Below, piece by piece: positions 1 to 64,000 of a DNA stretch of 64,000 bases (position 1 is the stretch's first letter; every line of letters begins with the position of its first letter). The notes under the pieces were generated by a model. It ran no database searches and was not told the DNA's origin. It worked only from the letters and a program-made list of their open reading frames with translations. The translations under genes and the position numbers were made by a program. This DNA is from Histomonas meleagridis (taxonomy: Eukaryota > Parabasalia > Tritrichomonadida > Dientamoebidae), in the NCBI GenBank assembly GCA_020186115.1, contig WSYJ01000157.1, positions 744,001-808,000 on the forward strand, written 5' to 3'.

Positions 1-1
1 T

Positions 2-1738
2 TGGACAACAAGGCATCAAATCCATGAACAAGCAATGTCTCTTGGTACTTCTCTTGTAGAAATTGGTCTTAAACCTGGAGATAGACTTGGAGTCTATTGT
101 GAAAATCGTATTGAATCTGTTATTTTCCTTGAAGCAGCACAAATCTATGGATTTAATATTGTTTTTGCATTTGATTCATCTCTTGAAGCTTATGGTAGTT
201 TTATTTTTTCTGATTCAGAAACTTCAATTCTTTATGTATCACCTCTTAAAAGTCGTAATCTTAATCATATTTTCAAGGGCGGTCTACCACATCTTCACAC
301 CCTCATTCTAAACGAGCATATTGATCAATCCTATAAAATTAAAATTCCCAAAAACGTTAAACAAGTTCTTCTTGAACCTCTTCTTCATAAAACCGAATAC
401 ATCCTTCCTCCTTTAATAGTTCCTGAAGACATATGTACAATTTGTTATTCGTCTGGTACAGTTGGTGCACCTAAAGGTGTAATGTTATCACATCATGTAA
501 TGTTATATGCAATATATACGATTACAGCATCTGTGAATGCTCGTGAGTGGATTATACATGTATCATTTCTTCCACTAGCTCATATTCTTGAACGAATTAC
601 AGTTGGAGTAATAATGTTTTCAGGTGGAAGAATTGTTTTCGCTCGAAATAATTTTGGAACTGCGTTTGAAGACATGAAAATCGTCCACGCAACCGCAGGC
701 CCGAATATTCCATTTGTACTACAAAAACTTCATACAACTATAAAAGAGAAAAGTTGTCAAAATAAATTTTCTCAATTTGCATTAAAAACCGCTCTTTCGA
801 TTCAGAGCTTTACGAGAAAACTGGGATTCAGGAGCAGAATTGCGGATTCATTAGTTTTTGACCCTATTAAAAAGGCTTTAGGTGGATGTCTTGAATGGTT
901 CGTAGTTGCTGGTGATACTTTTTCAGCTAATGTTCATCAAGAACTTTCAGATATTCTTGATATTGATTTGATCACTATATATGGACTTTCAGAATGTGGT
1001 GGTCCTGCATCTATTTCAGATCGCTACGACATTGTTCCTGGTACTGTAGGTTGTGTAGCTCCATATGTCAATATATCAATTTCACAAAATCAAGATATTT
1101 ATCTTAATGGCAACACTATGTTCTCCGGGTATTGGAACAACCCATCCATTACATCCAAGAGCTATAAAGGTGGTATGTTTAGTACTGGTGACAAAGGATA
1201 TGTTGATCCCCATGGCTATCTAATTGTTACTGGACGCTCATCCGACATCTTTGAATATGAGCCAGGTGTCCAGCTTGCATTACCATATTTAAGTTTTGCA
1301 TATCAAAAATCGCGATATGTCAATCAAATCTTTATCTACCCATATGCTAAGCGGAAGTGTCTTTTAGCCATAATAGTGCCCAAGAAATCCATTGTCGAAT
1401 ACGCAATGTCCGCAACAATTAACGATGACGAAACACTGGAAAAACTCAGCCGCGAGCAGCGCTACACCGAATGGGCGCGGAAGTACTTGCGCAGCTACGC
1501 GCGCTACGAGAAGTTGCCAAGCGTTGCGTACTTGGCTGCCATCCGGCATGTGGGAAAGCAGTTCTCGATCGAGGACGGGCTGCTGACGCAAACGGGCAAG
1601 CAAAGGAGAAAGGAATTTATAAAGAAATTCGAAAGTGATATCGAAGACATGAAGAAAGAAGTCGACGAAAGAAGAGAAAGGAAGAAATTGACGGACGACA
1701 TGCTGGAGTATGACGACGAAAAAGATGAAGATGTGTAA
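2..1738 (+). CDS. Long-chain acyl-CoA synthetase (5' end outside window)
   Basis: This is an AMP-forming ligase that activates fatty acids to acyl-CoA. The reading frame is open to the window edge with residues typical of the family (WTTRHQIHEQAMSLG), so the true start lies upstream and the ATG at 35 is internal. Visible motifs are the phosphate-binding loop YSSGTVGAPKG (about nt 443-477), YGLSEC (about nt 980), and STGDKGYVD followed by TGRSSDIF (nt 1180-1250), which are the A3, A5 and A7/A8 regions. The C-terminus is charged and lysine/glutamate-rich. About nt 1430-1600 is far richer in GC than the rest: I count 37 of 60 bases at 1441-1500 against 21 of 60 at 61-120. The stop runs into TAAATAAA, a likely trichomonad polyadenylation signal. 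The family call is secure; substrate chain length is inferred. Confidence 0.9.
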   Translation, partial: WTTRHQIHEQAMSLGTSLVEIGLKPGDRLGVYCENRIESVIFLEAAQIYGFNIVFAFDSSLEAYGSFIFSDSETSILYVSPLKSRNLNHIFKGGLPHLHTLILNEHIDQSYKIKIPKNVKQVLLEPLLHKTEYILPPLIVPEDICTICYSSGTVGAPKGVMLSHHVMLYAIYTITASVNAREWIIHVSFLPLAHILERITVGVIMFSGGRIVFARNNFGTAFEDMKIVHATAGPNIPFVLQKLHTTIKEKSCQNKFSQFALKTALSIQSFTRKLGFRSRIADSLVFDPIKKALGGCLEWFVVAGDTFSANVHQELSDILDIDLITIYGLSECGGPASISDRYDIVPGTVGCVAPYVNISISQNQDIYLNGNTMFSGYWNNPSITSKSYKGGMFSTGDKGYVDPHGYLIVTGRSSDIFEYEPGVQLALPYLSFAYQKSRYVNQIFIYPYAKRKCLLAIIVPKKSIVEYAMSATINDDETLEKLSREQRYTEWARKYLRSYARYEKLPSVAYLAAIRHVGKQFSIEDGLLTQTGKQRRKEFIKKFESDIEDMKKEVDERRERKKLTDDMLEYDDEKDEDV

Positions 1739-2177
1739 ATAAAAATAGAAATTTATTAAAATGTATTAAAAAATTACAAAAATACAAATCTATAAAACTC
1801 GAGCTTTAAAATGTTGGCATTTCACACACTAATATTAAAATACGGCAATAGTCTCGTGAAAATCATATACCATTTGAGAGTTCAACGAATGAAAACTATT
1901 GTAAGAATCATCTTCCTTCTAATTCAAATGCAAATTTAATAAACAAAAAGCATTAGAAGGAAAATTAATTCTTAGATCTTTTTTATTTTATCTAATACAA
2001 ACAAAATTTTCAAGGATTTGGAGAAAATATATTTTATAGTGAAAAAAAAGAACAGATAAAATATTACCAATTCCTTAAGTTGGACGCATTATTTAAAGTT
2101 AGTAATATAACGTGAAACACATTTTTTCCATTCGTTTGCTTGGACAAATCCATAAAAAACAGTTATTTTTCTATTGT
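1739..2177. other. Convergent intergenic spacer
   Basis: This AT-rich spacer lies between two genes that converge on it, the acyl-CoA synthetase from the left and V-ATPase subunit a from the right. I see no coding potential, only the 3' flanks of both genes. Confidence 0.6.
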
Positions 2178-4550
2178 TTACTGGTCGACCTTAGACAAGT
2201 CCTTCCTGAGCGATATTGGCCTGAACGCCACTCCCATTCCCTCGTAAAACTTTGACGAGAACTCGACCCACATCAAACGTATAGCGTGAAGGAGTGCAGA
2301 GAAAGCCTCCATACCGAGCAAGATTGCCACTGACAGAGCTGCGAATCCAGCGAATCCGATGAAGATGAAAAAGAAGTTTCCTGCGTTGATTTCAATTATC
2401 AACAATTCCTCATAAACGACGTGAGACAGCTGCGAATGTGCCAAAGACAACGCCCACAAACGAAGGTATGAAGCTGTATGAGACAAAGCGCCTAAGCAAA
2501 ACTCGATTACACCGATTAAGTTCATCACGAAAATTTCCAACACGCTGAAGTTTGGTGTACCTCTTAACTTAATACAATCATAGATTGGCTTAGCGAACAA
2601 TAGATAAGGTATAGATATGAAGAATATTATCACAATGACTAATTGTATATCCCATTGTTCCTTATATAATTGTAATGTTTGATCTTTCGATCCCAAATTT
2701 AATATCATTGATATCATCATTTGGATTAAGTTAATACCATTGTTTTGGATGTCTTCACTAAAGTCATTATTACCTTGGAAATGTGTACACCATTTCTTGA
2801 TGATTAAGACAACTAAATATCCAAAGAATGGTATCAAATATAATATCTTTGGTAACCATTCGATGAAGATTGAAGCGACATCTTTACGATGGATATGATT
2901 AATTAATTGTAATACCATTCCAAAGATCATTTGACACATACCCATTACAATGGATAACTTCATCTTATATGAGTTCAAGAAGATTAATTCGTTATCCTTG
3001 AAAAGCCATGTGTGATCGATACCAAATGGATATACATTTGGAGATGTCATGTTCCATTGTATCATTCCACTTGCTGTTACATGTGGTTCATATGATGTCT
3101 TAGACATAGAAATAGGTAATCCAAAACATTCATTATATATAAAGCCACAATATAATGAACATATTGAAGCAATTAATAATAACCACTTAAATCGAAAGAT
3201 ACTTCCAACCATTCCTTCTGGTGTAGCCTTACGTGAGATAACTAAGATTGCAATAGATGCTAACAAATAAAAGAATGCATGCCCAATATCACCAAACATA
3301 ATAGCAAATAAGAATGGATACATGGAATAAAACGCACCGCCATTTAACTCATCATAATTTGGTACTCCATATGAATCATTAAGTAATTGGAATGAATACG
3401 TAAAATCATTACGCTCGATAAATGTAGGAATGATAATTTCCTTCTGGTCTTCATATGGTAACTCTTTGTTAGCCTTCAATAAGTCTTCTGCAGTAGTTTT
3501 GTGAACTTGTACTGGGACTCCACTTCCAGACTCTTGATACGCTTGTTGTAACAATGGTTGCAGTTGCCCAATTAATCGACGTGGGACCCATCCGGTGAAG
3601 ATGACTGATGATTCGATCTTTTCATAGTCACCGTAATCTAAGTATAAGTAAATTTGTTTCATTTGTGTGATGAAATATTTCCAATTCCAATAACGATGAC
3701 TAATGTCTTGTAAGAAATGGAAGTTCTCACTTCCTGTTTGTGAAAATACTTCTTCCATTTGACGGAGTTCAACACTAAGTTCTTCTTCTTTTTTTTCAAT
3801 AATTGAGACATCAACAGGATTTTCAAATACTTCCGTGGAAAATGCTTCGCAAATCTTCTTAATCTTGGTTAAGATTGATAAGGATGAGGTAAAGATACAA
3901 AATGGTGTAGATTCACCATTAGATTCGCCAAGTCGATATATTATATTTCGACGTGAGGCACGAAATGCCATTGTAATAAGTTTTTGGATTCTGTTGTCGG
4001 GCGCAAAACCTATAACTGCTGAAACAATGTCATCTTCAAGAACTGATAATTCAAGATTTGAACTTTCTTGATTTCGTGTAACTTCATTTTCCATACGCTC
4101 GTTTTGGATGACGGATTTGAAAAATCCAAGAGCAGAAAGTTCAGCTTTACGTAATGTATATTGTGAATTCATATTTTGAAATATGTTGATTTTCTCTTTA
4201 AGTTGATTATCTGCATCACGAATTTCTTGAAGGATGTCAGAGAGGTTGGGCTCAACTTGTCTTGCAATATATTCTTCATAAGAAGGCTTTGGAGGTAATA
4301 AATTTTGACCTTCTGTTGAAGAATAATCCTTTAAATATTGTGAAATATAACGAAGAGACCTATCTGCTTCTTCACATTGCATATACATTTCAGCATGTCT
4401 TTTTTGAACCTGAACATTTCCTTGGTAATAGTCAATTAGTTGTACATTACCATTGATTGCAATCTTTTTGATAATGTAGAATGCCGTTTCTGACGAACAG
4501 ATGATTTCCACCTGGTCCATCGGCTCAGGGAAGAAAATCGAGGGATTCAT
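2178..4550 (-). CDS. V-type proton ATPase 100/116-kDa subunit a
   Basis: This is the membrane subunit of the V-ATPase that, with the proteolipid ring, forms the proton half-channels acidifying vacuoles and lysosomes. The N-terminal half is cytosolic and helical (CEEADRSLRYI near the start, then coiled coil). The C-terminal half holds multiple membrane segments. The signature YLRLWALSLAHSQLSHVVYE is present near residue 697 and contains the arginine essential for proton transfer in this family. I chose the ATG at 4550 because the longer open frame to 4559 has no upstream ATG. The last ~300 nt (2178-2480) are clearly more GC-rich than the body. The gene is divergent from the kinase gene at 5123, with an AACCGTTTTTA box at 4694 upstream. 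Length (790 aa) is normal for the family. Confidence 0.95.
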   Translation of the reverse strand: MNPSIFFPEPMDQVEIICSSETAFYIIKKIAINGNVQLIDYYQGNVQVQKRHAEMYMQCEEADRSLRYISQYLKDYSSTEGQNLLPPKPSYEEYIARQVEPNLSDILQEIRDADNQLKEKINIFQNMNSQYTLRKAELSALGFFKSVIQNERMENEVTRNQESSNLELSVLEDDIVSAVIGFAPDNRIQKLITMAFRASRRNIIYRLGESNGESTPFCIFTSSLSILTKIKKICEAFSTEVFENPVDVSIIEKKEEELSVELRQMEEVFSQTGSENFHFLQDISHRYWNWKYFITQMKQIYLYLDYGDYEKIESSVIFTGWVPRRLIGQLQPLLQQAYQESGSGVPVQVHKTTAEDLLKANKELPYEDQKEIIIPTFIERNDFTYSFQLLNDSYGVPNYDELNGGAFYSMYPFLFAIMFGDIGHAFFYLLASIAILVISRKATPEGMVGSIFRFKWLLLIASICSLYCGFIYNECFGLPISMSKTSYEPHVTASGMIQWNMTSPNVYPFGIDHTWLFKDNELIFLNSYKMKLSIVMGMCQMIFGMVLQLINHIHRKDVASIFIEWLPKILYLIPFFGYLVVLIIKKWCTHFQGNNDFSEDIQNNGINLIQMMISMILNLGSKDQTLQLYKEQWDIQLVIVIIFFISIPYLLFAKPIYDCIKLRGTPNFSVLEIFVMNLIGVIEFCLGALSHTASYLRLWALSLAHSQLSHVVYEELLIIEINAGNFFFIFIGFAGFAALSVAILLGMEAFSALLHAIRLMWVEFSSKFYEGMGVAFRPISLRKDLSKVDQ

Positions 4551-5122
4551 CAAAATCAATGAAGTGGTTTATCATTCAAAAAACCCCTATCCTCTTCATT
4601 CAAAATCACAAACCAGGGGGGGATGGTCATAAGCATTCAATTTCTGGCTGCCCTATCATTCAAAGTAAACTCGTTAAAAAATCATAATCACTTTAACCGT
4701 TTTTATTGTCCATATCGAAGCATTGAAAAACCACTTTTTATGGTTGGTTTATGACAGTTTATTAACATCATTTAACATTTTAAAAAAAAAAAATTACCAA
4801 AAATATTGATTTTACGAGTCATTATTAAATGAAATTAAACACGTTAAGTTATAAACATGTAATTTGTTATTCGAATTCTATTTTGAATCTAAAATTTAAT
4901 TTTCGATTAATCAGAAAAAAATTAGAGAAATTAGATTGTGCATTAGAAATTTATATTAATATAAGAGAAATGTTATAAAATAATAGAAAGAGTTGAAAAT
5001 GAAGATAATGTTATATGGCTAAATATAATTTCAGTTCATCAGAAAAAGCTCAAGCTGTATGTGATTTGAATTGGCGCCGGAATTTATAAACGGCTCAACA
5101 AAAAATACAAAACAAAAAAGAT
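4551..5122. promoter_or_regulatory. Divergent promoter region, V-ATPase a / kinase
   Basis: This 570-bp spacer lies between divergent starts. It contains AACCGTTTTTA at 4694-4704 and ATAAACGGCTCAAC just before the kinase start (about 5086-5099). These resemble the Myb-type M3/MRE boxes known from trichomonad promoters. Several TCATTC/TCATCA strings near 4560-4670 could act as initiators. No ORF of note. Confidence 0.45.
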
Positions 5123-6121
5123 ATGGACATTCCAATCCCTGATTTTGATGGGTTTAGTGATGACCAAAGCGTAGTTTCTTCACTACTTGGCTCTATTCCA
5201 GGTTCACCAGTTTTTTCTTTTGGTTTATCATGTGATCCATCAAAAACTTTTGACTCACATACAAAAAACGAACTTTCTTATGATTCTTTCAATCCTATTC
5301 ATCAAGCAAAAACATGTACAATCTATATTGCAAAAGATGCATTTTTTTTCTATGTTTTAAAAGCATCAACAAAACAACGATTGATTAAATATGAATGGAA
5401 AATGTACAACAGTGTTGGTGAATGTCCAACAATTATTAAAGCATATGATTCATGGGATCAAGAAGGAATGTCTTTCATCCAACTTGAATTTGCTGTTGGT
5501 GGACCATTATTTGATTTATTACCATTCATAGACAGGAAGAATTCATGGAAATTACTAGCTCATATATCATTAGCAATTCATCAAGTTCATTCAAAAGGCT
5601 ATATTCATCTTGATATTTCACCATCAAATATTTTAGAAGTTAACGGAACATTTCCAAAAGACCCATTATTCAAACTAGCAGATTTTGGTACAGTAATTAG
5701 AGAAGGAACTTTTTGCCAGAGTAATGAAGGTGCTGGACCATATGCATCGCCAGAATCAATTCGTTTCCCTACAGCAGGACCTGTTAGTTTCCCAACTGAT
5801 ATATGGAGTTTTGGAGCCGTAATGTATGAAGCAGTAACTCATAAGAAAATGCCCAGAGATTTCAATGGATATGATGCTATAAGAAATGGAACTTATGACT
5901 TGTCTTTGATTCCTGACGAATTTGAAATCGTGAGACATATGTTAAATCCTAATCCTAATAATAGACCAACAGTTAATGACCTTTTAATGATACCAAATGT
6001 CCAACAAATCTTAAGTAATTTGGGAGAAGCAGTAGATACAAGAAGAACTCCGGCAAATATGGATGATCATGTCAATCTGGAGTTACGGAGAAGAGAGTCT
6101 TTTGATGATTTTGTTTTTTAG
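5123..6121 (+). CDS. Protein kinase, possibly Wee1/Myt1-related
   Basis: A 332-aa protein with one kinase domain (about residues 55-295). Visible elements are VLK with Lys80, the catalytic loop HLDISPSN (Asp164, Asn169), DFG at 187-189, the APE-like ASPES near 209, and FPTDIWSFGAVMYE. The HLD-x-x-P-x-N loop and short N-terminus recall the Wee1/Myt1 group, but the normal lysine two residues after the catalytic Asp is Ser166 and the glycine-rich loop is not recognisable. Activity may therefore be altered or lost. The C-terminal ~35 residues are charged. The gene stands upstream of the TFIIIC subunit on the same strand. The kinase fold is certain from the motifs; the subgroup is a guess. Confidence 0.85.
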   Translation: MDIPIPDFDGFSDDQSVVSSLLGSIPGSPVFSFGLSCDPSKTFDSHTKNELSYDSFNPIHQAKTCTIYIAKDAFFFYVLKASTKQRLIKYEWKMYNSVGECPTIIKAYDSWDQEGMSFIQLEFAVGGPLFDLLPFIDRKNSWKLLAHISLAIHQVHSKGYIHLDISPSNILEVNGTFPKDPLFKLADFGTVIREGTFCQSNEGAGPYASPESIRFPTAGPVSFPTDIWSFGAVMYEAVTHKKMPRDFNGYDAIRNGTYDLSLIPDEFEIVRHMLNPNPNNRPTVNDLLMIPNVQQILSNLGEAVDTRRTPANMDDHVNLELRRRESFDDFVF

Positions 6122-6238
6122 TTAAAGAACGGCCATCAAATGTACAGTGAATAAACGTTACGATCTAAAAAAAATGAAAATAACAATTTTTAAGTTAAAC
6201 GTTTTTAAACGTCCTCCAGACTCTAAAATCAAAATTCG

Positions 6239-8563
6239 ATGGACAACGTAGAAAAATATGAATCTAAATTAGATGAAATAGCAGAATTAGATGATATTCC
6301 AGAAGAAGTCCTCAATGAATTTGTTGATGATACTCAAAATTTTTTTGATTCTTATGTTTCTACTAGAATTGAAATGAAAACTATACAAGAAATGGATGAA
6401 GCAGAATACAAAGGTAGTGAAGCTGAAGCTAATAGAAGAAAACGTAGAAGAAGGCTTGGTGAAAATTTACCTGAAGATGTTGCTTTTATTATCAAAAATG
6501 CTTATTCAGAATATTTTGATGGTAATTTGTATAGAGCAACTGTCCTTGCTGAAGACGCAATTTCACAAAATCCAAGAGCACCTGAACCATATAATCTATT
6601 AGCATTAATTTCAGAAGAACAAGAATCACCTGAAAAAGCATTAGTTTTTCTTGTAAAAGCAGCAGAGCTTTCAACAGATGCAACAGAGTTATGGCTTGAA
6701 TGTGCTAGAATTACAAAACAACTTGGAAAATTATCACAAACAGCTTCTTACCTAAAAAAAGCAGCACAATCAAATCCAAATGATACATCGGCTTTACTTG
6801 AACTTTATGATCTTGTTAACAATCAATTTAGTGATAATCGAACAATGATTTGGACACTTAAAGAACTCACCAAAAGAGTTCCAACAGAAGGCAAATATGC
6901 TTATGAACTTGCTATGCATCAATATCAAACAGGTAATCCACTTGATGCACTTAAAACTCTTAAGAATTCAATTGATGCACAAATTCAATCACAAACACCA
7001 ATTTCTATGGAAAACGCCAATCTCTTGGCTAGTGGTTATCTTAACAATTCCATGAATGATGAAGTTATTCTTCTTGATTCACAAATCTTAGATGCACCTG
7101 CTGATTTCAGAGCTAATGCTGGAATTGCATATCTTAGGAAAGGTGACATTAATGAAGCAATGAAATGTTTTGAGCCATTAACATTACTTTCTCCTTCTGT
7201 TTTTCATGATGTTTTTGAAGCCGTTACTGAGGAATTGATAAACGGTCGCTTCTATCATCAAGCCATTCAATTTCTTCAACTTATGCAAAATGATGGTGTT
7301 GAATGTCGGGAAGACATCGCATTTTGTTATGCATCATCTGATCAAATTGATGAAGCGATTGACACATTAAAGAGTTTAATTCTTGATAATCCAGCATTAC
7401 CTACACCACCAACTACGTTATATACATTAATGAGAGATAATGGCAGAGAAGTTGAAGCGATACAATGGCTTGAAGCTAATTGTCCTGGCGGTAAACAAAG
7501 TGATGAAATCATTCTTAAAAGAGCTTTAATTGCACATGATAATTCGGACATTGATCAATTTTTAGAGCTTGCTACACCATTACTATGTCGAATTTTATAT
7601 GATATATATCATATGCATTTACTTAAAAAGGATTCCAAATCAATTGAAAAAATGTTGGGCTTAGATTCGATTGGTAAAATGAATCCATTCATGATGAAAA
7701 TATTACGATATCGAAGATATTCACAAGGAACGACAATTCCCGAAAGTCAAATCTTCTCATTGTCTTCCACATGTTTATTATATCTATTTAATCAGAAGCG
7801 TTTAGAAGAAGCTTTTGTATTAGGAGGGCTTTTAGTTATATGTCGAGAAAAACTTGAGAAACATGTTTATTTCGATGTTTTGTTTATGTTTGCATTAATC
7901 ACATTCTCATTAGGCGATGGGTCATCAGCATGTTCCGTCATGCGCACAGTATTACTTGAAAATAATGATAATGATGTTGTCTGGGAATTTTTTAATATGT
8001 TTATCCAGAAAGCGCCTAAAGAAGAAAATCATACGCATAAATTTTTGTTAAGAACACTCACGAAATTACCTGATTGCGTCCCGTTACAAATATTACTTGG
8101 TAATCATTCACAAAGTACAATTTGGTTTGATCATGCAATTGTTCAATATTTAAATGCTTATAAAGATAAACCTGATGAACCAATTATTACTTTGTTGTTA
8201 TGCGCTTCTTATTTGTCGAAAGCTTATGTCCGAACTCAACAAAATCCAAGAAAATCTGTTTTATGTAGTTACGCTTGTATTCGGAAATATTATGAAGCAA
8301 GATGCGAAGATTTCCCTGCTGAGGCTGATTATAATTTAGGGAGATTTTATCACACCTTAAAAATGTATCCAAACGCAGAAAAAATGTATCGAAAAGTGCT
8401 CGAACAAAATGTCGACTATTTGCCAATAGCATCAAATGAAAATTCGCATGATTTAAGATATTCACTGAAGAGAGATGCTGCTTATAACTTGTATTTGATT
8501 TATAAGGAATCAAATCCAAGCGAAGCAAAAAGAATAGTTAGAAAATATTTAGTAATTGATTAA
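6239..8563 (+). CDS. TFIIIC TPR subunit (GTF3C3/Tfc4-like)
   Basis: A 774-aa TPR protein. An acidic N-terminus (residues 1-80) is followed by ENLPEDVAFIIKNAYSEYFDG and tandem TPRs (for example RAPEPYNLLALISEEQESPE). The C-terminal part reads NLGRFYHTL then KRDAAYNLYLIYKESN, as in human GTF3C3 (TFIIIC102) and yeast Tfc4. The family bridges TFIIIC bound to tRNA/5S genes with TFIIIB, recruiting RNA polymerase III. Upstream, two ACGTTTTTAAACGTC-type boxes lie at 6197-6213. The stop is followed by AAATAAAAC, a likely polyadenylation signal. The VPS29 start follows only 87 nt downstream. A Pol III subunit (RPC9) is encoded about 7 kb away at 15835. Confidence 0.8.
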   Translation: MDNVEKYESKLDEIAELDDIPEEVLNEFVDDTQNFFDSYVSTRIEMKTIQEMDEAEYKGSEAEANRRKRRRRLGENLPEDVAFIIKNAYSEYFDGNLYRATVLAEDAISQNPRAPEPYNLLALISEEQESPEKALVFLVKAAELSTDATELWLECARITKQLGKLSQTASYLKKAAQSNPNDTSALLELYDLVNNQFSDNRTMIWTLKELTKRVPTEGKYAYELAMHQYQTGNPLDALKTLKNSIDAQIQSQTPISMENANLLASGYLNNSMNDEVILLDSQILDAPADFRANAGIAYLRKGDINEAMKCFEPLTLLSPSVFHDVFEAVTEELINGRFYHQAIQFLQLMQNDGVECREDIAFCYASSDQIDEAIDTLKSLILDNPALPTPPTTLYTLMRDNGREVEAIQWLEANCPGGKQSDEIILKRALIAHDNSDIDQFLELATPLLCRILYDIYHMHLLKKDSKSIEKMLGLDSIGKMNPFMMKILRYRRYSQGTTIPESQIFSLSSTCLLYLFNQKRLEEAFVLGGLLVICREKLEKHVYFDVLFMFALITFSLGDGSSACSVMRTVLLENNDNDVVWEFFNMFIQKAPKEENHTHKFLLRTLTKLPDCVPLQILLGNHSQSTIWFDHAIVQYLNAYKDKPDEPIITLLLCASYLSKAYVRTQQNPRKSVLCSYACIRKYYEARCEDFPAEADYNLGRFYHTLKMYPNAEKMYRKVLEQNVDYLPIASNENSHDLRYSLKRDAAYNLYLIYKESNPSEAKRIVRKYLVID

Positions 8564-8590
8564 ATAAAACTTTTTTTTATTGTAAACTGT

Positions 8591-8620
8591 AAAAACGTTT
8601 TGCTTAACGGTTTTGAAAAC
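8591..8620 (+). promoter_or_regulatory. Myb-type promoter box upstream of VPS29
   Basis: An AACGTTTT element followed by AACGGTTTT sits 30-60 nt upstream of the VPS29 ATG. It is the clearest case of a motif repeated upstream of many genes in this window (see findings). By analogy with the Myb-bound M3/MRE motifs of Trichomonas vaginalis it is likely a core promoter element. Confidence 0.5.
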
Positions 8621-8650
8621 AATCAAAATGTCAAAACCGTCATCGACCCA

Positions 8651-9214
8651 ATGCTTGTTCTGATCATTGGTGATCTACATATCCCTTATAAGGCTCATGA
8701 AATTTCGAAAATTTTCAGAGAAAACTTGGTCCCTGGGAAGATCCACCAGATTCTTTGTACCGGTAATGTTTGCGTAAAATCAGAAATGGATTATTTAAGA
8801 ACAATTTGTAACGAAATTGTGGTTGTCCGTGGAGAAAATGATGACGATTGCATAAGTAATATCGAACAAACAGTCCTTACAATCGGTGGGTTCCGTGTTG
8901 GACTTGTAAGCAGTTATAACCTTTTCCCACTTGAAGATAAATCAAGACTTGCAATAAAACAACGTGAACTCGATGTTGACATACTTGTCCACGGAGGAAC
9001 TCATAAAGCATCTGCTTACATATATGATGGATGCTTTTATTTGGATCCAGGATCAGCAACAGGCGCATTTACATCAACGCAATCGCACCCTGTCCCTTCG
9101 TTCATTCTTTTAAATGTTCAAGGAACAACAGCTATTGCTTACATCTACACTTTGAGCGAAGATGGTTCAATTAAAGCAAACAAGGTTAAATACTCCAAAG
9201 AGGAAGAAGAATAA
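8651..9214 (+). CDS. VPS29: Retromer subunit VPS29
   Basis: A 187-aa metallophosphoesterase-fold protein. It carries MLVLIIGDLHIPYKAHEI, LVPGKIHQILCTGNVC, VRGENDDD, a VHGGTHK segment and YLDPGSATGAF, colinear with human VPS29. VPS29 is a scaffold of the retromer complex that recycles cargo from endosomes to the Golgi. The GHTH metal motif of active phosphatases is HGGTH here, consistent with a non-catalytic role. I placed the start at 8651 because it aligns with the N-terminus of known VPS29 and the upstream frame has no ATG. Upstream, AAAAACGTTTTGCTTAACGG (8591-8610) is a clear double Myb-type box. Confidence 0.95.
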   Translation: MLVLIIGDLHIPYKAHEISKIFRENLVPGKIHQILCTGNVCVKSEMDYLRTICNEIVVVRGENDDDCISNIEQTVLTIGGFRVGLVSSYNLFPLEDKSRLAIKQRELDVDILVHGGTHKASAYIYDGCFYLDPGSATGAFTSTQSHPVPSFILLNVQGTTAIAYIYTLSEDGSIKANKVKYSKEEEE

Positions 9215-10125
9215 AGAAGTTTTTCACATACGCATTTTCAATTTTTAAATATTTTAAACGTCCAAAATATAGATTAGTACATGAAAATACTCCAACAAGC
9301 AAGAAGGAATTAATGTGAAGGTGATGTTGTTCCATTTTATTAAATACTTTAAAAATTGAAATAAATATCCGAAACTGAAATTGGCTAATATATGGTAACA
9401 CTTGTTCTTTAAAATAAAGACACTCAATCAGGTTAATTATTTGCAGGAATGGGTATTTGTAATACAATATATTCATATAAATATGACGGTGTGACTGAAT
9501 TTTTAGGTTAAGGCTATTACGAAAAATTAGTTTTTTTTCAAATTAAATCTCAAAGAAAAACAAAATTCTTATTTGAAATTTACGATTGATATCTTTTTGA
9601 TGAATTTATTTTGGTGTATTTCGAACATGTCCAAATTGAGAGTGAATGGATATGATGTTATCTTTATTAAGTCCGAAATTACAAGCATTATTCCCCCATA
9701 TTTCAAACGCTATCAAATAACGGTAATTGCACAAAAAACTGTATTTGGTCAAAGGAATTATAAACGAACACTAAAATTTAGCATTAATCTTCAAATATCT
9801 CAAAATCATTTATATTAAAACAGTATGTCAAATAATATAATTTAATTTAATATTTGTAAAACAATATATTAAAAAATTAACTCTTTTTATTAAGTATATC
9901 TTAAGTTAAATCTTTTTGTAAATAATTTTCCTATTTGGGCGAGATTTTCTTGGTTTGACTAACTTTGTTGAAATGTCGTATGACTTTACATTTCTTTTTT
10001 AATTGAACGATACATCTTTGAGCTACAGTAATTTCAATATCTTTTCAAATTTGATAAAAACATGCTGTCATTTGCCTGTGGTTTGACCGATTTGAATACC
10101 TTATCAAAGTCTTAACATCACAAAG
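9215..10125. other. Intergenic region, no supported gene
   Basis: A 900-bp AT-rich stretch between VPS29 and the saposin-like gene. A short open frame (about 9600-9818) shows no recognisable domain and no codon bias like its neighbours, so I do not call it. Confidence 0.5.
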
Positions 10126-11390
10126 ATGTTTGCACTCCTTTTCGCTTGTGCACTTCAATACGAAGACGTAATCGAAATTCCAGAAGGTCTTTCAAACGCT
10201 GATGCATGCTCAATCTGCAAGACAGTCGTCGGTGGAATCGCTGGTTTCATCGGTGCTTCACCAGTTCAATCAGTTATCAAACAATTAGCTCTTGGTCTTT
10301 GCGGAAAATTCTCTGGCTCAGGCAACACACTCTGCAAGAACATTGTTAACAAGCTCCCAACAATCTTATCCTACCTCTCCAAAAGGGTCTCTCAAAGGCT
10401 AACGTTTGCAGCAGAATCAACGTTTGCAAGTCCAACGATGAAGAAGACGACGAAATCGAGATACATCAGAAATCCCAGAAGGTCTTGAAAAGCAGGGATC
10501 GCCTGCTCCATCTGCAAGCACCTTGTTAACGCAGTTTCCAAGGTTCTCTCCAGCTCATCCGTCCAAGCTAAGGCTACAGAAGTTGCTCAAAAGCTTTGCC
10601 AAAGAATTACCAAGATCGGTCGTAACTTCTGCGACAAACTCGTCACTAACTACCTCGGCAAGATCATGACATGGCTCGGCCAAAGGTTGGTGCTTCCACA
10701 ATCTGCAACAAACTCAAGTCATGCAGCGGCAACGATGTTGACTCTGATGATGCATATCTCGAACTTTACCTCGAAATGGATGATGATGACTATGTTACCG
10801 AAATCGAACTTCCATTAGGTCTTTCCAACGCAGACAACTGCGCTATCTGCAAGAAGGCTGTTGGCTTCGTCTCAGCTGCAATGGGTAACAGCATTGTTCA
10901 AGCCGTCGTTAAGGCTGCTGCTACAGCTGCATGCGGTTTAATCAGCGGTGGTGTTGGCGCTGCTCTCTGCAAGACAATCGTCAAGGTTTCCGTCGGCCCA
11001 ATCATGACCTGGCTCAGCCAAAAGCTTTCACAATCCAAGATCTGCTCCAAGCTCGGCTACTGCAAGGGTAACGATATCGAAGAACTTGACTTCGACATCG
11101 AAGAAGAAGACGATGACGAACTCATCATCATCCCAATCCCAGAAGGTCTCGACAACGGTGTTGCATGCGATGTTTGCAAGACAGTCGTTGGCGGCATCGT
11201 CACAATCTTAAAGGACACATCCATCACATCCCAAGTTGCCGCCCAAGCTGCCAAGCTCTGCAACAAGGTCCCAGCTGCTGCACAAGGCATCTGCTCAACA
11301 ATCGTCAACAACTACCTTCCAAAGGTTATCAGCTGGCTTGCAAGCGGTCTCTCCAAGCTTAACGTTTGCGGTAAGTTAAATCTTTGCTAA
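10126..11390 (+). pseudogene. Four-domain saposin-like (SapB) protein, frame-disrupted
   Basis: A secreted-type saposin-like protein. A short hydrophobic signal (MFALLFACALQ) is followed by four SapB domains, each opening with a CxxC motif (CSICK, CSICK, CAICK, CDVCK) and ending with paired cysteines. Acidic linkers end in (I/L)P(E/L)GL. SapB proteins bind lipids, and in amoebae and trichomonads some form pores. The frame is intact in domain 1 (to about 10380) and again from about 10671 through domains 3 and 4. In between it shifts three times (near 10385, 10490 and 10680), each time next to an A- or G-rich run, while domain 2 stays recognisable in the other frames. Codons here end mostly in C or G, unlike neighbouring genes, which suggests a highly expressed gene. 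Decay and homopolymer sequencing error are both possible explanations of the breaks. Confidence 0.8.
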
Positions 11391-11684
11391 ACTAAAAAGG
11401 TAACTTAACTGAATTGTTGTTTTTTACTTAGGAAGAGACAAATGCATTTAATTGTACTATTTGATTATGTGAATATTACGTGATATAATCAATTGTTTGT
11501 GGATTTTTGGGATTTATGAAGAAATATAAAGTGGAATCCCGAACAACCAAACGAAGTTTCACAATTTCTTTGGCGTTTTTGTGTTTCAACGATAGCAATT
11601 TTCTGTTGTTGCTATTGAATCCGAAGTTTCGTGAGGTGTTGTAACCAGTGCACAAAAACGTAAACAGGTGCAAACATTGTCCAA

Positions 11685-12593
11685 ATGAGTTTCCGAATTA
11701 CATTCTCCGATAGCTCTTCTTCATCTTCGTACAGCGATATTCCATTTCAAGGAGAAGTTTCAAATTCTAACTCATCTGAATCAGAAGAAGAAGAAAAAAT
11801 TGTAATTCAAAGACAAAACAAAGGAAAAGCAGCAGAAGCAAATAAAGAGTCATATAAAATAAAGAAAAATTTATCTTTTTTGAGTTCTGAATATTCAACA
11901 AAAAATATAAAAAGTGAACCCGAAGAACATTCAGAACAAAATATTATCATCGGAAACAGTACTTCAAAACAACATGAAAATTCGGAAGAAAATTCACAAA
12001 TTAAAACTGAAAAAGATTTCTTTTTTTTCATTGTTCAAATATATTCAAAGCGATCAGTCAGAGGGAAGCGATTCTTTTTCAAGTTAATTTATGAAGATAA
12101 AGAAATGTTTTATGCAAAATCTAAAAGTCGACATTCAAATCAACCAATTCCAATTTCAAGCAACAAAGACATCCATATCCATGGGGAACATGAATTTGTT
12201 CTTGTTCCAAATGGAAAACTAACCAAATTTTCGTTGATGAAAAATGGTCAAGAAGTATTCACATTTAACAACATAGAAAATCCGAAGTCCAAATACCTCC
12301 CGAGAGTAACTACAATCAATGTAAACACGGAAGAACTTGATTTTCCTATTCAACACTTAAAAACCAAAAGTCCAAAAATGAACAAAAATGGGTATTGGTT
12401 CCTCGATTTCCACAACAGAATGGCCATCCACAGTAATAAAAACGCTATTTTTGTCAATGAAGAAAATATGGAAGAAATTCTTATGTGTCGAAAAATTGCA
12501 GATGATAAAATAGAAATAGATACAATCATCGAAACAGATCCAATAATTCCATTTGTAATCGGTATATCAATGTTTTCTAAGAAAAATTGTTAA
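11685..12593 (+). CDS. Tubby-like protein
   Basis: A 302-aa protein. Residues 1-100 are Ser/Glu-rich and disordered. The C-terminal part resembles a tubby domain: FFIVQIYSKRSVRG, an NGYWFLDFHNRMAIHSNKNA segment that matches the family's LDF-GRV-SVKN motif, and a terminal CRKIADDKIEIDTI followed by PFVIGISMFSKK that matches the FGKV-D-F-YPLS-FAICLSSF ending. Tubby domains bind phosphoinositides at membranes, and in other eukaryotes they link to ciliary trafficking and transcription. Upstream lies AAAAACGTAAAC at about 11654. The stop is TAAATCAATAAA. The tubby call rests on the C-terminal motifs only. Confidence 0.65.
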   Translation: MSFRITFSDSSSSSSYSDIPFQGEVSNSNSSESEEEEKIVIQRQNKGKAAEANKESYKIKKNLSFLSSEYSTKNIKSEPEEHSEQNIIIGNSTSKQHENSEENSQIKTEKDFFFFIVQIYSKRSVRGKRFFFKLIYEDKEMFYAKSKSRHSNQPIPISSNKDIHIHGEHEFVLVPNGKLTKFSLMKNGQEVFTFNNIENPKSKYLPRVTTINVNTEELDFPIQHLKTKSPKMNKNGYWFLDFHNRMAIHSNKNAIFVNEENMEEILMCRKIADDKIEIDTIIETDPIIPFVIGISMFSKKNC

Positions 12594-12651
12594 ATCAATA
12601 AATTTTTGTTTTTTTAAATTTTCTTTTTCATTTTGCGCACGTTTACAATTT

Positions 12652-14998
12652 ATGAATGAAAAAAAAGAAAAAGAACAAAAGAAACAAATTATTGAATTAG
12701 ATCAACGAAACTTAATATTAGATAATGAAAATGATTATGATGTTAAATTAAAATATTTGAAAATGAAAGAACAAAATCTTAAAAATGAGAAAAAAGGATT
12801 TTGACGAAAAAACATTAAAATTTTATCGACGTTTATCAGAATTTACACTTGAGAAAGAGAAAGTTATTGAATTAGAACGAAATGCACAATTAATTCGACG
12901 ACAAACACAAAATGATTTAACAAATATGACTACAATTATTCAACCAACACTTGCTAAAAAACAACAAGAATTAAAGGATTATGAAAATAAAGTTACGAAT
13001 TTAATATCTCAACAAAAATTAGAAAAGAAAAAGATCAAAAATACAAAAGCACAACTTAAAGAACAACAAAAAATTTTAAAAACACAAAAACAAGAGCATA
13101 TTGAACAATTAAATGATTTTGAAGAAATCAAAAATAAATTTAAAGAAGAAACAGCGATAAAAGAGAAAGAAATTCATGACCAACAAAACAAACTCAAAGA
13201 AATATATGGAGCAATTAATCCGATTATTAAAGAACGTCGTAAACTTGAAGAAGAAAAAGATTTCATTGATCTCCAAAAACAAAATCTTCAAGAAATTCAA
13301 CAAAACAAAAACAAAGAAGAAGAAATTCTTTCTAGAAGAATGAGTGAATTTATAATACTTAAAGAAGAACTTATTCATAAAGAAGAAGAAATTAAACAAC
13401 AAAAAGATTTAATTGATCAAGAACGTAAAGAACTTCAACAAAAACGAAACTTAAAGAAAAACAAGAAAAAAATGAAAAACTTCAAAACGAATTAAAAATT
13501 AAAATTGAAGAAATTGATAAACGAAATTTAGAAAGTAAACAATCGCAAAAAGAAATTGAATATGAAAAAGAAATCTTTCAACAAGAACGAAATGATTGGT
13601 ATCCAAATGAAAAAGGTGAACTTATTCCAACAGAAAGTTACAAAAAACGCACCAAAAATAACGAAATGAAATATATTGAATATGAAGAGAAATATATTGA
13701 AGAGCAAAAAATCAATTTATCCAAAGAACGAGAAATATTAAAACAAGAAAAGAAACGTTTCAAAAACGACTTATTGAATTTGCAGAAGAGAAAGAACGAT
13801 TGATTCATATTGAACGAGAATCACGACAAATTAAAGAAGAATATTTCCAACAATTAAATGGTATTAAGACTAAAGAAAATGAAATTAATGAACGCGAGAA
13901 TGAATTAAAAGAAATTGAACGCAAACTTAAAGAAGAACAAACCAAAATTGAAGAAGGATGGAATAAATTGGAAATACAAGTTAATAAACTTGTTAATACT
14001 AAAAAAATGTTAACAAAAGAAAGGGAAGAAATTGAACAACTTCAACAAGAAAATAAAGAACTTGAAATGAGAATTGAAAATTTAAAAGAACCGATTCAAA
14101 ATGTGATTAATAAAATGAATGAATATTCGACATGTTTAAATCTTCAAGAAATTCGAGAATTTTGGAGTTCAAATGAAGCAAAAGAATTAACAAATTTCCA
14201 ACAAGTTTCAGGATATTTTAAATTAATGGAAATTAAAATGCGTAAAAATGAGAAAAATCTTCAAAATAAAATAACAGAACTTGAAAACATAAATAATAAA
14301 ATTCAACTTCAATATCAGCGTAATCTTTCAGAAATTAAATTAGAAAATAAAGAATTAACAGAACAAATAAAAGAATATCAAGAATATAATGAACGATTAG
14401 AGAAAGATAAAGAAAATCTTAATAAATATTTGAAAGAACATCTTAATTATATTCAACAACTTCAAGATCAAATGCAAAATGAAAAAGAACAACGAAAGAA
14501 ACTTGAAATTATATGAAAAATGATATAATTGAAAATTCGAAATATAAAATGAACGAAGCGATTAAAAAGGAACAACAAAATGAACGGAAGAAGTCAAAAC
14601 TTAAAATTGAAGAAATCATTAAGCTCCATGAGATAGAAAAAGAAAAACTAAAAAATGAAATAATTCAAACAGAAATCAATAAAGAACGAAATAAATCGAA
14701 GGAAACAATTGAAGAAATGATTAAACAACATGAAATAGAGAAAGAAATTCTGAAAGATGAAGTAGCGAAAGAATTACGACAAAAGGTAACAGAAACGATT
14801 CAAACAGAACTAATTAAAGAATTAAAAGAAACGAAAGAAAAACTTGAAGAAATAACTAAACGAAATGAAATCGAGAAAGAGACGATGCAAAAAGAATTTG
14901 AAGAAAAGTTTCATGAACAATGTCAAAGCATAGAGAAACAGATCAAAGAACATTACAGAAAGAAGATAGCGAATTTAAAACATAGAAAAAACATATAA
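12652..14998 (+). pseudogene. Long coiled-coil protein, broken by four frameshifts
   Basis: The region encodes an almost continuous Glu/Lys/Gln-rich coiled coil of about 780 residues, but spread over three frames. The frame opens at the ATG at 12652 and shifts near 12790 (in an A6 run), near 13450 (A run), near 13765 (A5 run) and at about 14512. Composition and heptad-like spacing continue through every break, so this was, or is, one gene. It sits 58 nt after the tubby-like gene, with a GCACGTTTAC box at 12637. No named domain is visible, and the protein could be a structural or microtubule-associated component. Three of four breaks fall in A homopolymers, so sequencing error is a real alternative to pseudogenisation. 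Confidence 0.7.
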
Positions 14999-15023
14999 TT
15001 TATTTTATTTGTAAAAATACATT

Positions 15024-15782
15024 TTAATATTTAAATGGCGGCCGTTCTTTGAGTTCATTTTTCTTTTTGTTGCTTGTTTTCTTTGCTGTTGTAAGGAGCT
15101 GATGCACATAATCAAATTTGTTAATGAGGCGCTGAAAGTCTGGAGCCTCCGGCGCCCGCGCAGTCTGCGATGATTTAATGTGGCGAGACATCTCTTTGGT
15201 GTCTTTTGATGTTGATGTGTCGCGACGCGGTGTTTGAGCTGTCTTTGTAAGTTTTCTTGTTTCTTTGACTGGCGCTTTGATGGGAGCATTCGCAGGATTT
15301 CGTCTGGTTTGCGCTTTTGGATTTTTGATTGTCGAAGTCCGCTGAATTGAAGTTTGATGTTGCATCTTCGAGTTTTCATGCTTCGGAGGTGTTTCTTTTT
15401 TCTGTTTTGTGTTGGCATTTTGTGTATTTTTCAAAATTGTTGTTTCTTCTTTTGGATTCTGCTTTCGTTCTAATGTTGCTTCTTGTTTTGTAACTTGCTC
15501 TGTTGTTGTTTCTTTAATATTTGGTTCTTTGATTTCGGGAATAATTAATTCTTTGTCTGAATATTTTTCAAGTTCTGTGATTTGTTTATTTAACTGTATA
15601 ATTCGTTTTTGCATATTCATCAATTGAAAAATAGCTTCATTTTTAAATTGTTGAATGATTTGATTTTGATTTATTTCTAATTTTACAAGTTCATCATTTG
15701 TCATTGACTCTAATTCTTTTTCTGTGGGTAATGTATTCTTTTGTAATACTTCATAAATAATATTTTGAAGAAGAGTTGACAT
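15024..15782 (-). CDS. Lys/Thr-rich hypothetical protein with N-terminal coiled coil
   Basis: A 252-aa protein with no family I recognise. Residues 1-80 are helical (LLQNIIYEVLQKN, then a QIIQQF/LNKQITELEKY coiled coil). Residues 80-220 are basic, Thr/Pro/Lys-rich and probably disordered. The C-terminal ~35 residues (DFQRLINKFDYVHQLLTTAKK) form another helix. The start is divergent from RPC9, with 52 bp between the two ATGs. The 3' half (about 15040-15320) is clearly richer in GC than the 5' half. Confidence 0.7.
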   Translation of the reverse strand: MSTLLQNIIYEVLQKNTLPTEKELESMTNDELVKLEINQNQIIQQFKNEAIFQLMNMQKRIIQLNKQITELEKYSDKELIIPEIKEPNIKETTTEQVTKQEATLERKQNPKEETTILKNTQNANTKQKKETPPKHENSKMQHQTSIQRTSTIKNPKAQTRRNPANAPIKAPVKETRKLTKTAQTPRRDTSTSKDTKEMSRHIKSSQTARAPEAPDFQRLINKFDYVHQLLTTAKKTSNKKKNELKERPPFKY

Positions 15783-15834
15783 TAAAAATATAAACGTACT
15801 CTACTCAAAGAAATGTGATATGAAATATTTTATA
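15783..15834. promoter_or_regulatory. Compact bidirectional promoter
   Basis: Only 52 bp separate the ATG of the basic hypothetical protein (minus strand) from the RPC9 ATG (plus strand). The interval contains ATAAACGTAC, the same box found upstream of other genes in this window, so one element may serve both directions. Confidence 0.5.
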
Positions 15835-16227
15835 ATGGAAATTCTTGAAACAAATAATGCAGTTTTAACAGCATATGAAGTATTAAAAATAGTATCCGTG
15901 CGAACAAAAGCAGCTAAACCATATAAAGATACGCGTGATAGAGAATATTTAAGTGAATATGAACGAATTCAACAAGCAAGAAATATGTTAATTCCTTCAC
16001 TTTTATCACATTCACCAGATGGTACAGTAGAAGATGGGGAAGATGATGTGGGGGAAAAGATCAAATCTTTTTGCAATGAAATTCAAGAGTTAAATAAACA
16101 AATAACACCTTTTCAAATGCGAAATTTGATATCAGTTCGACCACGAAACATTTGTGAACTTGCATGTCTTTTTCCAACAGAAGAAGAATGGGGTGTTATT
16201 TCCAGAACAGTCAGAAGAAATTATTAA
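15835..16227 (+). CDS. RNA polymerase III subunit RPC9 (CRCP/Rpc17-like)
   Basis: A 130-aa protein beginning MEILETNNAVLTAYEVLKI, which matches the MEVxxANSALLSNYEV start of human CRCP/RPC9. It ends with a helical Rpb4-like region (ITPFQMRNLISVRPRNICEL). RPC9 pairs with RPC8 to form the Pol III stalk used in initiation with TFIIIB. I prefer the ATG at 15835 over the one at 15820 because it aligns with the family N-terminus. The small size is normal. Confidence 0.75.
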   Translation: MEILETNNAVLTAYEVLKIVSVRTKAAKPYKDTRDREYLSEYERIQQARNMLIPSLLSHSPDGTVEDGEDDVGEKIKSFCNEIQELNKQITPFQMRNLISVRPRNICELACLFPTEEEWGVISRTVRRNY

Positions 16228-16547
16228 TCTTATCAACAAACACTTTCCTTAATTTAATTATATAAAAATAAAGTATTATTTTCTTACAATTTTTTTTTTT
16301 ATAAAATGAAACATTAAATTTAAAATGTATAACATGAAAATAGAAAATTTTGATGTATTTTCTTGTAAAACATATGTGTAAATCCTTTGAAAAGAGCAAA
16401 TAAGTCAGAAGCTCAACAAAAGCTTGTTAATATTGATAGCCCAAAGTAGCACATTAAATATATTGGATTAATCATCAATTTATATATGAATTCAACAAAT
16501 TTCTTCTAAAGCGCTGTTCTAATGAATCATATTATATTATTAATAAA

Positions 16548-17000
16548 ATGATTGAAGAAAAAATAATAACAAGCTTTCCAAATGACATATTAATTTTTGC
16601 TCATATTATGACACCAGAATTTGCAGAATTAAGAAACAATATAATAATAAAGAATCCAATTAGAATTATGAAGAACTTTCAAGGAATGGCTGAGAACTTC
16701 ACAAGAAATATATTAAAGAAGAACATAATCCGAATGAAATCGCAAAAATAATTCGAAATGATAAAATAAAAATACTTCAAGAAATTTCATCACAAAGTGA
16801 TTTTGATTTTCAAGAAATTGTACCATCACTTTATGAAAAATGTTCATTTATTATTAAATATTATGTTACATTAATTGATTACAAAGCATTTTTTTAGTCA
16901 ATTAAATTTTTTAAGTTTTTACTTCTGGATGTTGCTGATATCAGTGAAACAGGTAAATATAATTGCAGTTATAACAAATCATTCATTAATGTACACAAAA
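16548..17000 (+). pseudogene. DUF3447/ankyrin gene remnant (left copy)
   Basis: The segment reads as a family member of the proteins at 24359 and 31017: FPNDILIFAHIMTPEF, then after a frameshift near 16715, NPNEIAKIIRND, FDFQEIVPSLYEKCSF and TLIDYKAFF. It then hits an in-frame TAG at about 16896 and loses similarity near 17000. It is a truncated, shifted relic. Its CAA codon at about 16786 is useful because the homologous codon at 24932 is TAA. Confidence 0.75.
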
Positions 17001-17017
17001 TGAATCATCATTTTCAA

Positions 17018-17214
17018 ATGTCGAGCTTAGCATAGTTCACATATATAAACGTGGAGGATTATTATTTAATTCATCAAGCGAACAATCACAAATAGCTTGT
17101 ATGAAATAGATTATCGATTCATGATCAAGTCCATTATAAGAATTAGAAAACAATGTTTTGGCTTTAGTAAACATCGAAAAAATCGATATTTTTTTGTTGA
17201 ATTTCAGTGATTTT
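17018..17214 (-). pseudogene. Sec7 Arf-GEF gene fragment (left copy)
   Basis: Read on the minus strand, this stretch closely matches 60987-61020 joined to 61139-61302 of the intact Sec7-domain gene, with the ~120 bp between them deleted. Differences are scattered substitutions. It includes the segment for GLDHESIIYFIQAICDCSLD and contains a TGA created near its end. It has no promoter or start and is a gene fragment carried in the inverted duplication. Confidence 0.85.
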
Positions 17215-17281
17215 AAAAAAAAGAAATTTAATTTAAAAAAATTTTATTATAAAATTTTTATTTCTAAAAAAAATTACAATT

Positions 17282-19729
17282 TTATAATCCTATATTCAAA
17301 AACTTTAAATACTGCGCATAAAACGAATCACTAAATTCGCGTGTGTATGTCATTGCAGCAAACATTGCATCAGAGTCATCAAGTAAAACAGCTTTTACTT
17401 TACTCACATCTTTTAACACCAAGAAGCATGCAAGTGCCCAACGATTAATTTTCACCAATTGAAAAGAGCAACCGATTAATCTTAGTATTGATGATTTATC
17501 ATCAGATTTCCATTTCAAAAAATCTGATTCTATTTTATCTATACACTCTGCTAACTGTGTTTCATTTGAATTTAGTGATACTAAGAAATCACAAAAGTTG
17601 AAATCGGCTGCATTTGTAAACAAACAACATTTGATGAATTGCCCAGAATCGATACAGGCGGTTGCTATGAATTTTTTGTATCGTTCTTCTTTAGATTGAA
17701 GAGAATTGCTGTATCGTTCGACAATACTAGTGAATTGCATTGAATTCGAATGTTTCAATACTCTTGATTGAATTGACGGTTTTAATTTCAAGAAGAAAGG
17801 AACAAAATCAAAATCTGTGTTCGATATATCTTTAATTTGTTCACTAGTCATTAAATTTAAGAAATCAGGAATAATATTTTGATCGATTTGTTTTAACCCT
17901 TGATAAAAAGTGGGAAGTTGATAATTTTCTTTTAACTTATTCAAAAATTCTGGGAACAAATTGAGAAAGTTTTTATCGTCATGCAATTGAATTAATTTTT
18001 CCGCGCAATTTTCTAAGTCATCGTTTTGTAAAGGTTTCAAATTCGTTGTAAAATCGACTTTTTCAAAATTGATTTTTTCGTGAACAAAACGTTTTGGAAT
18101 TTTTAGTAAATTTGTGTTATAAGACCACAAAGTCCGAAATGAAAAATGTCCAAAATGAGTTTTAGATAATACATTAACCCCGTCATCAAACTCCCCACAA
18201 ATTAGCAAAGGATTTTGATTTATCCAAACGTCATTAACATTTTCCCAAATAATTTTAGATTTACTGTAATTAATGAATTTATTATTTGTCAAATAAACAT
18301 AAATTTCATTATCCCATAAAATGAAAATATTTTTAATTTCTAACTTCTTATCGAATGGTATATTATAAGAAATTATCTCAATTTTTCCAATATTAATTTC
18401 ATGTAATTTTCCGATTTGTAATATTTGCGAAGTTTTATCGAATTCGAAAATGATAAAATGATCATCGAAACTAAATATAATTCTTGTTTCGTATGAGAAA
18501 CATTTTTTTGGGATATCATTAAATGCATATGAACCAATTAATGTTAATTCATCTGAATATAAATAAAAAACTTCATTCTTTATAACACATAACAAATGAT
18601 TTAACCACAAAACAAAATTCGGCTCAACAATTTCATCATTAAAAAATAACGAATATTTCGTCATTATCGAAATTCCGTTTTTCCCTATGATACAAAACGT
18701 GTCCTCATTACTGATTATGACGTTTCGAATGGGATATAATTCATATGGAATCATTCGAACTTTTTTATGTATTTCTTCGTTCGGTATTACGCAAATAATG
18801 TTTTGTCTTTCGATGTTATAAATAAATGATGAACTTATAGCTAATGGCGGTATAATATCAACAAAATTTAAACGATTTAATTGTTTGTTCATATCAATGA
18901 AATAAAATGTTTTGGTAATATTATCATAAAATGATGAAATTAAACATTTTGTTTCTTCAAAAATTATTTCGGTGATTTCTTGAAGTTTAATCGAAAAAAT
19001 AGTAAATGTACCATCATTACTTATGATTAAAAGTGTATTAGGATTTATAGATTGTGCAAAATTTATAAATTTTTGAAGTTTTGAAATCAAATTAATTTCG
19101 AAATTATTATATGAATAAAATGTTCCATCTTCTGTTAACAAAAATGTGTTTTTATTAGTGGTTGTAATACATGCAATATTCTGTATATTAAGCGCTTTAG
19201 TTTTGTCAGTATTGAACTCATACAAATAAAGTATTCCATTTGATGTAAAAAGTGTTTGATTGGAATTAATAACATTAACATTCTTGATAAATGAAAAAGG
19301 ACAACTAACTTTGGTAATGTTAATAATGTTACCATTGGAATCGATGAATATTAATTTTGGTCCAATAATGGCCATCCCAAGTAAAACATTGGAAATAAAA
19401 ACATCTGTTATAGTTGATTTTAGGTGGATGGATTTCATTTCTGTTTTTAATAAAGAGGAATTTGTAAATTTCATAAAAAATATGTCCCCTGTATATGTGC
19501 CAAATATGATACTGTCTTTGATCCATTTTACCCATTTATTGTGCCCATATTCTTGTATGCTTTCATAATCCCTTTTAAAACTATCTATAAGTAAAGGATC
19601 TAAATCTGAAATATCAAATATATAAATTGTGTCAAGTGAAGCTGCAACAAATTTACTACCATTTGGTTCATTAAATAAAGAAATTATCTCTTGATTAAAA
19701 GAGCACTTTTTACAGTTAAAGGGAATCAT
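17282..19729 (-). CDS. RIC1-like beta-propeller protein
   Basis: An 815-aa protein. The N-terminal ~550 residues are beta-propeller-like. The segment YPIRNVIISNEDTFCIIGK followed by ISIMTKYSLFF and VLWLNHLLCVIKN matches the PIR...VVGKFGFAHYSLL...W region of RIC1. The C-terminal ~200 residues are helical (KKFIATACIDSGQF, NRWALACFLVLKDVSKVK). RIC1 with RGP1 is the guanine-nucleotide exchange factor for Rab6/Ypt6 at the Golgi. Other propeller-plus-helix trafficking proteins (coatomer beta', Vps16) are less good matches in the middle section. Its 3' end borders the inverted duplication, and its last codons are copied at 63141. Confidence 0.5.
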   Translation of the reverse strand: MIPFNCKKCSFNQEIISLFNEPNGSKFVAASLDTIYIFDISDLDPLLIDSFKRDYESIQEYGHNKWVKWIKDSIIFGTYTGDIFFMKFTNSSLLKTEMKSIHLKSTITDVFISNVLLGMAIIGPKLIFIDSNGNIINITKVSCPFSFIKNVNVINSNQTLFTSNGILYLYEFNTDKTKALNIQNIACITTTNKNTFLLTEDGTFYSYNNFEINLISKLQKFINFAQSINPNTLLIISNDGTFTIFSIKLQEITEIIFEETKCLISSFYDNITKTFYFIDMNKQLNRLNFVDIIPPLAISSSFIYNIERQNIICVIPNEEIHKKVRMIPYELYPIRNVIISNEDTFCIIGKNGISIMTKYSLFFNDEIVEPNFVLWLNHLLCVIKNEVFYLYSDELTLIGSYAFNDIPKKCFSYETRIIFSFDDHFIIFEFDKTSQILQIGKLHEINIGKIEIISYNIPFDKKLEIKNIFILWDNEIYVYLTNNKFINYSKSKIIWENVNDVWINQNPLLICGEFDDGVNVLSKTHFGHFSFRTLWSYNTNLLKIPKRFVHEKINFEKVDFTTNLKPLQNDDLENCAEKLIQLHDDKNFLNLFPEFLNKLKENYQLPTFYQGLKQIDQNIIPDFLNLMTSEQIKDISNTDFDFVPFFLKLKPSIQSRVLKHSNSMQFTSIVERYSNSLQSKEERYKKFIATACIDSGQFIKCCLFTNAADFNFCDFLVSLNSNETQLAECIDKIESDFLKWKSDDKSSILRLIGCSFQLVKINRWALACFLVLKDVSKVKAVLLDDSDAMFAAMTYTREFSDSFYAQYLKFLNIGL

Positions 19730-20688
19730 TAAATTGCTTGATTAGATATAAGAAAAGTGACTAAATATTGAATGTGAAACAATCGTCTAAAAATTGTTGC
19801 CATCATGAGTTTACGTAAAAGTGACTCAGAAATGCACGTTAAATTCTAAAGGTGGGAAGTAAGATTAAATCTTCTTATTGGAAAATGGTTTTTTAATCAT
19901 ATTTGGGATATAACATCACCATACAAAAACTATTAACCATTCAGGGAAAAAAATTCATCAAAAAATATTAATATTTTTGCATCACATATTTGTCAAAAAA
20001 ATTTATTAGAAATTTTTTAAATGTTGTACAAATGCATGCCTGATATACATACATAAAGTACTTCATCTGACACAAGTATTGATTTCTCAAAAATGTGTCG
20101 TTCGGGAAATTATTTTGAAATACTTTAGTTTTTAATATTTAAAAATAAATATTATATATGCTGCAAAAAAATTCAAAATCGAGCAGAGCGAATCTTTTGA
20201 ATTGAGTGAAAATTCTCATTGTTGTTTCAAATCAATTCATTTTTTTTTTTTTTAATTTATTCCAAAACACAGAAATTTCATTGATTCATATTTCAATACT
20301 ATATATTAAACTTGACTTGCGATTCCCATCGTATATAGCGATCATCCTACGATCTTGATATGATGAATATATAATATATATACATAGTTTCATCTATGAT
20401 TAATATAAATCTATGAATAATATCTTGATCTATTAAGAAATTAAAAACTCAGAAATTATTTGGGAAATGATGAAATATTATATATTTTATTTGATTATAT
20501 ATAATCTTGATATTAAATTCTTTTCGAATCTATCGAAAATATTAATAAGCTCAAAAAATTTCAAATGTATTGATGGCATATTCATGTAATTGTCGTATAT
20601 AAGTTATTTTCGATATGTGAATGCAAATCCGGCCATATATTAATACAAACGATACAGAACTTTCTAACGATAACTTTTTGGGCAATCG
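19730..20688. other. AT-rich spacer before the transposon
   Basis: About 950 bp with homopolymer runs and short AT-rich strings. I see no ORF with recognisable content. The stretch 20300-20540 is rich in TATATAT/ATATAT runs. Confidence 0.5.
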
Positions 20689-20795
20689 CTTAATAACACG
20701 CGACTTTTTCTGAGGAAATTTGAATGCTTTATTCCCACTTTTGGGTACATCCATGAGAAAAGGAAAAATAACACGCCACTTTTTGTGTGATTTAT
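20689..20795 (+). repeat. MULE left terminal inverted repeat
   Basis: About 107 bp, the reverse complement of 22897-23004 with a few mismatches. Recognisable shared blocks are AATAACACGCGACTTTTTC, GAGGAAATTTGAATGCTT, TTTTGGGTACAT and AAATAACACGCCA. The inner end reads GTGTGATTTAT. Confidence 0.9.
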
Positions 20796-21026
20796 TTTGG
20801 CATTAAAGCAAGTCATCTTGTAGCATTTTTAAATGAAAACATGGTGAAACATTCATTTGTGAACGCAACGGCGACTTTTTAGAAAGGAGAATTTGGAATT
20901 CCAACAGTTTACAAAGGATTCTCGAATATGCTTATTCTCACATGATTTATGATGTTCTTTTCTCATGAACTGTTAAACTGTATATTCACATTTTTGATAT
21001 TATGAGTTTAATATATTAAGTTTTTA

Positions 21027-22873
21027 TTAAGTAGCTAAAACATTTTTTGGACATCTAGGTGCAGTATGAGTATCACCTCCACATATACTGCAACGATATT
21101 TCTTCTTCACTTTTGGAGCGCCTGCTTTATCCACATTGTTTCTTGGATATCTTGAAGGCGCTCCAGAAATCTGTATGTGTTCTGGTGGAAGAATATCTCC
21201 ATCTTCTCCTGTTTCATGTTCAAGCGGACATAAATCATCTAAGGCTTTGTCTAGAATATTTCTAATTTCAAAAGATCAATTCGAGATAGAAAAAAAACGT
21301 TCAAATTTATCAATGCAATTACTGTAACTCCAATTGTTTACTTTGTTTTTTGGCCGTAAATATCTTTCAATGGTATTGGGATTATCTGTTTTATTTTCGT
21401 TAGTGATTATCCATCTACAAGGTATGTCATTGATTGTTAAGAGTGGGTTCTTATCTTCTTTAATTCTCATTAGAATAAAATGTTTACAAGGGAGATTGTA
21501 TAATGTATGATTTTTGCAGCAGGTCTCAGAGTATGGAATAGACAATACACCATTTAGTTTGAGGTCCATATATTCAAAGAATATCATTGCTGAAGCAAAT
21601 GTACCGAGTTTTTTCGAATCTTCTTTGCTCATTAATTCTTGTGGGATAATTGTTGGTTTATCACTCTTAGATAATATTCTAAGTCTTTCACCTTCTAAAT
21701 AAATTGCATATACAAGATTTCCTAATGTTACAATTTTATGTTCTAGTAAATTCTTGAGACTTCCAAAAAAACCTTCAACTCGATTTGATGTTGTATTATC
21801 GCAATGTATATATTTTGAAATTATACTTGGTAGCCACTTATCCTGATCCTCTAATTAGTTTTGTAACAAACGCGATCCTTTTGTTTTTGGATGTTCATTT
21901 ACATAATTATTACATGCATTGATAAATTCTTCTTCAGAAATTTCTTGGATTTGAAGCTTATTAAATAAATCACACATTTCTTGCCCTGCATTTTGTCGAA
22001 GATTACGAGAAATGTGAACACTGCAAAATATAATTTTGCAAAATGGATAGACAAATTTCAGTGTTTTGACCTGTGTTTTGTTTCGATCGCAGATAAAGAA
22101 CTTGATATCACCTATTTTTTGTTTAATTTCTACAAAATAATTTATAAATTCATTCTTTGTTCGTGAGCATATTATTGCAAAAGATAATACTTGGTTTCGA
22201 CCATTTTGATCTTCACTAATCATTAATAAAAGAGGGAGGTGATAGTAATTTGTACAACTTGTATCGTCAATAATGCACAGATCATTAGGTATTTTTCAGA
22301 CATAATAGGTACGTGAAATACATAACATACATTAAAACGCTTATTTTCATCTATTATTATTTTGTTCGACCAATTATTTCCATTTTTCATTTGATCAAGC
22401 AATTCATCCATTTCATGATCTCGAATGTTTTTTAAGATCTATCTTCTTGTATTGTATAATACATCTTTCGAACAAACCAATCCTTGTTTGATGCGAATGT
22501 TATAGATCGATAATCCTTGTAATGTTGAATCTCTGATTTTCGTTTTTTGTGTTTCGCTTAGTTGATTTCTTTCTTTTCCGTTGTATGATGCAGAAATTTC
22601 ATGTGTGTGGTTCAAATCGCAAGAATCGGATTGTGCTAATTGTGTTTCGGGGTTGTAAAGAATCCTAAGGCATGCATTGCAGTTATAGATTGTTCGATAC
22701 TGTCTACAGCAGAAAAGTTGCATTGATCTTGATTCACCTGTTGATCTAGGAACATATCGGCACTTATATTGATCAGAAATCTCGCGCACCCGTTGAACAA
22801 GAGCATGTACATCTTCAAAAAATGCATTGTCAAGACGAGTAAATGCTTCTATGAGCTCAGGAGGAGTCTCCAT
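21027..22873 (-). pseudogene. MULE transposase, decayed
   Basis: The frame starts at METPPELIEAF (22873). It contains an N-terminal Cys-rich module (CRQYRTIYNCNACLRIL...CDLNHTH), the DDE-type core with DDTSCTNYYHLPLLL and CDRNKTQVKTLKFVYPFCKI...HISRN, a SWIM-like CxC...CxH (CCKNHTLYNLPCKHF, about 21520), and a C-terminal CCHC zinc knuckle (CSICGGDTHTAPRC, about 21075). Reading is interrupted by three in-frame stops (TAG at 22439, TAA at 21855, TGA at 21276) and one frameshift near 22306. About 615 codons in total. The domain order is that of Mutator-like transposases; no functional protein can be made. Confidence 0.88.
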
Positions 22874-22896
22874 TGCACTGATTTGGATGAAACATG

Positions 22897-23004
22897 ATAA
22901 ATCACACAAAATATGGCGTGTTATTTTTCTCTTTTCTCATAAATGTACCCAAAAGTGTAAATTAAGCATTCAAATTTCCTCAGAAAAAGTCGCGTGTTAT
23001 TAAG
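22897..23004 (-). repeat. MULE right terminal inverted repeat
   Basis: Partner of 20689-20795. It starts inside with ATAAATCACAC and ends AAAGTCGCGTGTTATTAAG. The transposase ATG (22873, minus strand) lies just inside it. Confidence 0.9.
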
Positions 23005-23865
23005 TGATTCTCCTAACTTTTTTACCTAGAATAACAGTTTTTTTATTATTGAATTTTTTCAACGGTACTTTTTTCCCCTTCGCATGATAATTCAAAATCA
23101 ATTGAAAAATTATCAGTCATCCTGTGTATTAATCTTTTCCCGATACTCATGTTATATAACAAAATCCTCCTTTTATTGTCTTTTTTTTTCAACTGATTGA
23201 ATGATTTTTGTTCGTTCTTCTATTCAAATTTGACTACGAATAGATCGTTAACCGATAACGATGTAATTCATGAATAGTAAATTTACTATGATTCTTTTTT
23301 GACCTAGGATATGTTTTTTGCCGATAGCAAAAAACCCATAATTAAAATCTTATTTTATGCTATTCATTTCAAATTATGTAATATTAATTTTTGATTTATG
23401 TCTTTGATTCGGTTTTCAAATATATTATAATCGGTAATTTATATATGGCAACAGGAATTATTTGTAGTTCATAATATATATAATGATCAATTTTACATAT
23501 TATAGAATAAATCAATATCCCCTCATTGACGATTTCGTTATCGGAAACGATATAAGATAATTGTGTGATTTTTATTCGTCCTACTATTCAAATTTGGCTG
23601 TGAACCCCTTTGTTCTTGAACTGTGTGAGTTAATTGAAGGTTGACTTTCTCTTTTTAACCTGGGATATGATTTTTTTATTCGGCAAAAATCAAATCCAAA
23701 ATAAGACGAATTATTAACTAGAGAATGTATAATTAAAATATCAAGTAGATGAGAATTTACTATTCAAATCGATTTTTTTATTCGATCTAATTTAATATAT
23801 CATATTTTTTCGAATAATAATTTTAGCAGATATGTTTTTTATTAGACTCGGATGGATATGATCTA

Positions 23866-24282
23866 AAATGGAAAATGTATATAATAAATGGTAAAAATTT
23901 ATTTTTTCTTACATATCCTGAAATCCAACAAGTTTCATTTAGCAATTGTTCCCAACTCATCATTTGTAGCGGTTTTCAACCGTCATTTTTATTTGAAAAA
24001 AATTGGATTTTCAACTTTTTGAATCAGGTTTTTCTTCCTTCGGAAAGGGATAAGAGAAGACTCAGAAGATTTTCATAAAAAGATTTGGGCAAGATGGATG
24101 CGTTTTGGTTGAATAATGAAATATTTTTTAATGAAAAACTTCAAGTATATGAGATAAATGATGAGCTGCCTTTGGGATGGCAGAAAGATAATAAAGTTTT
24201 AATGAATAATGAAAATTTAAGTATTCCAAATAAAATTAAATATGTGAATGGATTTCATCATGAAGTTCATTCTATGTTTTGA
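23866..24282 (+). other. Unrecognised ORF pair in one frame
   Basis: Two short open stretches in the same frame (23875-24078 and 24085-24282) are separated by a single TAA. The first reads IINGKNLFFLTYPEIQQVSF and is basic near its end (RDKRRLRRF). The second contains ELPLGWQKDNKVL and ends HHEVHSMF. I recognise no family. They may be a relic of a gene, possibly from a mobile element given the adjacent MULE, or chance frames. The upstream flank, 23005-23865, is AT-rich with no coding signal. Confidence 0.3.
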
Positions 24283-24358
24283 TTTATTATAATTTTATAT
24301 AAAAATTCATATCACATGTCCATTAAAAATTTTTCCAGCGTCATTTAACAGCATTGGA

Positions 24359-25522
24359 ATGAGTACATCAAAGATAAATTCCTTTCCAGACTTAATTGCA
24401 CTTACAGAAATAATTTATAACATAAATACAAACAATCTTGATACATCTGTTTCTTCATTACGCAAATTTTATGATAATTCACGAACGTATTCATTCAACT
24501 TGATCATCTGCCGTTTCATTTACACTTTGTTTGTAACAAGACTGAAAAATATAGATATAATTATTGAGTTTTTGAATTTAATTGAACGAGATGAAAATAA
24601 AAATCAAGTTAAAATAATTGACATCTTTTCTCAATTCCTTCGGAAAAATAACTCACAAGAATCTAATTATCTTATCGGAAAGTTGATAGAAAAAGGTTTA
24701 ATTAACTCATCGATTACTAAAAATATGAAAAATTTATTTTTTTCACATTTTAAAGCAAATTTCGTTTTAAACTATAGTTATCAATTTTCTGAATATTTCT
24801 CCAAAAACCTTGAAAAACTTAAAGCGAATAATTGGGAACTTCATCAGAAATATGTTAAAGAAGGAATAAATCAGAATGAAATTGCGAAAATAATTCGGAA
24901 TGATGAAATAGAAAAACTTCAAGAAATATCATAAGAAACAAACTTCGATTTTAATCAAACAATAATACCATCACTTTATGAAAGATATTCAATTATAAAT
25001 AAAGAAAATGTTACATTAATTGATTATGCAGCATTTTTTTCTTCAGTTAAATGTTTTAAATATTTACTTATGAATGGAGCAAAATTAGATAAAACAGGTA
25101 AATATGCAGTTGCAGGTGGAAATGAAGAAATAATTCATTTATGCGAACAAAATCATTCAACATTTGAAGATGCATATGAAGCAGCAATAGAATTTCATCG
25201 AAATGATATATTTAAATATTTTTATGATAATAAGTTAAAAGAAATTAAGAATTTAGAAGAATTAGGAGCAAAATGTGTTTTACATGATAATTATGAACTT
25301 TTATCATTTTTACTTAAAGAAGGAATGAAAATAAATGAAAATATTCTCATTGCTTCAATCATAACAGGGAATTTATATATTACTCAATATTTTCTCGAAA
25401 GTAATCATATTCCTATTGATTTTTTGAAAATTTCGGGTTTTTCTGGAAATGTGGAACTTTATAACTATTTAATTAACAATAGATACATTGATTTTAGCAA
25501 GATTGTTTGCTTATTTCATTAG
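24359..25522 (+). pseudogene. DUF3447 N-terminal module of ankyrin gene 1, with premature TAA
   Basis: This frame encodes a ~388-codon protein paralogous to the one at 31017. It has an N-terminal helical segment, then NQNEIAKIIRNDEIEKLQEIS, then TLIDYAAFFSSVKCFKYLLMNGA and the DUF3447-type repeats (GKYAVAGGNEEIIHLCEQN). A TAA at 24932-24934 interrupts it, where two paralogous copies (about 31617 and 16786) have CAA. The rest stays open. An ankyrin array follows after a 60-bp spacer (25586-26868). Whether the locus is dead or the stop is polymorphic cannot be told from one sequence. Confidence 0.75.
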
Positions 25523-25585
25523 ATTTTTATTAAAATATTTCATCGTTTCATAAAAATTTTTAAATTTTTTTTTTAAATATTTTTA

Positions 25586-26868
25586 GCACTAACAAATGCT
25601 TCAAAAAATGGTTATACAGAAATAGTTAAATTACTTCTTGAAAAAGAAGTAATTGATATTAATGCTAAAAATGAAATTTATATTAATAATTTTCGATTAC
25701 AATATAATATTTGGAAATTAATTAAATTATATGATACAGCACTTATGATTGCATCTGAAAAAGGTTATACAGAAATTGTTAAATTGCTTCTTGATCAAGA
25801 AGGAATTGATGTTAATGCTAAATCTATTTATTTGTTTTAAATAAAATTTATTTTTATAATTTTATATTTCAAAATAATATTTGGGAATTATTTAAATTAT
25901 TTTGGACAGCACTTATTAGAGCATCTGAAAATGGTCATACAGAAATAGTTAAATTACTTCTTGAACAAGAAGGAATTGATATTAATGCTAAAAATATTGA
26001 TTTTTTTTATTTGATATTTATTTTAATAATTTTATATTTCAAAATAATATTTGGAAATCATTTAAATTATTTTGGACAGCACTTATTAGAGTATCTTCAA
26101 ATGGTCACATAGATATAGTTAAATTACTTCTTGAACAAGAAGGAAATGATATTAATGCTAAAGATATTTATTTTATTTAATATTTGTTTTAATAATTTTA
26201 TATTTCAAAATAATATTTGGAAATTATTTAAATTATTTTGGACAGCACTTATATGGGCATCTTATGAAGGTCATACAGAAATAGTTAAATTACTTCTTGA
26301 ACAAGAAGGAAATGATATTAATGCTAAAAATATTGATTTTTTTTATTTAATATTTGTTTTAATAATTTTATATTTCAAAGTAATATTTGGAAATTATTTA
26401 AATTATTTAGGACAGCACTTATGTATGCATCTAGAGATGGTTATACAGAAATAGTTAAATTACTTCTTGATCAAAAAGGAATTGATATAAATGCTAAAGA
26501 TATTTATTTGTTTTATTTGAAATTTATTTTAATAATTTAATATTTCAAAATAATATTTGGAAATTATTTAAATTATTTAATACAGCACTTATGTTGGCAT
26601 CTGAAAAAGGTCATACAGAAATAGTTGAATTACTTCTTGAACAAGAGAATATTGATATCAATGCTAAAGATATTTTTTTGTTTTATTTAAAATATTTTGA
26701 AATAATATGAAATTTCATATAAACATTTGGAATTACTTATAAACATATAAAACAGCGCTTATGATAGCATCAGAAAAGAAAAATGCAGAAATTATTCGAT
26801 TATTTGCAGACAAAATTCAACATCATAAATGTGACGACATAATAAAATTAAAAGATTCTCAAGGATAA
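25586..26868 (+). repeat. Ankyrin-core tandem array 1 (170-nt period)
   Basis: Eight ankyrin-repeat cores (pattern TALMxASxxGHTEIVKLLL then EQEGIDINAK), each about 29 codons and each open, lie in tandem. The shared ACAGC starts fall at 25736, 25906, 26076, 26242, 26412, 26582 and 26752, a spacing of 170 nt (once 166). Spacers between cores are 83 nt in five cases, 79 in one and 66 in the first. They mostly contain stops and change frame, and share the block ATTTGGAAATTATTTAAATT. The last core ends with a distinct C-terminal tail and a TAA at 26866. If the spacers are not removed from the RNA, the array cannot be translated as one protein. Confidence 0.85.
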
Positions 26869-28404
26869 AAGAGTTAATATTTAAATATTGAAATAAACAT
26901 TTCCTAAATTCAGTTTGTTTTCATATATTATTATTAACGCATTTCATTTGATTAATATTATTATTATATGAATCAAAATTTGATAAATATAATATTTTAT
27001 ATCATATTTCATTGTATGATTTTCATATAATTTGATGATAATTTTTGTGAAAAAAATGAAAAAATTCATAACAACAAAAAATTAATTATGATTCATAGTA
27101 TTATTTACTCTTAATATTTAATGGAAATCTATTAAGTACACCTTATTATTTTTAGTCCCATAATACAAAATATTTGTATGGAATCGTACCAGCTACCCTT
27201 TTGGTCATTGATCATTTTTTTTTTCTTCTTTCCGATCAGAGATTTTGAGTAAAATTTTATCGGAAACCACATGAAAAGTGACATTTTTAACGTGCTTATG
27301 ATCATTGATCATCCATTTTTTTTCACTCGACTTTTTGTAAATTTTACATAACGATAGAAACGATATTGTATAGTTTATGCTTTCAAATTTTTTTTCGATA
27401 AGTGACTCTTTACACCAAGTGAAATTAAATTAATAAAATTGAATAAAATAAGTGCCGTTTTGTATCATATAAAATTAAATTAAAAAAATTGAATGTGATA
27501 ATTGTCGTTTCGCATTGATCAAAATTGAATAAAAAAATTCAATTCAAAAAATCATCTTGTTCGTGTGTGCGCCATATTTTCAAATAAAACTAAGACTATT
27601 TAAACAACCATTTCCTGTAGAATAAATTTTAATTTAGCGAAAAATTCGTGTACCAAGCGCTTATGGTCATATTGATTGACCTTGTGAAAATTATCACAAG
27701 TTTTCTTGCATGTATTTTTTCCTCAATCAAGCATAGTCATCGAATAGATCATGTGAAAAGAAACCTACCTACAACAAAAAAGCATCTAAAATAATTCAGA
27801 TAAAAATCTATTGTGGATTTTATGATTAAATAATTCAACTGCATATAGATATTACGAGGCATAATGAAGGCTTCCATTGTTGGTGAAAAATAATATAATG
27901 GCTTTTTTGTTCTGTGTTTCATTTTTGTTTACTTGTTATGTTGATGCAAGTTAATTTATTTTTGGGTTTGGATTTCAAATTATTTTGGTATTAGTGCTAA
28001 GAAATAATTGGAAGGAGTGAGTATCGGTTGTTTTTTGTTCGCGAAGTAGTTTAACTATTTCTATCTGTACAGATCAATGTCATGATGATATATTCATAGA
28101 AGTAGGCAGGGTACCCTGTACGATAGGAATCAAATAACCCACAATTTCAATGTATTAAAAAAGTTTGTGAAACGCAGAACCAAATAAAAAAACGATTCGT
28201 TGGAAAATGATTTTCCTGTTTCCAAAACTGCACTGAAGGCGTTATTCAAGGTTCGAAAGAACCCAGATTTTTTTGTGAAGGATATTAACATAATTAATAT
28301 GCGCTTTTAGCTAACACAATTAAACAAGCTGAGAAATGTACGTTATGTTGTAAAGGTGTAAACAATTTTTGCTATAGAAAAACTTGACAAACGAATGGAA
28401 TTCA
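26869..28404. other. Intergenic region with imperfect repeats
   Basis: 1.5 kb without a supported gene. I see a palindromic GATCATTGATC-type string twice (27207 and 27299) and an imperfect duplication of an AAATTAAATTAATAAAATTGAA-like block around 27420-27540. The final ~100 bp should contain the promoter of the CLASP-like gene. Confidence 0.5.
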
Positions 28405-30540
28405 ATGGCTTACGATGGTTCTTATAGTTTCTTGGAGCTGGATTTTGGTTTTCTTGAGCCTTCTGATTTAAATAATCTACAATCAACAGACTACAATCAA
28501 AGGATTTCAATTTCGCAAAAACTTCTAGATACATTTCAACAAATTGACACTAAAAAGATCGAATTATCAAACCTTCTACAATTTTTGGAAAAAGTAATAA
28601 ATGATGAAAATTTCTCTGTCGCACAAAACTTGTCGTCATTTATATCAAAGTTAATAGCAAAAGTTGATCCAGATGAGATTAAAAAGAATCTTAGATATTT
28701 TATTTCAATTGCAATTACGCAATTGTTAGATAGCCGGAGATTTATTTTTCATCTAGGTCAAAATCTTTTATGTGATCTTATTACAATTCTTGATGATGAA
28801 GTTGTAATTCGTCAAATAGCATCACAAGTAACTCCATCAGCAAAATCATATACTGCAGTTTTTCGGTGTATTACAAGTCTTCTTTCACAAGGTTTAGTTA
28901 AGCCCTTGACTCTTATTCAATTTCCATTTTTCTTCGATGATGCATTAAACATTAATCAAACCTCTGTAAGACAAGCTATTCTATGGTGCCTTGATAACAT
29001 TAAAAAGATTGAGCCTAAAACGTATGATATTCTCATCAGTCTATTATCCAAAAACTCGATTAACATCATCACCAAAGGAAATTATGACACAAAAAGAGGC
29101 CAAGAATGGGCTAGGCAAATTAATACAGCAGAGAACGTAACACTCAAATCTCTTTTTTCAGCCAAACAAATACCAAAAATTAACAACACATCAAATGGAC
29201 ATAGCTACCAAAGACCTCTTCTCCCAAGTGGAATGAAGCAACGTAATCAAGCAGTTCTTGGTTCAATCCCTTCTCGACTAATTTCAACATCACATACAAC
29301 ACCGGTCAATAATGATTTAACTGATTCATTAGAGACAAATCAAAACCTTTTATCAAACGAAAACAATTTTTCGAAGACGCAAAGTATTTTTCTTCCAAGC
29401 ACAATACTTGATGATGAAGATGTTATTGAATCACCTGTCGAAGAAGAAGAAGAATTTGAAGAGAAGCAGCCATCGCCACAAACTTTCCCTCCTCCTTCTA
29501 ATGCATTTAGTAAGACACAACCAATTCCCACTCCAGACAATTTTGATTTTCTAGATTCACCAAAAAACGAAACCGAAAATAAACGGTCTGTTATTAAACG
29601 GTCTCCAGTACATAAACGGCTTATCAACAGAGATGTGATTATCAAAACTCGAAGCCATAGCATTACTACCAATTCTTCCCATAATATTCTAAGCGACTAT
29701 GCAGCTATTGATTCACAGCCAATTCAAACTTCAGGACATTATGATTTAGGTGATGGAAGTTCATCACCAATTCAATCAGATGTTGAATCTAAGTCTAAGT
29801 CATTAGTTCGGCCCAAACCTAAGCCACGACAACTTCGTGTTAAACCTCGAAGACAATCCAATACGACATTTCCAGTTCCACCACCCAAGAAGCAAGCTCC
29901 CAAAGTTACCTTCCAAAGCGTATATGAGCAGCTCAGTAACAGTGAGTGGAATGTCCAAAACGACGGTATCCTTAATCTCATTCCCAATATTGATAAATTT
30001 ATCACACCGATTATTACCAATCTTAAGGACATTATTATGATACTACTTGAATGTTCGTCCTCATTACGTTCCACGTTAGCCAAAAATGCCCTTAACTGTT
30101 TACTTAAGTTACTTAAGAATGACAAAATTGATTTCGATCGAATTGCTGATTCAATTGCTCCTAACATATTACAGTTACTTACTTCGAGTCATCACTTTAT
30201 ATCATCATTAGCTGGTGAATGTTTCATTGCGCTCATTAATGCGATTCCTATTCAGCAGTCCATTGACATATTAATACGTGAACATAATCGTAAACACGCA
30301 GCATGTCGAATTAAAATTGCGTTTTGTTTGTCAACAATAATAAGCAAAACTACAAATTACTCGAAGCTAATGAAGACGTTGGCCGATTTAATGGGGGACG
30401 CAAATCAGGAAGTTCGGAAATACGCAAAATGCGCCGTGTGCGACGTGGTGAACAATGTCGACAACTTCGACCAATTGCTGGCAGATAACTTGCAAAATGA
30501 TACTGATAGAAACGTTTTACGAAATGCAATTGCTAAATGA
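28405..30540 (+). CDS. CLASP/TOG-domain microtubule-associated protein
   Basis: A 711-aa HEAT/TOG-like protein. Residues 1-240 form an N-terminal helical-repeat region (SVAQNLSSFISKLIAK, FIFHLGQNLLCDLITIL). Residues 240-520 are Ser/Pro/Arg-rich linker with SPVEEEEEFEEKQ and basic PRPKPR-type stretches. Residues 520-711 are a second TOG-like unit (YEQLSNSEWNVQNDGILNLI, DANQEVRKYAKCAVCDVVNN). The two-TOG-plus-basic-linker layout fits CLASP or the TOGARAM group, which bind tubulin and stabilise microtubules; crescerin-type ciliary function is an alternative. The start is the ATG at 28405, since the frame upstream has only non-ATG codons. The last ~150 nt (30370-30490) are GC-rich compared with the rest. 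Confidence 0.65.
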   Translation: MAYDGSYSFLELDFGFLEPSDLNNLQSTDYNQRISISQKLLDTFQQIDTKKIELSNLLQFLEKVINDENFSVAQNLSSFISKLIAKVDPDEIKKNLRYFISIAITQLLDSRRFIFHLGQNLLCDLITILDDEVVIRQIASQVTPSAKSYTAVFRCITSLLSQGLVKPLTLIQFPFFFDDALNINQTSVRQAILWCLDNIKKIEPKTYDILISLLSKNSINIITKGNYDTKRGQEWARQINTAENVTLKSLFSAKQIPKINNTSNGHSYQRPLLPSGMKQRNQAVLGSIPSRLISTSHTTPVNNDLTDSLETNQNLLSNENNFSKTQSIFLPSTILDDEDVIESPVEEEEEFEEKQPSPQTFPPPSNAFSKTQPIPTPDNFDFLDSPKNETENKRSVIKRSPVHKRLINRDVIIKTRSHSITTNSSHNILSDYAAIDSQPIQTSGHYDLGDGSSSPIQSDVESKSKSLVRPKPKPRQLRVKPRRQSNTTFPVPPPKKQAPKVTFQSVYEQLSNSEWNVQNDGILNLIPNIDKFITPIITNLKDIIMILLECSSSLRSTLAKNALNCLLKLLKNDKIDFDRIADSIAPNILQLLTSSHHFISSLAGECFIALINAIPIQQSIDILIREHNRKHAACRIKIAFCLSTIISKTTNYSKLMKTLADLMGDANQEVRKYAKCAVCDVVNNVDNFDQLLADNLQNDTDRNVLRNAIAK

Positions 30541-31016
30541 CATTCGATTTTTTACTCGTTTGTTCTGTATTATTATTAAAGGAAATTCGTTTAAATTTTT
30601 TAATTATTTTTTAATATAATAAAAATAGAATTCGTTTTGTGGATAAACTCAACGTTTATCATATTAACATTTATGAGAACTAAAGCAATTCTCTAAAATT
30701 ATCAAAAAGGAAAAGATGCAGAACCTAATGTATATTGATGATTGGAGTAAGAGTTTAAGCATATGTATGTAATAAAGTTATATTACTTACAAAACAAAAA
30801 AAAATATATACAAACTAAATTTATAGCATATTGGTGAAAAGGTTTAACAAAAGTATAAAAAGTTTTGAAGTCCTTGTGAAAGATTTGCATATTGCATAAA
30901 AAAGTATGATATAATAAAGATAAAATTCTTGTGCTAGGGAATATTCCTAATGAAGGTACCTCTCTGTGGAAATTGGTCATAACCGTTTTTATCCCTCACT
31001 TTAAAATCAGATCAAA
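30541..31016. promoter_or_regulatory. Intergenic spacer and promoter of ankyrin gene 2
   Basis: AT-rich spacer. Just before the ATG at 31017 it contains CATAACCGTTTTTATCCCTC (30978-30997) and then TCACTTTAAA, matching the Myb-type box plus a possible initiator seen at other genes. Confidence 0.45.
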
Positions 31017-32240
31017 ATGGAATCGACGAATTCAAATAAAAAAATCGATAATGAGTTAGAAAAACTTCAAATGGTTCAAAAGACAATTTTCGGGTTAAAT
31101 CAAGAAAATATTGATCAAACAGTAAAAGAAATAATTGAAATTTTTGATAAAAATTATCCATTATCATTTAATATAATTATTATTCAGTTGATATATCGAT
31201 TATTTGTTAATAAGATCGAAGATTTTTCATTATATTTTAAATTTATTAATAAAATAAAAATATTTGAAGAAAACAATGGGATTACATTGAATATTTTTAA
31301 CATAAATAAAACATTTCTTCTTCAAAAATGTACACAAGAATCAAATTATATTATTTATCATATGATCAAATATAATTATTTTGAACCATCAATCGTTAAA
31401 AATGAAAACAATCCGTATTTTGCTCATTACATGACAAACAAAGAAATTAGAAGAAATCAAACAAATAATTTTATGAAATATATTCACAAAAATATTAATA
31501 AACTTAAAGCAGATAATTGGAAACTTCATAAAGAATTTATTGAAGAAGGACATAACCCAAATGAAATTGCAAAAGTAATTCGAAATGATGAAATAGAAAA
31601 ACTTCAAGAAACAACATCACAAGAAAATTTTGATTTTAATCAAACAATAGAACCATCACTTTATGAAAGATGTTCATTTGTTAATAATTGGGTTACATTA
31701 ATTGAATATGCAGCATTTTTTTCTTCAATCAAATGTTTTAAATATTTACTTATGAATGGTGCAAATGCATTTAATGCAGCTAAATATGCAGTTGCAAGTG
31801 GAAATGAAGAAATCCTTCATTTATGTGAGAAGAATCATTCATCATTCGAAGATTCATATGAAACTGCAATTGCATTTCATCAAAATGATATCTTTAAATA
31901 TCTTTATGAAAACAAAACCAATAAGAATATTAATTTAGAAGAATTAGGATTAAATTGTATTTTATATCAAAATTATGATGCATTTGCATTTTTATTGAAA
32001 GAAGGGATGAATATTAATGAAATTAATATTATTAATGAAATAGCAAGAAATGGAAATGTATTTCTTATCAAATATTTTGTAGAAAATAAACGAATTCCAA
32101 ATGATATATTGATGTCCTCTATAAAGGGAGGGAACAATGAACTTGTCATCTATATTTTAGAACAGAAAATAATTGATATTAATTTTAAAATCATTTTTTT
32201 GGTTCCTATGAAATTTATTTTTCTGATTATATATTGCTAA
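31017..32240 (+). CDS. DUF3447/ankyrin protein, N-terminal module of ankyrin gene 2
   Basis: An intact 407-codon frame. The N-terminal ~190 residues are the helical module common to this family in the window (FNIIIIQLIYRLFVNKIEDF, HNPNEIAKVIRNDEIEKLQE). Then come PSLYERCSFVNNWVTLIEYA and DUF3447-type ankyrin-like repeats (AKYAVASGNEEILHLCEKN, AIAFHQNDIFKYLYENK, NGNVFLIKYFVENKRIP). The frame ends with a hydrophobic tail (about 15 codons) that is really the first intercore spacer, so the natural C-terminus probably involves the array at 32273-33681. Such proteins are greatly expanded in trichomonads; their function is unknown. This copy lacks the premature stop of gene 1. Confidence 0.7.
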   Translation: MESTNSNKKIDNELEKLQMVQKTIFGLNQENIDQTVKEIIEIFDKNYPLSFNIIIIQLIYRLFVNKIEDFSLYFKFINKIKIFEENNGITLNIFNINKTFLLQKCTQESNYIIYHMIKYNYFEPSIVKNENNPYFAHYMTNKEIRRNQTNNFMKYIHKNINKLKADNWKLHKEFIEEGHNPNEIAKVIRNDEIEKLQETTSQENFDFNQTIEPSLYERCSFVNNWVTLIEYAAFFSSIKCFKYLLMNGANAFNAAKYAVASGNEEILHLCEKNHSSFEDSYETAIAFHQNDIFKYLYENKTNKNINLEELGLNCILYQNYDAFAFLLKEGMNINEINIINEIARNGNVFLIKYFVENKRIPNDILMSSIKGGNNELVIYILEQKIIDINFKIIFLVPMKFIFLIIYC

Positions 32241-32272
32241 ATAATATTTGGAAATTATATAAATTATTTAAC

Positions 32273-33681
32273 ACAGCACTTATGATTGCATCTGAAAAAG
32301 GTTATACAGAAATTGTTAAATTGCTTCTTGATCAAGAAGGAATTGATGTTAATGCTAAATCTATTTATTTGTTTTAAATAAAATTTATTTTTATAATTTA
32401 ATATTTCAAAATAATATTTGGGAATTATTTAAATTATTTTGGACAGCACTTATTAGAGCATCTGATAATGGTCATACAGAAATAGTTAAATTACTTCTTG
32501 AACAAGAAGGAATTGATATTAATGCTAAAAATATTGATTTTTTTTATTTGATATTTATTTTAATAATTTTATATTTCAAAATAACATTTGGAAATTGTTT
32601 AAAATATTTGAAACTGCACTTATTTTAGTATCTTCAAATGGTCACATAGATATAGTTAAAATACTTCTTGAACAAGAAGGAATTGATATTAATGCTAAAG
32701 ATATTTTTTTGTTTTATTTAAAATTTATTTTAACAATTTAATATGTCAAAATAATATTTGGAAATTATTTATATTATTTAATACAGCACTTATGAAATCA
32801 TCTGAAAATGGTCATACAGAAATAGTTAAATTGCTTCTTGAACATAAAGAAATTGATGTTAATGCTCAAAATAACATTTATTTTGATGACATATATTTTC
32901 ATAAAATTATTTAATAATTAATTAAATTATTTTGGACTGCACTTATATTTGCATCTAGATTTGGTTATATCAATATTGTCAAATTGCTACTAGAGCAAGA
33001 AAAAATTGATATCAATATTAAAAATGTTCTTTATTTTTTAGTAATGTTCATTTTAATAATTTGGTATTTCAAAATAATATATGGAAATTATTAAAATTAT
33101 TTAAAACATCACTTATGATTGCATCTGAAAATGGTTACATAAATATCGTTAAATTGCTTCTTGATCAAGGAGGAATTGATATTAATAGTAAAAATATTTA
33201 TTTATCATATTTTTTATTTATTTTAATAATATGATATTCCAAAATAATATTTGGAAATTATTTGAATTATTTAAAACAGCACTTATTTTAGCATCTAAAA
33301 ATGGATTTACTTCGATAGTTAAATTACTTCTTCAACATGAAAGTATTGATATTAATGCGCAGACCTTTTTTTTATTTCATTTTATATTTATTTTAATAAT
33401 ATTATATTTTAATATGATATTTGGGGTTTATTCATCTGAATTATTACAGCACTTATGGAAGCATGTAAAAGTAATCACACAGAAATAGTTAAATTACTTC
33501 TAGAGCAAAAAGATATTGACATTAATATTAAAAATTTTTATATGTTTTATTTGAAATTTCATTTTCTGGCATTGGATTTCTCAGCAAAATTTGGAAATTA
33601 TTGAAACAATTTTATACAGCACTTCATTTTGCATCACAAAATCCCATAAAAGATTTAATTCGTTCTAAGCTCGAAAGTTAA
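32273..33681 (+). repeat. Ankyrin-core tandem array 2 (170-nt period)
   Basis: Nine ankyrin cores, all open, with starts at 32273, 32443, 32613, 32783, 32936, 33106, 33276, 33446 and 33616. The period is 170 nt except one 153-nt step. The spacers, including the one before the first core, are 83 nt in eight of nine cases and 66 nt in the other, even where their sequences have diverged strongly (33540-33615 for example). The first two cores and spacers correspond to units 2 and 3 of array 1, so the two loci share ancestry. The array ends with LHFASQNPIKDLIRSKLES and TAA at 33679. Confidence 0.85.
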
Positions 33682-33776
33682 AACGAATTATTTCATTTAA
33701 TGTAAATAATAATTCTACAAAATAATATGCACATAAAATATTCAACAATAAAAAATATTTTTTAAAGAAGATCGTT

Positions 33777-35153
33777 TTATTGTTTTGATAATATTTCCTG
33801 TAATCTTTCAGCCATTTCTTGTATTCTATCATCAGGAATTGGCGTTTTAATTACGCTTAAAATCTGTTGTATCACCATTTGTATTGGGTTATGCGCTTCC
33901 ATTGCATAGCCCTGTGGTGTTGCAGAAGCAGGCCAAACGGAGAACATTGGCATTTTATTGTTTGGCAAACTCACTCCTGAAACTTGTTGATTCTTCGGAT
34001 CGAATTCGTAAAATTTTATTTGGTTAAATTCGCCCAATAGTTCCATCAAAATTTTTGTGTTACTTAATGATATGTCATATTTAGGCATTGAAGGATTACC
34101 TAATAAAATAATTGTGTCTGTATTCGGATCGGTGACGGTTTTGACAAAATCGGTTGATTTCAGTTTTTCAATTGAATTGTTTGTGTTCTTATTTGGTCGC
34201 TCACCTAAAATTCGTAATTTAAGCCACGTAAGAACTGATTCAGGTTTGTTCTCGTTATGATAGGATTCCAGTTTGATTCGTTTGGCTTTGTTATGTAATG
34301 CAAAAACTGGCGATTTAATGCTTGTGATTTTGAGTTGTGATACTGTATGCGTACAACGGAAGAAATCACAAAATTGAAACGTTAAATTGGTTCCAAATGT
34401 CTTTTGGACATAATTAAAGACACGACTAATCTCCATAAGATGCATTGGATCACGATCATCAATTAAAGCAATTAATGTACATGTGGTAGGTGTAAGGCCT
34501 ATTTGGTCTGTGGTATGAATATGTTGATATGGTGAAATAAGAAGATTTGAGATTTCTGTGGAATTGATAGTTGTAAGGTTTTTAAAGAGCCAACTTTCAT
34601 AGTTAGTTAACGTGGCTGTGGGAAAGTCAAGTTTTTCAACAACTGATGGATCTGAAATTATTCCAATATCAAGAAGTCCTCCAAAATTGTCTATGAGATC
34701 CATATGTTCATCGGCAATTTCTTGTGACTTGAGAATGAGGGTTGGCTTTTTTTTATGTTGAAAATCAAAAACGTCAAATGTTGTATTTAAATAAGTGACG
34801 TCACTTGAAAAAAGTTCTTCACACAAATTTGAAATTGCAGATGACGTCCAGCCTCCATAATAAAATGATCGAAGTTGTCCCATTCGAAAGATTGCAATTG
34901 TTGGAGCATAATTTATTTTATATTTTTCAGCAACCTTTTTTGATGAAATAATATCTACAGACAATGTTCCTACTGCTCCTTGATACTTTAAAGATATTTC
35001 GTCTAATGCAGTTAAAATTCGATTGCATTGAGTACAATGTTTTGAAGTAAATAAAACAAACGTAATTGGGTTGTTCTTTACAAGCTTTTCAAAGTTGGCT
35101 GTGCTTGCTTGTGTTGTTTTGGAACAAGCTAAAGAAAGCAAGATAAAAAACAT
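33777..35153 (-). CDS. Thioredoxin-domain protein, PDI-like
   Basis: A 458-aa secretory-pathway protein. A signal peptide (MFFILLSLACS) is followed by a thioredoxin domain at about residues 15-120 with active site KHCTQCNR and the cis-proline segment KINYAPTIAIFRMGQ. The remaining ~330 residues look like further degenerate thioredoxin folds without CxxC, as in PDI-family proteins. The active site CTQC departs from the usual CGHC, and there is no KDEL-type retention signal at the C-terminus (ends EILSKQ), so redox strength and location are uncertain. The family helps disulfide formation in the ER. Confidence 0.7.
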   Translation of the reverse strand: MFFILLSLACSKTTQASTANFEKLVKNNPITFVLFTSKHCTQCNRILTALDEISLKYQGAVGTLSVDIISSKKVAEKYKINYAPTIAIFRMGQLRSFYYGGWTSSAISNLCEELFSSDVTYLNTTFDVFDFQHKKKPTLILKSQEIADEHMDLIDNFGGLLDIGIISDPSVVEKLDFPTATLTNYESWLFKNLTTINSTEISNLLISPYQHIHTTDQIGLTPTTCTLIALIDDRDPMHLMEISRVFNYVQKTFGTNLTFQFCDFFRCTHTVSQLKITSIKSPVFALHNKAKRIKLESYHNENKPESVLTWLKLRILGERPNKNTNNSIEKLKSTDFVKTVTDPNTDTIILLGNPSMPKYDISLSNTKILMELLGEFNQIKFYEFDPKNQQVSGVSLPNNKMPMFSVWPASATPQGYAMEAHNPIQMVIQQILSVIKTPIPDDRIQEMAERLQEILSKQ

Positions 35154-35748
35154 TTATCAAATTCTATGGGTTCGACCAAATTAAAAAAAGTCAAAAAAAT
35201 GCTCAATTTATGCAAATAAAATAACTTGTTCAGAAACATTTCTCATGTACATATCACAAACTAATTATAATATGATTACATTTATTATTAATTTTTAATT
35301 TCAAACATTTAAACACTGTATCTCAACATACCACTTAATCAAATTTCTTATTTCCACCACATGTTCCTAAAAAGAACTTTAGTAAAAATCGTGCAATCTG
35401 TGGATGCAAAATTATTTGATACGTATCTCATAATTTTCCAAAAATGACTTCATGTAAAATACCATTTCTTATTTCGTTTTACTCTGTTGTGTTACACACA
35501 AAAATTAAAATCATTACCTTTGTTAGCTTGATGATTTAACATCAGACTCGTATTCGGATAGCAATGTTAAATTGAATTCAAAAACAACTTGTTCAAGCTC
35601 CATAAACAAGAGGCAACATGTTAAATAAAAAATGTCTTAATTTTCTTTTTATTTAAATATTGTATTTTTTCCCAAGATAAAAGACCGTTTAAAAACGATA
35701 AATCACCTGACCAGTAAATTAACGTACATTTTAAACCGGCAGAAGAGA
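35154..35748. promoter_or_regulatory. Divergent spacer
   Basis: 595 bp between the PDI-like gene (minus) and the gene at 35749 (plus). AAGACCGTTTAAAAACGATA at about 35680-35699 is a pair of Myb-type boxes close to the plus-strand start. No coding signal. Confidence 0.45.
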
Positions 35749-36450
35749 ATGGAAGAATGCAATGTTTCCAGTTCTAAATCGAAATGGAATAAAAATAATT
35801 CTTCTCCTAAATTACAAAGCAAAGTAGCATACCAAAAATATGCAATAAGATCCCAAGAAAATATCACATGTTTTAAAACAAAGTCAAAACAAATAAGAAT
35901 TACAAAGTCTTCGTGGACACAAGATGTTTCAAAAACAAGGAACGAAGAAACAATAAAATTTTTAACAGGAACCAATAAAGAATTGAACTTATCACAACTT
36001 AAAAACATTTTACAGACTATTGGTATTACTTCAAATAGTACAATAAAGAAAATTCAACAAATGTTGCCAACGTCTGATGGAATTTTTCTTTTATCTGATC
36101 TTCAACAATTTTTGATATCAACAGTCAATAGCGAAAATCCCACAAACTTTCAACTTTCATTGCGCCCAACAATTATGGCCACTATAATGAATCGAAAACT
36201 TCAGTTATCTCCAATTCGAAAAATCCAACGAACAGATCATACATCACATTCGATTCCTGTAATAAAAACTGCCAATAAAACAGATATTGTTAATTATGCA
36301 TCAGAAGAAAGCTCATCACCTGATTATGATAGTGAAGAATCGTCTTCTTATTGCTACAGTGAAATTTCTGAAAGCGAAATTCCATATGTTAAAAAGCCTA
36401 AAAAGGGTACAAAATATCTACCAGAGTTCTATGATAACTTGTTGTTATAA
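35749..36450 (+). CDS. Hypothetical protein, 233 aa
   Basis: No family recognised. The N-terminus is basic and Lys/Ser-rich (residues 1-70). The middle (residues 70-130) is a helical region with LNLSQLKNILQTIGI and SDGIFLLSDLQQFLI, spaced like a degenerate EF-hand pair but without calcium-ligand residues. The C-terminus has acidic Ser-rich strings (ASEESSSPDYDSEESSSYC). The ATG and upstream Myb-type boxes support it as a gene. Confidence 0.6.
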   Translation: MEECNVSSSKSKWNKNNSSPKLQSKVAYQKYAIRSQENITCFKTKSKQIRITKSSWTQDVSKTRNEETIKFLTGTNKELNLSQLKNILQTIGITSNSTIKKIQQMLPTSDGIFLLSDLQQFLISTVNSENPTNFQLSLRPTIMATIMNRKLQLSPIRKIQRTDHTSHSIPVIKTANKTDIVNYASEESSSPDYDSEESSSYCYSEISESEIPYVKKPKKGTKYLPEFYDNLLL

Positions 36451-36943
36451 AAATTGTTTGTATGTTACAATATATGATATTTTTTTTAAATGTTTTATAT
36501 ACATAAATATTTTTGTTTTTATTTTTGATTAAAGTTTTAAATTTTTTAAAATTTATATTGAAGTTTTTTTACAAATCATTTATCAATATATTGTAATTTG
36601 TTCGTGTAAAACCTTAAAATAAAGTCAAATATTATTAATAAAATGTTTACTGAAATATTTTTATAAAATACATTCCATTATCATAGAATAATATGGAAGA
36701 AAATTATCTATGACTTGTATAATATTTAAGATTATTTTACAAAAGATTAATAAAAAGAATACAAATAATTTTTGTAATACAAGTGTGCGTCTTATGAAAA
36801 CATGATACATTAATAATATTATTATAGAACTTGATTAAAACATATCCTTTTAATTTATTTCATCATGTTATCTAAATTTTTTTTATGCTTATTATTTGAA
36901 TTAAAAGTGGCCATTTTTAATTTTGGAGAATTTTTAATTAAAC
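36451..36943. other. AT-rich intergenic spacer
   Basis: Nearly 500 bp of very AT-rich sequence between two plus-strand genes. I see no feature beyond a probable polyadenylation region near 36520-36550. Confidence 0.5.
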
Positions 36944-38899
36944 ATGGAAAATCAAGAAGATTCTTCCACAAATATTAATTCTTATAAACCTTTTCTATTT
37001 GAAAGGGTAAAGTGTAGTGGTGCTGACAAAGAAAAAATTAAATTAGATATTTACATTAAATCAAATTCATATAAACATTTTCATTCTAATGATAATTCAG
37101 CTTCTTCATGCAATCCTTTTCTTAGCCAACGTCAAATTACCAAAAATCATCTACGTATTACACCGTTTTTACCATTATCAAGCAATCGTTCATTACATAA
37201 AATGGCCCATGATTTTATGCACAGTAACACCAACTTATCACAGTATTTCCCAAATCTTCAAAAATCTACTCCAATTCAGCGTACATTATCTAAATTGTCA
37301 GATAAACTTCGAGTTCCACAATTCCAATGTTTTTTATCATATTTCAAGTTATCCAATGAATCGCTTTCATTACAGCGCCGAATATATTTATCTATTATGA
37401 ACATTGTTGGTCGTAATTATTCTGCAATTCCATTCATCTCACAAATTTTCCCACGTGCACAACTCGATCAAATGTATGAAGACTCATCAGAAGAAACACG
37501 CTCTGCCGTTCTATATGACTTCCAAAGCCCTCCAAATAACGCAGTTGTCACTAAAGCCACATTTCTCAACATCATCTCAATGCGCATTCCCGAGTTCATA
37601 AACACTCAAAAGATACCTCGCGAACGGGCGTTGCCTCGGTACACGATCAGGAAGCCACTGAACCCTCCGAAATCGTTCACTAAGTCATACATATATCGCG
37701 AGTCCGAATTACAGAGTAATGTTTTCGACTCATCGATTTTGAACTCCGAATACGTATCATTGTACGTTGGATCAGAAAGTGGAAACGAGAATAACCGAGA
37801 CGAAAAACTCGTGGGCTTAATCGAGCAATATTTTTTGGACACATCGAAAGTTCCGACTTATCACGTCGAAATGGAAAACTTGAAATTAGCTTATTCATTA
37901 TTATCTACGCATCAATATTTCGAGTATAATCGATTCCCTTTTTATCTTAGGAGATCCGTCAAAATGATCTTCGATAAAAGGGCAAATAAGTTGTTAAAAG
38001 AAATGAAGAAAAATTACGAAAATTGCGCGCCAATCGTTGCCGATTATTTTTATAATACTTTGATGAAATTCGTTGTGGCTATGCCTAAATACATGGAGTT
38101 CTTTGCTGGAAGGAATTCCGTAAACGCTGCTTATAAACATTATAAATTCGCTGATAACGCAAAAGATAAAACTCTTTCGATGTACAAAAACGAATCCTTT
38201 GAAATTTCAATAGAACCGACATGCAATTACACATTGAAATTTCTGAAGGCGTACATTGAAAAAGTTTACCGCAACGACTTTTCAATTCTATTCAATTTAA
38301 TTGAAAGCCCAAAACGAGAATTTTATACAATTCGAATATTTGGTGCAGCGATTGCTTATATCCCAGAGATTAATAAATTATTTGAAAAGTTTGACGAAGA
38401 AATGGAAAATGAAATGCATGATATGTTAAGTTTAATTGGGAAAGATAACATTTTATTGGAAATCAGTGAAAAATTATGCGAAAGAGGCGATAGCGAATAT
38501 TGTAATTTCATGACTTCTGGCGCGCCGCTTTCGATGAAACTATTCTTAAAGTTCGCTGTCTCATTTAATAACTCATATAAGTTCGAAATGAATGCGGAAA
38601 AATTCCCATGCACAACAAGAACGGGAATGAAATTAATGGAAACAGTGAACGAGTTTTCGAGAATTGTAATACTATTTCTGAACAATCATGAAACTTTGGC
38701 GCTGTACGCATTATATTCAACAAATGCTTTCATGAGGAAAAAGAAGTATTTGTTGGAGGCAAAACAGATATTAAACGGAAGAGATGTGCTAAGTGTGGAA
38801 AAAGATGAAAATATATTTAGAATGAAAATAATTAAAAACGAATTAAATCTATTCAACAATTCATTTAATTTGTTTTTAGGCGCGACACCAACACAATAA
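36944..38899 (+). CDS. Hypothetical protein, 651 aa
   Basis: No family recognised. Residues 1-140 are Ser/Asn-rich. A helical middle begins at LQRRIYLSIMNIVGRNYSAI. The C-terminal ~350 residues are a long run of amphipathic helices (YNTLMKFVVAMPKYMEFFAG, NYTLKFLKAYIEKVYRNDF, RTGMKLMETVNEFSRIVIL). This could be a helical GTPase-regulator or scaffold domain, but I see no diagnostic motif. Nt 37560-37860 are more GC-rich than either flank, as in several other genes here. The stop is TAA. Confidence 0.6.
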   Translation: MENQEDSSTNINSYKPFLFERVKCSGADKEKIKLDIYIKSNSYKHFHSNDNSASSCNPFLSQRQITKNHLRITPFLPLSSNRSLHKMAHDFMHSNTNLSQYFPNLQKSTPIQRTLSKLSDKLRVPQFQCFLSYFKLSNESLSLQRRIYLSIMNIVGRNYSAIPFISQIFPRAQLDQMYEDSSEETRSAVLYDFQSPPNNAVVTKATFLNIISMRIPEFINTQKIPRERALPRYTIRKPLNPPKSFTKSYIYRESELQSNVFDSSILNSEYVSLYVGSESGNENNRDEKLVGLIEQYFLDTSKVPTYHVEMENLKLAYSLLSTHQYFEYNRFPFYLRRSVKMIFDKRANKLLKEMKKNYENCAPIVADYFYNTLMKFVVAMPKYMEFFAGRNSVNAAYKHYKFADNAKDKTLSMYKNESFEISIEPTCNYTLKFLKAYIEKVYRNDFSILFNLIESPKREFYTIRIFGAAIAYIPEINKLFEKFDEEMENEMHDMLSLIGKDNILLEISEKLCERGDSEYCNFMTSGAPLSMKLFLKFAVSFNNSYKFEMNAEKFPCTTRTGMKLMETVNEFSRIVILFLNNHETLALYALYSTNAFMRKKKYLLEAKQILNGRDVLSVEKDENIFRMKIIKNELNLFNNSFNLFLGATPTQ

Positions 38900-39233
38900 C
38901 TTCTCATATATTTTAAATTGTCTAAATAAACATAAATATGAAACTTAAGTTACTGTTCACTTCAAAAAAGGTCAGGTTTTCTTTGCCAATAAGAATAATT
39001 TATATTTTTTGCTTAATGCAACTTCAACATGAAGAAATGTCTCATTATGTTACATAGAAAATTCTTTAGCAAACGATACATATCGGAGCGGTTATGAATT
39101 CATTTCGTTTTACGTTTGAAACATCGATTTTTCACATTTAAAACAAAACGAAAACATCACAGTGCAGAAGTATTACACGAAACAAAAATAAATTTTATGA
39201 GTTTACAAATTTTATTATTATTAATAAAACAAA
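38900..39233. other. Convergent spacer
   Basis: 334 bp between the 651-aa hypothetical gene (plus) and TAF6 (minus). No coding signal. Confidence 0.5.
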
Positions 39234-40561
39234 CTAATTAGCAGACACGAACGAAAGCATCTGTGAATAATCGAAGAAAGCCACCAGTCTCTCGAACATT
39301 ATTTCCTTTTCCTTTGATAGCGATGGTTGTTCACCCTCTTTATGCATTGATGTTTCAGCGTGTAAACACATTGCGCAAATTCTGAACAGTAAACCATTCA
39401 ATCTAACCGCCTTTTCTCTCACAATTCCATCGATCGAATTCAATTCAATTTGCAGCGCTTCGAGAAAAGGCGGCAAGTCCGGAAGCAGGAACTCTGTTAT
39501 GAGCTCGTTGCCGAGTGCCTGCATCCCGAGGAGTGCACCATATTGTGCGTTTCTATGTGACTTAGGACTAAAAAACGTGTTTTTTAAGTCTTGTAATAAT
39601 TTGATTTTTAAATGTGGATATGTTTGGTCATACCTGGCAACTATCAATGATAAGAAATCCGCTGACTCCTCCCTGAACGCTGTTGGATCTTCGCCGTCAT
39701 TTGCCGAATTAAATGTTTCTGTTAATAATATTGATAATGAAAATGAGATTAAATGTTCAATGTAAGGCTCCATGTTTAAGCTTGGGTTTAAAAAAAGCAA
39801 TTTACAGTAAAATAACATTCGGCGTTGTTGACCATATAATGAACAATTCGGAATGAGTTGGAGAAAAAATGGTACAAGTGGTTGTATGGCGGCAGAGCTA
39901 CGGAGTGTTTGATAGCTAGCGTTGGAGTTTTGGCTACTGTACATAAGACTATCAAAGAAATCTTTGAGATTGGTCGGAATTTGATTATTAACACCTAACA
40001 AAAGAATGCTTTGGTCAAGTGCTGCTGCTTGAGGTGGTGGCTCTATTAATATGTTTGGAATTTCGTTGTTATCACTATGTGTTAGAATTTAATAATTTGC
40101 TATTCCTTGAAATAATAAAAAAGGAATAGCAAAAAAACATACTTTTGATTCTCTTCGAGTTTGGGTTGGATCCCTTGGATGCAAAGCCAATGAAATTTAA
40201 AAAGTTTTTCATGGGGATATTCAGGTAGCCGCCGATGCAAATATGTTTGCAACGGAATCTGTGGTTCATCGCATACATAAATTGATTCATCTTCTTGAAG
40301 GGGTACATAATCATAAACCTGATTTATTGAATGATACCCTATTAAAGGATCCATACGACGTGATGCGAGGGCGTCATTAATGTCTGTTATTCTGAGGTTT
40401 GAACGGAAGTTGTGTTGACGAATTCGATTTGCAATTTCGATGATTGGAGTAATGAAAGTGCCAATAATTTCGTAGGCAAAATCACTTACTTTTTCATGGG
40501 GGACAATAGGCATACAACCAAGAGACTGCGTGATTTCATCGACAGCAGTCGTCAGTTCCAT
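39234..40561 (-). CDS. TAF6: TFIID subunit TAF6, spliced (two exons)
   Basis: Exons 40561-40143 and 40074-39234 join in frame into a 419-aa protein. Residues 8-75 are a histone-fold (FAYEIIGTFITPIIEIANRI, ITDINDALASRRMDPLIGYH). Then comes the TAF6-specific linker with IPLQTYLHRRLPEYP and FKFHWLCIQGIQPKLEEN, nearly the same as human TAF6. The second exon is the helical HEAT-like C-terminal domain. TAF6 pairs with TAF9 and is a core of TFIID/SAGA. Exon 1 ends with two bases of an Asn codon completed by exon 2. The last ~300 nt are GC-rich. The gene is divergent from CPSF100. The family call rests mainly on exon 1 and is strong. Confidence 0.88.
40075..40142 (-). other. Spliceosomal intron in TAF6
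   Basis: A 68-nt intron read on the minus strand: GTATGT at 40142-40137 and TTCTAACACATAG ending at 40075. Both match the conserved parabasalid 5' site and the combined branch-point/3' site (ACTAACACACAG). Removal joins the TAF6 histone-fold exon to its HEAT exon in frame. An internal GCTATTCC/GGAATAGC pair can form a hairpin (about 40129-40101). Confidence 0.92.
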
Positions 40562-41045
40562 CCAAATGTATTCAAACAGACACTCTCAAATTTATCTAGA
40601 TTTTCGCTGGCTTGTTTTTTGAAAAGTGAACTGTCGCAGAGAACGTTAACGTTTTCATTCAAAATTCGCTTTTTCTTAACAAAAGAATTCAAACCGTTAG
40701 AAAAACAATCGGTTTTGAAAAGTTGTATAAAATCAAAGAAAACCTTTTTACACCAAAAAGTCGATAAAATAAATTTACTAAGCTTCAAAATAAAAATTTT
40801 GGTGTTATCTAATTCGGTAATATGGTCTTCTTGATTATTTTATTATAATTTTAAAATAAATTATATTATTTGGAAATGTATCAAAAAATGATTAAAATGT
40901 AAATTTGAATTTTACTAAATTCTAAATAATATATAACACTAAAATTCGGAAAATTAATGAATTAGATATTTTTAATATACACATTTTGATTTTTTTCTTT
41001 TTTTTTCTTTTTTGACTTAGTTTGTTTAAAATCCAAAGCCAATCA
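40562..41045. promoter_or_regulatory. Divergent promoter region, TAF6 / CPSF100
   Basis: 484 bp between divergent genes. On the TAF6 side, GAGAACGTTAACGTTTTC (about 40638-40655) and AACCGTTAG (about 40693) are strong Myb-type boxes. On the CPSF100 side, a long T-rich run (40985-41012) precedes the start. Confidence 0.45.
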
Positions 41046-43178
41046 ATGAACCAGAAAGATTCCACAACAATTTCATTCCAACCATTATCAGGAGCAAAAA
41101 ACGAAAACCCTTTTGCTTATCTTCTACATATTGATGAATTTACAATACTTCTTGATTGTGGCTGGTCAGATTCATTTGATTTAACAGAAATCCAAAACAT
41201 TTGCGAATGTTGTGATCGTGTCGATGCTGTTCTTTTATCTCATCCATGTATAGAGCATATTGGCGCTCTTCCTTATTTATGTCAACATAAAGGTTTATCT
41301 GCTCCAATTTTTGCTACAAACCCAATTGTTACTCTTGGCGCATATATGTTATATGATCATTATTGTAATCGTCTTGAGGAATCTGTATTTGATTTGTTCA
41401 ATGCAAATGATATCAAAAAAACATTTGATTCAATTACCTCAATGATGTATGAGCAAGAAAAAGAACTTGCAAACAACATTGTTATCACACCATATAAATC
41501 AGGTCGTTCAATTGGTGGATCAGTTTGGCGAATTGTAAAAGGACAAAAAGAAATTATTTATGCCAACTCCATTTATAACAAGAAAGAGATGCATCTTGAT
41601 GGCTTTAATTCCGATCTAATTTCCACATGGCATCCAACATTATGGATTGTGGATTCCCGCGCATCAAATCTCAGCAACAGCAAAAAGCAACGCGAAGTCT
41701 CACCCCTTGATTTTGCCATCCAAATTCTTAAGAAACTTAGTGATGGTCGTATCGTATTATTTCCAGTTGATGGCCTTTCGCGCACATTAGAACTCTTATA
41801 TCGTCTCAACGCTAAGTGGGTTGAAGTTGGAGCTCAATTTCCTATTTATTTTCTCACTCACTCAAGTAGTTTAATTCTGAATACTGTCAACCAAATGAGT
41901 GAATGGCTCAGTAAAGACTTAGTAGAAAAGGCCGTTTCCACCATTGAAGCCCAATTTGAGCTTAAATGTGTCAAATGTGTTACTGACATAAATGAAATCC
42001 AAATTCAAGGGCCGATGGTAATAGTCACAACATCAGATACACTCGAAAGAGGTAATAGCCGCAAAATATTTCTAAAGTTTGTAGGTAACCAACCACAAAA
42101 TGCAGTATGCTTTATTACACATGAACCGAAAAACTCTTTGGCAGAAAATCTAAGACTTGATAATACACACAGAACATTACAGTTGGTCGAAAGATATCGT
42201 GAGCCACTTGAAGGTGATGAATTATTAGAATATAAAAGGAAAAAAGAAATGGAAAGAAACGAAGCCGTTATAGAAGCTGCAAGTGATTCTGATCAAGATG
42301 ATGACGATGAGTCTTCAGATGATGATATTCGAAGTGTTGTATCAGTTAATCAACTTAATCTTAAGTCGAAATTCCAATTCAACCTACCATTTGTACCCAA
42401 AATAACTGACTATGGAGTGGAGATTGACCATCAAGAGTATGCTAAAGGTATTGGCCAAAGAGCAATCATCAACGAAAAAAGTGCTACGGCTAAAGGTTTG
42501 CAACAGCCTGTATATTATGCTGTAATGGAAGAGCCTGAAGATGTACCATGTAAATTTATCGAAAAATCAATTGATTTTAACTATAGGGCTTCTTCAATTG
42601 ATTTGCAGTATTGCTTCGAAGCGAGAACAGATTTCTTTACTTTACAAGGGTACATCAAAAAGGCTTCACCATCACATGTCATAATTATCGGAGGAACGAT
42701 AGAGGCGACGATGAAATTAAACGATGTCCTGATGGATACGTTAGGGAATACGACGGTTTTGACACCGAATGAAATGGAGACCGTTTATTTATCACAAGAT
42801 TCTTCTTCAATGAAAATTAATATTTCAAGAGCTTTATATAATAGATTAGACTTTAAAAAATATGATGAACATAATCAAGTGGCATATATAGATGCATTGT
42901 TATCTACAGATGATATTTCAGGTATCACATCTGCAAAACCTGTCGAAGTTTCAAAACCACATCACGCAAATTTCATCGGGAAAATAGATATGCCTGTCAT
43001 TCGTGAGAAATTAATACAAATGGAAATGAAGGTTTCTGGTGAAGGTGAATTGATATGCGGAACCAGAAAAATTAAAGTAAGACAGGTAAGTGAAGATAGG
43101 CTATCAATAGATGGCGAAATGTGCGTTGATTTCATTAAGATCCGAAACTTGGTTCAGAGCCTTCTTCCAATGGTGTAA
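41046..43178 (+). CDS. CPSF2: Cleavage and polyadenylation factor subunit CPSF100 (CPSF2)
   Basis: A 710-aa metallo-beta-lactamase/beta-CASP protein. The N-terminus has ISFQPLSGAKNENPFAYLL, HIDEFTILLDCGWSDSF and VDAVLLSHPCIEHIGALPYL, in register with human CPSF100. The zinc-binding HxHxDH of the nuclease CPSF73 is degraded to HPCIEH, as expected of the inactive CPSF100. The beta-CASP region follows (VLFP-like GRIVLFPVDGLSRTLELLYR). An acidic insert (DQDDDDESSDDD) lies near residue 425, then the C-terminal domain. It acts with CPSF73 in pre-mRNA 3'-end cleavage. The ATG at 41046 is used, since codons upstream in frame are non-ATG. Confidence 0.9.
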   Translation: MNQKDSTTISFQPLSGAKNENPFAYLLHIDEFTILLDCGWSDSFDLTEIQNICECCDRVDAVLLSHPCIEHIGALPYLCQHKGLSAPIFATNPIVTLGAYMLYDHYCNRLEESVFDLFNANDIKKTFDSITSMMYEQEKELANNIVITPYKSGRSIGGSVWRIVKGQKEIIYANSIYNKKEMHLDGFNSDLISTWHPTLWIVDSRASNLSNSKKQREVSPLDFAIQILKKLSDGRIVLFPVDGLSRTLELLYRLNAKWVEVGAQFPIYFLTHSSSLILNTVNQMSEWLSKDLVEKAVSTIEAQFELKCVKCVTDINEIQIQGPMVIVTTSDTLERGNSRKIFLKFVGNQPQNAVCFITHEPKNSLAENLRLDNTHRTLQLVERYREPLEGDELLEYKRKKEMERNEAVIEAASDSDQDDDDESSDDDIRSVVSVNQLNLKSKFQFNLPFVPKITDYGVEIDHQEYAKGIGQRAIINEKSATAKGLQQPVYYAVMEEPEDVPCKFIEKSIDFNYRASSIDLQYCFEARTDFFTLQGYIKKASPSHVIIIGGTIEATMKLNDVLMDTLGNTTVLTPNEMETVYLSQDSSSMKINISRALYNRLDFKKYDEHNQVAYIDALLSTDDISGITSAKPVEVSKPHHANFIGKIDMPVIREKLIQMEMKVSGEGELICGTRKIKVRQVSEDRLSIDGEMCVDFIKIRNLVQSLLPMV

Positions 43179-43454
43179 TTTATCTTATTTTTTTTTAAAT
43201 AAATATATAAGAATACATTTTTTGGAGTAGATTTACAATATGAGTTAATGCTTACATTAATATTTTAATAAAAGAAAATTAAAATTTTAATTTGTTAAAA
43301 TTTCAAAATCAATATCTATCCATTATTAAAATTTTCATTTTTCATTCGCTTTTGGTGCAATATAAATGCATAAAAATTGTTTTGAACTAAAAATTATTAC
43401 AATAATTTATCTCATGTGATCAAAAAAAAAATTAAGTAAGTCAATGTTCAATGT
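43179..43454. other. Convergent spacer
   Basis: AT-rich 3' flanks of CPSF100 (plus) and eL33 (minus). No coding signal. Confidence 0.5.
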
Positions 43455-43790
43455 TTAGATTGTGCTTGGGAAAAGCATAACACGGACTTTCTTACCAAGC
43501 ATTATTGGTGGGAGATTGCGATCAAACTTGGCACGAACAACACCACTGTTTCCATGTGGTTGGGTAATGACACCCCAGTTAATATGAGCATCAATCTTCT
43601 TTCCATCCTTGCCAACTTTGGCTTTAACATATGATGCTACTTTCTTGCCAACATAAAATTGTGCTTCTTCCTTGGAGTTAACTCCGTTAATTTGGAGAAG
43701 AGCTTGATTTGGATTGATTTGGCGCTTGCTACGACGGAATGATGTGAAAACAGCACTAACGAAAAGCTTTGGTTCTTGTGGTGTAGACAT
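43455..43790 (-). CDS. 60S ribosomal protein eL33 (L35a)
   Basis: A 111-aa ribosomal protein of the large subunit. The C-terminal block WGVITQPHGNSGVVRAKFDR, NLPPIMLGKKVRVMLFPSTI is the family signature, and ALLQINGVNSKEEAQFYVGK matches its first half. The ATG at 43790 gives the expected size. Codon usage is more C/G-ending than in neighbours, as for highly expressed genes. It is divergent from the ARM-like gene with 143 bp between starts. Confidence 0.95.
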   Translation of the reverse strand: MSTPQEPKLFVSAVFTSFRRSKRQINPNQALLQINGVNSKEEAQFYVGKKVASYVKAKVGKDGKKIDAHINWGVITQPHGNSGVVRAKFDRNLPPIMLGKKVRVMLFPSTI

Positions 43791-43933
43791 CTCCTTCAAA
43801 AGGCCGACCAAACCCCCAACAAAGGGTAAAATTTACCATGTATGTATGAAGGACGTTTATAAATTTAACGATCAAAATTCATTGATAAATTACTTGTAAA
43901 GTATTCATTAACTATCGGCAAACAAAAAATGTG
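43791..43933. promoter_or_regulatory. Divergent promoter region, eL33 / ARM-like
   Basis: 143 bp between starts. GGACGTTTATAAATTTAACG (43850-43869) contains two Myb-type boxes in opposite orientations. CCAAACCCCCAACAAAGG lies close to the eL33 start. Confidence 0.45.
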
Positions 43934-45217
43934 ATGATTGAAGAAGAAAAAAAGGAAAATCTGAATTTAAATTTAAAGAAAAGATCAAGGCTTACTAGCA
44001 ATGATGACCTTCAAGAGGTTGATGAAAAGACTCTTGTTTCAATGCTTAATTTGTTCTCTTTAAATGATCCAAATTCTTTTGCATCAGCACTTAAATTTTT
44101 TGATTCATACTTATCTATATATGATGTACCATTAAGTGTCTCATCTGTATTACAACCAATTATTGTTAGTATGATATTGGTCAATGAAATGCCACCACAA
44201 ATTATTGAACCGTGTTTAAGGATTATTTCAAACATTTCAAGTCGTTTTCCTGTTGATTATAATTTTGAACCTTTGATTGAAAGTATATGGAATTTTATTC
44301 CAAGTCCTTATGCTTTTGATGCAATATCCAATTTTTGTGAATTTGACACAGTTATACAAATTCTTCTTACAGAAAAATACCAAACTCAGTTAAACAAATT
44401 ATTTGAAACACCAGGAACTCAAAGTTTTGTACTCAACATATTAATATCCATTTCTACACATTTTGATATTTCTCAAAATTTAATTCCTTTATTCTATAAC
44501 ATTGTACAACTACATAAAGAAGCTCCAGGTCCCTTTAAAACCCAATGTTTTGAGCTATTTGAAAATCTTATTTGTAATGAGAAATGGATTTCGATCTTTT
44601 TAACAAGCGAAAATCTTCCAGCCATTTTCAACATCGACCCGAACAACATTAGTAATGTTTTATCATCTCTACGATTTCTTTATCGCCTTTGTTCTCGATC
44701 GGGAAATGCGTTTAATGTTCTTCAAGTTTCGAATGCTTTTGACTTAATTCTTTTCTCTATGAACTTTAAAAGCAAATTAATTCGTACTGAGGTTATTAAT
44801 ATTCTTGAGTTAGCTATAGAAAGTGATTTAAGGACTATAGTTTTTATTTATGAAAAAGGAATAACACAAGTTATCGTTGCATGGTGTTATGATGGAACTT
44901 ATAACTTATGTCAAATGTGTGTAAATTTTTTACTAAAAATTTGTAGAATTGGACCTCCGGAAATAACAAAATGTTTAATAGATTGCGGGTTTATTAATGT
45001 TTTATGCCCAATAATTGAAAACTTTGATGTCGAACATGTTTTGTGCGCTTTAATGAATTTGGTCGATTTTTGTATAAATAATGGGAATTTGGAATATCTG
45101 AACGAAATATCATTGTGTTCTGAATTGTCTCAATATTTGGAAGCTGTTTCAGAAGTTCCTAATGAAGAGGTGAAAAATTTTTCGAAACTTTTGATGTCAA
45201 AAATATATCGTGAATAG
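43934..45217 (+). CDS. Armadillo-like helical repeat protein
   Basis: A 427-aa all-helical protein. After a short charged N-terminus (EEEKKENLNLNLKKRSRLTS, which includes a KKRSR basic cluster), it is a run of ARM/HEAT-like repeats (PQIIEPCLRIISNISSRFP, VLNILISISTHFDISQNLIP, SKLIRTEVINILELAIESD). The basic N-terminus followed by ARM repeats is reminiscent of importin-alpha, but the ARM signature residues (W and N arrays) that bind nuclear localisation signals are not evident, so I stop at ARM-like. Start at the ATG 43934. Confidence 0.6.
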   Translation: MIEEEKKENLNLNLKKRSRLTSNDDLQEVDEKTLVSMLNLFSLNDPNSFASALKFFDSYLSIYDVPLSVSSVLQPIIVSMILVNEMPPQIIEPCLRIISNISSRFPVDYNFEPLIESIWNFIPSPYAFDAISNFCEFDTVIQILLTEKYQTQLNKLFETPGTQSFVLNILISISTHFDISQNLIPLFYNIVQLHKEAPGPFKTQCFELFENLICNEKWISIFLTSENLPAIFNIDPNNISNVLSSLRFLYRLCSRSGNAFNVLQVSNAFDLILFSMNFKSKLIRTEVINILELAIESDLRTIVFIYEKGITQVIVAWCYDGTYNLCQMCVNFLLKICRIGPPEITKCLIDCGFINVLCPIIENFDVEHVLCALMNLVDFCINNGNLEYLNEISLCSELSQYLEAVSEVPNEEVKNFSKLLMSKIYRE

Positions 45218-46387
45218 CTTACTTTAAAGGCGTTGTCATAGTCTTTTGGTTGGAACGGAATTTGTTCCTGTATGTTTAAAAAATTCATTGTTTTTTATAT
45301 TTAATTTTGGATAAATTTTAGAAAGAAAACGACAACAATAGTTTGAACTGCTGGTGATGGTTTTATTTTGGTTGGTATGAATATCATGGAAAATCCTTGG
45401 TGAATTTGAAAAAATTATGATGAAATTAAAACTGAAGATATATATAGAAGCAAAAACTCTTGCCTTTACAAGCATTGATAACATAATTAAATATGATCAT
45501 TTTGTAATGATAAACCAATAATTTGTAAAAAAAATGATTCTCGTGAACATTATATTTTACTTTCCTAACTTTATATTAAATTAAGTATCACCACGCGAAT
45601 GAATTAGCGAAGCAACACAAGTAATTCACTAACTTGAGTTTTAAAAACCTCATTTGAATTTAAAAAAAAAGCTTTTTCAATATATAAACATCTTTAATTC
45701 AATTTCGGTGTTATTACATGACCGGAATAAAATTCACATATTCTGATATTAAAAATAGATATCAAATTAATGAAGATATTTATTTTTACATTTTGATTAT
45801 GTAATTAGTATATTTGATTATTTTTGATTGAATTATAATTTTTTTTCAAATTCGTTTGTCATTCATTAATATTTTTCAATCATATTATGATATATTATTT
45901 AATGATTGATCTAAATGATATCCGAAAAATATACAAATTTATTTCTCTTAATTGATCGAAATATTTTAATTTGAAAATTATTTCAATAGTAACCAACGTT
46001 GGGTAATATGATTATTTTTTGAATAGAAAGTGATGTGACTAAATTGACCAACCACCTTTAACAAATTTGTGTCCGGTGTCAAAAATATTTTCATTGAAAT
46101 TTGAATGCACATTCAAAAATTGATAATTTTGTTGGGGAGCGTAATTTTGTAAACCTTTGTAGTAATGATTTCCCTTGTTGTTGGATAAATGAGGATTCTC
46201 CTCTTAGAAAGAACAAGTAACTAAGTAATAAACATCTGCATAACACACATATATATGTAGCATTCATAGTGAGATCGAATTCTTTTATTAATATAATATT
46301 TTCAAATAAAAATATAATATTAGTATTATCAGCCAAAATTATAACTCTATATTAATGAGAAATAAGCTGTGCAATGAAAAAACCGTG
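45218..46387. other. Intergenic region, no supported gene
   Basis: 1.2 kb of AT-rich DNA. I checked all frames for ankyrin, MULE or saposin remnants and recognise none. Confidence 0.5.
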
Positions 46388-46762
46388 TTAATTACAATTT
46401 TCAAATACTTGAACAAACATATTGTATGACTGACTTCCAAAGTCACACTCGATCATGCTCCTCATCCTTCCGATGATTGCTTCCTTGTGACTGTATATAA
46501 TTCTATTTATAAGCTTATTTTTTTCGGTTGCAATAACAGAAAAAAGTTGAGCAATTTTAAACCTGCTTTTCCCATTAACTCCTTCTGATACAGCGAACTG
46601 TAGAAGTTCATCAATTAGTTTATTTAGATTATCTTCGTCGAGAGATGATAATTGACGATATATGCTTCTTAAGAGCTGAAAGCTCCAAGTCCGATTAAGT
46701 TGATTAGCTTCTTCAATAATTTCTCTTTTGAGGCCTTCTGTATTGTTCAAAACCCAACTCAT
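46388..46762 (-). CDS. Small helical hypothetical protein, 124 aa
   Basis: No family recognised. The sequence is entirely helical: NTEGLKREIIEEANQLNRTW, LLRSIYRQLSSLDEDNLNKL, SRFKIAQLFSVIATEKNKLI. The ATG at 46762 is preceded by non-ATG codons. An AAAACCGTTAGA box at about 47015 lies upstream, rather far. Plausible as a small adaptor or complex subunit. Confidence 0.55.
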   Translation of the reverse strand: MSWVLNNTEGLKREIIEEANQLNRTWSFQLLRSIYRQLSSLDEDNLNKLIDELLQFAVSEGVNGKSRFKIAQLFSVIATEKNKLINRIIYSHKEAIIGRMRSMIECDFGSQSYNMFVQVFENCN

Positions 46763-47267
46763 TTTCAAGCGAAATGACCTCTGGGATTTTGTCAGCCTTG
46801 TCAATTTTCCTTTGACAAATAAAATATTGAATCAGACCGTCTAAAAGCTGGAAACACTATTCAAAATTTGTATTCGCCAACCACCATCTCAATTTTACCC
46901 AGAATTTTTCAAAAAGTGTTATGGGTGTTTAGGTGCAAAAAAATTGTCACTTTTGAAACCTTCATCATATAAAATTTCACTTGGGACGTTATATGAAACT
47001 GCACAACAGATAAAAAACCGTTAGATTTGAAACAACAATATCTTATTATGACTCGATCAAAATAATATATAATTGATACACAGCATCAACACAAACCAAG
47101 TCAAATCAAGTAATTGCTTAATAAGACCTAAACATATCCAGAGAACAGAATTCGAACTTTTGTATCGATTTCTGACAAAAGATTTTAAGTCTCTGAAAAA
47201 TTCAAAGAGCAATTGCAAATAAACCATTCATTTTTCATGGAGAAAAAAATGACAATTCGTGGTTTTA
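46763..47267. other. Intergenic spacer
   Basis: About 500 bp between two minus-strand genes; only the Myb-type AAACCGTTAG near 47015 stands out. Confidence 0.45.
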
Positions 47268-50081
47268 CTAGGTTTCACATTCACGTGACATCTTGAGTAA
47301 GTTATATTCTTTTCCTTCCTCATCTACGCTCCTGAAAGAGTTAATGTCGCTTACTATTTGTTGGTTAATATCAAAATCGATATCCTTTCCCCAATCCTTC
47401 AACAAGAACGAGCATGGAGAGTAATAATACTTTTGCTTCGTGAAGTTGATACCTTCTTCGTTGTTCGGAAGCGTTTTCCTCGTTGGGTTACCATCTTCGA
47501 CAAATGTCATATCAGTCAACCATGGACCGAGATACGGCAGCGTCATATTCACAGGGCAACTGTTGAGCGCCGCCTTGTACTTGCCGAACTTACGGAATGG
47601 CGCTGTCAGGTCGGAAAGTTTTGTGTATCGATCGTTCAATTCTTTGTCGATCTTTGACCACGTCTTCTTGAGACGGATAATCGCAGGGTTTGTAAGCGCG
47701 CCATCGATTTCGAACAACAGGTTAAAGTTATTAACATTCAGTGCTGCATCCATTACATTGATCCATCCGCCTAAAATTTTCGCTCGTTCTTTCAGACGCT
47801 TTTCAGTTAAAATAGTATAACCCACAAGGACGGATGTCTTGTTGAAATGCCTCGTTAGCTCAGACACGTTTGGCGATATCGTGTCGCGATTCGGCCTGCT
47901 CCAGTTACACTTCACAAATTCGTATCGTTCTATTGAAATGAACTTTTTCAATTCAACGAACATGAAATGCTTTGCAAGAATTACAGGATCTGTTCGCAAT
48001 GGGAATGGCTTTGTTGAGTCGTAAGGCAAATCCAAAAATGTCGGCTGCTTAATTGATCTTGGTGGTTGATAAGTTTTTGTATTATTGAATAAATCAATTG
48101 ATTTCACAAATGTATCAATAGCACCTTCTTGTTTCTTCGACTTATCTAACTGACTGAGTGTATTAAATATTAAGTGCACATTCAATCTCAAATCTTTTGA
48201 TTCAGGTAACCCTACAAAATCATGTGTGAAGTCATATCTCCATGTATAGAAAAAGTTGATCGTATCGTTGACGATATTGTCCGTTAATTGATCGGTGTTC
48301 GGCAGTCCGTAGGGGTTGGACCCGTTTTGGTACTCCTTCAGGAAGCCGTTAATCATTTCAGTCAACAACGTTAACGACGTACCGGTGTTGTGCCACCCCA
48401 AAATGAACTGGTGGTGGTAACGGTCTTTGAACACGTGTGGATGAAACAGCAAAGCAACGAGTGCGTTCAATGAGGCCACTTCAATGTTAGCCTCATTCTC
48501 ATTCGTAAGACTAATCTCGCACTCATCCGGCATGAAGCCAACAAGTCCTTCGTCGCCGTGGAACAAACTCTCTGACTGCTCCTTGAGTATTCTCTCCGAC
48601 TGCTGCGAGAAACTCTTTTCTGGATCGACACTTCTCAGTAAGTCACTCATAGCCTTCTCGAGACGCCGTTGTAATTCTTCGATTTGATTTGTGATGTTTT
48701 GTAATGACTTCGCATTGTTATTTGCTAAGTCATTAAGTAAGTTATGTTGCTGCTCAAACAAACTCTCTAATTCACCAACAAGTCGACGGCGCGCAACTGT
48801 ACTTGTCTCGCTTCGGAACCGATTGTAGATGTCTTGGACAGTCGAGATTCCTTGGTCATACTTCTGGATGAACGTTTGGTTGTATGCGATACTGTTGTTC
48901 TGATGCTCAATGTTAACGCGAATGGAATCGATTTTCTCGTTGATGCTTTCGTATTTGGAGATGAGCTTCTTGTTGAGGAATTTGTTTTGATGTTTGGATT
49001 TGGCTTCTTCGTCAAGTTTCTCTGTCTCTTTATGAAGTTGTTGATTAGTTTCTTTGAGTTGATTTTGAATTGTTTCAAGTTCTTTGAGTTCTTCTTGATT
49101 ATCTGATAGAACTTTAAGTACATCGGATTTCTGTTCAATGTGGTCCTTAAGAGTCTGATGGATTAAGACGTCAACTTTCTTGTAATGGTTTAAGTAGTCG
49201 TCCCGGATTTCGGAATATATTTGCTTCACTTCACTTTCTTGTTGCTTGGCTTGTTGAAGCTGGAAATTGGCCGAAAGGAGTTTGCTGTACTCTTCCGAAC
49301 GCTCTTGAAGTGCTGTTACTTCTGATTGGAGTTGTTTGACTAATTGAATATTGGAGCTGGGAATCCCCTTCTTGGTAAGACAGAGGTTCAAATCTTCTTG
49401 GAGCTTCGAAAATTGGCGCTGGTATTGATTGTTAAAGAGATTTAATTCTATGGATTCAACATCGGCTTTAATACGCTTCTTCTCGGTTTCAATAAGTTCT
49501 TTCTGATAGGTTTCATCAAGTTGTTTGATTTGCTCTTTGTGCTTCATTAATTTTTGCATTCCGGCTTGTGTTTCAGATGCAAGCTTTTCTTCCATTTCAT
49601 TGGCCCATCTACGATCCTCGGCAAGCTGTGCTTGAAGGTCATCTCGCTCATCTCTTAGATTTGTTGATTCACGTTCTAAATAATCTATTGACTTCTTTAA
49701 TGATTCTTTACGAGCATATAACTGACGTACAGTTTTTGCTATGCTTTTGAATTCATTCATTTTTTGACTTTGATAAATCTCAGGGATTTCCATTTTTGTA
49801 TCAGGAACAAGACGATTAAGAATTTCTTGAGCTTTTACTGCTTTAGCTTGTACACCAGCAAGTCTTTTATATTGTACTTGAACAAGCTCTTCTTCATCAG
49901 GTCGTACTGGATGTGTTTGAACATATTGATAAAAATTGTGAATATCTGCTTCGAGTTGATTTTTCTTTTGAACAAGTGTCTGATTATAATCGGTATACTG
50001 CTTGCAAGCTTGAACGTACTGACTTAGTTGATTTGTATATTCATTATATTGCCTATTTAGTTCAGCAATGTCATTTTCCAT
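47268..50081 (-). CDS. Ras guanine-nucleotide exchange factor with N-terminal coiled coil
   Basis: A 937-aa protein. Residues 1-510 are a long coiled coil. Residues 530-660 fit a RasGEF_N region (ASLNALVALLFHPHVFKDRY, HDFVGLPESKDLRLNVHLIF). Residues 690-880 are the CDC25 catalytic domain: LRTDPVILAKHFMFVELKKF, HFNKTSVLVGYTILTEKRLK, NVNNFNLLFEIDGALTNPAI, RLKKTWSKI and MTLPYLGPWLTDMTFVEDGN. The family loads GTP on Ras-type GTPases. I chose the ATG at 50081; the longer frame lacks ATG. GC rises in the C-terminal half (47290-47800 and 48260-48640). The combination of a ~500-residue coiled coil with RasGEF is unusual outside parabasalids and amoebae. Confidence 0.85.
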   Translation of the reverse strand: MENDIAELNRQYNEYTNQLSQYVQACKQYTDYNQTLVQKKNQLEADIHNFYQYVQTHPVRPDEEELVQVQYKRLAGVQAKAVKAQEILNRLVPDTKMEIPEIYQSQKMNEFKSIAKTVRQLYARKESLKKSIDYLERESTNLRDERDDLQAQLAEDRRWANEMEEKLASETQAGMQKLMKHKEQIKQLDETYQKELIETEKKRIKADVESIELNLFNNQYQRQFSKLQEDLNLCLTKKGIPSSNIQLVKQLQSEVTALQERSEEYSKLLSANFQLQQAKQQESEVKQIYSEIRDDYLNHYKKVDVLIHQTLKDHIEQKSDVLKVLSDNQEELKELETIQNQLKETNQQLHKETEKLDEEAKSKHQNKFLNKKLISKYESINEKIDSIRVNIEHQNNSIAYNQTFIQKYDQGISTVQDIYNRFRSETSTVARRRLVGELESLFEQQHNLLNDLANNNAKSLQNITNQIEELQRRLEKAMSDLLRSVDPEKSFSQQSERILKEQSESLFHGDEGLVGFMPDECEISLTNENEANIEVASLNALVALLFHPHVFKDRYHHQFILGWHNTGTSLTLLTEMINGFLKEYQNGSNPYGLPNTDQLTDNIVNDTINFFYTWRYDFTHDFVGLPESKDLRLNVHLIFNTLSQLDKSKKQEGAIDTFVKSIDLFNNTKTYQPPRSIKQPTFLDLPYDSTKPFPLRTDPVILAKHFMFVELKKFISIERYEFVKCNWSRPNRDTISPNVSELTRHFNKTSVLVGYTILTEKRLKERAKILGGWINVMDAALNVNNFNLLFEIDGALTNPAIIRLKKTWSKIDKELNDRYTKLSDLTAPFRKFGKYKAALNSCPVNMTLPYLGPWLTDMTFVEDGNPTRKTLPNNEEGINFTKQKYYYSPCSFLLKDWGKDIDFDINQQIVSDINSFRSVDEEGKEYNLLKMSRECET

Positions 50082-50316
50082 TTTTACTTTGTCACTTTCA
50101 CAAATAACCGTCACATAATGATACTCTGTCACTTTTAGAATAAAATTGTATTCAAGACATAATCTTCCAAGAGGTTAATAAATATTGCAAAATGAATTGG
50201 ATTGAGATAATAAACAATAAAAATATGGTAATTTAAATACACCTAAAAAAATTGCTTTTTTACAAGTAAATTGTATTTTTTTATTTATTTCTAAGCTTTA
50301 TAAGTGATTTTTTTTT

Positions 50317-52729
50317 TTATTGATCTGTTTTACGCATTTTAATCATAATAAAAACGCATACGCCTGCAACAAACAACAAAACAACAGCTACGATTACACC
50401 AATTATCCAACCATCCATTCCACTTGCTACTTTAATTGTTGAAAAATTCTTATAAACAACAGATCCCATTGGTTCAATGTAATCTCCATAAATTGTACTA
50501 TATCCCGACGAACCGAAATTAGCAATAACACTTACGTCATTACTAAAAATTGTTTGTTGTACTTTCATATCATCTGTCAAATAAATATGATCAATCATTT
50601 CTGCGTAACCTGTTAATCTCGAAACAGGCTGTGCTATTTTATATGATTTTACGAATCTATCTTTATATTGATCCCAATAATGTTGCATTATCACATAAAC
50701 AGGAGGTGTACCATATAATCTATTCAATAAATCTCTTTTATCCCATAAAGGAATAACTTTAGAATTATGATCATCACCGCCCCAATAAGATATAGCACAG
50801 TCATGATAAACAAGTTGGAATAAAGGTACACGTACACTTTCATTAGTCATAACTCTTGTTTGTGCTTCAGTAGGCTCATCCCAATATTTTATAAGACTTC
50901 CAGATGTATCTGTGCCAGGTACTCTAAAAGGTGCAGGACTCATTAACCCTAGAAAGTAATCACAATAAGGAACTGCTATATCTTTACCATCTTCACTTCC
51001 AATCACAATTTTTCCATGTTCATTTTCACGGAAATATTGTAAAAGTTTAAGACGATATTGCATTGATTCTCTTCTTGTTTGCGGATGATCAGGATGATAA
51101 CATTCAAATAATACTGTGTATGTTGCACCGTCAATAAATCGTGCTTGATATTGTAAATCTTGTTTTGCGACTTCTGCTTCATAATCTTCTTTAGCATATT
51201 TAATCATTTGTTTATCACAAGTAGCATAAGTATCAATTTTTTGTGATGGATTTGTTAAATTAGAAACAGAACCAAATGTTGTGAATTGATTTGTAGAGTT
51301 CACCGCTATATCTTGAGGATAAGCATAAGGCCAATTATCATTCCAATCCATCCATTTTTTATCATAATATTCTGGATTACCTGTGATTTGATAAGAATCA
51401 TATACAGATGATAATATGTTTGTCTTATTAAATACATAATCAAGATTAGAACTTACTGAACCAAAATCCATAATACGATCAAAACCCAAACTATTAAATT
51501 CTTGATAAACTGTAGTACGATGCTATGTCCATGTTCCATGAAATCGAATGTTTGCTGCACCGACAAGTTTATCTATGTTCGGATTACTTTTTACTTTCTC
51601 AGTAAATGGTACAACTAAACCTTTTTCTTGCGCAATCTTTCGATAACGCCTTGCCATTGTTACATGATTACCATGCAAGAAAATCATTTTTAAGTTTCGC
51701 GCATAACTAAAACGACCTTTTTCAAGGAAATGCGTTAAATAAAAATGATGTCAGCCATTTGAACTTTTGGATATTCCAATATTGCTATCTGCAGGATCAC
51801 TAACAACAAACATCATTGCAATTTCCCCATCTGTTACACCATACCATGGCATTGATAATAAGAACATATAACTTTGATAATTAACTCTACATCCATCAGT
51901 AATACATATCTCATCACCACTTGGAAAACTCATTCCTTCGCCAAGGGGTATAAGTAATTTATCGATAGTTTTTCGAGTTTGAAAACTAAGTGGGAAACCT
52001 GGTGGTGCATCAGTTGCATCGGGATCTGCATCATCATATGTGATATTTAATTCATCATCAATTAATTCTAAATCAATTCGAAATTCCGTTTTAAGTCTTT
52101 GCATCATAAAAGTTGCTGATGTTTCTGAATGTATATCAATTGAAAGAATTGTTGAGCTACCTAAATCTGAATTATTCTATGGGAAATATTGGCCATTTAT
52201 TTTATCATAAATGGTCATTCGTTGATTAGTAGCAGCAATTTTTATTTCTTATTTGTCATTTGATAAAGTAACACTTTCAGGTATGTCTTGATGCCCGAGA
52301 TATTCATACCACATGTTTTGAATTGTACCTTCACCATTACCATTGCCTTTAAGACGAATATACATTCGATGTGATGTTGGTGGTAGAACTGCATTAATCT
52401 CATGATACTCCTTTTGACCATTTGTGGTTGTTGACATTTGTCCGAGTTCCCAGTTGAGCATAGTGCCATTGATGTCAGTTGGAGCAACTGCCATTTTTAA
52501 GATACCAACATTCATTGTAACTTCAAGACCAAATCTGAAATGATCTCCACCACTAACAGGAATGTTTATATACTTTTCCATCCCATATTCTCTATCTGAA
52601 CCTGTATATTTTATATAATATACATCATCATGTGGCCATGAGGAAAAACTTCCATTAATGCGAATTCTTTCCGATTTTGCAAGAAGGATTAGCAAAACCA
52701 GTATTTTTGCGTTTTGTTCAGCAATTCCA
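50317..52729 (-). pseudogene. Membrane-anchored glycosidase-like protein with four in-frame stops
   Basis: About 800 codons are readable in one frame. After a hydrophobic N-terminus (ILVLLILLAKSERI; one frameshift near 52700 separates it from the ATG) comes a beta-rich half (SSWPHDDVYYIKYTGSDREY, MYIRLKGNGNGEGTIQNMWY). A barrel-like half follows (GFDRIMDFGSV, TVLFECYHPDHPQTRRE, CDYFLGLMSP, PLFQLVYHDCAISYWGGDDH). It ends with a transmembrane helix (IIGVIVAVVLLFVAGVCVFI) and a short basic tail. This resembles bacterial GH101/DUF5696-like glycosidases; the assignment is tentative. Stops are TAA 52249, TAG 52177, TGA 51751 and TAG 51523, with no frameshift inside the body. The surface-anchored layout fits a mucin- or glycan-degrading enzyme. 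Confidence 0.6.
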
Positions 52730-53030
52730 TTTGGTATTGAATCCAATCGTCAAAAACAGAAATATTGAATTAAAAATTGTTTGTTTTGAATCAAACCGGA
52801 AATGTTGTAAAATTCGAACCCCCAGGAATTTTTACAGTTGCAAAAATTTCCACAACACACTGTTTTTTGAATTTGAAATGATTTCTACAATATTATAGAA
52901 GTGACAATCTAATTAAAAGTGATATAATCTTTTTATTAATGATGTACCTATAAATGAATTCATTTTTTTTTCCAATCAAGCATAGCCATTTAATAGATGA
53001 TTCATTTTTAGATGCAATTTTGAGTCATGT
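52730..53030. other. Intergenic spacer
   Basis: Short AT-rich spacer between two minus-strand pseudogenes; nothing recognised. Confidence 0.4.
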
Positions 53031-53089
53031 ATCAAGTAATTTGAATAAATTTTAAATAATAATTCAAAATATCGAATTATTATTATTCA

Positions 53090-54030
53090 AAATTTCCAAT
53101 AAATACAATATTTTTAACTTTAATATCAATATCTTTTTAATCAAAGAGCATATTAACTATATCAATATAATTCTTTTCAAGAGCTAAAACAAGAGCTGGA
53201 TTTTCAAACATTATTTTGATATATCAAATAAAACAAATAAATTTTATCCTTAGTATTAACATTAATCCCATCTTTTTCAAGAAGTAATTGAACTATTTCA
53301 GTATCTTTATTAGATGTTAAAATAAGGGATGTAAAAAATATTTTTAATATTTTCCAAATATTGTTTTGAAAAATTAAACAATAAAAAATAAATTTATAAT
53401 CAAACAAATTAGCATTTTTTGCCATAACATCAATTCCTTTTTGCTCTAAAATATATCGCACAAGTTCAATATTATCTATTTCTGATGTAAAAAACAAAAT
53501 ATTTTTTGGAATTATCTTCTCTTAGTAAAAATGAATAAGATAAATATTTCCGATTTTTGCAGCTTCATTAAGAATATCATTGAAAATTTTCAATCCATTT
53601 TCTTTCGGAAATGATTAAATTTCATAACTATGATGTAAAACACATTTTCTTCCAAACTTCTGCAAATCATCATGATATTGGAAATTTCCAATATTATTTT
53701 CATAATGAAAAATATCATTTTTATGGAATTTAATTGCTGTTTCATATTCAACTTCAAATAATGAATGATATTGTTTACATAAATGAATGATTTCTCCGTT
53801 TCCACATGCAATTGCATATTTAGCGGTGTTCTTTATATCTGGATTATTTATAAGTAAATGTTTAAAACATTTAACTGATGGGAGAAAAAAATACTGCATA
53901 CTCAATTAATGTAACTTCATTATTATTAATAAAAGAATACTTTTCATAAAATGATGGTTTAATTGTTTGATTAAAATCGAAATCATTTTTTGATGATATT
54001 TCTTGAAGTTTTTTAAAATAGGTTTTTTTT
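53090..54030 (-). pseudogene. DUF3447/ankyrin gene remnant (third locus)
   Basis: Minus-strand relic of the same family. FKKLQEISSKNDFDFNQTIK, PSFYEKYSFINNNEVTLIEY and AKYAIACGNGEIIHLCKQYH are DUF3447 landmarks. An ankyrin part (53204-53497) includes NIELVRYILEQKGIDVMAK, then the spacer motif QNNIWK, then TEIVQLLLEKDGINVNTK. Frameshifts and stops separate the pieces (near 53885, 53615, 53525). One intercore spacer here is 84 nt, is in frame and is open, unlike the 83-nt spacers of the two large arrays, which is informative about their origin. Confidence 0.75.
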
Positions 54031-54652
54031 TGAAATTTCATATTTATTTTGGTAATTTCTAATAATCTATCTATTTAATCCGCTTGCTACAATTCCATGC
54101 AAGTCAAAGTCAAAAAATCATTTGTTTTTGCATGTAACTTTTTTAAAATGGAAAATGATTTACTTTATTTACTAAACGATGATCCAACCAATGAAATTTT
54201 TATTAAATAAGGAAGGAAATACAATTGCAGATATCAAAATTAATGAAATTAAAGCGTTTATTATAAAATGTTCAATCATGGTCTTTGTCATGTTGCTTCC
54301 AACAATTTTTTGTTGAAGTTTTTCTTGTAATGCAATGCTTTATAACACTAGCATTATTCGGACACTTTTTGAGCCAACTCGACAATCGTAAACTTCAGAA
54401 ATTACCACTTTTTGATATGATGAATTGATAATTAAATAAACGGTCTCTTAACGAACAATTGTACATTATTTCGAATTATAAATCCATTTATCTTGGTAAC
54501 ATGTTCATCCTTATTCATTATTATTATCAAATTTCGACATCCAAAATGAATTACGTAACACAATCACTAAAACATTATTTATCATTTAAATTGGAATTAT
54601 GAAACAAATAACAAGAAAGTGTTAATATTTTACTTATGAAACAAATTTAACC
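54031..54652. other. Intergenic region
   Basis: 620 bp of AT-rich DNA between the ankyrin relic and the fucosyltransferase; no coding signal recognised. Confidence 0.5.
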
Positions 54653-55600
54653 CTATAATGTAACATAATATTCTGGTACTAAGAAATCGCTTTTTCTTCT
54701 TCCCCAATATTTTGGAGCGACCACAATTTTATCTTTATTTTCATTTAAGTACGCAGCCCACCACGAGTACGTACTCACGGCCATAATGTTATGTTTACAA
54801 TGTCTCATTAATTCGAAATCGTAAACTGAGTTTTGATTCTTACATTCGATGTACGTATGACTTCCGTTAATTCTTACATTCGCTTTAATGTATTTCAGAT
54901 CATCCGAGAAGATAAAGTAATGCGGATTATCGACATGTTTGTTCATGTAATTAATTGCATCAATATAATATTGATTAGTTGCAGACGAATAAATATGATC
55001 AGTCCTTCTAAAATGGACCGAAACAGAATTAGAACGTTCAATGAGAGAAAGATAGTCTTTGTAACAGCCAACAAGTTGTCCTTTAAATGCAAACTCACGA
55101 AGAAAATGCGGTCGATATTTCTCGAAATCATAGAACCCTAAATTCTCATACGGACCTGAAAAGTATTGGCTCTTCCCCTTGAATTCGGAAAGCTTTTTCC
55201 CTAACACATCTCTGTCACTATATTTGTTTTCAGGAAGAACACTATTAATTTGTCGATTCGTGGCTTGCGTTAAAGTTATGTTATAATAACACAGAGAGAA
55301 TGTTCGTTGAGTTGAGTCTATACTAACGTTATTTAAGCAAAAATCCATGCAATTATGATTTCTACAGTCTTTAAAATAAGTAAGTTCCATGTAAACAGGA
55401 ACATTGGTTTCGTATTGAAGAGCATATGCAAATGCATACCGAAACATTTGGTTGCCAAGTCCATATCCAACTCGTACTATATTATAAATTTGAAAAATTT
55501 CTCTAACTTCAATATCAGGTTTTCTTTTGAGGGCTTTGAGTGGGACTATCGCTAAAAGTATGATAAATAAGAAAATGAAAGTGATTTTCAAAAAAAACAT
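54653..55600 (-). CDS. Alpha-1,2-fucosyltransferase-like (GT11), type II membrane protein
   Basis: A 315-aa Golgi-type enzyme. A short N-terminus and one membrane anchor (FFLKITFIFLFIILLAIVPL) are followed by the GT11 domain: GYGLGNQMFRYAFAYALQYE, SVHFRRTDHIY (the HxRRxD nucleotide-sugar motif), YYIDAINYMNKHVDNPHYFI, FSDDLKYIKANV and LMRHCKHNIMAVSTYSWWAA. GT11 enzymes add fucose in alpha-1,2 linkage to galactose. The start at 55600 follows from lack of ATG upstream. GT11 is most common in bacteria, so lateral acquisition is possible. Trichomonads carry a dense surface glycocalyx where it could act. Confidence 0.9.
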   Translation of the reverse strand: MFFLKITFIFLFIILLAIVPLKALKRKPDIEVREIFQIYNIVRVGYGLGNQMFRYAFAYALQYETNVPVYMELTYFKDCRNHNCMDFCLNNVSIDSTQRTFSLCYYNITLTQATNRQINSVLPENKYSDRDVLGKKLSEFKGKSQYFSGPYENLGFYDFEKYRPHFLREFAFKGQLVGCYKDYLSLIERSNSVSVHFRRTDHIYSSATNQYYIDAINYMNKHVDNPHYFIFSDDLKYIKANVRINGSHTYIECKNQNSVYDFELMRHCKHNIMAVSTYSWWAAYLNENKDKIVVAPKYWGRRKSDFLVPEYYVTL

Positions 55601-56298
55601 TTTTGGAAAGTTTTGACACAACGATAAAATCGGGTTGGACCATTTGCTTAAAGTTTATAACATTGCCATTTGCGTAATTATAAACGCATATTTGAAACAT
55701 GTCGTCATGATTTGAAATATTTAAAGTTATTTTATTTCTATATAAGTTAAAGTTTGCATGTGTTGAAGCTACGAAGTATAAATAGTTGTTTGATTGTCAT
55801 GATAAAGGTAATAAAAGGAAATAATTTTATCTTTTGACTTTATCGGCATAACTTGTACAAGAGGACGTAATAAATAAAACGGATCATTTTTTTGATTGTA
55901 TACCAAATATTCAATAGACCAAATTCAAACACCTGATTGAAAATCCAAATTTTCAATGTGTTTTCCCACTTTTTGACAAAATTTTGATAGAATTCTATCA
56001 AAACCGGCTGAATTCTACTATTTTTTGGAGGTTTGTGAAGTGATAATGGAAAGCTCAAACACCTTTTTTTTGAATTAAAATCCGATTACTTTTTATTCAT
56101 TCATATCATCCGTTCCATTGTTGCCAGTTGGCTTTCTTTGAAAACACTGTGATAAAAAAAACGTTTAATCTGTAGCAAAAATTGAATGCTTTTTTCAGCT
56201 TTTTTGGTTAATTCAAATAAAGCTTCTCAAATGAAATTCACGCTTACAGAAGTATCGTTCAATTTCTTGCAAAAAAAAAAAAATATAAAAAAAATATA
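55601..56298. other. Divergent spacer
   Basis: About 700 bp. AAAAAAACGTTTAATC at about 56156 is a Myb-type box upstream of the choline-transporter-like gene. An A-rich run (56273-56295) directly precedes its ATG. Confidence 0.45.
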
Positions 56299-58095
56299 AT
56301 GTCTGATAACAAGGGCGATCCTTCAGAATACCCACCACCTATGGAACAAATGTATAATGTTCAAACAAGCTATTATGATCCAAATCAACAGCAAATGTAT
56401 ATGGAACCAAATCAAACAAATTCCTATGACCCAAATCAACCAAATTATTATGACCCAAATTATTATCAGCCAAATCAAGCACCAGTTTATCAAGCATCAA
56501 CAAACACGCAACCTACTTATCAATCTTCACCAAAGTTTGGATCTCGAAACAATCCATACGGTTATGAGCCACAAGTCAAAAAATATAAGTATGATATTTA
56601 TCATCTTAAAATTACTTCAATGGACGTTGAAGAATGGAATACAATTCCAAATGATCAGACGAAATTTTCACATTACTGGGATGATCATGATTGTTTTACA
56701 CCTAAAGGCTTCAGTGAAAACACAAAAAAAGAACATAAATGTTATGACATTGTTCATTTGATAATATTTTTACTTAATGTTGCCGCCACACTCGCAATAT
56801 TTATCTGGCTAATGGCCACCAAACCCGAACGAAATGACAAACATGAGTACTTTAATAGTATTCTCTATAAATGTTATGGTTGTAGCATCGCGATTAGTAT
56901 TGGCATTAACATGATTTATTTCCTTCTAATATTTGGCGCACCATTTGTATATGTCAAGCTTCCAATGTTAACGTCATTAATATTTACCTTTGCTGCTTCT
57001 GCGTATGGACTCTTCAACTTTGGCAACGATGCTATTTTCTATTACATTGGCTTATTCTTTGCGTTATTTTTTGGTATTTTATACACAATGAACTTATTTA
57101 GTTCCTTTCAATTTACCACAGATGTTTTAATTCAAGTACGAGAAATTATATTATATAACAAAACTATATTAATATATACCTTTATTGAATTGATTATTTC
57201 AATAATATTTTCATTTATCTTTTGTATGATAATCTTTTTAATACAATATAATAATGTTAATCAATTGTTATATATTTATGTTGCAATATCATTTTATTGG
57301 ATCTCATATTCACTTGGTTATATCAGTTCCACAACAACAACAGCACATGTTTCATCATGGTATTTCCTTAAAGATACCGAATATTATGAGAAATTCCCAA
57401 CAACGTCATTCAAGAGAGCGTTCACTAATATGCTTGGTGATGAATCATTATGTGCAGTCTTCATGCCGATTGTTCAAACATTACAAAAGTTTTGGTACGC
57501 AAATCAATTTACTCAATGTTGTAAGAATCATACACAAGAATGTTGCATCTGTTGTTCTGATCAAGATTGTTGTTTCTGTATTTTGGCTACATGTTTGAAA
57601 CCAATCGAATTCTGCTTCAAATGGATTAATCGATTTTCATTAGTGTATTGCTCATTATTCGGTATACCATTTAAAGAAGGTTGTCGTAGGTTCACTGAGT
57701 TAATATGTAACAAACATGTAAGGACTCTGGTGTATAAGAACATATTAAATATATCTTCGGCATACCAATGGTACAACTTCATGGTAGTCGCATTGTTAAT
57801 TGGTTATACAATCGGAATGGTAATCAATAGAGACGACTATGACACAAAAGTGTTCACTGTTATGTTCTCTTTCTTCTCAACAATGTTCTTGTTCTTGGTG
57901 ATAAGGTTTAACTTCGAGGGAATCGCAGACACTTTCATGATTTGCTTCATGGAGGCACCAGACAAGCTGAAGGCGTCGTGCCCAGATTTGTATAACAAAC
58001 TGAGAAAGAGATATTCGGGAATTACTCCCGATGAAAGTAATAATAATTATACCGATAATAATTATAATGATGATAATGTTGGGGAAAAATTATGA
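56299..58095 (+). CDS. Choline-transporter-like (CTL/Pns1) membrane protein
   Basis: A 598-aa protein. The N-terminal ~90 residues are Pro/Gln/Asn/Tyr-rich repeats (DPNQ, EPNQ, YYDPN). About ten membrane segments follow from residue 155 (HLIIFLLNVAATLAIFIWLM first). A cysteine-rich loop (QCCKNHTQECCICCSDQDCC) lies near residue 415. The CTL signature region RTLVYKNILNISSAYQWYNF follows near residue 480, and the C-terminus is Asn/Asp-rich. The family (SLC44/Pns1) is linked to choline or other amine transport in some members; substrate here is unknown. The final ~130 nt of the domain (57880-57990) are GC-rich. Confidence 0.8.
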   Translation: MSDNKGDPSEYPPPMEQMYNVQTSYYDPNQQQMYMEPNQTNSYDPNQPNYYDPNYYQPNQAPVYQASTNTQPTYQSSPKFGSRNNPYGYEPQVKKYKYDIYHLKITSMDVEEWNTIPNDQTKFSHYWDDHDCFTPKGFSENTKKEHKCYDIVHLIIFLLNVAATLAIFIWLMATKPERNDKHEYFNSILYKCYGCSIAISIGINMIYFLLIFGAPFVYVKLPMLTSLIFTFAASAYGLFNFGNDAIFYYIGLFFALFFGILYTMNLFSSFQFTTDVLIQVREIILYNKTILIYTFIELIISIIFSFIFCMIIFLIQYNNVNQLLYIYVAISFYWISYSLGYISSTTTTAHVSSWYFLKDTEYYEKFPTTSFKRAFTNMLGDESLCAVFMPIVQTLQKFWYANQFTQCCKNHTQECCICCSDQDCCFCILATCLKPIEFCFKWINRFSLVYCSLFGIPFKEGCRRFTELICNKHVRTLVYKNILNISSAYQWYNFMVVALLIGYTIGMVINRDDYDTKVFTVMFSFFSTMFLFLVIRFNFEGIADTFMICFMEAPDKLKASCPDLYNKLRKRYSGITPDESNNNYTDNNYNDDNVGEKL

Positions 58096-58122
58096 AAATA
58101 TTTGAATAAAAAATTAGTTGCT

Positions 58123-58645
58123 GTATATGTTACGCTGTGATGTTACATACGAGTGTGTACTTGTGTGAATATTAATAATATATGATGACTTATGAGCATA
58201 TGTTACACTGTGATATTATATACGAGTGTGTACTTGTGTGAATATTAATAATATGTGATGACTTATGAGCATATGTTACATTGTGATGTTATATACGAGT
58301 GTGTACTTGTGTGAATATTAATAATATATGATGACTTATGAGCATATGTTACACTGTGATATTATATACGAGTGTGTACTTGTGCGGATATTAATAATAT
58401 GTGATGACTTATGAGCATATGTTACATTGTGAATATTTATAATATGTGATGACTTATGAGCATATGTTACATTGTGATGTTATATACGAGTGTGTACTTG
58501 TGTGAATATTAATAATATATGATGACTTATGAGCATATGTTACATTGTGATGTTATATACGAGTGTGTACTTGTGCGGATATTAATAATATGTGATGACT
58601 TATGAGCATATGTTACAGTGGGATGTTATATACGAGTGTGTGTTA
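58123..58645 (+). repeat. 73-bp minisatellite, about 7 units
   Basis: Tandem units share ATATACGAGTGTGTACTTGT and GATGACTTATGAGCATATGT. GAGCATA occurs at 58194, 58267, 58340, 58413, 58458, 58531 and 58604: spacing 73 bp with one 45-bp truncated unit. Units differ at a few sites (ATATGATG/ATGTGATG, TGTGAA/TGCGGA), so the order shows alternating subtypes. The array fills most of the gap between the choline-transporter-like gene and the Sec7 gene, ending about 140 bp before the Sec7 ATG. Confidence 0.95.
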
Positions 58646-58783
58646 TTTGAGCATTACTGTGAGGTGCTTCAATCAAAATGTTTATGGAGAATGAAAGAAA
58701 TTGAAAACGTTTACATTTTGTGTGTGATTTGTCAGAATTTTTTACTGAATTATCTGTGTAATGTTTTCAAAAGGTTTTAGATA
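58646..58783 (+). promoter_or_regulatory. Promoter region of the Sec7 gene
   Basis: GAAAACGTTTACATTTTG at about 58703-58720 is the same Myb-type box seen at other genes, 65-80 nt before the ATG at 58784. The minisatellite directly upstream marks the outer limit of any promoter. Confidence 0.45.
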
Positions 58784-61700
58784 ATGGTTGGAATTTCATC
58801 ATTCGTAATTCAGCAGCTAAATGAGTTGAAACTTCAATGTGGTGGAATTTTCCAACGTTCCATTAGAGAGAGTATTTCAAAGTCTATGAAATATTTGGAA
58901 TCAATTGCTCAACAAGAAGATATTGATTTAAAAATTGCTTTGGATCCATTTTTTGTTGCAATAGAAACAGATAAAAAGCATCTTTACCCACTTGCACTTG
59001 ATTGTTTTTATTCATTTTTTAATCAGTTTAATTATTGGCTATATCAAGATTTTACTCAAAAAATTTTTAAGTTACTTTACCATACTGATAAATACTGCCA
59101 ATCGGAAGATATTGTATTGAGGTCATGCAAAGTTTGTTTTTCTTGTCTAAAATCTCGGCCACTTTCAACATTTCATGGAAAGTTAATTAAATCAATTCTT
59201 AAAACATTAATTTGTCTTTTTGATGTATCAACTAATAATCAAAACACCATCCAAAACATATTTGAAAACATAATTGAAACATTATTTGATAATTATAATA
59301 AACCAACAGAACTTGCATTTTCTGACCTTAGTAATAAAGAAGCATCGAGATCGTTAGTTCAAACTATTACATTAAATTCTTTTTATATCTTTAATCATTT
59401 GGATTCCTTATCAGTTAATTCTTCCATTAATGATATTGATATGTTTATACTATTTGACCTATTATCCAAAGTAATTGAAAAGAACATGTTACAAATCAAA
59501 ACCATTCAACTTTCCATTAATTTATTAATTAAATCGTTCCAAAAAATTTCCCAATTTTATACCACCAAAACATTCAAAAAATTATTACAAACACAAATTC
59601 ATGTATCAATAATGTCATTAATCTTAAATTCCAACATCAATTTATCCAAATCTTCTTCCAATCTCATCATAATTATATGGAGAAATTTTCCTAAAGTATA
59701 TAATACAAACTTCAAAGAGTTATTTGAGAAAGGTTTTTCCATAGCGTTAACATCACCCGACTCTAATACAATAGTAAATTCATTAAACATAATAAAAACA
59801 TTAACAACAGAGCCGCAATTTTTTGTTGATATATTTGTTAATTATGATTGTGATGATTCGGGATATTTTCCGAATATTTATGAGAACATTATTACACAAA
59901 TTGCAAAACTTTCATATCCAACTAATGAAAACAAATATGTTCAACAGAATGCACTTAATGTTTTAGTATCGATATTAAAATCACTTTGGAAATATTTTAT
60001 TGATTTCCAAATCACTAATATAAATGAACCCGAATCACCACAAAACTTTCTTAATCGGAAAAAGACTAAAGATAAATTTAATGATGGGATTTATATATTT
60101 AAAAATTCATGGAAAAAAGGAATTGATTTTTTTATAAAGAATAACTTTTGTGATAACACATTGATTTCTATTGCTAAATTTCTTTATAATACGAATACAT
60201 TAGATCCTAAACAAGTAGGAGAATTAATTGGTTCGATAGAAAACATCGAAATATTAAAAGAATTTGTATCTTTATTTGACTTTAAGAATAAAACATTTGA
60301 GAAATCATTTCGTGAGTTTTTAAAGACATTTCAAATTCCGGGCGAAGCTCAAATGATTGATCGAATAATGGAACAATTTGGTATTAAGTTTTATAATGAT
60401 AATCCTGGTATATTTTCATGTGCTGATACTGTATATGTATTATCTTATTCGACATTATTATTACATACTGATGCACATCATCCGAATGTTAAAAAGAAAA
60501 TGACATTAGAACAATTCATTAATAATAATAAAGGAATTGATCGTGGCAAAGATTTATCAAAAGAATTTCTGACTGATTTATATAATAAAATAACTACTAA
60601 AAAGATATTTAATTCGAATTCATTAAATATTGACTCTAACTCGACATTATTAAATCGAAATCAAAGAATTGAAATGTTTAAAACACTTTATAATGAAATA
60701 GTTTTAGAAATTAATCAAAGAATTAAATTAAAAAATGTAAATATTAAACATAAATTCCATAAAAGTGAATCGCCATTATTAATAGGTCCAATGTTTCAAT
60801 GTATTTGTAGTACAATCATAAGTTCTTTAACTAATAATTTCGATAATTCGAATTCATATGAAATTTATATTAAATGTTTAAAAGGATTAAAATATTGTAT
60901 ACATATTTCATCAAATTGTTTTATCGAAGATATTCTTGATACTATTTTAGATAATTTTATAATGTTTTCCAAATTAAGAACATTAAAAATCACTGAAATA
61001 CAACAAAAAAATATCGATTGTACGAATACATTAATAAAAATTGCTATTAAAGATGGAAATTTTTTAAGAAATGTTTGGTCCATTATAATGAAAGAAGTTT
61101 CGGCAATTGAAAAGTTAAAAAATGAACAAAAATTTAATTCGATGTTTACTAAAGCCGAAACATTATTTTCTAATTCTTATAATGGACTTGATCATGAATC
61201 GATAATCTATTTCATACAAGCTATTTGTGATTGTTCTCTTGATGAATTAAATAATAATCCTCCACGTTTATATATGCTAACTATGTTAAACTCGACATTA
61301 AACTTAAATATTAATCGGGAACATATTATATGGATGAAAATTTGGGATATTATAATAATATATTTGAAATCTGTTTGTTTTAATTTTAAGTCATCGATTT
61401 CTATTTTAACTTTAGATCTTTTACGCCAAATTTCACGCGAATTCTTAAGTAAAAAAGAACAATTACGTTATCATTTCCAAGCACATTTTATGATTCCTTT
61501 TGTCGAAATATTTAATGGTTGTGTAAATAAAGATATACAAATTCATATATTATATAGTATTCAACAAATTATTGTTTCTGTTTCACCAAACATTCAAAGT
61601 GGTTGGGAATCGATTTTTATAATATTAAAAAACGCCGCTTTAATTAATTATACAAAAAGAATTTGTTATGAATGCGTTTTATATTTAATTAATAATCAAC

Positions 61701-62698
61701 TTAAAGTTATTAAATTTCATTTATTAGATTTGATTTATGTTTTGTTTTTGTTATTTAGTTATAAACCTGAAATTTTGGGTTATGTTCCAATTATTATAAA
61801 AGAAATGGATCCAAACGATTTTAAGAAATTGTTAACAATTTTTGATTATTATTATGAAATATTTATTAAAAAATATTTCGAATTCGAAAACTTCGATGTA
61901 ATTTATGATTCTGTTATTGATGTTATTAAAGAAATTTTAATGATTTCTAAAACAGAAGAATTTATTTCGAATTTTTTGGATGAAAAAATTTATCTTTTTT
62001 ATCATAATGAAAATATTAATGATAATTCGATTATAATGTTTACTAATAACATATATAATATATTAAAAGAATTATCAATTAATAATTTTGTTTTAATTAT
62101 TAAATTTTTCATGAAAATTCTTCAAAATAATCAAAATGATGATTTAACATCATTAATTATTAGTCAATATAAATCATTTATTGACTTAAAATTCCCTTTG
62201 ATTAGTATAACACAAATTAATAATTTTTTTGATATAATTGAGGATAATAGTAAAGATTTGATGAAATTATCATTTGATAATCAAATCGAATTTATTTTAG
62301 AGTTTAAAATTTATATGAATAATTTCATAAGTAACAAAATTGTTACAAAAAAAATAATTTTTATTTTAAAAAATTTAAATGAAATTTATAAAAATAATAT
62401 ACTTTTGGCTTTAGTTAAAGAAGTAACATTGGAATGTTTAATAAAAATCGGATACGATGAAAAAGATGAAATAATTAATTGTTTTAATGAAACTTTTGAT
62501 GTTTTCATGAATAATATAACATTTGATTGGAATAAAAATATTATAAAAATATTGAAAATGTTTAATGATTTGGATAAAAATTTGTTCTTTGATTGTTTCA
62601 TTAACTCAAAGATTTATTTGACTCAACTGATTTTATCAAAGTCAGATGAGATTAGGCATCAAATGAAAAAGGCTTTCGCAAGATTCTTTAATACTTAA
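58784..62698 (+). CDS. Large Sec7-domain Arf guanine-nucleotide exchange factor (BIG/GBF type)
   Basis: A 1304-aa helical protein. The Sec7 domain occupies about residues 440-610. It shows FLKTFQIPGEAQMIDRIMEQ with the catalytic glutamate finger, FGIKFYNDNPGIFSCADTVY, LLHTDAHHPNVKKKMTLEQF and INNNKGIDRGKDL. The N-terminal region corresponds to the DCB/HUS domains and the C-terminal ~690 residues to the HDS helices of BIG/GBF proteins. It would activate Arf GTPases on Golgi or endosomal membranes. The gene is unusually AT-rich throughout and lacks the GC-rich 3' end of other genes here. A piece of it (60987-61020 plus 61139-61302) is copied at both ends of the window. Confidence 0.92.
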   Translation: MVGISSFVIQQLNELKLQCGGIFQRSIRESISKSMKYLESIAQQEDIDLKIALDPFFVAIETDKKHLYPLALDCFYSFFNQFNYWLYQDFTQKIFKLLYHTDKYCQSEDIVLRSCKVCFSCLKSRPLSTFHGKLIKSILKTLICLFDVSTNNQNTIQNIFENIIETLFDNYNKPTELAFSDLSNKEASRSLVQTITLNSFYIFNHLDSLSVNSSINDIDMFILFDLLSKVIEKNMLQIKTIQLSINLLIKSFQKISQFYTTKTFKKLLQTQIHVSIMSLILNSNINLSKSSSNLIIIIWRNFPKVYNTNFKELFEKGFSIALTSPDSNTIVNSLNIIKTLTTEPQFFVDIFVNYDCDDSGYFPNIYENIITQIAKLSYPTNENKYVQQNALNVLVSILKSLWKYFIDFQITNINEPESPQNFLNRKKTKDKFNDGIYIFKNSWKKGIDFFIKNNFCDNTLISIAKFLYNTNTLDPKQVGELIGSIENIEILKEFVSLFDFKNKTFEKSFREFLKTFQIPGEAQMIDRIMEQFGIKFYNDNPGIFSCADTVYVLSYSTLLLHTDAHHPNVKKKMTLEQFINNNKGIDRGKDLSKEFLTDLYNKITTKKIFNSNSLNIDSNSTLLNRNQRIEMFKTLYNEIVLEINQRIKLKNVNIKHKFHKSESPLLIGPMFQCICSTIISSLTNNFDNSNSYEIYIKCLKGLKYCIHISSNCFIEDILDTILDNFIMFSKLRTLKITEIQQKNIDCTNTLIKIAIKDGNFLRNVWSIIMKEVSAIEKLKNEQKFNSMFTKAETLFSNSYNGLDHESIIYFIQAICDCSLDELNNNPPRLYMLTMLNSTLNLNINREHIIWMKIWDIIIIYLKSVCFNFKSSISILTLDLLRQISREFLSKKEQLRYHFQAHFMIPFVEIFNGCVNKDIQIHILYSIQQIIVSVSPNIQSGWESIFIILKNAALINYTKRICYECVLYLINNQLKVIKFHLLDLIYVLFLLFSYKPEILGYVPIIIKEMDPNDFKKLLTIFDYYYEIFIKKYFEFENFDVIYDSVIDVIKEILMISKTEEFISNFLDEKIYLFYHNENINDNSIIMFTNNIYNILKELSINNFVLIIKFFMKILQNNQNDDLTSLIISQYKSFIDLKFPLISITQINNFFDIIEDNSKDLMKLSFDNQIEFILEFKIYMNNFISNKIVTKKIIFILKNLNEIYKNNILLALVKEVTLECLIKIGYDEKDEIINCFNETFDVFMNNITFDWNKNIIKILKMFNDLDKNLFFDCFINSKIYLTQLILSKSDEIRHQMKKAFARFFNT

Positions 62699-63030
62699 AT
62701 ATTTTAAATAAATGATTATATCTATCTAAATTTGATTTTAAAAATAATTCCTTCAGATGAATGATGTTTATTTCTTTTTTGTGTAAGATGAAATTATTCC
62801 AAATGTTATGCTTAGATATGCACTAATGATTTCAATATTCACTAAATAAAAAGTTTTTATTTCAAATTTCAGCTCATTTTTTCCATAACAATTCATGCAA
62901 TATTTAAATACAATTTAACAATACTGATAAAATGTGATAATCATTTGGTTTATCTATCAAATGGGAATTGAAACTCTCCATCGATGAATCCTTTTTTGCA
63001 AAAAAGTGAATCGGAAAATGTTGCATTATC
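62699..63030. other. 3' flank of Sec7 gene
   Basis: AT-rich spacer with TAAATATTTTAAATAAA after the stop; no coding signal. Confidence 0.5.
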
Positions 63031-63115
63031 TTGTTTAAAAATGTTTCGAAAGTTATTCAAATATTTCTGTATGACCTTATGAAGATGCTAACATAAGTGC
63101 TTTGACAAGAGATAT
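63031..63115 (-). pseudogene. Ankyrin-core fragment
   Basis: Read on the minus strand this gives AGCACTTATGTTAGCATCTT then GGTCATACAGAAATA, a damaged copy of the ankyrin core of the arrays (TALMLAS..GHTEI) with stops. It lies beyond the RIC1-derived end of the right arm, so an ankyrin gene probably stood here before the duplication landed. Confidence 0.65.
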
Positions 63116-63223
63116 ATCATCAATATCTGCTACTTTGCTAAATATAGGATTATAAAATTGTAATTTTTTTTAAAAATAAAAATCTTATAATAAAAATTTT
63201 TTTAAATTAAATTTCTTTTTTTT

Positions 63224-63422
63224 AAAATCACTGAAATTCAACAAAAAAATATCGATTTTTTCGATGTTTACTAAAGCCAAAACATTGTTTTCTAATTCTT
63301 ATAATGGACTTGATCATGAATCGATAATCTATTTCATACAAGCTATTTGTGATTGTTCGCTTGATGAATTAAATAATAATCCTCCACGTTTATATATGTG
63401 AACTATGCTAAGCTCGACATTT
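63224..63422 (+). pseudogene. Sec7 Arf-GEF gene fragment (right copy)
   Basis: Matches the intact Sec7 gene 1.9 kb upstream in the same orientation, with the same ~120-bp internal deletion as the left copy and a handful of substitutions. One of these makes a TGA (63398) where the parent has CTA. It is non-coding debris. Confidence 0.85.
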
Positions 63423-63429
63423 GAAAATG

Positions 63430-63891
63430 ATGATTCATTTTGTGTACATTAATGAATGATTTGTTATAACTGCAATTATATTTACCTGTTTCACTGATAT
63501 CAGCAACATCCAGAAGTAAAAACTTAAAAAATTTAATTGACTAAAAAAAATGCTTTGTAATCAATTAATGTAACATAATAATTAATAATAAATGAACATT
63601 TTTCATAAAGTGATGGTACAATTTCTTGAAAATCAAAATCACTTTGTGATGAAATTTCTTGATGTATTTTTTTTTTATCATTTCGAATTATTTTTGCGAT
63701 TTCATTCGGATTATGTTCTTCTTTAATATATTTCTTGTGAAGTTCTCAGCCATTCCTTGAAAGTTCTTCATAATTCTAATTGGATTCTTTATTATTATAT
63801 TGTTTCTTAATTCTGCAAATTCTGGTGTCATAATATGAGCAAAAATTAATATGTCATTTGGAAAGCTTGTTATTATTTTTTCTTCAATCAT
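63430..63891 (-). pseudogene. DUF3447/ankyrin gene remnant (right copy)
   Basis: Inverted twin of 16548-17000: same open start (FPNDILIFAHIMTPEF), same frameshift and same stop, with only a couple of base differences (near 63666-63675). Confidence 0.8.
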
Positions 63892-64000
63892 TTTATTAAT
63901 AATATAATATGATTCATTAGAACAGCGCTTTAGAAGAAATTTGTTGAATTCATATATAAATTGATGATTAATCCAATATATTTAATGTGCTACTTTGGGC

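Follow-up and report, generated by a model that had tools for sequence, protein, structure and literature searches.

Two ankyrin arrays in the window

The window, a 64,000-nt stretch of the Histomonas meleagridis genome, holds two ankyrin arrays with a period of 170 nt, at the coordinates that a first-pass annotation had given them (Table 1). Both follow an N-terminal ankyrin/DUF3447 region. In the left gene, tblastn recovers this region as a single stretch that shares 49% identity with the right gene and has a stop at query residue 201, and DUF3447 was found in the second of its two open reading frame pieces. The 17 cores first counted are all there; in 16 the frame stays open for about 29 codons, while the last (33616), previously taken to be open as well, stops after 21 residues. 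Pfam Ank matched six of six cores tested at positions 4–31 of 33, which leaves five positions for the five isolated codons described below. The 16 spacers have the lengths first reported (13 of 83 nt, two of 66 nt and one of 79 nt), that of 33533–33615 being taken by eye from the letters and the other 15 from printed spacer letters. The window gave no Rfam match and no tRNA.

Table 1. Features of the two arrays, in window coordinates. [17] denotes a 17-nt element.
Feature	Position	Strand	Basis or remark
Left N-terminal ankyrin/DUF3447 region, broken by one in-frame TAA (24932-24934)	24359..25522	+	ORFs 24359-24934, 25070-25522
Most of diverged left first spacer; no clean 17-mer fit	25523..25582	+	letters by eye
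Left core 1 (..ALTNASKNGYTEIVKLLL..)	25583..25669	+	core table and spacer letters
Left spacer, 66 nt: aat gaa [17] tcg [17] gga [17] gat, three elements	25670..25735	+	
Left core 2, Pfam Ank positions 4-31 of 33	25736..25822	+	profile match
Left spacer, 83 nt	25823..25905	+	codons 25823-25825, 25843-25845, 25863-25865, 25883-25885, 25903-25905
Elements of left spacer 25823..25905	25826-25842, 25846-25862, 25866-25882, 25886-25902	+	
Left core 3	25906..25992	+	
Left spacer, 83 nt, N-D-Y-G-W, four 17-mers	25993..26075	+	
Left core 4	26076..26162	+	
Left spacer, 79 nt: gat, 13-nt first element, then N-Y-G-W with three 17-mers	26163..26241	+	gat and 13 nt by eye; automatic segmentation fused both as one 16-nt element
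Left core 5	26242..26328	+	
Left spacer, 83 nt, N-N-Y-G-R	26329..26411	+	
Left core 6	26412..26498	+	
Left spacer, 83 nt, D-E-N-G-N	26499..26581	+	
Left core 7	26582..26668	+	
Left spacer, 83 nt, D-K-E-G-K, diverged elements yet each 17 nt	26669..26751	+	
Left terminal exon, own stop codon	26752..26868	+	
Right N-terminal DUF3447/ankyrin region, intact, 391 codons to ..DINFK	31017..32189	+	ORF, domain match, relatives
Right first spacer, 83 nt: atc [17] gaa [17] tat [17] gga [17] aac = I-E-Y-G-N	32190..32272	+	
Right core 1	32273..32359	+	among Pfam Ank-tested cores
Right spacer, 83 nt, S-K-N-G-W	32360..32442	+	
Right core 2	32443..32529	+	among Pfam Ank-tested cores
Right spacer, 83 nt, N-D-Y-G-E	32530..32612	+	
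Right core 3	32613..32699	+	
Right spacer, 83 nt, D-K-N-G-N	32700..32782	+	
Right core 4	32783..32869	+	
Right spacer, 66 nt: aat aac [17] ata [17] aat [17] tgg	32870..32935	+	
Right core 5	32936..33022	+	
Right spacer, 83 nt, N-N-G-G-K at fixed 20-nt slots	33023..33105	+	slots by eye; automatic segmentation instead set first element at the very start of the spacer
Right core 6	33106..33192	+	among Pfam Ank-tested cores
Right spacer, 83 nt, N-F-D-G-K	33193..33275	+	
Right core 7	33276..33362	+	
Right spacer, 83 nt, T-Y-Y-G-I	33363..33445	+	
Right core 8	33446..33532	+	
Right spacer, 83 nt: aat [17] gaa [17] tgg [17] gga [17] tat = N-E-W-G-Y	33533..33615	+	by eye
Right terminal exon, 21 residues and stop	33616..33681	+	

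An 83-nt spacer is not one intron-like piece; it is laid out as codon-[17]-codon-[17]-codon-[17]-codon-[17]-codon, and its five isolated codons read D-x-x-G-x, the ankyrin hairpin that the cores are without. With the 17-mers skipped, the repeat would conform to the 33-residue ankyrin motif and its D-x-x-G-x-T-A-L hairpin, and would measure 170 − 68 = 102 nt, or 34 codons, instead of the 99 nt and 33 residues first obtained by removing 71 nt. The earlier interpretation is partly borne out: cores are coding and selected and spacers would be partly skipped. Its equation of every repeat with one exon and every spacer with one intron is not supported, since a spacer holds five codons, three of them variable and selected, and a repeat would therefore have four skipped 17-nt pieces with single codons left between them. 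Since these triplets are under codon selection, a single 71-nt or 77-nt intron per spacer is ruled out. Reading the 66-nt spacers in frame was likewise discarded, being open in just 11 of 20. At the isolated codons we find D/N, K/N/D/E, Y/D/N, G (215/242) and W/K/E/R/N, a profile that resembles that of 27 distinct hairpins without elements from other parts of the genome, W and Y being commoner at the isolated codons.

Automatic segmentation gave 17 nt for 1239 of 1293 elements. Codons and 17-mers alone make up 293 of 335 spacers (three elements in 34, four in 258, five in one). The segmentation is imperfect: it did not break 42 of 335 spacers down into 17-mers alone, and some of the elements it scored as 16 nt combine a codon with a shorter piece. 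Whole spacers that differ by 3 nt (80 and 86; n = 24) outnumber those that differ by 1 nt (82 and 84; n = 10), and we read the 3-nt changes as codons gained or lost. The elements are AT-rich; among 968, most start with AT or AA and finish with TT, and the consensus ends are ATTT.../...ATTT.

Selection on cores and isolated codons

A genome search for the conserved spacer pattern, as the first-pass annotation had suggested, returned 2175 exact matches to AATTATTTNNNACAGCACTT (17 fixed bases) and none to a reversed control, so the pattern is not due to chance. In 242 83-nt spacers from 38 sequences, the variable isolated codons at offsets 20, 40 and 80 contain 0, 0 and 0 stops, against 11.1, 13.1 and 39.4 expected from base composition. 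The expectation assumes independent columns and ignores kinship; its controls are the other registers and the counts across the genome. Offsets 0 and 60 are uninformative, as no stops are expected there. Other zero-stop registers (of 81) occur only where at most 2.5 stops are expected, counts elsewhere broadly track expectation, and 2000 column shuffles per site never reached zero at the variable isolated codons. Genome-wide, stops fall in 4/2175 (three TAA, one TGA) and 0/1037 of the exact isolated-codon sites: one in the final unit of its array (L051), two before a stop-bearing core (L054 and L052, the latter perhaps merely a short last exon) and one in a normal-looking unit (L053). The 335 cores contain 16 in-frame stops where 190 are expected. 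The 37 fetched loci are the best matches to one window unit, so canonical units are over-represented. At the level of genomic sequence, these counts show that stops are selected against in cores and isolated codons throughout the genome, and they place the three variable isolated codons in a coding register.

The variable isolated codons have diversified to 24–26 codon types, with dN/dS of 1.4–1.5. For the cores, dN/dS is 0.87–0.93 overall, 0.66–0.69 at conserved positions and 1.20 at variable ones, a split that is partly circular because the two classes were picked by eye on the same data. In the comparison with spacer divergence that had been proposed, divergence is lower in the elements (0.164) than at synonymous sites (0.236); both the length and the sequence of the elements are shown to be under constraint. 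Ratios above 1 at hairpin and helix variable positions suggest a diversifying binding repertoire. The variable codons are nearly unlinked from one another and have only weak links to the elements beside them (lift at most 1.42), and the elements are linked among themselves (lift 1.6–2.5). Sitting exactly at hypervariable hairpin codons, the elements may allow each codon to diversify, or to be shuffled, on its own.

The first-pass annotation had also raised a recently amplified dead array, and had looked for a core dN/dS near 1 together with stops in other genomic copies. The overall dN/dS comes close to this, and further points in its favour are array units 81–99% identical in DNA between loci beside N-terminal proteins 50–57% identical, and the broken copies, which include 13 of the 33 fetched arrays with a substantial N-terminal match (~40%; stops, frameshifts or gaps, by eye). 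Stops, however, are rare (in nine of 335 cores) and well below a neutral rate, although some individual loci do look decayed. Stop-bearing cores cluster at loci with a broken N-terminal region (5/13 versus 2/20 intact, by eye), as if only some loci decay, and 102 N-terminal relatives have open frames of 383–541 aa. Together with isolated codons of so many types and zero or nearly zero stops, this contradicts a dead array, which we regard as highly improbable.

Number and condition of the loci

Scaling the 2175 exact matches by 147/335, we extrapolate to ~5,000 hairpins and ~19,000 elements genome-wide; the estimate of several hundred ankyrin genes comes from 73 matches in ~25 clusters on one contig (C1), counted by eye. 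In viral contigs, one protein query and one element pattern found no relative. The left gene of the window is among the 13 loci with a broken N-terminal region, whose isolated codons are also stop-free, and this combination would need recent breakage or gene conversion. By eye, we recognised no 17-mers in the N-terminal breaks of five loci (L010, L019, L029, L031, L035).

Stop-free isolated codons behind broken N-terminal regions are also what would be seen if the arrays were silent cassettes, donating by gene conversion to an expressed, element-free copy and selected only indirectly. Tandem arrays with variable positions are reminiscent of donor repertoires, and the near absence of linkage among variable codons beside linked elements points the same way. 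We nevertheless consider such cassettes quite unlikely, since no element-free array of the family was found: an exact empty hairpin has no match in the genome, and allowing up to three mismatches gives 30, one of them the last hairpin of an array (L016), which has no elements and reads D-N-D-G-F. Moreover, most arrays have an N-terminal region of their own, 24 of 39 listed array ends reach a stop within 12–38 residues, and the 17-mers would travel along in conversion.

How the elements may be skipped

Canonical intron signals of the host are shown to be absent from the elements as read in the genome, in line with what was first noted. None of 968 elements has GT..AG ends, U2-type ends (GT-AG or AT-AC) do not describe them, and their consensus contains neither GTATGT nor CTAACACATAG; the window has one canonical-looking GTATGT...CTAACACATAG intron, at 40142-40075. 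With up to two mismatches, the acceptor block occurs 13 times in the window against 13.07 expected, which is chance level, and just once within 25586–33681, on the opposite strand. The three junctions lacking AG that had seemed anomalous are unremarkable, because in this layout an isolated codon stands in front of T-A-L and the element stops ahead of that codon. Folding six whole spacers revealed no RNA structure beyond chance (z from −0.80 to +0.94), and the consensus ends of the elements are not complementary.

We propose that the ankyrin-repeat genes of H. meleagridis are transcribed and expressed, and that in most array repeats AT-rich 17-nt elements, usually four, split the D-x-x-G-x hairpin, one at each codon junction. 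The elements would be left out precisely during expression, each hairpin codon acting as a 3-nt exon, so that a continuous 34-residue ankyrin repeat results. It is very probable that expression omits the 17-mers and keeps the isolated codons. The best explanation for how, in our view, is excision from RNA, and not on the ribosome, of 17-nt micro-introns that leave 3-nt exons (probability roughly 0.57). Both judgements were lowered slightly because many N-terminal regions are broken. Counting against RNA excision are the lack of a splice-site-like consensus and of RNA structure, a core dN/dS of about 0.9, the predominance of 3-nt over 1-nt changes in spacer length, and the need for dozens of introns per gene where splicing as reported for Histomonas and Trichomonas, in published passages, involves one intron per gene at most and two exceptionally. 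A protein search with a synthetic repeat also gave no near-identical continuous product, the best 120 of 6482 matches being 35–64% identical. Relatives on ENA contigs read on into the first spacer, which would speak against splicing if those contigs are RNA.

The main rival is translational skipping, in which the 17-mers stay in the mRNA and ribosomes hop each of them to make the same 34-residue repeats. It predicts identical codon-level data and would account for elements without splice signals, but cytosolic ribosomes would have to make about 30 hops in a row for each protein, for which we know of no precedent, and the six folded spacers offer no structure to assist. Take-off and landing codons match (the triplet ahead of an element being identical to the last three bases of that element) in just 9/968 cases, a match that is relaxed in several Magnusiomyces cases according to passages of PMC5009743. 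On balance we hold skipping by the ribosome to be unlikely.

A programmed −1 frameshift in each 17-mer, with the elements translated as six-residue inserts between hairpin codons, seems very unlikely. The arithmetic allows it (17 = 18 − 1), and 227 of 242 spacers have an open path across all four elements, so that the evidence from stops is not enough by itself to dismiss it. Per element, however, open paths (239, 235, 238 and 241) are about what column composition predicts (240.3, 233.3, 241.8 and 240.7). The downstream frame is open in 140 spacers against 95 expected, an excess that can be explained by two of the stop-free codons, which lie in that frame. In the segmented set, elements of 16 or 18 nt (36) are commoner than those of 14 or 20 nt (9), which fits excised and not translated pieces; the second and third elements would need different shift places, with no common slippery site by eye; and hydrophobic inserts would break the hairpin. 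One frameshift per 83-nt spacer (a path in 195/242 versus 172 expected by column shuffling) has given way to the 17-mer layout, in which the stop-free codons push this count up.

Returning to excision from RNA, we see about an even chance that Histomonas, and probably its close relatives, have an undescribed and dedicated RNA-processing (or ribosome-skipping) system that removes ~20,000 17-nt elements without GT-AG and uses one-codon exons at the hairpin codons of several hundred ankyrin genes. If so, 17-nt intervening sequences would be tens of times more numerous than the 573 annotated introns of H. meleagridis, exons would go down to one codon, and the recognition signal would be of no known kind. 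Such a system would challenge the known abilities of splicing or ribosomes and offer a new means of encoding protein surfaces that vary, and the annotation of a large gene family in this poultry parasite would probably cover little beyond its first exon. The titles, abstract openings and passages of the open-licence texts searched mention no 17-nt elements, no multi-intron ankyrin genes in Histomonas and no such single-codon exons.

Comparison with known systems

The arrays share with ordinary trichomonad ankyrin-repeat genes (DUF3447 families) an N-terminal DUF3447 followed by ankyrin repeats, whereas the ordinary genes observed (L046, L047, P0011-P0013) have continuous repeats and no elements. 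To our knowledge, Histomonas has no second nucleus. Short pieces within coding exons (abstract of PMC8354472) also recall the internal eliminated sequences of Paramecium, which are removed from DNA in macronuclear development.

Near-constant and very short lengths liken the elements to ultra-short spliceosomal introns, of 15–16 nt in Stentor coeruleus and 23–28 nt (type B) in Trichomonas, a relative with few introns (excerpts of PMC9505925, PMC12316389). Stentor introns, however, mostly start with GU, end with AG and have a fixed branch adenosine, and those of Trichomonas are marked by motifs at the 5' end, the branch site and the 3' end, unlike the Histomonas arrays with their 0/968 GT..AG, single-codon exons and dozens of elements per gene. 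The noncanonical introns of euglenids and diplonemids (abstract of PMC4770533, passages of PMC12621601) are closer in being without GT-AG, in having a removal route that is unexplained and in occurring alongside canonical introns; there, base pairing joins the intron ends, whereas Histomonas spacers fold no better than shuffles and their ends cannot pair. Finally, in the inserted blocks of Magnusiomyces mitochondria and in T4 gene 60 bypassing (passages of PMC5009743), frame-disrupting inserts are likewise skipped at expression, but the Histomonas elements are nuclear, number in the thousands of copies and lie beside single codons of one protein motif.

Layout of the ankyrin arrays

Both ankyrin arrays of the window are as the first-pass annotation described them. 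Tandem Repeats Finder recovers a period of 170 nt in each (table), and the counts are borne out: 17 cores (open ankyrin stretches of ~29 codons) and 16 intervening spacers, 13 of 83 nt, two of 66 nt and one of 79 nt, the length of the last spacer being read by eye from the sequence. The same annotation had proposed that about 71 nt of each spacer is removed like an intron. That instinct was right but the unit was wrong, as the spacers resolve into 17-nt elements between selected single codons.

Positions of the features in the window
Feature	Position	Strand	Details
Left array	25586-26868		period 170 at 25674-26739
Right array	32273-33681		period 170 at 32171-33565
In-frame TAA	24932-24934		N-terminal region of left gene
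Spacer read onward from core (example)	25823-25905		hydrophobic, I/Y/L/F-rich
CLASP/TOG-domain gene	28405-30540	same as both arrays	711 aa; between the arrays
Canonical-looking intron	40142-40075	minus	68 nt, GTATGT...CTAACACATAG
73-nt tandem repeat	58125-58641		~7 copies, 93-95% matches; one long ORF on either side

The genome searched comprises 43.28 Mb in 121 contigs; the table for the virulent strain in the published genome paper gives 43.41 Mb in 187 contigs (PMC8529796). A query unit close to those of the window has at least 113 matches across the whole genome (40 of 1734 first-look candidates scored). Our sample consists of the window and 37 further fetched loci, in whose 38 sequences a DNA profile finds 386 cores, with 335 spacers that have a core on both sides. 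Most spacers are of 83 nt (242), followed by 66 (20), 80 (12), 86 (12) and 63 nt (11), the remainder being scattered.

Column conservation in the 83-nt spacers reveals variable triplets, 20 nt apart, set in otherwise constant sequence, in the order codon-17-mer-codon-17-mer-codon-17-mer-codon-17-mer-codon. The most frequent 17-mers are ATTTATTTGTTTTATTT, ATTTATTTTAATAATTT, ATTTCAAAATAATATTT and AATTATTTAAATTATTT. The five isolated codons encode D/N, K/N/D/E, Y/D/N, G and W/K/E/R/N, which together make up the ankyrin hairpin D-x-x-G-x ahead of T-A-L; since Pfam Ank aligns to the six tested cores at positions 4-31 of 33, these codons are exactly the missing part. The lengths agree: 170 - 4 x 17 = 102 nt, or 34 codons, and a 66-nt spacer is 15 + 3 x 17, with one codon fewer at 63 and 80 nt and one more at 86 nt. 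Automatic segmentation gives exactly 17 nt for 1239 of 1293 elements, and only codons and 17-mers in 293 of the 335 spacers (34 with three elements, 258 with four, one with five). By eye, one gap of 46 nt and one of 49 nt would each accommodate two elements, and gaps of 20, 6 and 59 nt (loci L012, L022 and L019) adjoin degenerate cores.

Selection on codons, cores and elements

At the three variable isolated codons there are no stops, against 11.1, 13.1 and 39.4 expected from base composition (242 spacers), and 2000 shuffles per site never fell below 4, 3 and 28. Stop counts in other registers broadly track expectation and drop to zero only if the expected number is no more than 2.5. Across the genome, the last isolated codon has 2175 exact pattern sites (reversed control, 0) with 3 TAA, 0 TAG and 1 TGA, against ~350 stops expected at the sample rate of 16%; the third has none at 1037 exact sites, against ~56 expected. 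One of the four stops lies in an array's last unit and one in a normal-looking unit; in the other two the next core is itself stop-bearing, one perhaps being a short last exon. The 335 cores contain 16 in-frame stops against 190 expected, and their two other frames 637 against 683 and 1795 against 1757. Over 240 units, dN/dS is 0.87-0.93 for whole cores, 0.66-0.69 at conserved and 1.20 at variable core codons (the two classes were assigned visually from the same data), and 1.4-1.5 at the three variable isolated codons. For random pairs, the divergence per site is 0.164 in elements, lower than the 0.236 of synonymous sites. Taken together, the isolated codons change fast but almost never to stops, while the surrounding 17-mers are held back.

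In the 242 spacers, the variable isolated codons show almost no linkage among themselves and weak linkage to flanking elements, and elements are linked across codons (lift 1.6-2.5), a pattern that could come from fast codon turnover or codon-level shuffling.

Scaling the 2175 sites by the 147 of 335 sample spacers with the exact motif gives, as a rough extrapolation, ~5,000 hairpins and, at 3.86 per hairpin, ~19,000 elements genome-wide. One contig holds 73 matches in ~25 clusters (counted by eye), which suggests roughly 700-800 arrays in total. The sequence evidence makes a solid case for a genome-wide class of 17-nt elements between selected single codons.

The N-terminal region and decay of part of the family

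A DUF3447/ankyrin region precedes the arrays and is without match in four of the 38 sequences (L024, L033, L036 and L041). With the intact N-terminal protein of the right gene as query, we find at least 101 relatives besides itself, all 50-57% identical (102 of 3299 candidates scored). Each of the 102 has an open frame of 383-541 aa, and 45 also have one or two stops (counted by eye). The final 16 residues of the query come from spacer. Three of the 45 were checked (L030, L039 and L040), and all their stops fall at residues 396-405, within this tail. By eye, 20 of the 33 arrays with a substantial match have no stop before residue 392, and 13 are broken by stops, frameshifts or gaps (the window's left gene, L009, L010, L011, L013, L014, L015, L018, L019, L022, L029, L031 and L035); L021 and L045, with short matches only, lie outside the 33. 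Nine stop-bearing cores occur in five of the 13 broken loci, two of the 20 intact loci and two loci without a full match. Judged from these cores and the broken regions, part of the family is in decay, which argues against every array being expressed. Recent breakage or gene conversion might account for clean isolated codons behind broken N-terminal regions. The in-frame TAA of the left gene means that this copy may be a pseudogene; its array looks normal.

In H. meleagridis the annotation 'caskin' is given to members of this N-terminal family, two of which (P0009 and P0010) carry long low-complexity insertions in the domain, N-P-rich and E-N-K-rich, respectively.

Element-free hairpins and relatives

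The same genome has continuous ankyrin genes whose hairpin contains no elements, as in L046 and L047 and in 30 near matches (27 of them distinct). These hairpins start with N or D and have G in 26 of 27 cases (the pattern used specifies GG but tolerates mismatches); the remaining positions are mostly K/N/D/E. In array L016 the last hairpin, D-N-D-G-F, is element-free. No exact empty hairpin with the array family's flanks occurs in the genome. Many element-free ankyrin hairpins, some at 90-nt spacing, are also seen at G000:C39:63287-65836.

Eight relatives from ENA contigs (P0001-P0008) are 44-55% identical to the N-terminal region, and most of them terminate within the first spacer or close to it. 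The end of P0001, D-IYVFYS..TFGVYSNCFIRHL, has the length and layout of the window spacers (aligned by eye). If these contigs are RNA, the retained spacer would speak against splicing there. Elements translated onward from the core give a hydrophobic stretch, often closed by a stop, and unprocessed transcripts might yield a protein in which a hydrophobic tail follows the N-terminal region.

Probable removal of the 17-mers

The genome paper counts 573 introns and no gene with more than one, its genes being predicted by transcriptome-trained AUGUSTUS; the word 'ankyrin' is absent from its main text (PMC8529796). None of 968 elements has GT-AG ends, and most end in TTT; the canonical-looking intron of the table serves as within-window control. 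Among diverged 17-mers (at most 12 matches to their slot consensus), A or G is first in 68 of 78 and T second in 67, which hints at a weak 5' signal in these sequences. RNA folding of six spacers was no better than shuffles.

A -1 frameshift, by which the elements would be translated, could pass all four elements without meeting a stop in 227 of the 242 spacers; however, per-element open paths are about as frequent as composition gives, and single-base length changes within elements outnumber three-base ones (36 vs 9). At the level of whole spacers, changes of 3 nt (24) exceed those of 1 nt (10) and are read as gained or lost codons.

RNA-level excision of the 17-mers fits best, and we infer it at somewhat better than even odds (about 0.57). 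The broken N-terminal regions take weight from RNA excision and add slightly to the rivals that the arrays are silent cassettes or dead. Ribosome skipping would instead pass over the elements in translation. The codon before an element equals the element's last triplet in only 9 of 968 cases, which argues against classical bypassing; the rule of matching take-off and landing sites is relaxed in some yeast mitochondrial bypass cases (PMC5009743).
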